Source of the DNA: Phycisphaerales bacterium
Lineage (GTDB): Bacteria > Planctomycetota > Phycisphaerae > UBA1845 > Fen-1342
Length of the DNA: 34,373 nt
Direction: 5' to 3'
Assembly: GCA_003162245.1 (NCBI GenBank)
Contig: PMMM01000176.1
Location: forward strand, 1 to 34,373
Position numbers and translations under genes: made by a program. The first letter of the stretch is position 1; each line of letters starts with the position of its first letter. The notes under the pieces are model-generated. The model was not told where the DNA came from and did no database searches. It saw only the letters and a program-made list of their open reading frames with translations. Positions 1 through 34,373 of the stretch are shown piece after piece.

Positions 1-319
1 CCCACCGCCGCGCCAGAACCGCCGTCAGGGCGCCGGCCGCCGCCTGCGCCAGCCGCGCCGCGAGTAGCCCGCACGTGCCCGCCCACGCGAACAACGCGAG
101 GAACAGCGGGTAGAGCGGCATCCGCGCGGCGTGCCGGCCGTCGTCACTGACGAGCGCACAATCCCGAACGAGATGGGTCGCAAGCTGCCAGTGCAGCTTC
201 TCGTCGTCGTAGTCGAATGCCGGCCCGTGCGTCGCCCAGCGGTACGCCGCCCACCCCGCCCGCAGGGCCAGTGCGACCCCGAACAGCAGCCAGCCGGAGC
301 CAACCAGGCGGCGAATCAC
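1..319 (-). CDS. GT39-type membrane glycosyltransferase, N-terminal part (runs off window)
   Basis: The reading frame starts at a GTG (317-319) that overlaps the tilS stop codon in the pattern GTGA, and it stays open to the window edge (106 codons). The translation begins with a hydrophobic helix (about residues 6-22). A periplasmic-loop-like stretch follows with 'FDYDDEKLHWQLATHLVRD' and 'ARMPLYPLFLALF', then a second hydrophobic, alanine-rich helix. The acidic pair after the first membrane helix and the 'P.YP.FLA' segment are typical of GT-C fold glycosyltransferases of the GT39/PMT-like group, which use lipid-linked sugars at the membrane. The 4-nt overlap with tilS suggests translational coupling. 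Family assignment rests on the N-terminus only; substrate is unknown. Confidence 0.68.
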   Translation of the reverse strand, partial: MIRRLVGSGWLLFGVALALRAGWAAYRWATHGPAFDYDDEKLHWQLATHLVRDCALVSDDGRHAARMPLYPLFLALFAWAGTCGLLAARLAQAAAGALTAVLARRW

Positions 320-1785
320 GGTGCGTCCAGTGGCCGCACGGCGGCGGGCGTGAGCACAAGGCGCAGGGCCGTACGCGTGGTCGGCCGGAGCTTGGCTCGC
401 TCGTCGATGCGCCACGGCATGACCCACAGCACGCCGCCCTGGTCGCAGAGAATCCCGATGCGGGCCCGCATCTGCGGGTCGATCTTCTGCTCGCCGAAGA
501 AATCGCCGATCGTCTTGGCGCCGGGGTTGCCGAGCGGGCGGAAGCGGTCACCCTCGTGCCGGCCGCGAACGAACACCGGCTGACGCACGCGGTCGAAGTC
601 GAGCCACTCTTCGAGGCGATTGGTGTTCCGCCGCAGCGCCTCGATGCGCTCGGCATCCACCGCGTGGACTTCGGCGAGCAGCTCAAACCCGAGCTGCGGT
701 AATACCGTCCGACCGGGGCAGGTAACGAACACCGTTTCCAGCGCGACGGCCGGTCCCTCATCCTCCAGCGGCCGGAATTCGAGGCGCTCGTACTGCTTCC
801 GGACGACGACCGGCCCGGGGACGTGCACCTCCTTCCCGCTCGCCGGGTCCCCGGTCAGCCGCAGGATCGCCTCAATGTTCCCGAAGCTGAGGTCCTGCTC
901 GCCGCCGGCCGCGAGTGCGATCGCCCGGCGCACCACCTCAGCCTGGATGATGTGCTGCTTGCCGGTTAGCGCGTGGACGTTCAGCGCGACGCGCCGCCCC
1001 TCCTGCGAGATGACCAGGGCCTCGAACGTGCGGGCCGCGGCGTCATCCAGGTACGTTCCCAGCCAGCGGGCGTGCTCTGCCAGCCGGAGCAACGCCTCCA
1101 CCACGTTTGGGTTGAGTTGCTCCGCCAGCAGCGGCATGACCGTGTGCCGGATGCGCCCGCGCGTGAAGTCCGGCGAGCGGTTGGTACTGTCCTCGCGCGT
1201 CGTCAGCGCGCGGGCTGCGCATAACTCCTCGATCGTCGCCCGGCGTTGCTGCAGGAAGGGCCGCACGAGCCGGATGTGGCTGCCCGGGCGGAGTGGCCGC
1301 ACGTCGTGAATGCCGACCAGCCCGCGCAGGCCGGTGCCGCGGCAGATGCGGTGCAGCACCGTCTCGGCGTTGTCGTCGGCATGATGGGCGACGGCGACCA
1401 GCTCGCTGCCGGCGGTCAGCGCGACGCGCTCGAGGAAACCGTAGCGGTGCGAGCGGGCGACCTCCTCGGTCGAGCCGCCATCGCGCGCGACTGCGCCCGG
1501 GACATCCGCGCGTTCCACGTGAAACGGGACGTCCAAACCCTCGGCGATCCGGGCGGCGAAGGCGGCGTCCTCGTCGGCTTCCGCGCCGCGCAGACCGTGA
1601 TGCAGGTGGGCGGCGTGGAGTCGCCAATGCAGCTCATGTCGCTCGGAGAGCCCCGCCAGCGTGTGCAGCAGGAGCGTGGAATCGGGCCCGCCGGAAAGGC
1701 CGATAACCCAACTGGCACCCTCGCCGAGCAGGTTGCGGGTCGCCAGCCAGTCGCGGATCTGATCGAGAAAGGCGTCCCAGGTCAC
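316..1785 (-). CDS. tilS: tRNA(Ile)-lysidine synthase TilS
   Basis: TilS attaches lysine to C34 of the CAU-anticodon tRNA-Ile in the cytoplasm, using ATP, so that the tRNA reads AUA. The PP-loop signature SGGPDS lies at residues 31-36, followed by an 'HAAHLHHGLRG' segment and 'AHHADDNAETVLHRI', both typical of TilS. The C-terminal TilS_C-like domain is visible as 'EGDRFRPLG', 'KTIGDFF' and 'GVLWVMPWRID'. At 489 aa it is a full-length bacterial TilS with substrate-binding and C-terminal domains. The start is GTG (1783-1785). No purine-rich ribosome-binding site precedes it, and a TATACT box ends only about 10 nt upstream, so the mRNA may be leaderless. It overlaps the downstream membrane gene by 4 nt. 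Confidence 0.95.
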   Translation of the reverse strand: MTWDAFLDQIRDWLATRNLLGEGASWVIGLSGGPDSTLLLHTLAGLSERHELHWRLHAAHLHHGLRGAEADEDAAFAARIAEGLDVPFHVERADVPGAVARDGGSTEEVARSHRYGFLERVALTAGSELVAVAHHADDNAETVLHRICRGTGLRGLVGIHDVRPLRPGSHIRLVRPFLQQRRATIEELCAARALTTREDSTNRSPDFTRGRIRHTVMPLLAEQLNPNVVEALLRLAEHARWLGTYLDDAAARTFEALVISQEGRRVALNVHALTGKQHIIQAEVVRRAIALAAGGEQDLSFGNIEAILRLTGDPASGKEVHVPGPVVVRKQYERLEFRPLEDEGPAVALETVFVTCPGRTVLPQLGFELLAEVHAVDAERIEALRRNTNRLEEWLDFDRVRQPVFVRGRHEGDRFRPLGNPGAKTIGDFFGEQKIDPQMRARIGILCDQGGVLWVMPWRIDERAKLRPTTRTALRLVLTPAAVRPLDAP

Positions 1786-1795
1786 AATACGAGGG

Positions 1796-1801
1796 AGTAT
1801 A
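1796..1801 (-). promoter_or_regulatory. Putative -10 box (TATACT) of tilS
   Basis: On the minus strand TATACT ends 10 nt before the GTG start of tilS. A normal transcription start would fall about 3-5 nt before the GTG, leaving no room for a Shine-Dalgarno site; the intervening bases are pyrimidine-rich. The -35 region at the right distance is poor (TTTCGC). The same TATACT box is found ahead of rplK and the PEP-CTERM gene. Confidence 0.4.
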
Positions 1802-1855
1802 GAACACTGCTGCGGGCCGCGAAAGGTCCAAGTGTCGCGAGCCGCGACGGAGAAC

Positions 1856-1911
1856 GTAGCGGCCGGCGCCCCTGCCGGCCGTAGAAGGCCAAAAACCCTT
1901 CCACGGCCGGC
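1856..1911. repeat. Palindromic intergenic repeat (REP-like) between tilS and VWA gene
   Basis: The sequence begins GTAGCG, then forms a perfect 7-bp stem (1861-1867 with 1874-1880) around a 6-nt loop. The same right arm can instead pair onward: 1874-1882 with 1903-1911 is a perfect 9-bp stem, continued by 6 more pairs including one G-U (1883-1888 with 1897-1902), giving a 15-bp hairpin with loop CCAAAAAC. Related copies occur at 5837 and 5858. The hairpin lies just past the VWA stop codon and may also stop transcription, although its T-run is in the loop rather than after the stem. Confidence 0.6.
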
Positions 1912-1925
1912 ACCGCGCTCGGTCC

Positions 1926-4202
1926 CTACGGCTCGGCAGGAGCCTCGCCCTCCCGCACTGGCGCCTCGCCCGCCTCTGCGACGGTCTCGAAGGCTTGGTC
2001 GCCGAGAACAACGAGCACGCGCGGGCCGAGGGCGAAGAACGGCTTCAGCTCCGGGTGCTTCGCCAGGAGCGCGAAGTACTCGTCGCTGAACGCGGCGACC
2101 TTCGTCGGCTGAAGCTTCTGGTTCCAGGTCGTGTCGGTCCAGCGGCCGTCGGTCCAGACGAACGCCCTGTCGCCCACGTGACGCACGAGAAGTTGACCGG
2201 CCTCATCGCGCGCGTACGCGTCATGTTCGGCGGACGGCGCCGTCGCGTACTCGGCCTCCTTCAACTCGACGGAGCGTCCTACCGCCGCGCCGCCGGACAC
2301 CGACGCTGGGATGCCGGCGCGAACGCCCGCCTGCTTGTCCGCCTCGCCTAGCCGGCGCAGCATCGGCTGCATCGTGTCCGACTGCGTCCAACTGCCTGGC
2401 GACTTGCTTCCGTCCTCCAGAATGAGCGCCGACGTGTAGGGCGTCACGATGCCGTAGCGTTTTGCCAGCCGCACGACCTCGTCCACCAGCTCCTGGTTCG
2501 ACCCGTGCAGGCGGATTTGATCGAGCAGGTACGCGACCTTGCGGTTGGCCCACAGCCGCGGCAGGAAGTCGCCGCCCGGCTCGAGCGCGGGGAACGTGGC
2601 TTCATACCCCACGGTCCGCGCCGTGCCGCCGGCTTGCCCTTCGAGTCGGATCGACGCCACGCCAGAGCCGTCGTACCGGCCGAAGACGACGAGATCGTTG
2701 CCGCGGAAGAGGTCGGGCAGCGTCTGCGGGTACACGTCCGAGACGCTGACGCCGGTGACGTGCAACGTGAGATTGGTGAGCACCGGGCTGGCGAGGCGGG
2801 TGACCATCGCACCCAGCTTCAGCTCGAGGTCCTCTTTCTCGGTGCAATAGTCGCGCGTGCCGCGGGTGGTCTCGGCGAGCTTGTCCAAAAGCTGCGTGTT
2901 CACCTCCGTGCCGACGCCGAGGACGTGGAAACGTACCGAGCGGCCGTTGCGCTCGGCCACGTCTTTCAGAATCTGCTCGGGGTTGGTGATGTCCACGGTC
3001 GGTTGGCCGTCGGTCATGAAGACGATCAGGTATGGGCGCGCGCCGTCGCGCGGGTCGTTCTCCAGCGCATTCAGCAGTGCCGCGTGGATGTTCGTCCCGC
3101 CGAGCGCCTTCAGCTCGCTCGCGTACTTCGCCGCCGCCTGGCGCGCATCCGCATCGGCCGCCACCAGACCATCGCGGAACGGATGGACTTCGCTGCTGAA
3201 CGCGAGGATGTTGAAGCGGTCGCGCGGGTTCAGCGCGTTGACGCAGAACGTCAGCGCCCGCTTGACCTGCTCCAGCTTCGGCCCGGCCATGCTGCCCGAC
3301 GTGTCGATCACGAACGCGATGTCCTTGGGCAGGACTTCTTCGTCAGCCGGCTCGACCCGCGGCGAAATCCGCAGCAGGAACGTCCCCGGCTCGCCCGCCC
3401 CACGGTGCGCCAGCACCGCCACGCCGAACGCCGCGTCCTGGCGCTGGTAGTACAGCAGGAAGTCGCGGTCGGGCGTGACGCGGCCGGCCTCGTAGCTGAT
3501 GGTGGCCTCGCGGGCGCTCGGCCGCGTGATGCGGCACTCGTGCGTGGGGCTGAAGACGCTCGCCAGGGGCAGCGTGCTGGCGAGCTTGACGTTCAGCACA
3601 AGCTGGTCGAGCGGCGGTGCGCCGGCCGATTCGCGATGCAGCGGCTGCCGGAACTGCCCCAGCCCGCCCTGCTCGGTCAGCGTCTGCGAGTAGCGCAGCT
3701 CGACCTCCACCTTGCCGTGCGGCGGAATGGGGAAAATCCGCGCTTTGAACAATCGCGAGCCGAGATATTCGAGCAAGCCGGGATCGCGCGCCCGCCGCAC
3801 GATTTCCTCGTACGTCTGGCGGGCGGCGTTCGCGTCGAGTACTTCGCCGTGGAGCGTTTTGCCGTCGACGGTCATGGCGAAATCGCCGACCGCGACCTCG
3901 TCCGGCAGCGGGAAGACGTACGTGCCCTCGACCGGCTGGTCGAACGGGCTCTGGAAGCTCTGCCGGACGGTCGTCACTGCGACGCCGTCGGTGATCTCGG
4001 CCTGGACGTTGAGCGCTTGGAGCGTCAAGCGGACTTGGCCGGGCGATGGCGGCCGCGGGTGCGGCATAGGCGGCTGCGGGTGCCTTGGTAGCGGGGGCGG
4101 GACGATGATGATGTCTCCCTGGGCACGCGCAGTCGGCACCGCGCCGAGCGCGGCCATAACTGTCAATCCGACAAAAAGCGACAGGTAAGGCCGGTGGTTC
4201 AT
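1926..4202 (-). CDS. Exported VIT/VWA (inter-alpha-trypsin inhibitor-like) protein
   Basis: This 758-aa protein has a Sec signal peptide (residues 1-28, cut near ARAQ), a proline-rich linker (34-54), a VIT domain (about 56-175) and a von Willebrand factor A domain (about 294-480). The metal-site (MIDAS) motif DTSGS is at 300-304, with 'GGTNIH' and 'MTDGQPT' as the later metal-site elements. Such proteins bind partners through a divalent metal outside the cytoplasm; the partner is unknown. ATG 4200-4202 is chosen because AGGAG sits 7 nt upstream and the signal peptide begins there. The frame is open much farther upstream, but that extension is antisense to the S41 gene and not protein-like. 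The last residues 'GEAPVREGEAPAEP' look encoded by a repeat element that has invaded the 3' end. Confidence 0.88.
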   Translation of the reverse strand: MNHRPYLSLFVGLTVMAALGAVPTARAQGDIIIVPPPLPRHPQPPMPHPRPPSPGQVRLTLQALNVQAEITDGVAVTTVRQSFQSPFDQPVEGTYVFPLPDEVAVGDFAMTVDGKTLHGEVLDANAARQTYEEIVRRARDPGLLEYLGSRLFKARIFPIPPHGKVEVELRYSQTLTEQGGLGQFRQPLHRESAGAPPLDQLVLNVKLASTLPLASVFSPTHECRITRPSAREATISYEAGRVTPDRDFLLYYQRQDAAFGVAVLAHRGAGEPGTFLLRISPRVEPADEEVLPKDIAFVIDTSGSMAGPKLEQVKRALTFCVNALNPRDRFNILAFSSEVHPFRDGLVAADADARQAAAKYASELKALGGTNIHAALLNALENDPRDGARPYLIVFMTDGQPTVDITNPEQILKDVAERNGRSVRFHVLGVGTEVNTQLLDKLAETTRGTRDYCTEKEDLELKLGAMVTRLASPVLTNLTLHVTGVSVSDVYPQTLPDLFRGNDLVVFGRYDGSGVASIRLEGQAGGTARTVGYEATFPALEPGGDFLPRLWANRKVAYLLDQIRLHGSNQELVDEVVRLAKRYGIVTPYTSALILEDGSKSPGSWTQSDTMQPMLRRLGEADKQAGVRAGIPASVSGGAAVGRSVELKEAEYATAPSAEHDAYARDEAGQLLVRHVGDRAFVWTDGRWTDTTWNQKLQPTKVAAFSDEYFALLAKHPELKPFFALGPRVLVVLGDQAFETVAEAGEAPVREGEAPAEP

Positions 4203-4460
4203 GGTCAGGCTCCTGCTATGGGACCCGCACGTGCAAGCTGTGCGGGCCAAACCCTGGATTCGCGCCACATCGACAGGGGCTTGGACGCCGGTGCGGCGCC
4301 GGAGTTCCCCGTCCGATCGGGCATTTCGCCACCTGTGCCCCCTGCCCGTCCGGGCGGTTCCTTGTGGCACCCCCACGGCGCCGGTAGAGTGAACCGGCGG
4401 CCGAAGGCCCGCGCGACGGCCCACAGGCCGGCGAAAACCGCAGCAGGAGCACGTGTGAGG

Positions 4461-5840
4461 ATGGCATCCGCAGGCATGAACGAGCGCCGTCCGCGCTGTC
4501 GAGCCCTGCGGGCGGGCGGTTCGCCAAGTCGACGCTGGCCCCGGGGGCTGCTCCTGGTTCCTACCCTGCTCCTGCTCACGCTCGCCGGCTGCGCCGCCGG
4601 CGGCCGCGCGGGCGAGCATCAACTGACGCGCGACGAGCGCCAACTCAACGTGGACTCGTTCGACCTGATCTGGCGGACCATCCGTGACGAGCATTTCGAC
4701 CCGGCGCTGGGCGGTCTGAACTGGAATGCCGTCCGCAACGAGCTGCGTCCGCAGGTCCGCCGGGCCCACACGATGCCCGCGGCACGCCACGCGATGAGCG
4801 ACGCGATCGAGCGGCTGAAGCAGTCGCACTTCGCCATCATTCCGATGACGGCGTACGCGGGGATGGCGTCGCGGCACAGCGACGGCGGGGAGGGCGAGAC
4901 CGGCCTGGTAGTGCGTGTGCTCGACGGGCACGCGCTGGTGACTGCGGTCCGCCCCGGCTCGCCGGCCGAGCAGGCGGGCGTGCAGCCGGGCTGGGAGATC
5001 GTGCGCGTCGCGGACGACGACGTGGCACCCGCGCTGACGCGGATCGCGGAGTCGTACGCCACTTCCACGATGCAGCAGTACATGCTGGTCGCGGCGCTGG
5101 CCGGCTGGCTCGCGGGCCCGATCGGCCAGCCCGTAACCGTAACGTTCCAGGCCGCGGACGATCGGCAGACCGTCCTCGACCTCACGCGGGCGGCGCCCGA
5201 GGGGCAACTGGTGCGGTTCGGGCACCTCCCGCCGCTGCACCTGCGCTTCGAGGCGCGCCGCATCGAGCCGGACGTCGGCTACATCGCCTTCAACCTCTTC
5301 TTCGACCCGGCCACGCTGATGCCCGCGTTCGAGCAGGCAGTCGGGTCGTACATGAACACGACGCGGGGCATCATCATCGACCTGCGCGGCAACCCGGGCG
5401 GCCTGGGCGTCATGTCGATGGGCATGGCCGGCTGGTTCGTGTCGCACGCGGATCAGCCGCTCGGTGTCATGCGCACGCGGAATGCCGAGATCAAGTTCGC
5501 GATCTTCCCGCGCGCCCAGACCTATGACGGGCGGCTCGCGATCCTCGTCGACGGCTGCTCGGCCTCGACCGCGGAGATCATGGCCGGCGGACTCCAGGAC
5601 CTCGGCCGGGCCCGGATCTTCGGCACACGCACCGCCGGCGCCGCGTTGCCGTCGCAGGTCGTACGCCTGCCCAACGGGGACGGCTTTCAGTATGCGACGG
5701 CGGATTACGTGACGACCAGCGGGCACAGACTGGAAGGCGTCGGCGTGACGCCGGACGTTGAAGTACAGCCGACACGGGAGCAACTGCTGGCCGGGCATGA
5801 CCCGGTGATCAACGCGGCCGCAGCCTGGATTCGCCAGTAG
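4461..5840 (+). CDS. S41-family (tail-specific protease-like) lipoprotein
   Basis: The 459-aa product begins with a basic segment and a lipoprotein signal: hydrophobic run 30-40, lipobox LAGC at 41-44, Cys44 as the lipidation site. A PDZ-like domain (about 140-235, 'PGSPAEQAGVQPGWEIV') precedes an S41 domain (about 260-440) with 'GYIAFN', 'IIDLRGNPGG' and 'GCSASTAE'. Ser369 aligns with the catalytic serine of E. coli Tsp. The lysine of the Ser-Lys dyad (in GKG) is replaced by Ala394 in 'TAGAALPS', so this belongs with lysine-less tricorn/IRBP-like S41 members or is inactive. His123 in 'KQSHFAI' could be the tricorn-type histidine. The start at 4461 has AGGAG 11 nt upstream; ATG 4476 is an alternative. 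The frame is open upstream to 4194, but that part is not credible. Confidence 0.87.
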   Translation: MASAGMNERRPRCRALRAGGSPSRRWPRGLLLVPTLLLLTLAGCAAGGRAGEHQLTRDERQLNVDSFDLIWRTIRDEHFDPALGGLNWNAVRNELRPQVRRAHTMPAARHAMSDAIERLKQSHFAIIPMTAYAGMASRHSDGGEGETGLVVRVLDGHALVTAVRPGSPAEQAGVQPGWEIVRVADDDVAPALTRIAESYATSTMQQYMLVAALAGWLAGPIGQPVTVTFQAADDRQTVLDLTRAAPEGQLVRFGHLPPLHLRFEARRIEPDVGYIAFNLFFDPATLMPAFEQAVGSYMNTTRGIIIDLRGNPGGLGVMSMGMAGWFVSHADQPLGVMRTRNAEIKFAIFPRAQTYDGRLAILVDGCSASTAEIMAGGLQDLGRARIFGTRTAGAALPSQVVRLPNGDGFQYATADYVTTSGHRLEGVGVTPDVEVQPTREQLLAGHDPVINAAAAWIRQ

Positions 5841-5887
5841 CGGCCGGCGACAAGGATGTAGCGACCGACCCCCGTGTCGGCCGTTGC
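5837..5887. repeat. Palindromic intergenic repeat, one and a half copies
   Basis: GTAGCGGCCGGCG at 5837-5849 matches the first 13 bases of the repeat at 1856 and contains the TAG stop of the S41 gene. A fuller copy at 5858-5887 starts GTAGCG and forms a 7-bp stem (5863-5869 with 5876-5882, one A-C mismatch) around a 6-nt loop, the same geometry as the copy at 1856. One base pair is G-C there and A-T here, a compensatory change that argues the folded form matters. Confidence 0.55.
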
Positions 5888-5941
5888 ACTCGGATTGGAA
5901 CTGAACTGAGGACCCAAGCAACAAACCAAGGAGACCACCGG

Positions 5942-6817
5942 ATGAAGCGCTGGCATGTAACGACGGGGCTGGCAATCACGACCTTGGCGGCGTGCGGACT
6001 GCTCGCCGCCGCTTCGCGCGCGGCGGCCCAGGAAAAGCCCAAGCCCGCCGAGACGGCCAAGTCCGACGAGAAGCTGCCCAAGGCCGAGGACATCATCGCG
6101 AAGTCCATCGAGGCGATGGGCGGCAAGACGGCCATGGAGAAAGTCCGCACGCGTGTCTTGACGGGCGCGCTCGAGTTTCAACCGCAGGGTATCAAGGGTA
6201 CTTTCACCGCGTACACCGCCGCCCCCAACAAGAGCTACGAGGCCGTCGAGATCGAGGGCGCCGGCAAGGAAGAGGCTGGGTCTGACGGCGACGTGTATTG
6301 GACGATCTCGACGGCGATGGGGCCGCGGCTGCTGGAGGGCGAAGAGAAGGAGACCAAGGCGCGCGAGACGGTCTTCAACGCCGAGTTGCAGTGGCGCAAG
6401 CTCTACGCCAAGACCGAGTGCACGGAGACAGCGGACGTGGATGACCACCCCTGCTACAAGGTGGTCTTCACCCCCGCTACCGGCGCGCCCGTAACCACGT
6501 ATTACGACAAGAAGTCGTATCTGCCGGTCAAGCAGGAGACCACGGTCTCCGGCCCGATGGGCAAGATGGCGCTCACCACGCTGCTCGAGGACTACCAGAA
6601 ATCCGACGCCGTCCTGATCGCGCGGCGCATGACGACGCTGGTCGCCGGCGCCCCCGTAAAGCAAATCATCGTGATCGAAAAGATCGAGCAAAACACGGAC
6701 ATCCCCGCCGACCGTTTCGCCCCACCGGAGCCGGTCAAGGCGCTGCTCGCCAAGTCCAAGGCGGAGACCAAGCCCGCCGCCGGCGAGAAAGAGAAAAAGG
6801 CCGAGTCCAAGCCGTAG
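5942..6817 (+). CDS. Secreted protein of unknown function, LolA-like fold suspected
   Basis: This 291-aa protein has a Sec signal peptide (residues about 1-29, ending SRAAAQ) followed by a charged linker. 'AEDIIAKSIEAMGGKTAMEKVRT' is the usual opening of periplasmic proteins in the LolA/outer-membrane lipoprotein-sorting superfamily. Beta-rich sequence follows, with 'YYDKKSYLPVKQETT' resembling their later strands. The last 35 residues are Lys/Glu/Ala-rich and probably disordered. AAGGAG is 8-9 nt before the ATG. The family link comes from sequence pattern only, and a function cannot be given. The next gene starts 32 nt downstream with its own ribosome-binding site, so the two may be co-transcribed. 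Confidence 0.8.
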   Translation: MKRWHVTTGLAITTLAACGLLAAASRAAAQEKPKPAETAKSDEKLPKAEDIIAKSIEAMGGKTAMEKVRTRVLTGALEFQPQGIKGTFTAYTAAPNKSYEAVEIEGAGKEEAGSDGDVYWTISTAMGPRLLEGEEKETKARETVFNAELQWRKLYAKTECTETADVDDHPCYKVVFTPATGAPVTTYYDKKSYLPVKQETTVSGPMGKMALTTLLEDYQKSDAVLIARRMTTLVAGAPVKQIIVIEKIEQNTDIPADRFAPPEPVKALLAKSKAETKPAAGEKEKKAESKP

Positions 6818-6849
6818 GCCAGGCTGCGGCTCGACTAGCGGAGGGTCCG

Positions 6850-8292
6850 ATGCTCCGCGAATCGTACCCCTACTACCTCGGCGGCGTGGCGGTCGCCGCG
6901 AACACCGACCTGCCGGTGACAAACAAGTACACCGGCGCGGTCGCGACGCGCGTCGCGCGGGCCGACCGGACTGTGGTCGCCCAGGCGATCGGCGCGGCGC
7001 AGGAAGCGTTCGCCGCCACGCGGCGTATGCCCGCTTTTCAGCGCCAGGCGGTGCTTAGCCACGCCGTCGAACGTGTCACGCAACGACAATCTGAGTTGGC
7101 CGAGGCTCTGGCAATCGAGGCCGGCAAGCCAATCCGCGACGCCCGCGGCGAAGTGACGCGCCTCATCGACACGTTCCGCATCGCCGCCGAAGAGGCCGTC
7201 CGTATCGCCGGCGAGTGGCTCCCGCTGGACATCAGCCCGCGGGCCGCGGGGTACCAGGCGATCGTGCGGCGGTTCCCGCTCGGGCCGTGCGCGCTCATCA
7301 CGCCGTTCAACTTCCCGATGAACCTGGTCGCCCACAAGGTCGCGCCGGCGATCGCGGCGGGCTGCCCGTGGGTGCTCAAGCCGGCCTCCGCCACGCCGGT
7401 CGGGGCGCTCATCCTCGGCGAAATCCTGGCGGAGACGAAGCTGCCGCCCGGGGCGTTTTCGATCGTGCCGTGCAGCGCCGCCGACGCCGAGCCGCTGGTG
7501 ACCGACGAGCGCATCAAGCTGCTCAGCTTCACCGGCTCGCCGGACGTGGGCTGGAGCCTGAAGGCGCGGGCTGGGCAGAAGCGCGTTACGCTGGAGCTGG
7601 GCGGCAACGCGGCGTGCATCGTCGATCGCGACGCGGACCTCGACTTCGCCGCCGAGCGCATCACGAGCGGCGCGTTCTACCAGTCCGGGCAGAGCTGCAT
7701 CAGCGTGCAGCGCATCATCGCGCACCGCGCGATCTACGAGGCTCTCAAGGCGCGGCTGATCGAGCGCGCCACCAAGCTCAAGGCCGGCGACCCGCTCGAC
7801 GAGCAGACGTTCCTCGGACCGCTTATCACCGAGGCGGACGCGCTCCGCATCGAGCAGTGGGTTGGCGAAGCGGTCGTGGCCGGCGCACGCGTGCTCTGCG
7901 GCGGCCACCGAGACGGCGTGTTCTACGAGGCGACATACCTCGAAAACGTCGACCCGCGGCAGAAGATCAGTTGCATCGAAGTCTTCGGTCCCGTGGCGAC
8001 AATCCAGCCCTTCGACGAATTCGCCGACGCGGTCCGCATCGCGAACGACAGCCGCTATGGCCTCCAGTGCGGCGTCTTCACGCAAGACCTGCGGCACGCG
8101 TTCTACGCCTACGAGGAACTCGACGTCGGCGGCGTGATCGTCAACGACATACCGAGCTTCCGCGTGGACAACATGCCCTACGGCGGCGTCAAGCACAGCG
8201 GCCAGGGCCGCGAGGGCGTCCGCTACGCGATCGAAGAGATGACCGAACGCAAGCTGCTCGTGCTGAACCGGGCGGGCGAGCTGACGCCGTAG
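6850..8292 (+). CDS. NAD(P)-dependent aldehyde dehydrogenase
   Basis: A complete 480-aa aldehyde dehydrogenase superfamily enzyme, which oxidises an aldehyde to the acid in the cytoplasm using NAD(P)+. Visible landmarks are 'ITPFNFP' with Asn154, cofactor-contact Lys177 in 'LKPASATP', 'FTGSPDVG' (227-234), the general base Glu249 in 'LELGGN', and the catalytic Cys283 in 'GQSCISVQR'. The late motif 'EVFGPVATI' is also present. The closest general look is to the lactaldehyde/glyceraldehyde-3-phosphate-type non-phosphorylating group, but the substrate cannot be read from sequence. GGAGGG lies 4 nt before the ATG. The gene ends 34 bp from the convergent oxidoreductase gene. Confidence 0.95.
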   Translation: MLRESYPYYLGGVAVAANTDLPVTNKYTGAVATRVARADRTVVAQAIGAAQEAFAATRRMPAFQRQAVLSHAVERVTQRQSELAEALAIEAGKPIRDARGEVTRLIDTFRIAAEEAVRIAGEWLPLDISPRAAGYQAIVRRFPLGPCALITPFNFPMNLVAHKVAPAIAAGCPWVLKPASATPVGALILGEILAETKLPPGAFSIVPCSAADAEPLVTDERIKLLSFTGSPDVGWSLKARAGQKRVTLELGGNAACIVDRDADLDFAAERITSGAFYQSGQSCISVQRIIAHRAIYEALKARLIERATKLKAGDPLDEQTFLGPLITEADALRIEQWVGEAVVAGARVLCGGHRDGVFYEATYLENVDPRQKISCIEVFGPVATIQPFDEFADAVRIANDSRYGLQCGVFTQDLRHAFYAYEELDVGGVIVNDIPSFRVDNMPYGGVKHSGQGREGVRYAIEEMTERKLLVLNRAGELTP

Positions 8293-8326
8293 GGTACGGC
8301 CGCAGCGCACCGCTCCCCTCCCGACC

Positions 8327-9670
8327 TCACAGGCGATAGGGCGCGCGCTTCGGCCGGTCGAGCCAGCGTGCCGCTTGCTCGTCGCCGACGATTTCCTCGC
8401 GCGCGGGGTCCCAGCGGATCGTCCGGCCCAACCACAGCGCGATGCAGCCCAGATGGCACATCGTCGCCGAGCGGCAGCCGATCTCGACGTCGGCCACCGG
8501 CCGGCGACGGTCGCGGATACACGCGAGCCAATCCTGGTGGTGCCCGGGGCTTTCGGGTAGGTGCACCTCGTTCGGGCCGAGCGTCACCCGTTGCAGGCTC
8601 TCCGGCCACGTCCGCAGGTACCCGCGATTGACCTCGACCCGCCCCTTCGTCCCCACGAACAGAATCCCGTTCCAGCCGTCCTTCACCGCCTCCACGCCGC
8701 TGGCATAGCGATACGTCAGGCCCCATGACGGATCTTCGGGCGTCGCGGCCGCCCCTTCGAGCTTGCGGGTCGGCAAGCTCGCCAGCCACCGGCGTTCCAG
8801 CTCCGGCCGCGGCGGCGGCGGCACGATCTCCACCGGCCCGCTCTCATCCATGCCCAGCCCCCACTGCACGATGTCGAAGAAATGGGCCCCCCAATCGGTC
8901 ATCTTCCCGCCGGAGTAGTCGCGGATGCGCCGCCAGCCGTCGTCGTAGTACGACCCGACGCGCAGCCGGCTGTACGGCGCCCACGGCGCGGGCCCGAGCC
9001 AACGCTCGTAGTCGAACCCCGCCGGCACCGGCTCTTCCGGCAGTTCGACAGGCCGCGAGCAGGGTCCAATCTCCACGTGCACAGTCTGGACGTCGCCGAT
9101 GTATCCGTTGCGAACCAGCTCGCACGCTTGGCGGAACTCCGCACCCGAGCGCTGCTGGCTGCCCGTCTGAAACACGCGGCCGTACCGCCGGGCCGCGTGC
9201 ACCATCGCGCGGGCCTCGCGAATCGTCAGCGACAGCGGTTTCTCGCAGTACACGTCCTTGCCCGCCCGGCACGCCGCGATCGCGATGATTGCGTGCCAGT
9301 GGTCGGGCGTCGCGATGAGCACGGCGTCCACGTCCGGGCGTTCGAGCACCTTCTCGTACTCGTTGTACGTCGCACAGCCCGTGTACCGGCCGTCGCGCTT
9401 CTCGCGCCCGTACTGCTGCTCGATCTTCTTTTGGGCCGCCTCGCGGGCCGCCGTGTCCACGTCGCAGACGGCGACGATCTGCACATCGCCGAAGCCCAGC
9501 AGGTTCTGCACGTGCTCGCGCCCCTGCTTTTTGACGCCGACGATCCCGACGCCGATGCGCTCCGACGGCGCGGCCCGTTCGGGCGTCCCCAAGGCCGTCC
9601 GCGGCACGATGTACGCCGCCGCGGCCGACGCCCCCACTCGTTTCAGGAACTGCCGCCTAGACAGTCTCAC
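8327..9670 (-). CDS. Tat-exported Gfo/Idh/MocA-family oxidoreductase
   Basis: The 447-aa product opens with a Tat signal, 'SRRQFLK' at residues 4-10, followed by an alanine-rich hydrophobic stretch. A Rossmann nucleotide-binding fold follows ('GVGIVGVKKQG', 'VCDVD'), then 'IATPDHWH' and the family hallmark 'CEKPLS', then the C-terminal alpha/beta domain with 'DWGAHFFDIVQWGLG'. Enzymes of this family oxidise or reduce sugars and cyclitols with tightly bound NAD(P), and Tat export fits folding around cofactor before transport. The chosen start is GTG 9668-9670, which overlaps the stop of the upstream DUF1080 gene (GTGA); no signal-like sequence lies farther upstream. Coupling to DUF1080 suggests glycoside C3-oxidation chemistry, which is an inference. 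Confidence 0.93.
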   Translation of the reverse strand: MRLSRRQFLKRVGASAAAAYIVPRTALGTPERAAPSERIGVGIVGVKKQGREHVQNLLGFGDVQIVAVCDVDTAAREAAQKKIEQQYGREKRDGRYTGCATYNEYEKVLERPDVDAVLIATPDHWHAIIAIAACRAGKDVYCEKPLSLTIREARAMVHAARRYGRVFQTGSQQRSGAEFRQACELVRNGYIGDVQTVHVEIGPCSRPVELPEEPVPAGFDYERWLGPAPWAPYSRLRVGSYYDDGWRRIRDYSGGKMTDWGAHFFDIVQWGLGMDESGPVEIVPPPPRPELERRWLASLPTRKLEGAAATPEDPSWGLTYRYASGVEAVKDGWNGILFVGTKGRVEVNRGYLRTWPESLQRVTLGPNEVHLPESPGHHQDWLACIRDRRRPVADVEIGCRSATMCHLGCIALWLGRTIRWDPAREEIVGDEQAARWLDRPKRAPYRL

Positions 9671-10944
9671 GGCTTCGCCTCCGCCGACAACGGCGCGATC
9701 CAGATGTTGCGGAACTTGTTCTTGCTGCCGTGGTCTTGCAGCAGCAGCGGCCCATCCGCGGGCCCTTCTGGCTGGCCGGCGCCGGTGCTGCTGGGCACCA
9801 CGACGTGGTCCTGCACGCGTGTGCCGTTGTGGTAGACGGTAATGTTCGCCGACTGCGTTTTCATGCCCCTCTCCCACTGCGGCGCGCGAAAGAAGATGTC
9901 GTACGTCTGCCACTGCCCCGCGGGCCGCGCCACGTTGTAATCCGGCGCCTTCATCTTGTAGATCGCACCGCAAATGTCGTCGGCCGGGTCCTTGCCGGCG
10001 GAGTTCAGGATCTGGATTTCGTACCGTCGTTGGAGGTACACGCCGCTGTTGCCGTTGTTCTGGTCCGCCTGTCCGTTGTCGTCAACGCAAAACTCGACGT
10101 GCAGCCGGCAATCTCCAAACGCCCGCCGGGTAACGATGCTGCCCGAGCCGGGTTTCACTTCGAGTACGCCCTCCACCAGCATCCACTGCACAGACTCCGG
10201 CCCGCTTGCCTCGCAGAAACCGCTACTGGCCCGCTTCCAGGCCGACAGATCACCCTCATTACCCAACAGCACGACCGCATCGGCCGGCGGCGTACCCCAC
10301 GGATCGCCGAGATCCTTGATCCGCAGATTCCGCCAGCGAACTTCGAGCGGCTCCTTCTCCTTGGTCGCGTGCACCTGCAAGCCGATAAAGCCGCTGTGCG
10401 TCAGGCCGTCCTTGAGGTCCGCGGCCGGTACGCCGTTGAGCCAGGTCTTGAGCGAATCGCCGCGGGCTTCGACGCGAACGTGGTTCCATTCGCCTTGCTT
10501 GAAGGCCTTCCGCGCCGCTTCGTTCTTGCTCAGGTCGCACAGCCAGCCGCGGCGGGCCTCATCGTAGATGCCGCCGGTGTACGCCCGCTCGGAGGGATCA
10601 ATCTCGACCTGGTAGCCGTGGACGCGGCCGTTTTGGTAGCCCGGGACGCTCTGGCTGCGGATTTGCACGCCGGAGTTGAGCCGCGGATCGACCTTGAAGT
10701 CATACTCCAGGATGAAGTCCGCGAATTCGCGCTCGGTGCAGAGGAACGTGTTGGCCTCACCTGCGCCGGTCGTCCCGACGATCACGCCGTCCGCGACGCG
10801 GTATGTCGCTGCGCCACCGCGCTGCACCCAGCCGTCCAGCGACTTGCCGTCGTACAACGGTTGCCAGTCGGGTTCGCCGCTGGCCGCCGCGACCGATGCG
10901 ATCGCCGCCCCCGCCACGACCGCCAAACACAGGCTGAGCCGCAT
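9667..10944 (-). CDS. Exported protein with two DUF1080 (3-keto-disaccharide hydrolase-like) domains
   Basis: A 425-aa protein with a Sec signal peptide (about 1-21) and two DUF1080 domains in tandem. The first (about 25-215) carries 'LYDGKSLDGWV', 'FILEYDFKVDPRLNSGVQIRS', 'GYQVEID' and 'GFIGLQVH'. The second (about 225-420) carries 'WMLVEGVLEV', 'HVEFCVD', 'NSGVYLQRRYEIQILNS' and a terminal 'GPLLLQDHGSKNKFRNIWI'. The family has a lectin-like jelly-roll fold, and some members hydrolyse 3-keto-glycosides. The ATG at 10944 has GGAGG 6 nt upstream; the frame is open 22 codons farther but without a signal peptide. Its stop codon overlaps the GTG of the oxidoreductase gene, so the two are probably translated together. 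Confidence 0.9.
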   Translation of the reverse strand: MRLSLCLAVVAGAAIASVAAASGEPDWQPLYDGKSLDGWVQRGGAATYRVADGVIVGTTGAGEANTFLCTEREFADFILEYDFKVDPRLNSGVQIRSQSVPGYQNGRVHGYQVEIDPSERAYTGGIYDEARRGWLCDLSKNEAARKAFKQGEWNHVRVEARGDSLKTWLNGVPAADLKDGLTHSGFIGLQVHATKEKEPLEVRWRNLRIKDLGDPWGTPPADAVVLLGNEGDLSAWKRASSGFCEASGPESVQWMLVEGVLEVKPGSGSIVTRRAFGDCRLHVEFCVDDNGQADQNNGNSGVYLQRRYEIQILNSAGKDPADDICGAIYKMKAPDYNVARPAGQWQTYDIFFRAPQWERGMKTQSANITVYHNGTRVQDHVVVPSSTGAGQPEGPADGPLLLQDHGSKNKFRNIWIAPLSAEAKP

Positions 10945-10971
10945 CGCCGGCCTCCGACCGCGCCGCACGGC

Positions 10972-10999
10972 AGAATAGTCCGAACGGGGCGGATCGCAA
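10972..10999 (-). promoter_or_regulatory. Putative promoter of the DUF1080/oxidoreductase pair
   Basis: On the minus strand TTGCGA (10994-10999) and TATTCT (10972-10977) are separated by 16 nt, each matching four of six sigma-70 consensus bases. A start near 10965 would give a leader of about 20 nt containing the GGAGG site. Confidence 0.35.
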
Positions 11000-11017
11000 G
11001 CACCGGCCATAAATGAA

Positions 11018-11047
11018 GCAGGCCGGTGGAGTTTTCCACCGGCCTGC
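11018..11047 (-). terminator. Hairpin terminator downstream of the 1677-aa secreted protein
   Basis: A perfect 13-bp inverted repeat (11018-11030 with 11035-11047) closes on a 4-nt loop. On the minus strand it is followed by TTCATTTAT. It begins 44 nt past the stop codon of the large gene and ends before the DUF1080 promoter region, so it separates the two units. The T-rich tail is only moderate. Confidence 0.75.
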
Positions 11048-11090
11048 TGAGATAACCTACTTCAACAGACTACGCGGTCGTGGACTGCAC

Positions 11091-14000
11091 TTACGGCAGA
11101 CACGTCGTGCCGATCACGGCCACGAACGGGTCGATGTCCACGAAGTTCACCGTGCCGGTGTTATTGCAGTCGGCGTTGATCCACGGGCACGGCCAGTGCG
11201 TCCAGGCCGACTCGCCGGACAGGGCGGCGACGAACAGGTCGATGTCCACGAAGGTCACGCGACCGTCGCAGTTCATGTCGCCCTTGCACGACGCCGGGCA
11301 CCTGTTCCCAGGCGCGCGGCAAGCAGTGCCATTGCCGTAGTAGTGACCGCCGGCGCCCGTGCAGGCCGCCTGCGTGATCACCGAACAGACGCCGGTGGTG
11401 GAGCAGCAGGCACCGGTGACGACGGCACACGGATTCGGATCGCAATCCGTGTCGTCACCCTTGTACGTTCCGCCTGCATCCACGCACTGGTTCTGCTCGG
11501 TGATGTAGCACTCCGCACCGGCGCAGCAGGCGCCGGTCTTCTGGAGCAGAATTCGCATGCGGATCGGCCTGGTCAGGTCGACGATCGGCGAGGACACGTA
11601 GCCGACGCTCGCGGTCGTCAGGCGGATCCAGCGGCTGGCCGTGGTGTCCTTGAAGAACCACGAGACCAGGTCGGACTGACTGCTGCTATACCCGTACGGA
11701 GCCACCGTGCTGCTGCTCGGCGGATACGACAGGTTGGCGCTGGTCGTGCCCGAGTACGTCGGCTCCTGGAACATGACTTCGGAGCCGAGCGCGTAACCCT
11801 CGAACCCGTTCGCCAGCAGTGCGTCAGTGCCACCGGGGCCGGCGCCGACGTTCACGATCTCGTCCACGTACATGTAGTACGTGCCCGAGCTGCGGCCTGC
11901 CGACAGGTTGTCCGCGGTGATCGCGATGTGCTCCAGCACGCCCTTGGTGGCGGTGATGATGCCGTCGCCGCCGCCGCCCGGCATGGCCTTAACCTTGTCG
12001 ACGTTCGGATCGTTGCACACGAACGTGAAGGTCTGCCAGCCGGCCGCCGGGGTCAGGGCCTTGCCCCAGGGCTGGGAGGCGCTGTTCGGATCGGCGATGC
12101 CGACCCACTCGATCGCGCCGGTGCCGGTACCGGTCTGGCCCGGCAGGCCGGGGTCGTTCGTCTCGCGGACGCCGATGCAAATCCGCAGGTCGCCGTTGCC
12201 CTTGCCAACTTCCAACTTCGGACCCACGTCGGATGTACCGTAACCGGTCGTGGTCTTGGCCATGATCATGTCTCCGGCCACCAGCGGCGTGACCGGCACG
12301 TCATACGTGCTGGCGCCGCCCGGGTTGGCCGTGCCGATCGCGGCGGCGTTCGGATCGTTGGCGTAGACCGCCACGTTGGTCGCGCCCGGCTCGATGTTGG
12401 CCAGCGCCACGAGCGTGTCGTCCGCCATCACGGGGCTGACGATACCCGCCCCATTCGGCATGCGCGGCTCGATGATGACCTTGCCCTTTCCGAGGCTGTA
12501 GTCGTCATACCAGCCTTCCAGGGTCGCGGCATACCCGGAACCGATGTAGAGGTTGTTCATCGCGTTGCCGCCCCAGGCGATGTTCTTCCGGGCCAGGACG
12601 CCATCCACGTAGAAGTCGCAGTAGGTGTAGGGGGCGTACTTGCCTACCACGGTAAACGTGTGCCAGCCGATGGTACGCGTCGGGGTGCCCGGCCGGTCGA
12701 GGTTAACGTAGCCGATGCCACTGCCGTTGCCAACGATCACGCGTCCGCTGTAATAGTTATTGTCAAGACCCGAGGAGAAGAACGAGCTGCCCGGCATGCC
12801 CACGGCAAAGAGGCCGTTCAGCGTGGAGTCGGAGGTGTAGTTGCGGGCCTCCGCCCACTGGTACATGTTGTCCACGCCGGGGCCGCCGGAATCGTAGATA
12901 TTCACGTTCCAAACGAGGGGCTGCGACCACGAACCCATGAAGTCGCCCCAGCTCGTCGGGGTCGCATAGTAGGTGTCGAACATACCCTGGTAACCGTTGT
13001 TCCAGCCGACCTCGGTGTCGTTCGCGCCCGGATAGAGGACCGGGTCAAGAGTGGCCGTCTGGCCAGCCGGGACGTACGCCGATTTCGAACCGCCCGGCGT
13101 CGCATTCTTCTGCTTGCCGGGGTACGTCGCTGGGAAGTTCGCATCGCCGGTCCAGAACGGGGCGGGATCTTTCGACGAAAGCCACCAGCCCTGGTTGGCC
13201 TTCACGAGCGGATAGCGCTGGTTCTCGAAGTTGTTGCCGCAGCCCTTCTGGCAGGCGTAGGATTCCATCGTATCGGGCCACGGCGCCGGGCCAAATTGGG
13301 TCAGGCTGGCCTCGGTGATCGGGTCGCCGATCGAATACACACTCTCGACGCCCGCGTACACCTGGCTGGCCCTGACGCCGCCGCCCGCTACCATGGGCGG
13401 GATTCCCGTGACGACTACCACGCTCGGATTCCCGCCACCCGGGGTGGCCGAGTACATGGTTGCCGACCCAACGTTCGGATCGGGGTACACATAGACGCGC
13501 ACCGCCGAGGCGCCCGGGATGACGTCCAGGATCGTGACGCTCGTGTCGCCCGCCGCCGGGGCCATGTAGATCGTCGGCGACGGCGTGGCGACGACGACGG
13601 CGGTCGACGCCGCGCTCGTTACGCCGTTCACCGTCTGCGTCGCGGTCACAGAATATCCGGCGGTCAGCGCCGCCACCGTGACGGTGGTGGACGAAACCGG
13701 GTTGTTCGGGTCGAGCGCCTGCGGCACGGTCTGCGTAAGCGCGCCGTTTGGATCGCGCACATACACCGTCACCGCCGACGCCGAGGCGTACGGCACCGTG
13801 GTCAGCCCGCCGACGGTCACCTGCGTCGCGGTCGGAATGATCGGCGACACGACGGTCGGCTTCGGCGTGTAGGCCAGCGCGGCCTTCGGATAGGCGAAAT
13901 CACTGGTCACGCCGCTGATCACCTGCTTGGCCGAAACGGACTGGCCGCTCGTCAGGGTCAGGCCGGTAAAGTCCACGTACGTCGCGCCGTTGGGGTTGAT

Positions 14001-16124
14001 GGGCGCGCCCGATTGGATGCCGTTAATGAACAGGTAGACGTTCGACGCATAGCCGCGGCAGTTGATGCGAATCGCCGTCTGCGTGCCCGCGATAATCGGG
14101 GACGTGACGGTCGGCAGCGGAATGGTCGGCTGCGTCAGCAAGCCGCGGGACAGGACGTGGAACCGCATCCACCCATCGGTCTTGTTCACATGCCCGCTGC
14201 GCGTGGCGCAAGTTTGCCCTTCCGACGTGCGGCGCTCGAGGAAACCGATGCTGTTAGCGGTGACGAAATCGCTGAAGTACCACACGAAACGCTGGCTATA
14301 CGTGCCGTCGTACGCCGCGTTCGAGGATATGCCGGCCACCGTGTACGTCGTCGAGGGGCTCTGGCCACGGAGCCCGGTAATCCGGGACAGGCCGTCCTCA
14401 AAGTCGAAGATGATCCCCGTAACGTTGCCGTTCGGGTCCACGTCCTCGACGCGGTCGACGTACACTTCATTAGTCTTGGTGCTGCCCACATAGTTCGGGT
14501 CCGCGGCCGTGAACCACCACGAGTCCCACGTGTAGAACGTCGTGACACTGATGTTCGGGTCCAGGATGCCGTTGCCGTACCCCATGGCGTTCTGGACGAG
14601 CGCCGGGTTCGTCATCGGAATGTCGAGGGTCTGCCACACCGCGTCGTTCGGCAGAATGTTCATGCCCACCGGCCGAACGTTGCCCGTGCCGCTCGACGTG
14701 GCTGCGACAAACTCCCAGTTCGCAGCCGTGCAGCTTCCGTTGCCCGCTTCGTCGAGCACGGTGCAGAACGTGTACGGCGGCGGCCCGGACAGCACCACCA
14801 CCGGCACCGAGGACGCACTCCACGTGCCGTCCTCATGGTTCTGCTGTTGGGCGGTAATCACCTCGCCGGTGTTCAGCGTCGGCGAAGCCGTGAACGCGTG
14901 GGATGCCGGGTGCTGGGCCGGATCCGCGTTGTTGGGATCTGGGTTGGTCCACGTCTCCATCAGCGTGGCGCCCTTGTACCAGCGCACGGCCCGGCACCAG
15001 TACATCAACTTCTGCACTGTCACCGTGCTCGCGCCCTGCACCAGCGGCGCCGCCACTTCCGGCGGCAGGGTCGGATCAACCGCCGGAGCTTCGAATTTCA
15101 GCTCGTCGATCGCGAGGCTGTCCGCGAGTCCCCCGAGATCGGCATCCTTGTCTTTCGTGAATGCCAGGTGCTCGAGTACGCCGCGATTGTTGGGCGCGCT
15201 CAGCACGCCGTCGCCGGTGAAGCCGGCAAACCCGCCCCGATCGTTGGGGTCCACGTACCAGCTAGTGTTGGGGGGCGTGACGTTGCCCGTGGCCAGGTCG
15301 AACACAATGGGCACCGGGAACAACACGTTCCCCGGCACCGTGACCACCGGAATGGGCCGGCGCACGTTGGCGATCGGGTCAACGTCGAAACCGGAACGAT
15401 ACTGGTCGTCGCCGGCCGGCACGGTGTCAATCTTGCCGTTGGGGCCGGGGCCGATGACGGCGGTGGCGATGTCGATGTTGGGATCCATCACCGTGTTGAG
15501 GGCGTAGATCTGCACATCGTCGCCCGACGCCGTCGTGTTGACGACGCGGTCGGCCCCCGCGGTGATGGCGTTGCGCTTGCTGCTCACGCCCACCCACTCG
15601 ATCGTGCCGGCAGTGCCGCCGTCGTCCATCTGCGCTACGTTGGTCCCCGTTTCGCGAATCCCCAGGCAGAGGCCGAACTTGGCATACGGGTCCCAGCCGC
15701 TCAGGTTGCCAATCATAAAGCGGACTTTGCCTTGCAGGTGCAGGGACGGGTTCGGCTCACCCGTGCTGTTGAACGTAATGAGGCGTACCCAGGCGAAGTT
15801 CGGGTCGCCCGCTATGTTGGGGTCCGTGTTCCAGGTGAAGAAAACCTGCTCCGCCGCCGCACCTTCGCTTTGCAGCCCCGAGGCTCGGAACGCGCCGTTG
15901 AGGTCCCAGTCGGTCACGTTCGGCAAAATGTACATGGCGGTCGACCCGGAGAGCGCCGGGTACCGGAACATCTCCGCACAGGGCGAGGGCGGACTACAGT
16001 CGATCGGCGGGCCGTTGAAGAGGATCGGCTTGGACTCGAAGTAGCCCGGGGTCCAAGCCAGCGCCGATAGCGGTGCCGCGGCCGCCACGACGAGGAGCAG
16101 GGCCATACGCGTGAGTCGGGTCAT
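11091..16124 (-). CDS. Giant secreted multidomain protein with Ig-like repeats, Cys-rich repeats and dockerin-like C-terminus
   Basis: The 1677-aa product starts with a Sec signal peptide (about 1-24, 'LLLVVAAAAPLSALA'). Two related segments near residues 315 and 1395 ('GVLEHLAF', 'GVLEHIAI') lie within lectin/LamG-like sequence. Ig-like repeats opening 'P.V.SPI' or similar and containing 'V.VY' begin near 675, 756, 851 and 1226. Two Cys-rich repeats (about 1526-1605) each start TGACC and carry six conserved Cys. The C-terminus (1613-1677) has two dockerin-like loops, 'GDMNCDGRVTFVDIDLFVAA' and 'ADCNNTGTVNFVDIDPFVAV'. The tripeptide DPN occurs 15 times. GGAGG is 8 nt before ATG 16122-16124, and the signal peptide fixes that start. 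It is probably a surface or matrix protein; no catalytic domain is recognisable. Confidence 0.88.
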   Translation of the reverse strand: MTRLTRMALLLVVAAAAPLSALAWTPGYFESKPILFNGPPIDCSPPSPCAEMFRYPALSGSTAMYILPNVTDWDLNGAFRASGLQSEGAAAEQVFFTWNTDPNIAGDPNFAWVRLITFNSTGEPNPSLHLQGKVRFMIGNLSGWDPYAKFGLCLGIRETGTNVAQMDDGGTAGTIEWVGVSSKRNAITAGADRVVNTTASGDDVQIYALNTVMDPNIDIATAVIGPGPNGKIDTVPAGDDQYRSGFDVDPIANVRRPIPVVTVPGNVLFPVPIVFDLATGNVTPPNTSWYVDPNDRGGFAGFTGDGVLSAPNNRGVLEHLAFTKDKDADLGGLADSLAIDELKFEAPAVDPTLPPEVAAPLVQGASTVTVQKLMYWCRAVRWYKGATLMETWTNPDPNNADPAQHPASHAFTASPTLNTGEVITAQQQNHEDGTWSASSVPVVVLSGPPPYTFCTVLDEAGNGSCTAANWEFVAATSSGTGNVRPVGMNILPNDAVWQTLDIPMTNPALVQNAMGYGNGILDPNISVTTFYTWDSWWFTAADPNYVGSTKTNEVYVDRVEDVDPNGNVTGIIFDFEDGLSRITGLRGQSPSTTYTVAGISSNAAYDGTYSQRFVWYFSDFVTANSIGFLERRTSEGQTCATRSGHVNKTDGWMRFHVLSRGLLTQPTIPLPTVTSPIIAGTQTAIRINCRGYASNVYLFINGIQSGAPINPNGATYVDFTGLTLTSGQSVSAKQVISGVTSDFAYPKAALAYTPKPTVVSPIIPTATQVTVGGLTTVPYASASAVTVYVRDPNGALTQTVPQALDPNNPVSSTTVTVAALTAGYSVTATQTVNGVTSAASTAVVVATPSPTIYMAPAAGDTSVTILDVIPGASAVRVYVYPDPNVGSATMYSATPGGGNPSVVVVTGIPPMVAGGGVRASQVYAGVESVYSIGDPITEASLTQFGPAPWPDTMESYACQKGCGNNFENQRYPLVKANQGWWLSSKDPAPFWTGDANFPATYPGKQKNATPGGSKSAYVPAGQTATLDPVLYPGANDTEVGWNNGYQGMFDTYYATPTSWGDFMGSWSQPLVWNVNIYDSGGPGVDNMYQWAEARNYTSDSTLNGLFAVGMPGSSFFSSGLDNNYYSGRVIVGNGSGIGYVNLDRPGTPTRTIGWHTFTVVGKYAPYTYCDFYVDGVLARKNIAWGGNAMNNLYIGSGYAATLEGWYDDYSLGKGKVIIEPRMPNGAGIVSPVMADDTLVALANIEPGATNVAVYANDPNAAAIGTANPGGASTYDVPVTPLVAGDMIMAKTTTGYGTSDVGPKLEVGKGNGDLRICIGVRETNDPGLPGQTGTGTGAIEWVGIADPNSASQPWGKALTPAAGWQTFTFVCNDPNVDKVKAMPGGGGDGIITATKGVLEHIAITADNLSAGRSSGTYYMYVDEIVNVGAGPGGTDALLANGFEGYALGSEVMFQEPTYSGTTSANLSYPPSSSTVAPYGYSSSQSDLVSWFFKDTTASRWIRLTTASVGYVSSPIVDLTRPIRMRILLQKTGACCAGAECYITEQNQCVDAGGTYKGDDTDCDPNPCAVVTGACCSTTGVCSVITQAACTGAGGHYYGNGTACRAPGNRCPASCKGDMNCDGRVTFVDIDLFVAALSGESAWTHWPCPWINADCNNTGTVNFVDIDPFVAVIGTTCLP

Positions 16125-16276
16125 CACAAGAACCTCCAATAAGTGGTTGTCCCGGCGCGTCGGGCGCCACAATCCACATCGCGTGCCGACGGCCTTGAAG
16201 CTGTACACATCCCGGCGGTCACGTGCTCGCGGGCCGGACGCCCGCACCGCGGTGGGCCGCCACTCTTTATAGGAAC

Positions 16277-16316
16277 GACGCTCCGCCCCGTCGCGGTACG
16301 GACGAAGCGGAGCGTC
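16277..16316 (-). terminator. Putative hairpin terminator after the PEP-CTERM gene
   Basis: A perfect 10-bp inverted repeat (16277-16286 with 16307-16316) encloses a 20-nt loop that can form a further 4-bp stem (CCGT/ACGG). It lies about 105 nt past the PEP-CTERM stop codon and about 150 nt before the start of the giant gene. The T-tract is weak in both directions, so termination is plausible but unproven. Confidence 0.42.
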
Positions 16317-16421
16317 TTATCTCTATCGTCGCGAAGCCAACGTTACTGTAATTCACGCTGTTCACGGGCCACAACCGTGCCCCCTGGGCCGTGCCCCACT
16401 TCGCTCGCGTTCCAACCAATC

Positions 16422-17162
16422 CTAACGCCGCCGGAGCAAGAGACCCAGCGCCAAGAGCGCCAGGCCCGCGGGCTCGGGGGTCGTCTGGAGCAGCACATCG
16501 TCGATGTACGCGTCGTTCGTGGACGTGACGCCGCCATTCAGCCGCATCTGCTCAAACGAAACGGTGGCGGTGCCAGACAAGTACGCCACGCCGGCCTTGG
16601 ACAGCAGGCCGTCGACGTAATAGTCGATGGTGGTCGACTTGATGACCGCCTTCAACTCGTGCCAGCCGACCGACCGCGTACTGGCGCCTGGGTCGTTAAG
16701 CAAGAACCAGCCTGGGGCGGTGCCGCCACCCGGCATGAACGCCACACGGGCGCTGTAGTACGTGTTGGACTGGCCCGGCGCCGTGTTGTAGACGCCCATC
16801 TGCAGGTTCTGGTTCGTCGTCGGCGCATAGTCCATCAACTGCGCGTAGTTGCGGTTGGCATAGATCACCGAGTCGTAGAACTTGAAGCTCCACTCCAGCG
16901 GCTGCGCGTCAGAGCCCGAGGTCTCCGCGAACGTCTTGTAATTGTTGTTCGTCGCCGGCGTCTTCGCGTAGAAAACGGAGTGCGTCGGGCTGGACGCCTG
17001 CGCGGTGCTCCATGCACCGCTTAACCCGGCCGTCACCGGCGGCCAAGCGGACTCGAACTGGGCTTGACTGGTGTAGGACTCGAAGTCGTCCTGGACGATG
17101 ACGGCACCGGACGCCGCCGACGCCAAAGCGACCACGAAACTCAACGCCACAAGTGTTCTCAT
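16422..17162 (-). CDS. Secreted PEP-CTERM-like protein with lectin-like domain
   Basis: A 246-aa protein with a Sec signal peptide (1-20, 'ALASAASGA'), then 'VIVQDDFESYTSQAQFE', the opening common to planctomycete LamG/concanavalin-like secreted proteins. The body has alternating beta-strand character ('LEWSFKFYDS', 'GWHELKAVI', 'IDYYVDGLL', 'DAYIDDVLL'). The C-terminus is a sorting tail: PEP, a hydrophobic helix (AGLALLALGLLL) and RRR, as used by exosortase systems. No exosortase lies in the window. ATG 17160-17162 follows a GGAGGAG tract. Several phrases ('GWH', 'YVDG') also occur in the giant protein downstream, so they share a lectin-like module. Ligand unknown. Confidence 0.85.
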   Translation of the reverse strand: MRTLVALSFVVALASAASGAVIVQDDFESYTSQAQFESAWPPVTAGLSGAWSTAQASSPTHSVFYAKTPATNNNYKTFAETSGSDAQPLEWSFKFYDSVIYANRNYAQLMDYAPTTNQNLQMGVYNTAPGQSNTYYSARVAFMPGGGTAPGWFLLNDPGASTRSVGWHELKAVIKSTTIDYYVDGLLSKAGVAYLSGTATVSFEQMRLNGGVTSTNDAYIDDVLLQTTPEPAGLALLALGLLLRRR

Positions 17163-17415
17163 ACCTTGATCTCCTCCTCTTCTTTCCCGGAAGCTGCAGC
17201 CGCGTCTCGGCTCCTCGCTCCTGTCCGATGACCGGCCAACTCCCGATTGCCTGAGACTTGAACCTCCAACCACATCACGGGCGGACAGCCCGCCCGCTGC
17301 TCACTCTCCTCAGCACGCGAGAATCAGCGCAATAGCGCATCCTTCCCGACTCGCCCGCGCGCCCACGCACGGGAGCGCCGCACCCCATCCAGGGCCTCCT
17401 ACCTCCACGCCGGTC

Positions 17416-17445
17416 AGTATAACCCCCACGACCGGCGCGGTACAA
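17416..17445 (-). promoter_or_regulatory. Putative promoter of the PEP-CTERM gene
   Basis: TTGTAC (17440-17445) and TATACT (17416-17421) on the minus strand are 18 nt apart. The start would fall near 17409, giving a leader of roughly 250 nt. An AT-rich stretch upstream could act as an UP element. The TATACT box is shared with the tilS and rplK promoters. Confidence 0.5.
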
Positions 17446-17696
17446 GCGAATTTTGACGCAAAGCGAATTAAAAGCGCGGCGGGCGGTTTGAAGCGACCCG
17501 GGGCATGGTTTTGCGCGTCCGATAACCGCCAAGGCGCGCGCCGCGGTCACGGTGCCAGCGCCCCTTCCGCCGACCGCGCCGGCCACGCGGTCGCACCGCC
17601 GAACTCGCGCTACGACCGCCAGCGACACAGATGCATCCCACACCCGGCGGACAATGCCGCGGCGCGCGCCATTACGGCCCGAGCTCGAGATTCACG

Positions 17697-17724
17697 TTCT
17701 GAAGCGGGCCGAAAATGCTATGAT
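17697..17724 (+). promoter_or_regulatory. Putative promoter of the DUF187/GHL10 gene
   Basis: TATGAT (17719-17724) matches five of six -10 bases. TTCTGA (17697-17702), 16 nt upstream, is a weak -35. The transcript would start about 100 nt before the ATG. Confidence 0.32.
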
Positions 17725-17829
17725 GGAGTCATCGTCGCGCGACGGGCATCGAGCCCGAGCCGGGCTTGGCCACGCGTTGCGCGTTTATGCGCTGGAATGC
17801 GGTATCCCGCACAACAAGGAACCCACCCG

Positions 17830-20199
17830 ATGAAGACAGGTCCCCGACTCTGTACCGTCACGGCGTGGATCGTCGCGCTCGGATTGTCCGGCGCGGGAAC
17901 CACCGCGGCCCTCGCCCAGACGGTCGTCGTCGACAACAGCGATTCCGGCTTCACTGTCCTTTCGCAGACGTGGACAACCGGCACGTCGGCGGCGGGACAC
18001 TACGGGGCCGATTACCGCTACCGCAACACGACCGGGTTCGACGGCTCGCCGGCGGGCGAGGTCGAATGGCGGCCCAATCTGCCGCAAGCCGGCACCTATC
18101 AGGTCGCGATCTACTATCCGGCCGGCACGAACCGCGCAAACAACGCGCCGTTCACAGTCCACTACGCCTCCGGCTCGCAGACGCTTGCCGTCAACCAGCA
18201 GGCCGGCGGCGGGCAATGGAACGTGCTCGGCAGCTTCGCGTTCAACGCCGGTACCGGCGGGTCCGTCTCACTGAGCAGCAACGCCAACGCGAGCGTGGTG
18301 ATCGCGGACGCGGTGCAGTTCACGCTAGCGTCGTCGACGGTGAACCTGACGATGGCTGTGAGCTCGACCGGCTGGGGCACGACGACCCCCGCTGTGGGCG
18401 GCCCGTACACCAAAACGCTGAACGACGTCGTGCCGATCACCGCCAGCGCCGTCGCGGGCTATACCTTCCACCACTGGGAAGTGTCCGCCGGCTCGGCCGT
18501 CGCCAGCCCGTCCTCGGCCAGCACGACTGTCACCATGGATCAAAGCAAGACCGTCACGGCCGTGTTCGTGACGGCGGGCAGCGATCCACCCGAGTTCCGC
18601 GGCTTCTGGGCCGACGCGTTTGCGAGCGGCTTCAAGAGCACCGCCCAGATCGACACGATGATCAACCTGGCGCTCGCCGGCAACTACAACGCCATCGTGC
18701 CGGAAGTCCTCGCCTTCCAAGACACGGCCGGCGGCGGACACGGCGCGTACTGGGATTCGAATATCGTGCCGATGGCGACGGACATCGTCGGGGGCATCGA
18801 CCCGCTGGCCTACATGGTGCAACAAGCCCACGCCCACGGCCTCCAGGTCCACTGCTGGATGGTGGCATTCCGCGTCTCAGCCACCTGGCCGCCCGCCGGC
18901 AACCCCACGGTCGCCGCTCATCCGGAGTGGCTGATGGTGCCGCGCGCGAATCTGGGCACTATCGCGAAGGTCGGCGGGAGCAGCGGGTACTACACGTTCG
19001 ACGCCGGCTCCCCCGGCACGCAGTCCTACCTGATGAGCATCGTCCGCGAGCTGTGCGACAACTACGCGATCGACGGCATCCACTGGGATTACATCCGCTA
19101 CACGCAGACCGACGCCGGCTATCCCGCGGTCTCGAGCTACGCCGACTCCTCGCTCCATCGCTATCAGCGGATCTACGGTCTCGACCCCAACTACGTGCCC
19201 GACCCCAACTCGCCGCCGGCGTCGTGGAACGATTTCCGCCGCCGGACCGTCACCGAGGTCGTCCGGCGCGGCATGTTCGAGATGGCCACCTCGCCGAACG
19301 TCCGCCAGCCGCTGTGCCACAGCATCGCGGGCGTGACGTGGTATCCCGCGAACAGCAACTTTCATTTGACCGGCGCCTACTCGCTGTTTAGCGACTGGGA
19401 ATACTGGCAAGCGATGGGCTACATCGACGCCACCATCCCGATGGCGTATTTCGACGAGCAAGGCTCCTACACGGCCACGTACCGCGCCTGGGTGAACAAC
19501 TCGATCGCGTGGGCGAACAACTCCAATCGCTACTGCTACATCGGCCCCGGTATCTACCTGAACAGTTTTGCGGACAGCAAGACGCAGATACTCTACGCCC
19601 GCAACGCCGGCGCCGATGGCATCAACACGTATTCGTACGCCGGCACCAACGACACCGGCGCAACGTGGTCCGACTGGTATCCGTACGCTGCCAGTAACTT
19701 CTTCCTCCAGCCGGCCCCCGTCCCCACGATGCCATGGCGCGATCCGAACCTCGCGACCGAGGGCTACGTCTACGGCCGCGTCACCAACGGCGCTACCGGT
19801 CTTCCCATCGACAATGTCACGATCAAGATCAACGGCGTCGGCGGCCCGCAGACCGATGGCGACGGCTACTACATGGCGTCACACCTCACGGCTGCCGCCG
19901 CCGGCACGACTTACTCGATTGCGGCGTCCTACACCGGCTACACCGATGCGACTCGCCCGGCCGTGCTGACCGAGCGCGCCGGTTTCACGGAGGCGAACTT
20001 CGCGCTGGGCACCTGGCTCCAAGGGGATTACGACGTGGACGCTCACGTCGACGCCGACGACTTCCTGCACCTCGTTCCCGACTTAACGGGGCCGAACATC
20101 GGCCCCCCGCCGCCCGGCGGCGACCTGTTCGACTTCGACGTCGACAACGACGTCGACCTGCGCGATGTCGCCGTGTTCCAGAGGTCGTTTACCGGATAG
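17830..20199 (+). CDS. Secreted modular DUF187/GHL10-type glycoside hydrolase-like protein with dockerin-like tail
   Basis: A 789-aa protein in five parts. Signal peptide: about 1-30. Golvesin/xanthan-lyase-type beta domain: about 32-165, with 'VVDNSDSGFTV' and 'VVIADAVQF'. Divergent InlB-type repeat: about 180-247, with 'GYTFHHWEV' and 'TVTAVF'. DUF187/GHL10-type TIM-barrel region: about 255-620, with 'EFRGFWADAF', 'AHGLQVHCWMVAFR', 'IDGIHWDYIRY' and 'IPMAYFDE'. Carboxypeptidase-regulatory-like domain: about 640-715. The last 60 residues hold two acidic dockerin-like loops ('GDYDVDAHVDADDFLHLV' and 'DVDNDVDLRDVAVFQRSF'). Related GHL10 proteins act on surface or peptidoglycan-linked glycans; the substrate here is unknown. 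Asp and Tyr in 'HWDYIRY' sit at a barrel-strand end and are candidate catalytic residues. AAGGA is 9 nt before the ATG, and the signal peptide supports that start over an earlier one. Confidence 0.88.
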   Translation: MKTGPRLCTVTAWIVALGLSGAGTTAALAQTVVVDNSDSGFTVLSQTWTTGTSAAGHYGADYRYRNTTGFDGSPAGEVEWRPNLPQAGTYQVAIYYPAGTNRANNAPFTVHYASGSQTLAVNQQAGGGQWNVLGSFAFNAGTGGSVSLSSNANASVVIADAVQFTLASSTVNLTMAVSSTGWGTTTPAVGGPYTKTLNDVVPITASAVAGYTFHHWEVSAGSAVASPSSASTTVTMDQSKTVTAVFVTAGSDPPEFRGFWADAFASGFKSTAQIDTMINLALAGNYNAIVPEVLAFQDTAGGGHGAYWDSNIVPMATDIVGGIDPLAYMVQQAHAHGLQVHCWMVAFRVSATWPPAGNPTVAAHPEWLMVPRANLGTIAKVGGSSGYYTFDAGSPGTQSYLMSIVRELCDNYAIDGIHWDYIRYTQTDAGYPAVSSYADSSLHRYQRIYGLDPNYVPDPNSPPASWNDFRRRTVTEVVRRGMFEMATSPNVRQPLCHSIAGVTWYPANSNFHLTGAYSLFSDWEYWQAMGYIDATIPMAYFDEQGSYTATYRAWVNNSIAWANNSNRYCYIGPGIYLNSFADSKTQILYARNAGADGINTYSYAGTNDTGATWSDWYPYAASNFFLQPAPVPTMPWRDPNLATEGYVYGRVTNGATGLPIDNVTIKINGVGGPQTDGDGYYMASHLTAAAAGTTYSIAASYTGYTDATRPAVLTERAGFTEANFALGTWLQGDYDVDAHVDADDFLHLVPDLTGPNIGPPPPGGDLFDFDVDNDVDLRDVAVFQRSFTG

Positions 20200-20235
20200 G
20201 AGCGCTCGACAGCGCCGGTTCAGGGAAAATGTCTG

Positions 20236-20264
20236 TGTACACTCTGTTCCCGAACCGGTAATAT
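20236..20264 (+). promoter_or_regulatory. Putative promoter of the dockerin protein/pseudopilin unit
   Basis: TGTACA (20236-20241) and TAATAT (20259-20264) are 17 nt apart, each matching four of six consensus bases, in the only AT-rich spot of this intergenic region. The overlapping TATAAA at 20262 is an alternative -10. The start would be about 65 nt before the ATG. Confidence 0.4.
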
Positions 20265-20335
20265 AAAGTAGGAAGGATGTCGGACGCTCCGCCGCGCCGG
20301 CGGAGTCCGAGGACCGACCCCAGGGAGGACAGGTC

Positions 20336-22162
20336 ATGTGTGTGCGCGAGCCGATGCGGCGGGACGCTCCGGTACTCCTATGGCCGTTGCTTGGCCTCTT
20401 GGCCGCCGCCGGTCTGGCGTCGGCACAGGTGGCCGCCGGCGGCGAACGGGCGGTGACCATCACCGTCACGGCGCCCAACGGCGGGGAAACCTGGGCCGCT
20501 GGGACACAGCACGCCATCACCTGGACGGGTTCCGGGGGAATCTTCTTGGGCACGCCCGTGGCGATCACCTTGCTGCGCGGCGGCGTGCCCTATGCGCCAA
20601 TCGCCAGCCTGTCTTTCCTCAGCAGCGGCTCGTTCACCTGGACGGTCTGCGAACACCTGGGCGACGGCGCCGACTACCAGGTCCGCGTCGCGTGCATCGG
20701 CTGCGATCCGCCGGCCCAGGACGACAGCGACGCACCGTTCACAATCACGAACTCGCCGTTGCCGACCTTCGCGCTGACCAGCCCCAACGGTACGGAAATC
20801 TGGGCTGCCGGCGACACGCGCACGATCACCTGGGATTCCATCAACCCGCACGGCTACATCGCGGCGTGGCTGTGCCTGGGCGCGCAGCGGTGGTTCATCG
20901 GCGAGAAGCCGATGGCGGACGGCCAACTCGTGTGGGACATCGACCCGTTCGTCCCAGGCGGTAGCGGGTACACGGTCCGGCTGCAGTGGCTGGATACCTG
21001 CGGACCGGTCCTCGAGGACTACAGCGACGCTCCGTTCCAGATCGTCGCCGCGCAGCCGCTGCCGACATTGGCGATCACTAGCCCCAACGGCGGCGAAGCC
21101 TGGGCGGCAGACACGACGCAGACGATCACGTGGGCGAGCACGAACCCCGCCGGCGACGTGGAGCTCTGGCTGACGGACGGCCAATCGCGGTACCAATACG
21201 TGGGCTCGGCCGCGATGGCCGACGGGCAGCTCACATGGCCGGTTTCACCCTGCGTCGGCGACGCGAACAACGTCGTCATTCTGGCGCGCTGGGCCGCGCA
21301 GGCGGCCAGCGTCGAGGACACGAGCGACGGCGTCTTCCAGATCGCTGGCTCCTCAACGCCGGCCTTCACGGTGACCAGCCCTCTACCCGGCGAAATCTGG
21401 ACAGCGGGCACACAGCGCACGATCACTTGGACCGGCAACGTCGCCAACGGGGAGGTCGATGTGGAGCTTCTGAAAGCTGGGACGCACTACGTCCACCTCG
21501 GGCACGTACCCGCCGCGGCCGGCAGCTTCATCTGGGATATCTGCCCGGCCGTCGGGGATGACCCCAACTATACCATCCGACTGCGCATGGGCGCGTGCGG
21601 CGCGGAGGGGGTCAGCGGGTCCTTTGCGGTCACCGGCTCCGTCACGCCGACGCTCACGCTCATCAGCCCGGTAGGCGGCGAGACGTGGATCGCCGGTACG
21701 CCGCGGACGATTACGTGGACCAGCTCGGGGCTCGCCGGCTTCCTCGACGTGTACGTGCCGAATGCGGGCGTCCACGACTCGGGCCACGCGGTGGTGCCGG
21801 TGACAGCCGGGAGCTTCGAGTGGCCGATACCGCCGCCCCTCGTCTGGCCGCCGCCGAGCGCAACAACCGACGCGGGCGGCGTGTGGCTCTGGTCGTACGA
21901 CTGCGGGCCGAGCGTCTACCAGCGCGGGGCGCAGTTCCAGATCGTGCCGGGAAGTGCGCTGCCCGGCGACATCGACGGCGATAACGACGTAGACCTTGCC
22001 GATCTGGCAGCGTTCCAGGCGCACTACACGGGCCGTGGTCCGCTGCTGATCGACCCGGTCTACGATTTCTTCGATTTCGAGCCCGATGCGGACGTGGACA
22101 TCGACGACTTCGGCGTAATGGCCGGCGTGCTCACCGGTCCGGGCGAGGAGGTGCAGCCATGA
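20336..22162 (+). CDS. Secreted protein with five Kre9/Knh1-like (Ser-Thr-rich anchored family) repeats and dockerin-like C-terminus
   Basis: The 608-aa product has a Sec signal peptide (about 1-30). Five beta-sandwich repeats of about 90-100 residues follow, each opening with a variant of 'SPNGGE.W.AGT..TITW' (for example 'APNGGETWAAGTQHAITW', 'SPVGGETWIAGTPRTITW'). This is the signature of the Kre9/Knh1 or Ser-Thr-rich membrane-anchored domain. The C-terminus carries dockerin-like loops ('GDIDGDNDVDLADLAAFQAH' and 'DADVDIDDFGVMAGV'). The family is usually structural or carbohydrate-binding, with no enzymatic motif here. GGAGG lies 7 nt before ATG 20336. The stop overlaps the next gene's start (ATGA), so the pseudopilin-like protein is translationally coupled to it. 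Confidence 0.88.
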   Translation: MCVREPMRRDAPVLLWPLLGLLAAAGLASAQVAAGGERAVTITVTAPNGGETWAAGTQHAITWTGSGGIFLGTPVAITLLRGGVPYAPIASLSFLSSGSFTWTVCEHLGDGADYQVRVACIGCDPPAQDDSDAPFTITNSPLPTFALTSPNGTEIWAAGDTRTITWDSINPHGYIAAWLCLGAQRWFIGEKPMADGQLVWDIDPFVPGGSGYTVRLQWLDTCGPVLEDYSDAPFQIVAAQPLPTLAITSPNGGEAWAADTTQTITWASTNPAGDVELWLTDGQSRYQYVGSAAMADGQLTWPVSPCVGDANNVVILARWAAQAASVEDTSDGVFQIAGSSTPAFTVTSPLPGEIWTAGTQRTITWTGNVANGEVDVELLKAGTHYVHLGHVPAAAGSFIWDICPAVGDDPNYTIRLRMGACGAEGVSGSFAVTGSVTPTLTLISPVGGETWIAGTPRTITWTSSGLAGFLDVYVPNAGVHDSGHAVVPVTAGSFEWPIPPPLVWPPPSATTDAGGVWLWSYDCGPSVYQRGAQFQIVPGSALPGDIDGDNDVDLADLAAFQAHYTGRGPLLIDPVYDFFDFEPDADVDIDDFGVMAGVLTGPGEEVQP

Positions 22163-23130
22163 AGCGCGGACACGTACGAACTCTGACGCTCACCGAAGTC
22201 CTGGCGGCAGGCGCGGCCGTGGGGCTCCTGTTCACCCTGACCGTCCCCGCGCTGCACGCCGGCGGCGGCCGCAATCGGTCCGACGTGTGCCTGGGCAACC
22301 TCGAGGCGTTGGGTCTGGCCGTGCGGATGTACGCGGAGGACCAAGGCACTTTGCCCGGGCGTCTGCATCCGGCCGTGAGTCACTTTCCCCCTGACCCCAA
22401 CGATCCATTCACCAACTACGGACGCAATCGGATTCTTATCTGGAAGCTGCGCGCGGTGCTGGGCGAAGGCATTACGGACCGTCTGGCGACCTGCCCGGTG
22501 GCGGAGGGAATCAACCCAGACTCGAACTTCGCAGCGTTCTATTCCTTGACGAGCAGGCTCGTGTATCCCGCACACTATGTGGTGAACAACTGGGGCAGCA
22601 TAGGCGAACAGAGCGGCGTCAGCGACAACGTACGTGCGACGCGGCCCCAATACTATTTCGGGTACAGCCCGCCCCCCGGGTCCGGCACTGATCCGGTTCA
22701 GTTGCAGGCGATGGTCGACTATCCGGTGCAGCCGTTGGGCAAGATCCTGAGGGCCGCCGAAGAATGGATGATCGCCGACGCGTGGTATCGACCGAAGAGC
22801 GGCGCACCGGAGCTTCAGCAGGAGGGGCCATACCAGACGTCGTGGAGCGGCGAGGCGCTGCCGAACTTCGCCCCGCACCAGCGGCGGGACACGGGCGGCT
22901 ACACGTATACATCCAGTCTCAGTCGCAATTCTGACTCGGCGGCGATTCGATCGCGAAAATCGGACGGCGTCACGAACACGGTCTTCTTCGACGGGCACGC
23001 GGCCCCCGTTCCGTCGAAGTCGTTCGTGCTCTATGCGACCGACATTCTCTATGGCTTCCCCGGCACGGTGAACCCGCTGATGCAGTCGCCGCCGCCGACT
23101 AGCGTGTACTGGCGGGCCATCTGGCGCTGA
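22159..23130 (+). CDS. Pseudopilin-like protein with degenerate prepilin cleavage site
   Basis: This 323-aa protein begins with a short basic leader and 'RTLTLTEVLAAGAAVGLLFTLTVPAL', the plan of a type IV prepilin N-terminus. The canonical G|FTLIE is changed: Thr8 replaces the -1 Gly, Leu9 replaces the +1 Phe, and Glu13 keeps the +5 position. Sequence such as 'NLEALGLAVRMYAEDQGTLPG' and the late 'NTVFFDGHAAPVP' are typical of the large planctomycete family of pseudopilin-like proteins with an H-X9-DG C-terminus (DUF1559-like). It is a probable membrane-anchored or secretion-linked partner of the upstream dockerin protein, which it overlaps by 4 nt. Whether the signal is processed is open. Confidence 0.82.
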   Translation: MKRGHVRTLTLTEVLAAGAAVGLLFTLTVPALHAGGGRNRSDVCLGNLEALGLAVRMYAEDQGTLPGRLHPAVSHFPPDPNDPFTNYGRNRILIWKLRAVLGEGITDRLATCPVAEGINPDSNFAAFYSLTSRLVYPAHYVVNNWGSIGEQSGVSDNVRATRPQYYFGYSPPPGSGTDPVQLQAMVDYPVQPLGKILRAAEEWMIADAWYRPKSGAPELQQEGPYQTSWSGEALPNFAPHQRRDTGGYTYTSSLSRNSDSAAIRSRKSDGVTNTVFFDGHAAPVPSKSFVLYATDILYGFPGTVNPLMQSPPPTSVYWRAIWR

Positions 23131-23382
23131 AACGCCACCGGCAGCAACGTACATCGGCGCTCCGAACGCCAGCGAGCAGCTTCCAACGGGCGGTGGGTTT
23201 ACCGGCACACCGTGCTTGCACTTAAGGCTCGGACGGCGGTTATGTGCGCACCACCCACACCGGACTCCACCACGCCATGACGAATCAGTCCACGGCGATC
23301 GTTCATAGTCAGCTTCTCGCCAAGCCGCAGCTCCAGGAGGAGCTTCCCGCGACGCCGCAAATCCGCCCTGAGGAAAGCCCCG

Positions 23383-23414
23383 GCTTCGCGGCTTCGCGGC
23401 TTTGCGGCTTTGCG
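23383..23414. repeat. Four tandem copies of an 8-bp unit
   Basis: GCTTCGCG twice, then GCTTTGCG twice, without gaps. The array ends inside the possible -35 region of gltX. Similar 'cttcgcg/ctttgcg' strings recur between genes in many genomes, so it may be an interspersed repeat. Confidence 0.75.
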
Positions 23415-23437
23415 ACTCGACGCGAGACTATTACGAT
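23410..23437 (+). promoter_or_regulatory. Possible gltX promoter
   Basis: TTGCGA (23410-23415) and TACGAT (23432-23437) are 16 nt apart, each four of six matches. The leader would be only about 14 nt yet includes the AAGGAG site (23447-23452). The -35 overlaps the last unit of the 8-bp repeat array, so repeat copy number could affect expression. Confidence 0.3.
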
Positions 23438-23457
23438 TCCTGACGTAAGGAGCACCT

Positions 23458-25116
23458 ATGAGCGAAATCGTGCGGACGCGGTTTGCCCCGTCGCCGACCG
23501 GTTATCTCCACATCGGCGGCGCGCGGACCGCCCTCTTCAATTACCTGCTGGCCAAGCGGCTCGGCGGGAAGTTCGTGTTGCGCATCGAGGACACCGACCA
23601 GACCCGCAACATCGAGGCCGCCGACCAGAAGTTGCTCGAAGACCTCCGTTGGCTCGGGCTGCAGTGGGACGAGGGCCCCGAGGTCGGCGGGCCGTACGGG
23701 CCGTACTACCAATCACAACGCCGGCAGCTCCACGACGAGCACACCCGCAAGCTGCTCGACGCCGGCCAGGCCTACTACGCGCTGGAGACCCGCGAGGAGC
23801 TGGACGCGATGCGGAAAGCCGCGCAGCAGCGCGGCGAAAAGGGCTTTCGTTACCCGCGGCCGGCGCACTTCCCGTCCGAAGCTGAGGCGCAGCGCGCCCG
23901 CGACGCCGGCCGGCCGGTGGTTGTCCGCTTCAAGATGCCGCAGCGCGATTTCGTCGTGCCGGACCAGATTCTCGGCGACGTGACGATCGGCGCGGCGGAG
24001 CTCAGCGACTTCGTGATCGTCAAGAGCGACGGCTGGCCGACGTACAACTTCGCCGTCGTGGTGGACGACGCGGGGATGCACATCACGCACGTGCTCCGCG
24101 GCCAGGAACACCTGATGAACACGCCGGGGCAGATCGCGCTGTACGAGGCCTTCGGTTACACGCCGCCCGCCTTCGCGCACCTGCCCATCATCTTCAACAT
24201 GAGCGGCACAAAGATGAGCAAGCGCGAGAAGGACAAGGTCGTGCGGGACGCGGCGAAAGCCGGCCAGCTCGACGATGCAAAGCTCATGGAACTGGCCGGC
24301 CTCGACGACGCGAACCTGCTCAAGGCGTGGAAGAAAGGCGACACGCAGCTTCCCGGGGAGGCGTTGCGGCGCCTGGCCAAGGTGCTGACCGTGCGCGTGC
24401 CGGAAATCGAGATCCACGATTTCCGCCGCAGCGGCTATCTGCCGGAAGTGCTGAACAACTTCATCGCGCTGCTGGGCTGGTCGCCGGGCGACGAGCGGGA
24501 GAAATTCACGCTGGCCGAGCTGTGCGCGGCGTTCAGCCTGGAACGCGTCGGCAAGACGAACGCCCGGTTCGACCGCGACAAGCTGCTCGCGTTCAACACG
24601 ACGGCAATCGAGGCCGCCAGCCCGGAGCGGAAGCTGGCCGCTTTCCGCGACTGGCTGAGCGTCAGCGAGCCGGGGCCGCTGACGAGCCTCGATGACGCGT
24701 TGCTGACGCGCCTGATCGAGTGCTGCAAGGGCTTCCGCACGTTCCCCGACATCGAGTTCAAGGCCGGCATCCTGTTCGCGCCGGACGCCGTCGTGCGATA
24801 CGATGAGAAAGCGGTCAAGAAATGGTTGCTGAAGGACGACGGGCTCGGTAAACGGGTGCTCGAGGAGCTGAGCACGAACCTCGCGGGCCTGGCGGATTGG
24901 TCCGTCGGCACACTCGACGCCGCTGTCCGCGCGTACGCGGAGAAACGCGGCCTGGACCTTGGAAAAGTCGCCCAGCCGTTGCGGGTCGCGGTCACCGGCA
25001 CGACGATCAGCCCCCAGATTGCGGACACGCTGGCGCTGCTCGGCCGCGAGCGGACGCTGGCCCGGATTCGGCGAGTTCTCGCTACGACAGGGCAGCCGTC
25101 CGCGCCGGAGCCATGA
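23458..25116 (+). CDS. gltX: Glutamyl-tRNA synthetase with an insertion after the KMSKR loop
   Basis: GluRS charges tRNA-Glu (and in many bacteria tRNA-Gln for later amidation) with glutamate, using ATP, in the cytoplasm. 'FAPSPTGYLHIGG' (9-21) is the class I HIGH region, 'RIEDTD' follows, and 'KMSKR' is at 252-256. The protein has 552 aa against about 470-490 usually. The excess lies just after KMSKR, where about 65 extra charged residues (257-322) precede 'GYLPEVLNNFIALLGWSPGD', which normally follows after about 10-15 residues. The zinc-binding Cys cluster of some GluRS is absent ('QAYYALETREEL'). AAGGAG sits 6 nt before the ATG. Whether this is the only GluRS or a specialised copy cannot be told here. 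Confidence 0.95.
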   Translation: MSEIVRTRFAPSPTGYLHIGGARTALFNYLLAKRLGGKFVLRIEDTDQTRNIEAADQKLLEDLRWLGLQWDEGPEVGGPYGPYYQSQRRQLHDEHTRKLLDAGQAYYALETREELDAMRKAAQQRGEKGFRYPRPAHFPSEAEAQRARDAGRPVVVRFKMPQRDFVVPDQILGDVTIGAAELSDFVIVKSDGWPTYNFAVVVDDAGMHITHVLRGQEHLMNTPGQIALYEAFGYTPPAFAHLPIIFNMSGTKMSKREKDKVVRDAAKAGQLDDAKLMELAGLDDANLLKAWKKGDTQLPGEALRRLAKVLTVRVPEIEIHDFRRSGYLPEVLNNFIALLGWSPGDEREKFTLAELCAAFSLERVGKTNARFDRDKLLAFNTTAIEAASPERKLAAFRDWLSVSEPGPLTSLDDALLTRLIECCKGFRTFPDIEFKAGILFAPDAVVRYDEKAVKKWLLKDDGLGKRVLEELSTNLAGLADWSVGTLDAAVRAYAEKRGLDLGKVAQPLRVAVTGTTISPQIADTLALLGRERTLARIRRVLATTGQPSAPEP

Positions 25117-25158
25117 CCCGTTTATGCTCGGTATCCGCTCCGTGACAGCCCCGGGTCC

Positions 25159-25179
25159 CGCTGGCTTCCCCGGCCAGCG
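25159..25179 (+). other. RNA hairpin before the TMTC-like gene
   Basis: CGCTGGC (25159-25165) pairs perfectly with GCCAGCG (25173-25179) around a 7-nt loop. No T-run follows. It ends 5 nt before a GTG (25185) that could start the next frame and would mask its ribosome-binding region, which favours the ATG at 25230. It may alternatively be a weak terminator for gltX. Confidence 0.38.
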
Positions 25180-25229
25180 CGGAAGTGCGACTGGGCTTCA
25201 CGGCGAGCGTCTCTGCGAACAGGCACTGC

Positions 25230-27215
25230 ATGAAACAGACGCGACCCACGAGCCACTCGGTCCCGGATTCCGGAAAGCCCTCGCCGGCGTTCCGGCAAGT
25301 CGCTGCCAGCCTCTTGCTCATCCTCATAACCGCGGGCGTCTATCTGCCGGCATTCCGTGGGCGTTTCATCTGGGATGACGACTCTTACGTCGAACAGAAT
25401 CCCCTGCTTCACACCGTCAGCGGCCTGCACCGCATCTGGTTCGACCCGCAGGCCTCTCCCCAATACTACCCGCTGGTGTTCACCAGCTTCTGGCTCGAGT
25501 ATCACCTCTGGGGCCTCAACCCCGCCGGCCACCACATCGTGAATGTCCTGCTCCACGGGCTCGGTGCGGTCGTGCTGTGGCGCGTGCTCGCGGCGATCCG
25601 GCTGCCAGGTGCGTGGGTAGCGGCGGCCATCTTCGCCGTCCATCCGGTGCAGGTCGAATCCGTCGCCTGGATCACGGAACGGAAGAACGTCTTGTGCGGC
25701 GTCTTCTATTTCGCGGCCGCGCTGAGCTACTTGCGTTGGGCGACCGCGACGACCCGGCCGCCTGCGCGAAAGGGCGCGCCCCGCTCCGGTTTGTCGCCGC
25801 GCGGCTCCAGCGCCTCGTACATGTTTTCGCTGGCGCTCTTCGTCGCGGCCCTGCTTAGCAAGACCGTGGCCTGCACGCTCCCGGCGGCACTGCTGCTGGT
25901 CTTGTGGTGGAAACGCGGTCGCGTCGCGCTGCGCGATCTCCTCTTCGTGACGCCGCTGTTGCTGCTGGGGCTGGCCTTCGGCCTGCTGACTGCCGGGATG
26001 GAGCAGTACCGCGTTGGGGCGCAAGGCGGGGAATGGAGCCTCTCGCCCCTGGAGCACGTCCTGCTGGCCGCGCGGGTCATCTGCTTCTATGCAGCCAAGC
26101 TGCTGTGGCCGCATCCGCTGGTCTTCATTTACCCGCGCTGGCACATCGACATCACCGCGTGGACGCAGTACGTGTATCTGGGGCTCGTCCTGGGGGTAAT
26201 CGGCGGCTTGTGGCTCGCGCGCCGGCGCCTCGGAGCGGGACCGCTGGTCGGCGTGCTGTTTTTCGCGGGTACGCTTTTCCCGGCGCTGGGTTTCTTCAAC
26301 GTCTACCCGATGCGGTTTTCGTACGTCGCCGACCATTTCCAGTATCTCGCCAGCGCCGGGCTGATCGCGTTGCTGGTCGCCGCGGCTGCCGCGCAGTTGC
26401 GCCGCCTGGGCAAGCGCGGGGTGGCCGGCGCGCCGCTGCTCGCGGTCGGCGTGTTGGCCCTGCTCGGCTCCACGACCTGGCGGCGCAGCGCAGACTACAC
26501 GCACGTCGAGGGCTTGTGGCGCGACACGCTCGCCAAGAACCCGGACGCCTGGATCGCGCACATCAACCTGGCGAACATTCTGTCGAAGAGAGACGAAGTC
26601 GCGGATGCGGTCGACCACTACAAGCAGGCTCTCCGGCTCAAGCCCGACGAGGCTTTCGCCCACCACAACTGCGCCGCGGCCCTCGTCATGCTGGACCGCT
26701 TTGCCGAGGCGGCCGAGCACGGTCGCGCAGCCGTGCAACTCGAGCCGCGCTGGCCGAATGCGCATTTGACCCTGGCGATCGCGCTGGCCCTGTCCAACGA
26801 ACCCCGCGAAGCCGTCCAGCACTTTCGCACGGTGTTGAACCTCGAACCGTCGAACACATCCGCCCAGGCTTGCCTGGCCTGGATCCTGGCGACACATCCC
26901 GATGCCGACGTCCGCCGGCCGAGCGAAGCCGTCGCTCTGGCTGAGCAGGCCGCCCGCGGATCGGCCAGCCCCAGCCCGACGATCCTGGACACGCTGGCGG
27001 CGGCCTACGCGGCCAACGGCCAGTTTTCGCAGGCCGTCAAGACGGCCCAACTCGTCCAGAACCTCGTCGCGGCCAGCGGGCCCCGCGAGCTTTTGGATGC
27101 CGTCCAGGCCCGGCTGAACCTGTACCGCCAGGGTCAGGCGTTTTACGGATGGAACGCGAACTCCGGCAACATGGGCGGATTCTGGCGGCCGGCATCCCGC
27201 CCGGCTGCTCCGTGA
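25230..27215 (+). CDS. TMTC-like multi-pass membrane protein with C-terminal TPR repeats
   Basis: This 661-aa protein (from ATG 25230) has about ten membrane helices over residues 20-415, then four or more tetratricopeptide repeats (about 430-600, for example 'AWIAHINLANILSKRDEVADA'). The 'WDDDSYVEQNPLL' loop after the first helix and 'HPVQVESVAWITERKNVL' match the TMTC/GT-C type O-mannosyltransferase-like group known in animals and bacteria. It would transfer sugar from a lipid-linked donor on the outer face of the membrane; this is inferred. No strong ribosome-binding site is seen. A GTG at 25185 would add 15 residues but lies beside a hairpin. The C-terminal tail is Pro/Gly/Trp-rich. Confidence 0.87.
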   Translation: MKQTRPTSHSVPDSGKPSPAFRQVAASLLLILITAGVYLPAFRGRFIWDDDSYVEQNPLLHTVSGLHRIWFDPQASPQYYPLVFTSFWLEYHLWGLNPAGHHIVNVLLHGLGAVVLWRVLAAIRLPGAWVAAAIFAVHPVQVESVAWITERKNVLCGVFYFAAALSYLRWATATTRPPARKGAPRSGLSPRGSSASYMFSLALFVAALLSKTVACTLPAALLLVLWWKRGRVALRDLLFVTPLLLLGLAFGLLTAGMEQYRVGAQGGEWSLSPLEHVLLAARVICFYAAKLLWPHPLVFIYPRWHIDITAWTQYVYLGLVLGVIGGLWLARRRLGAGPLVGVLFFAGTLFPALGFFNVYPMRFSYVADHFQYLASAGLIALLVAAAAAQLRRLGKRGVAGAPLLAVGVLALLGSTTWRRSADYTHVEGLWRDTLAKNPDAWIAHINLANILSKRDEVADAVDHYKQALRLKPDEAFAHHNCAAALVMLDRFAEAAEHGRAAVQLEPRWPNAHLTLAIALALSNEPREAVQHFRTVLNLEPSNTSAQACLAWILATHPDADVRRPSEAVALAEQAARGSASPSPTILDTLAAAYAANGQFSQAVKTAQLVQNLVAASGPRELLDAVQARLNLYRQGQAFYGWNANSGNMGGFWRPASRPAAP

Positions 27216-27347
27216 AGCGGCGGTGGCACAACTCTGCGAGCCGGGCGCACCTTCCGCCGCCGTCGCGCCGGCCCTGTTCGCGCAGGCCGGACAATCGGCG
27301 ATAATGGGCTCGTGTTGGAAGCTGCGGCCCAGCCAACCGGAGGCGAT

Positions 27348-27737
27348 ATGAGAGCTTCGACGCGCCTTGTAACGGTCCAGCGCCGGCTGCGGAGCGCCGC
27401 AGTCATACTCGGCTCGGCGGGCCTGCTCTTGTGCTTGACCGGCTGCCAGGGGGCGATCATCGGGGACTGGCGCCTGACCGACGCGGTGCCGAACCGGCAG
27501 GTCTTCAGCATCGACAACGCCACCTTCCGCGGCGACGGCACGTACAGCGCCACCACGACGATCGAAGGCGTCACGAACAACGAGAAAGGCACGTACGACT
27601 TCAACGGCTTCAAGCTCCTGCTACGGCCACAGGCCGGCGGGCAGCGGTCGTACACGGTGAGCCTCAAGCTGGACCGGCTGGAGCTTACGGCCGGGAAGCG
27701 CCACGCGGTGCTCCAGAAAGGCAAAAAGGGCGGCTAG
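27348..27737 (+). CDS. Small lipoprotein of unknown function
   Basis: A 129-aa product with a basic N-terminus, a hydrophobic stretch and lipobox LTGC, Cys33 being the lipidation site. The rest is a small beta-rich domain ('IIGDWRLTDAV', 'FRGDGTYSATTTIEGV', 'KGTYDFNGFKLLL', 'YTVSLKLDRLEL'). This resembles lipocalin-like single-domain proteins that begin with G-x-W. GGAGG is 4 nt before ATG 27348; the frame is open 12 codons farther but without a ribosome-binding site. A GATAAT at 27300 may be its -10, though no good -35 is seen. Only 1 nt separates it from the acylphosphatase gene, so both are probably one transcript. Confidence 0.8.
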   Translation: MRASTRLVTVQRRLRSAAVILGSAGLLLCLTGCQGAIIGDWRLTDAVPNRQVFSIDNATFRGDGTYSATTTIEGVTNNEKGTYDFNGFKLLLRPQAGGQRSYTVSLKLDRLELTAGKRHAVLQKGKKGG

Positions 27738-27738
27738 C

Positions 27739-28032
27739 ATGACCGAGGCGGCCGGCCGCGGGCCGATTCGTTGTCGCGTGCTGTACTCCGGCCGCGTGCA
27801 GGGCGTGTGCTTCCGCGCGACGGCCCAGGAGCTGTCGCGCGGCCGCGCTGTCGTCGGGTTCGTGCAGAACCTGCCGGACGGGCGGGTCGAGCTGGAAACC
27901 GAGGGGGCGGCCGGCGACGTGGAGGATTTCCTGGCGGCGGTGGCGCGGCACTTCGAAGGGTGTATTGCGAGTGCGTCGCGGACGGCGGTGCCGGCGCGCG
28001 GCGATGAGGCGCGGTTCGAGATTCGCTATTAA
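27739..28032 (+). CDS. acyP: Acylphosphatase
   Basis: A 97-aa enzyme that hydrolyses the carboxyl-phosphate bond of acyl phosphates in the cytoplasm. The signature 'SGRVQGVCFR' gives the phosphate-binding loop and catalytic Arg26. 'GFVQNLPDGRVEL' supplies catalytic Asn44. Length and the beta-alpha-beta pattern match the family, and the C-terminus ends in the usual 'FEIRY'. The ATG lies 1 nt past the stop of the lipoprotein gene. Two alternative 6-bp hairpins (28051-28070 and 28057-28075) follow and also lie at the 3' end of the opposing tRNA-Arg gene; neither has a T-run. Confidence 0.95.
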   Translation: MTEAAGRGPIRCRVLYSGRVQGVCFRATAQELSRGRAVVGFVQNLPDGRVELETEGAAGDVEDFLAAVARHFEGCIASASRTAVPARGDEARFEIRY

Positions 28033-28077
28033 CCCCCTGCCCCACGAAGCGTCACGGGCCGGCGCGTGACCGGCCGA

Positions 28078-28151
<74 letters not shown>

Positions 28152-28228
28152 CGCGGTGGTATTAACCACACGGCGAGTGTACCGCCGGCGCGCGGCGCAT
28201 TCAAGTTGCGACAGGAGCTGGGAGCGTC

Positions 28229-28873
28229 ATGGACGAGTTCTGGACGGAGATCGCGAAGCTGCTGGCGGCGGTGGCGGCCGGGGCGCTGATCGGGTTGGAG
28301 CGCGAGTTGGCCGACAAGCCGGCGGGATTTCGCACGAACATCCTGATTTGCCTCGGGGCGGCGCTGTTCACGCTGATCTCGGTCCGCATGTCCACGGGCC
28401 CCGCTGTGGACCGCACGCGCATCGCGGCGCAGATCGTGACCGGCGTCGGCTTCCTGGGGGCCGGTGCGATCATCCAGTTTCGCGGGGCCATCGTGGGGCT
28501 CACGACGGCCGCCACCATCTGGGCGGTCGCCAGCGTCGGGATGGCCTTCGGGGCCGGCGAGTTCGCGCTGGGCCTGGCCGGCACGCTCCTCACCAGCGGC
28601 GTGCTGTTCGGGCTCGGGTTAGTCGAAGGCCGCATCAACGAGTGGCGGGTCGTGGCCGTCTTCGAGATGGAGCTGGAACCGAGCGTCGACGTGCATGCGC
28701 TCGTGCAACGCCTGATGAGCACGACCCGCGCACGGCTCCGCTCCTACTCGGTTAGCAAGGCGCGCGATGGTCTGCACGGGCGCGTGACCGTCGTCGGGTC
28801 GGCCGAGCACCTGCAAAAGCTCGAGGAGTTCCTCTGGAAGGAGCCCACGGTTCACGCCCTGCGGCGCATCTAG
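28229..28873 (+). CDS. MgtC/SapB-family membrane protein
   Basis: This 214-aa protein has the MgtC/SapB N-terminal domain: about five membrane helices over residues 8-130, with 'AAGALIGLERELADKPAGFRTNIL' and 'IVTGVGFLGAGAII', the two signature regions, and 'GLTTAATIWAVASVGMA'. A soluble ACT-like C-terminal domain follows (about 140-214, 'WRVVAVFEMELEPSVDVHALVQ'). Family members are inner-membrane proteins; in pathogens MgtC modulates ATP synthase and low-magnesium survival, but the role here is unknown. A GGGAG site precedes the ATG. It is convergent with the DUF4097 gene, 31 bp apart. Confidence 0.9.
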   Translation: MDEFWTEIAKLLAAVAAGALIGLERELADKPAGFRTNILICLGAALFTLISVRMSTGPAVDRTRIAAQIVTGVGFLGAGAIIQFRGAIVGLTTAATIWAVASVGMAFGAGEFALGLAGTLLTSGVLFGLGLVEGRINEWRVVAVFEMELEPSVDVHALVQRLMSTTRARLRSYSVSKARDGLHGRVTVVGSAEHLQKLEEFLWKEPTVHALRRI

Positions 28874-28904
28874 CGCGCCGGCCGCGCTTCCCGTAAACGC
28901 CGCA

Positions 28905-29840
28905 TCAACGGAAATCGACCGTAACCGATCCGTTCGTCGTCTCGGCCAGAATTTCGCCCGCGCCCCCGCCGTTCAATGTCCCGCGTGCGAATTCGCGCTC
29001 CCGCCGCTTGATGTCGGTCACCACGTCGGCCGTATCGAGGTTCAGGTGGCCGTTCCCCGCGCGCAGGCTCAGCCGGGCCTTCATGGTCCGCGGCAACGCC
29101 AGGCGAATCTGGCCGTTGCTCGTGGTGGCGACGACCGAGCCCTCGTCCGCCGGCGTGGCGACGACGTGGACCGACCCGTTCGACGTCGCGGCATGCACGT
29201 CGCCCTCGTTGCTGAATACCTCGATCGAGCCGTTCGCCGTCTCGGCCCGGCACGCGCCTACGATGTCGCGGAGCGTAATCTCACCGTTGCTGGTCCGCGT
29301 CTCGACGTTGCCCCGCACGGTGCGCACGACGATCCGCCCGTTGCGGGTAATCGCGCTCACGTTCCCGTCCACGTCGTGGACCTCGACCGCCCCGTTGCTG
29401 GTTTGGGCGGCCACGCGGCCGCGCATGTCGGCGACCGAGATCGAACCGTTGTTCGTGTTGACGTCCGCCGCACACGGTCCGGGGACGATGATGTTCAGCG
29501 TGCTGCCCGGCGAGAGCGTCGCCAGCGACGCGGGGATGCGCAGCTCCACGATCAGCGTGCTGGCGTCCTTGTCGTCCTGCCGCGCGAGCACTTCCATCTG
29601 GTTCAGGTAGCCCTGGGCCTGCTGATAGCTGGAGGCCCGCACGCGCGTCTGCGCGTCGACACGCACCTCGGCCACGTCGGCGGCCGCCAACGTCACACGG
29701 CCGTTGCTGTTGCGGATCACCAGGCGTTCGTAGTTCTGCCACGGGGCCGTGAGGGAAAAGTCACGGCTGGCCTGGACCATGCATCCAGTCAACCCCGCCA
29801 CGGATATCGACACCAACGCCAAAACCTGCACACGCTTCAT
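28905..29840 (-). CDS. DUF4097-type lipoprotein with SNG beta-repeats
   Basis: A 311-aa lipoprotein: lipobox LTGC puts the lipidated Cys at residue 20. From about residue 45 the sequence is a row of short repeats in which 'T.NG' or 'SNG' recurs about every 18-22 residues (SNGRV, NNGSI, SNGAV, RNGRI, SNGEI, ANGSI, SNGSV, SNGQI, GNGHL, TNGSV). This is the pattern of the putative-adhesin DUF4097 family, which folds as a right-handed beta-helix. It probably sits on the periplasmic or outer face. GGAGG is 8 nt before ATG 29838-29840; the frame is open 37 codons farther with no ribosome-binding site. It occupies the place where rpoB often follows rplL, but a strong terminator separates it from rplL. 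Confidence 0.88.
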   Translation of the reverse strand: MKRVQVLALVSISVAGLTGCMVQASRDFSLTAPWQNYERLVIRNSNGRVTLAAADVAEVRVDAQTRVRASSYQQAQGYLNQMEVLARQDDKDASTLIVELRIPASLATLSPGSTLNIIVPGPCAADVNTNNGSISVADMRGRVAAQTSNGAVEVHDVDGNVSAITRNGRIVVRTVRGNVETRTSNGEITLRDIVGACRAETANGSIEVFSNEGDVHAATSNGSVHVVATPADEGSVVATTSNGQIRLALPRTMKARLSLRAGNGHLNLDTADVVTDIKRREREFARGTLNGGGAGEILAETTNGSVTVDFR

Positions 29841-29945
29841 GGTCGTGTCCTCCGCTGAGTTACAGGGCCCACGATCGCGGCCGGACCCGCCGCAGACCGC
29901 CGGGCGGGCCCCCGGCCTGCGAATAGGGTACGCGGAACCGTCGAA

Positions 29946-29983
29946 AAGCAAAAGGAGCCCGACCGGCGGGCGGTCGGGCTCCT
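29946..29983 (-). terminator. Intrinsic terminator of the rplKAJL cluster
   Basis: A perfect 12-bp stem (29953-29964 with 29972-29983) with a 7-nt loop lies just after the rplL stop codon. On the minus strand it is followed by TTTTGCTTTTC, a classic T-tract. It ends the ribosomal transcript before the DUF4097 gene. Confidence 0.88.
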
Positions 29984-30011
29984 GCGTGAATCCACGATCC
30001 GGAGTGGGGGG

Positions 30012-30413
30012 CTACTCGACGGCGACGGTCGCGCCGGCCGCTTCGAGTTCCTTCTTCCACTTTTCGGCGTCTTCCTTGCTGATGGCCTCGAGCATCGTCT
30101 TGGGAGCGCCGTCCACCATCTCTTTGGCCTCCTTCAGGCCGAGATCGCCGCGCGCAGCGCGCACGACCTTGATGACCTGAAGCTTTTTATCGCCGACGGC
30201 CTTGATGACCACGTTGAACTCGGTCTTCTCTTCGACGGCCGCCGCCGCAGCGCCCGCCGCCCCGCCCGCCGGGGCCATCATGACGGCCCCGCCCGCCGCC
30301 GGCTCAATGCCGTATGCGTCCTTCAGGTAGTCGGCCAGCGACTTGGCCTGGACCAGCGTCAGCCCGGCGATCTTGTCGCCGATGTCCTTGATCGCGGTGT
30401 CAACTTCTGCCAT
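30012..30413 (-). CDS. rplL: 50S ribosomal protein L7/L12
   Basis: The 133-aa stalk protein binds L10 as dimers and recruits translation factors to the ribosome. The N-terminal dimerisation domain ('[27 protein letters not shown]') leads to an Ala/Gly-rich hinge (about 39-60). The C-terminal factor-binding domain has '[24 protein letters not shown]', 'GLGLKEAK'-like '[16 protein letters not shown]' and a terminal 'GATVAVE'. GGAG is 9 nt before ATG 30411-30413. It is the last gene of the cluster, preceded by a hairpin-rich 173-nt gap after rplJ and followed by a strong terminator. Confidence 0.97.
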
Positions 30414-30456
30414 TGCGTGATACTCCGTAGCAAACGTCCTTGATCGCCCTGATAGC

Positions 30457-30475
30457 GGAGGCCCCATTGGCCTCC
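30457..30475 (-). other. RNA hairpin in the rplJ-rplL gap, proximal to rplL
   Basis: GGAGGCC (30457-30463) pairs perfectly with GGCCTCC (30469-30475) around a 5-nt loop, about 45 nt before the rplL ATG. It may be a processing site, attenuator or translational element that lets L7/L12 be made in excess over L10. Confidence 0.45.
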
Positions 30476-30534
30476 TTTAATCCGCACGCGGAGCAGTCAG
30501 AACGCATCATCTCAAAGTAGCGGGTCGCAGATAC

Positions 30535-30573
30535 CGAGAAACGAGCAAAGCGGCTGCGGTGGCTCGTTACTCG
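30535..30573 (-). other. RNA hairpin in the rplJ-rplL gap, proximal to rplJ
   Basis: A 12-nt arm (30535-30546) pairs with 30562-30573 at 11 of 12 positions around a 15-nt loop. It begins 13 nt past the rplJ stop codon. No T-run follows on the minus strand, so it is more likely a processing or mRNA-stabilising stem than a terminator. Confidence 0.45.
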
Positions 30574-30586
30574 CTACGCGCAACTC

Positions 30587-31135
30587 TTAACTCGCCTTCG
30601 CGACCGGCTCGTCCTTCTCAAGCTTGTCAATCATCGCCTTCAGGCAGCCGGCCACGTTGCCGCCGCCCGAGAGGATGGCGGAAACCAGCTTGCCGCCGGG
30701 CGACAAGACCATTGCAACCAACTGCGCCTGCAGGTCCCGCTTGCCGGGCATCTTCGCCAGGTCCTGGACCTGCGCTTCGTCCAGGAACTCGCCCTCCAGC
30801 AGCGCCCCGCGCAGCTTCACGGCGTTCTTGGGGAACTTCGGCAGCCACTCCTCGAGCGCCTTGGCCGCGTCGATCGCCGTCTCCCCGCCCGTGAGCAGTG
30901 CGACCGGCCCGCCCAGAGCGCCGGCCAGCCGGGCCATCGGCCCGTCCTGGCACGCCCGCTGCAGGAGCGAGGTCTTGACGACCTCGAGCTTCATGTGCCG
31001 GGCGCGCAAGTCGCGGCGGAAGTTGTTGGTCACGATCCCGTCCACGCCGATCATCTCGACCCAGACGGCGTTGGTCGCTTCACCGTAGCGGGCCGCCAGC
31101 TCGCGAGTAAGGATGTCTTTGACCTGCTTGCTCAT
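30587..31135 (-). CDS. rplJ: 50S ribosomal protein L10
   Basis: The 182-aa protein anchors the L7/L12 stalk to 23S rRNA and commonly represses its own operon. 'SKQVKDILTRELAARYGEATNAV' opens the rRNA-binding domain, and 'ARHMKLEVVKTSLLQRA' and 'LTGGETAIDAAKALEEW' are in L10 positions. The C-terminal helix that binds L7/L12 dimers follows ('NVAGCLKAMIDKLEKDEPVAKA'). GGAG is 9 nt before ATG 31133-31135. It begins 6 nt past the rplA stop, so both are on one transcript. Confidence 0.95.
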   Translation of the reverse strand: MSKQVKDILTRELAARYGEATNAVWVEMIGVDGIVTNNFRRDLRARHMKLEVVKTSLLQRACQDGPMARLAGALGGPVALLTGGETAIDAAKALEEWLPKFPKNAVKLRGALLEGEFLDEAQVQDLAKMPGKRDLQAQLVAMVLSPGGKLVSAILSGGGNVAGCLKAMIDKLEKDEPVAKAS

Positions 31136-31141
31136 GTCGAA

Positions 31142-31837
31142 TCACTCCGCCGCCGCGGCCGCGACCTCGATCTCGACCGAGGGCGTCATGGTGCCGCTGA
31201 GGCAAATTTTCTTGATGTAGTGGCCCTTCGCACTGGCCGGCTTCATCCGCCGGATGTTGTCCACGAACGCCGTGACGTTCGCCTTGAGGTCCTCTTCCGA
31301 GAAGCTCAGCTTGCCGACAACCGTGTGTATGTTCCCGCCGGCGTCGTTGCGGAACTCCACCTTGCCGGCCGAGTACTCCTTGACGGCGGTGACGATGTCG
31401 GGCGTCACGGTGCCGCTCTTGGGCGACGGCATTTTGCCCTGCGGCCCGAGCACGCGGCCGAGCTTGCCCACCTTGCCCATCAACGAGGGGTGGGCAATCG
31501 CAACGTCGAACTCGGCCCAGCCTTTTTGGACCTTGTCGATCAGCTCCTCGGCACCGGCCTCAAGCGCCCCGGCCGCCTTGCAGGCCGCCACGTCGCCTTC
31601 GCCGCAGAACGCGATCACGCGTTTGGTCTTGCCGATGCCTTTGGGGAGGGCGATCGACCCGCGGATGGCCTGGTCGGCCTGCTTGGCATCGATGCCAAGG
31701 TGGCAGACCAGGTCCACGCTCTGGTCAAACTTGGCCTTTGAGTAGGTCTTGAGGCGCTTGAGCCCCTCGTCGAGGGGCAGCGGCTTGGAAGGGGCTTTCT
31801 CTTGGTCTTTCTTGTAACGCTTGCTGCGAAAACGCAT
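31142..31837 (-). CDS. rplA: 50S ribosomal protein L1
   Basis: A 231-aa protein that binds 23S rRNA at the mobile stalk and, in many bacteria, represses translation of the rplKA mRNA. L1 signatures include 'GSIALPKGIGKTKRVIAFC', 'GRVLGPQGKMPSPKSGTVTPDI' and 'VEFRNDAGGNIHTVVGK'. The N-terminus begins with a basic 'MRFRSKRYKKDQEK' before the usual 'LDEGLKRLK'. The ATG at 31835-31837 has GGGAG upstream. The frame is open to 31936 but overlaps the tandem heptamer region and lacks a ribosome-binding site. The length equals the family norm from the chosen start. Confidence 0.96.
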   Translation of the reverse strand: MRFRSKRYKKDQEKAPSKPLPLDEGLKRLKTYSKAKFDQSVDLVCHLGIDAKQADQAIRGSIALPKGIGKTKRVIAFCGEGDVAACKAAGALEAGAEELIDKVQKGWAEFDVAIAHPSLMGKVGKLGRVLGPQGKMPSPKSGTVTPDIVTAVKEYSAGKVEFRNDAGGNIHTVVGKLSFSEEDLKANVTAFVDNIRRMKPASAKGHYIKKICLSGTMTPSVEIEVAAAAAE

Positions 31838-31888
31838 CGCAAAGCTCCCACTACTACGGCCCGTGGTGCGGCCACTCAAAATGTATCC

Positions 31889-31930
31889 GGTGACAGGTGA
31901 GACGTGACAATCCGAACCGGGGCTGTCACC
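31889..31930 (-). other. Inverted repeat in the rplK-rplA gap
   Basis: GGTGACAG (31889-31896) and CTGTCACC (31923-31930) are a perfect 8-bp inverted repeat with a 26-nt loop; an extra GTGACA in the loop can compete for pairing. It lies between rplK and rplA and could be an L1-responsive or processing element, which is inference. Confidence 0.3.
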
Positions 31931-31950
31931 TTTCACTTTTCACTCTTCAC
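31930..31950. repeat. Three tandem heptamers overlapping the rplK stop
   Basis: CTTTCAC, TTTTCAC and TCTTCAC follow one another without gaps. The last unit contains the rplK stop codon (31947-31949). Units are imperfect. Confidence 0.6.
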
Positions 31951-32399
31951 GACTCCGCTATCTCGATGCCCATGCTGCGCGCCGTGCCAGCCACAATCTT
32001 CATCGCGGCGTCCACGTCGAACGCGCTCAGGTCCTTGGCCTTGGTCTCGGCGATCTGCCGTACGTCCGCCTGTGTCACACGGCCGACTTTGTGGCGGTTC
32101 GGCTCGCCGGAGCCCTTCTCGACGATCGCCAGCGTCGCGTCCAGCGGCTTGGCCACCTTGAGCAGCAGCACGGCGGCCGGCGGGCTCTTGACGACGAACT
32201 CGAACGTCTTGTCCTTGTAGACGGTGATCTCGACCGGGCAGGTGATGCCGTCCATCTTCTTCGTCCGCTCGTTAAACTGCGCGACGAACTGCCCGATGTT
32301 CACGCCGTGCTGGCCGAGCGCGGGACCGACCGGCGGAGCCGGCGTGGCCTTGCCGCCCGGAGCCTGCAACTTGATTTTCGCGATGATGGGCTTGGCCAT
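31947..32399 (-). CDS. rplK: 50S ribosomal protein L11
   Basis: The 150-aa protein binds the GTPase-associated region of 23S rRNA. '[31 protein letters not shown]' is the L11 N-terminal signature with the proline-rich hinge, 'FNERTK' follows, and the C-terminal rRNA-binding domain ends '[25 protein letters not shown]'. The ATG at 32397-32399 is preceded by AGGAA. A TATACT promoter lies about 70-100 nt upstream, in the 174-nt gap after nusG, so rplK may begin its own transcript as well as read through from nusG. The short leader contains self-complementary GC-rich sequence that could host the L1 operator. Confidence 0.97.
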
Positions 32400-32467
32400 A
32401 GTCCGTTCCTACCGTTCACCCGTCGCCGGCGGCCCACCCGCGGGTCCGCACGGCACGAAGAACCGCC

Positions 32468-32496
32468 AGTATAGTACAATCGCCGGCGACTTTCCA
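32468..32496 (-). promoter_or_regulatory. Putative rplK promoter
   Basis: TGGAAA (32491-32496) and TATACT (32468-32473) on the minus strand are 17 nt apart. A start near 32461 gives a leader of about 62 nt. It is the best AT-rich spot in the nusG-rplK gap. Confidence 0.5.
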
Positions 32497-32573
32497 GGGG
32501 GCTGCCCCGCCGCCTAGCACGCCCAACGCCTGGCAGGCACCGCCTGGCCCATGACGCAAGGCCGCGGCCGGAG

Positions 32574-33284
32574 CTACAACTGCTCCACCTGCCAGTATTC
32601 GATCTCGATCGGCGTCGGGCGGCCGAAGATCGCCACGATCACCCGCACGGTCCCCTTCTGCGTGTTGATCTCGTCCACCGTGCCCTCGAAGTTCTCGAAC
32701 GGACCCTCGGTCACCTTCACCTTGTCGCCCGGCTTGAACGCCAAGTTCGCCAGCGTCGGCGTGCCCTCAGGCTTGACGGCGGCGGCCAGCATCTTCCTGA
32801 CGTCGTCCAGCGGCATCGGCGAGGGCTTGCCACCCGAGCCGATGAAGTCGCCGACGCCCGTCGTCTCTTTGATGACGAACCAGACGTTTTCAGGGATGCG
32901 GCCGTCTTCGTCGGTGGCCATCTCCACGAACACATAGCCGGGGTAGAGCTTGCGGTGGTACACGCGGGCCGTACCCCCGCGCATCCGCTTCTCGCGCTGG
33001 GTCGGAACCAGGACCCGCCCCACGCGGCCTTCAAGCTGTTCGATCTTGACCTTGCGCTCCAGCGCCTCGCGAACCTGGTCCTCCTTGTTGGAGGCTACCC
33101 GCAGGACGTACCAGTTCATCCCGGGCTGACAGAGGGCGACTTCTTCGGGTCCGTGGGCTGGAGCGGCTGCGGCCGGCGCGGGCGGTGGGACGACTTCCCC
33201 GCCGGCGGGCGTCACCACCGACTCCACGTCCGGCTCCGGCCCGGTGCCTTCGTGCGCGACCTCGTGCTCCGCCGCACTCGTCAT
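32574..33284 (-). CDS. nusG: Transcription termination/antitermination factor NusG with N-terminal extension
   Basis: This 236-aa protein contains the NusG N-terminal domain that binds RNA polymerase ('MNWYVLRVASNKEDQVREAL', 'RVLVPTQREKRMRGG', 'LYPGYVFVEM', 'WFVIKETTGVGDFIG'). A C-terminal KOW domain follows ('FKPGDKVKVTEGPFENFEGTVDEI'). NusG proteins are usually about 180 aa; here about 55 acidic, Pro/Ala-rich residues precede the domain. ATG 33282-33284 is chosen because it overlaps the secE stop (ATGA) and has a GGTGG-type site upstream, whereas the internal Met at the domain border has no visible site. Confidence 0.93.
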   Translation of the reverse strand: MTSAAEHEVAHEGTGPEPDVESVVTPAGGEVVPPPAPAAAAPAHGPEEVALCQPGMNWYVLRVASNKEDQVREALERKVKIEQLEGRVGRVLVPTQREKRMRGGTARVYHRKLYPGYVFVEMATDEDGRIPENVWFVIKETTGVGDFIGSGGKPSPMPLDDVRKMLAAAVKPEGTPTLANLAFKPGDKVKVTEGPFENFEGTVDEINTQKGTVRVIVAIFGRPTPIEIEYWQVEQL

Positions 33285-33817
33285 GATCCACCGCTGCTGA
33301 AGAGTTTCTCGATGAGGTTCATCCGCAACACGCCGACGGCGCTGAAGATCAGAATGAAGGCGAGGTCGACGATGGCGAGGATGAATCCCAGGGCCAGCAC
33401 CGTGACGATGACGACCTTCGTGGCCCCCCACACTTCCCGCCGTGTGGACCAGTTGACCTTCTTCATCTCGCCTTCGGTGGCGGTCATGAACTCGATGATT
33501 TTCTCGTTGCGGCCGACCAGCGCGAAGATGCCGTAGAACGCGGCCAGCATCAGGCCAACCCAGATCGAGGTGCGAATGATGAAGTCGTACTGCTCGCCGA
33601 AGTTGATGAGCTGGATCTGCTCCCGAATGAAGAGCCCTCCGGCCAGCGCCAGGGCGCCGGCCCCCAGCGCCGTGCCCCAGCGCAGCCGCGTGCCCTGCCC
33701 GGGTTTCAGCACGTGAAACGGGCCGCCGCTCGGACGTGCCGCGCGTTCCGGCCGCTCGGCTCGCTCCGGCCGCTGCTCGTCGAACGTCTCGGACTGTCCC
33801 TCGATCGCGTTTGCCAC
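33281..33817 (-). CDS. secE: Preprotein translocase subunit SecE
   Basis: SecE is the essential small inner-membrane subunit that clamps SecY. The 178-aa protein is of the longer, three-helix type: charged N-terminal tail (1-35), membrane helices near 47-64, 80-104 and 135-163. The conserved core 'EGEMKKVNWSTRREVWGATKVVIVTV' comes just before and in the last helix. The start is GTG 33815-33817 with a weak GAGAG upstream; nothing better lies farther out. It is coupled to nusG by a 4-nt overlap and sits after tRNA-Trp in the standard order. Confidence 0.92.
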   Translation of the reverse strand: MANAIEGQSETFDEQRPERAERPERAARPSGGPFHVLKPGQGTRLRWGTALGAGALALAGGLFIREQIQLINFGEQYDFIIRTSIWVGLMLAAFYGIFALVGRNEKIIEFMTATEGEMKKVNWSTRREVWGATKVVIVTVLALGFILAIVDLAFILIFSAVGVLRMNLIEKLFSSGGS

Positions 33818-33895
33818 ACTGCTCTCGCTTTTATCTCACGCCACGTTGGACTCGACTCGCCGCGCTCCCAACCGGGCCCGCGGCTCAGGTCGGAT

Positions 33896-33969
33896 CAGGA
33901 GCGGAGGGACTCGAACCCCCAACCTGCTGATTTGGAATCAGCTGCTCTGCCAAATTGAGCTACGCTCCT
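33896..33969 (-). tRNA. tRNA-Trp (anticodon CCA)
   Basis: A 74-nt cloverleaf with discriminator G. The acceptor pairs AGGAGCG with CGCTCCT, the D stem GCTC with GAGC, and the anticodon stem GCTGA with TCAGC around loop TTCCAAA, giving CCA. The T arm GGGGG-TTCGAGT-CCCTC has one G-T pair. CCA is not encoded. It lies between rpmG and secE, a common place for tRNA-Trp, and is probably cut from the tuf-secE transcript. Confidence 0.96.
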
Positions 33970-34053
33970 TCACAAGCTCTCCGCGGTCGGCCCTGCGCTT
34001 GCAGCGAAAAGAACGCGGACGCCGGGCTGAAACCGGGGGCTGCACGCGGACCG

Positions 34054-34221
34054 CTACTTCCGCTTGATCTTGTGCTTGGTCCGTCGCCGCAAGCGCGGGC
34101 TGTATTTCAACAGCTCGAGCTTGGGCACGCCGCCCAGGACGTTGACCGACGTCCGATAGTTCAGATCGCCGGTCTCCGTGCATTGCAGCCAGACCCGTTC
34201 ACGTTTTTGTGCCTTGGCCAT
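34054..34221 (-). CDS. rpmG: 50S ribosomal protein L33, Cys-poor (C-minus) form
   Basis: This 55-aa protein lies on the minus strand and is easily missed because of its size. It reads 'MAKAQKRERVWLQCTETGD' then 'LNYRTSVNVLGGTPKLELLK', and ends in 'YSPRLRRRTKHKIKRK'. This is the L33 pattern in which 'C.EC' and 'C.RC' zinc pairs are expected; here only the first Cys (residue 14) remains and the second pair is 'SPRL', so it is a non-zinc-binding form. Such forms are often made to spare zinc. The ATG is at 34219-34221 with only a weak purine run upstream. It sits between tuf and tRNA-Trp, as in many bacteria. Confidence 0.93.
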   Translation of the reverse strand: MAKAQKRERVWLQCTETGDLNYRTSVNVLGGVPKLELLKYSPRLRRRTKHKIKRK

Positions 34222-34305
34222 CTTTGATCCGAGCCGTCAACGGCAAAGGGCGCCTCGCGGCACACGAGCCACACAGCTTTCCGTGCGCGCCTCGCCCGTC
34301 CAAAC

Positions 34306-34373
34306 TTACTCCGTGATCTTCGTCACGACGCCCGAGCCGACCGTCCGGCCGCCTTCGCGAATGGCGAAGCGCA
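34306..34373 (-). CDS. tuf: Elongation factor Tu, C-terminal end (runs off window)
   Basis: The frame ends in a TAA at 34306-34308 and translates to 'IREGGRTVGSGVVTKITE', the highly conserved last strand of EF-Tu domain III. EF-Tu carries aminoacyl-tRNA to the ribosome. The position ahead of rpmG, tRNA-Trp, secE and nusG is the standard one. Only 22 residues are visible; the rest lies beyond the window. Confidence 0.93.
   Translation of the reverse strand, partial: RFAIREGGRTVGSGVVTKITE

Follow-up and report, generated by a model that had tools for sequence, protein, structure and literature searches.

Asp-Pro-Asn is overrepresented in exported proteins

Analysis of the exported proteins of a Phycisphaerales bacterium (assembly GCA_003162245.1, genome G000) revealed that the tripeptide Asp-Pro-Asn (DPN) occurs in them about ten times more often than expected, with a much smaller excess elsewhere. 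An excess in secreted proteins had been claimed in a preliminary description of a single stretch of this genome and was borne out when tripeptides were counted by export class in a 638-kb sample (13% of the genome). The 141 exported proteins of the sample contained 105 DPN against 10.1 expected (10.4-fold). DPN ranked first of all tripeptides by z-score and was carried by 38 of these proteins. Two samples of the genome were drawn, the first from contigs known from earlier matches and the second of 20 contigs taken by number (C1 to C21 without C14). DPN ranked first in both, and the second gave 24 DPN against 2.6 expected in exported proteins.

Within-protein shuffling of the exported proteins (200 runs) yielded a mean of 10.6 DPN and a maximum of 22, and the 38 DPN carriers compared with a shuffle mean of 9.5 and a maximum of 17, which rules out a composition artifact. 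The sites concentrate above all in large dockerin-bearing exported proteins; after removal of exported proteins holding at least five DPN, 44 against 8.8 expected remained. The excess was 2.8-fold (18 copies) in non-exported proteins, due in part to exported proteins misclassified there, and 2.9-fold (3 copies) in membrane proteins. Genes were called with a simple script of our own that chose open reading frames by codon likelihood. Export was called from either of two features: a hydrophobic segment at the N terminus accompanied by cleavage-like residues, or a dockerin-like C terminus. The class rules differ among the Asp-Pro count (229), the in-frame count (94 of 112) and the multigenome excess figures (1.3- to 3.8-fold) given below.

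DPN in the giant protein and its window

The window, i.e., the whole analyzed stretch of 34,373 nucleotides (contig PMMM01000176.1, positions 1 to 34,373), encodes a giant exported protein of 1,677 amino acids (positions 11091 to 16124, minus strand) with tandem Ig/FnIII-like domains, Cys-rich repeats and a dockerin-like C terminus. In a structure search with this protein, the only matches were Ig/FnIII-like arrays, and whole-chain TM-scores were low. The protein contains 15 DPN, as counted by hand before, where its composition predicts 0.45; at most 4 occurred in 2,000 shuffles. All sites are encoded on the minus strand. They start at residues 101 (15816 to 15824), 107 (15798 to 15806), 214 (15477 to 15485), 292 (15243 to 15251; next to an alignment gap in every aligned relative except L010), 396 (14931 to 14939), 522 (14553 to 14561), 542 (14493 to 14501), 563 (14430 to 14438; a five-residue hairpin loop in the structural model), 791 (13746 to 13754), 805 (13704 to 13712; within an inserted segment of the alignment), 882 (13473 to 13481), 1257 (12348 to 12356), 1345 (12084 to 12092), 1372 (12003 to 12011) and 1562 (11433 to 11441; in the Cys-rich repeats). 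Several sites had been said to follow a V.VY pattern, and three do: residue 791, predicted to form a five-residue hairpin loop after a V.VY strand, residue 882, after a V.VY strand, and residue 1257, after a V.VY stretch.

The other carriers named in the preliminary description were also recovered, all on the plus strand. A GHL10 (DUF187-type) exported protein (17797 to 20199) has three DPN, at 19183 to 19191, 19201 to 19209 and 19741 to 19749. An exported protein with Kre9/KNH Ig-like repeats, described before as the five-repeat dockerin protein (20336 to 22162), has one (21560 to 21568), and a pseudopilin-like protein (22159 to 23130; GspG model below cut-off) has one (22393 to 22401). DPN was absent from the other 17 of the 21 called genes, in agreement with its reported absence from the cytoplasmic proteins of the window. 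Since 7 of the 11 genes called exported lack DPN and the exported genes other than that of the giant hold 5 DPN in 4,099 residues, the excess within the window rests mainly on the giant protein.

DPN sites lie in predicted loops and arose in more than one way

In a structural model of the first 1,014 residues of the giant protein, 10 of the 11 DPN sites were strand-free, compared with 41% of all tripeptides; the exception, residue 882, has a strand-labeled (bridge) residue. Nine of the 11 sites were fully coil, versus 26 of 53 other Pro-centered triplets, and DPN often directly followed a strand. Three sites, in two loops, had a pLDDT below 50. According to this model, DPN sites sit in loops of exported proteins.

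DPN had also been suspected to be an insertion element fixed at the protein level. Some sites are indeed clean three-residue insertions, whereas others arose by substitution, and no DNA-level element was seen. Of 13 genomes aligned, only G000 and G001 have a clean three-residue DPN insertion in the protein at L038:3-1787. In the first 1,014 residues of the giant protein, 8 of 33 DPN residues fall in inserted columns, versus 5% of all residues. The GHL10 protein sites at 19183 and 19201 lie in one loop that is extended in just two of nine genomes aligned, G000 and G001. Its site at 19741 reads WRDPN, versus WRDP[ATE] in six of eight relatives and WRNPA and WRYAA in the remaining two. Comparison of the giant proteins of G000 and G001 showed exact conservation at 4 of 11 sites; at another 5, a DPN lies no more than eight columns away, in one case a neighboring site. 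This degree of conservation does not separate the number of sites from their place.

The DPN level follows the genome

The relatives of the giant protein contain 0 to 20 DPN. These relatives are best matches of unproven orthology; some have frames truncated by the end of a contig or locus, and for G033 and G053 the match covers only the last part of the giant protein. The pattern NPD served as the control for the DPN level of a genome. Across 16 genomes, the DPN density of the relatives correlated with the genomic DPN/NPD ratio (rho 0.81, reached in 0 of 4,002 permutations). The DPN level is thus largely a property of the genome. A reversed-pattern control was misleading, as G013 looked extreme by it and has a DPN/NPD ratio of 1.06. 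Relatives without any DPN (L193, L194, L195, L197, L200 and others) were found in DPN-poor genomes. A single clade of the giant relatives of G000, G001, G002 and G003 was rejected (p-AU 0.0004), and the sequence phylogeny indicates that the branches with high DPN in this family do not group as a single clade.

Excess figures varied among the sampled genomes. G030 has a genomic DPN/NPD ratio of 1.94, like G000, and its 169-kb sample showed only a 2.6-fold excess in exported proteins. A by-number sample of G001 had 3 DPN in 6,855 exported residues (3.9-fold, rank 206). Non-exported proteins of most sampled genomes showed a mild excess (1.3- to 3.8-fold); in G001 this was 5.8-fold in the first sample, which, like part of the G003 sample, was drawn around giant relatives or other matches, and 0.6-fold in the by-number sample.

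Specificity of the tripeptide and alternative explanations

In G000, Asn follows Asp-Pro 7.4 times too often, Asp precedes Pro-Asn 6.7 times too often, and Pro stands inside DxN 5.3 times too often. The corresponding values for four pooled DPN-poor genomes are 1.7, 2.0 and 1.6. The flanks are nearly free: the strongest bias is Trp at position -2 (3.1-fold, 11 of 177 sites). Aromatic residues are mildly overrepresented, as are Asp and Asn (1.8- to 2.7-fold at a few positions), which any loop or metal site would show. These results show that what has accumulated in G000 is a discrete unit of three residues whose flanks are nearly free.

A possible but less probable alternative to the recognition site proposed below is a purely structural one: exported proteins of the Ig-like, beta-helix and similar kinds would, in this lineage, simply favor DPN as a beta-turn or loop cap, without any trans-acting factor; drift and selection for stability may have made it habitual. 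Asx-Pro/beta-turn motifs are known turn elements, and DPN fits a turn. The predicted loop location, often immediately C-terminal to a strand, the flank biases, the mild excess in non-exported proteins and the 12 DPN against 5.8 expected in exported proteins of the pooled DPN-poor genomes are all consistent with this explanation. The preliminary description had suggested a calcium or turn element, of which the turn location stood. A generic turn or calcium element is disfavored because near-equivalent triplets should rise too, and in exported G000 proteins they stay at 0.7- to 1.8-fold (NPD 1.8, DPD 1.5, NPN 1.6, DPS 0.8, DPG 0.7). G013, with DPD at 3.5-fold beside DPN at 4.4-fold, looks more like a case of general turn preference. 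Neither the specificity for Asn after Asp-Pro nor the variation from genome to genome, including giant relatives devoid of DPN, is expected of a turn. Turn preference alone is therefore insufficient, since it explains the location and not the specificity.

Asp and Asn are common calcium ligands, and those of DPN might bind calcium or another metal in paired loops and so stiffen long exported proteins. The carriers include dockerin-bearing multidomain proteins, and the flanking Asp and Asn would suit such a site. This role is improbable, as DPD should serve equally well and no flank position is strongly fixed. It is similarly hard to credit that DPN is a processing site, at or after which an exported peptidase cuts or Asp-Pro bonds break spontaneously, although the preliminary description had raised this option too. 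Such bonds are acid-labile, and the sites lie in predicted loops, but 15 or more cuts would destroy the protein. Moreover, Asp-Pro outside DPN is near expectation (in one exported class, 229 Asp-Pro including 64 DPN, versus 173.5 expected), and legumain-type C13 peptidases had no match in six DPN-rich genomes (G000, G001, G003, G009, G022 and G030).

A DNA-level cause, whether a word linked to uptake, recombination or restriction or a 9-base insert that spreads, is very improbable. DNA uptake sequences are short words overrepresented genome-wide that leave a tripeptide in proteins. The DPN word resembles them in being short and very common, and some copies are clean 9-base insertions. It differs in that it varies synonymously and keeps largely to a single reading frame. 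G000 yielded 112 copies of GAYCCNAAY: 94 in the reading frame of a called gene, 5 in a different sense frame, 6 antisense and 7 intergenic. This is not the spread over all frames, both strands and intergenic DNA seen with uptake words. The codons vary as described before (12 of the 16 possible 9-mers at the 105 exported sites), and the GAT share is 0.43 in DPN and 0.39 in other Asp-Pro. Because the word is mostly in frame and its Asp codon choice matches that of other Asp-Pro sites, the cause acts on the protein and not on DNA, in line with the earlier view that DPN is not a recent nucleotide insertion. Duplication of domains carrying one DPN each, which the preliminary description had named as a simple explanation and which repeated features of the giant such as the three V.VY turns might suggest, can be set aside as the main cause, because 174 of 177 DPN contexts are unique, and DPN occurs in 38 different exported proteins.

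A putative recognition or modification site

We tentatively favor, at somewhat less than even odds, the explanation that DPN serves a putative trans-acting factor, one that meets exported proteins, as a short linear site. Such a factor would most likely modify or bind Asp-Pro-Asn in exposed turns, and new sites would be favored wherever a loop tolerates them. Under this proposal, number would count more than position, and sites would be gained and lost between genera. In genomes lacking the factor, only an approximately twofold background preference for DPN would remain. Three features of sequon-like sites were found: an excess in exported over cytoplasmic proteins (10.4-fold versus 2.8-fold), a fixed core with nearly free flanks, and a modeled location in loops, with exposure assumed.

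The general O-glycosylation motif of Bacteroidota occurs in exported proteins of many kinds and has free flanks. Both it and DPN are three-residue motifs starting with Asp; DPN differs in lacking a Ser/Thr acceptor, in belonging to another phylum and in being known from sequence alone. The Bacteroidota motif is given as (D)(S/T)(A/I/L/V/M/T) in PMC8550257. D[ST][AILVMT] was not enriched here (166 versus 231 expected). A sequon-type continuation of DPN was likewise rejected, with 32 of 177 sites continuing as N-X-S/T versus 23.5 expected. N-X-S/T is the sequon of STT3/PglB N-linked glycosylation, which shares with DPN an Asn in exported proteins; it differs in that STT3 was not above the cut-off in G000.

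Three enzyme families were searched for in 61 genomes as sources of the factor, and none tracked the DPN level. The best STT3 match fell below the cut-off in G000 (21.7 versus 24.5 bits) and G001, and no match was found in G003, G009, G022 and G030. The C13 peptidases are described above. The Asp/Asn hydroxylase search lacked a working control and is uninformative, with no match in any of the 61 genomes, controls included. Searches of titles and the opening parts of abstracts, including for "Asp-Pro-Asn" and "DPN motif", returned no report of a proteome-wide DPN excess.

It is conceivable, though rather doubtful, that DPN is the minimal site of an undescribed system, which would modify or recognize exported proteins of Phycisphaerae in general, and that it has risen independently in several genera. 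Such a system would be readable in the genome as a tenfold excess of one tripeptide. Should DPN prove to be a modification or recognition site, genome sequence would suffice to identify the exported proteins that use it and the relatives that lack it. The enzyme could then be sought by a clean comparison, and other unknown motifs of this kind could be looked for in uncultured phyla. If the role of DPN is only structural, an explanation would still be needed for a bias in loop evolution that is unusually strong and specific.

DPN in the giant exported protein

The giant protein, encoded on the minus strand from 16124 to 11091, combines a signal-like N-terminus, Ig/FnIII-like domains (identified by structure search) and a Cys-rich, dockerin-like C-terminus. 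The excess of the tripeptide Asp-Pro-Asn (DPN) noted in its preliminary description was confirmed: the 1677 residues contain 15 copies, where composition predicts 0.45. The maximum in 2000 shuffles of the protein was 4, and the most frequent tripeptides after DPN have 5 copies each. As also described, DPN was found in three further exported proteins of the window (3, 1, and 1 copies). Of the 21 genes called in the window, the remaining 17 lack it; 11 of the 21 were classed as exported, and 7 of these are without DPN.

The Cys-rich repeat and dockerin-like C-terminus (11091-11550, minus strand) is spread throughout the genome, in tandem at places; beyond the giant itself, identity reaches up to 85%. 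The giant is matched at 121 places in the genome, the majority corresponding to this part. Because it was barely recognized by Pfam Dockerin_1 (E 0.089, below the cutoff) and not by the NCBIfam search, this sequence may be an undescribed sorting tag. Beside the giant, a small protein (16422-17168, minus strand) with a weak PEP-CTERM match below the cutoff resembles residues 1100 to 1251 of the giant's 1718-residue frame (33% identity) and has no DPN.

DPN across the exported proteins of the genome

Genes were called in two sets of contigs from this 4.76-Mb, 264-contig assembly (G000), the first of 434 kb, including the window, and the second of 20 contigs (204 kb). The proposed count of tripeptides by export class revealed that the excess holds in the sample: 141 exported proteins (69,002 residues) contain 105 DPN, with 10.1 expected, carried by 38 proteins. 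The second set by itself gave 24 (2.6 expected), and DPN ranked first of all tripeptides by z-score in exported proteins of both sets. Shuffling within exported proteins (200 runs) yielded a mean of 10.6 and a maximum of 22. With proteins holding at least 5 DPN removed, 44 copies remained (8.8 expected). Dockerin-like-ended exported proteins (n = 15) contain 59 DPN (3.5 expected) and the other 126 contain 46 (6.9 expected). The 52 membrane proteins have 3 (2.9-fold) and the 230 nonexported proteins 18 (2.8-fold); in our reading, several of these 18 lie in proteins whose membrane anchor or pilin-like N-terminus escaped the export filter.

The DPN excess is a feature at the protein level. The 112 GAYCCNAAY patterns of the first set fall in frame in called genes in 94 cases, in other sense frames in 5, antisense in 6 and between genes in 7. 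The varied codon use described earlier was borne out, with 12 of 16 synonymous versions in use. Raised GAT use is common to DPN and other Asp-Pro (0.43 versus 0.39; other Asp, 0.21).

Enrichment was specific to the exact tripeptide. In the exported proteins, Asn after DP was 7.4-fold over expectation, Asp before PN 6.7-fold and Pro inside DxN 5.3-fold, versus 1.7-, 2.0- and 1.6-fold in four pooled DPN-poor genomes (G015, G024, G030, and G032; 117 exported proteins, 49,904 residues; 12 DPN, 5.8 expected). DPD, NPD, NPN, DPS, and DPG reached 0.7- to 1.8-fold, and the median of single-substitution neighbors was 0.92-fold. The largest exceptions were DCN (13-fold, attributed to the Cys-rich dockerin-like region), DMN (3.8-fold, 9 copies) and DPF (3.0-fold).

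Ten residues on either side of 177 exported DPN sites from G000, its congener G001, and the related genome G003 were compared. Flank biases were mild: P (2.7-fold) or T (1.9-fold) two residues after, D (1.9-fold) one after, W at -2 (3.1-fold), with D or N over-represented at a few further positions. N-X-S/T context occurred at 32 sites versus 23.5 expected.

Variation among related genomes

The ratio of GAYCCNAAY to the control NPD pattern was 1.95 in G000, the top of 61 relatives (median, 0.79), followed by G030 (1.94), G022 (1.71), G001 (1.65), and G009 (1.62). G000 was also top among 159 genomes drawn from the phylum (counts divided by hand), the next being G076 (1.59). In G009, an assembly of about 20 contigs, the GAYCCNAAY counts of the two strands differ (168 forward, 288 reverse), pointing to one or a small number of very DPN-rich proteins.

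Exported-protein samples yielded 40 DPN in G001 (13.5-fold, two samples combined), 33 in G003 (9.9-fold, rank 1), 8 in G014 (5.7-fold, all in 2 proteins), 12 in G013 (4.4-fold), 3 in G032 (2.9-fold), 4 in G030 (2.6-fold), 4 in G015 (2.0-fold), and 1 in G024 (0.8-fold). The best matches of the giant contain 20 DPN in G001, 19 in G003, 8 each in G002 and G013, 4 each in G006 and G008, 2 each in G005 and G033, 1 each in G014 and G015, and none in G016, G020, G021, G024, and G053. DPN density in the giant and its best matches tracks the genome ratio across 16 genomes (G000 and 15 relatives; rho, 0.81; 0 of 4002 permutations), the protein's own copies having been removed from that ratio.

In a tree of 20 relatives of the giant, DPN-rich members stand at separate places. 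Holding G000, G001, G002, and G003 as one group was rejected (p-AU 0.0004), as was G000, G001, and G003 (p-AU 0.0014), the groups having been picked by the DPN trait and some forks being weak. A relative of the giant lies on a contig labeled Alphaproteobacteria (L218), possibly wrongly binned.

Origin and meaning of the sites

The suggestion that DPN is an insertion held for some sites in alignments with related genomes; others are substitutions (RIDPNTP for RLTPDTP, WRDPN for WRDPA/E/T). An exact insertion shared by G000 and G001, with a gap in 11 other genomes, lies in a protein (L038:3-1787) that had no NCBIfam match and that we take to be zinc-carboxypeptidase-like. Within residues 1 to 1014 of the giant, columns missing from most DPN-poor relatives contain 8 of 33 DPN residues, compared with 5% of all residues; the corresponding values were 7 of 39 (4%) in G001, 4 of 42 (2.5%) in G003, 6 of 21 (2.3%) in G002, and none of 12 in G008.

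DPN would be a short site recognized by a factor that encounters exported proteins, and selection would act on how many sites there are, not on where they lie. The main alternative is a structural preference for the DPN turn alone, which accounts for location. In a predicted structure of the same 1014 residues (mean pLDDT 73, pTM 0.54, 18 sequences), 10 of 11 sites were modeled outside strands versus 41% of all tripeptides, in line with the proposed turn; 9 of 11 lay wholly in coil versus 26 of 53 other Pro-centered triplets, and two formed five-residue hairpin loops. G013, where exported DPD is 3.5-fold alongside DPN, looks more like a general acidic-turn preference. Turn preference leaves unexplained both the specificity for DPN and its change from genome to genome. 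For the scattered tree positions, horizontal transfer of the giant's gene may also be considered. Duplicated domains were ruled out as the main cause, since 174 of the 177 site contexts are unique.

Counted against a factor were the G013 DPD value, the G001 sample chosen by contig number (3 DPN, 3.9-fold, rank 206), and the G030 sample, which was without the exported excess implied by its genome ratio. G030 belongs to another family, and its 9.3 Mb contain 2013 GAYCCNAAY versus 1040 NPD patterns; because the 169 kb sampled showed only 8 in-frame DPN, its copies probably lie outside the sampled part. Searches for STT3 and C13 peptidases, counted likewise, found no candidate enzyme; that for Asp/Asn hydroxylases had no match in any genome, controls included, and was thus uninformative. 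Literature searches, judged by titles and abstract openings, brought up nothing on such an excess. Taken together, the facts agree with DPN as a short site for a factor meeting exported proteins, its number selected over its place.
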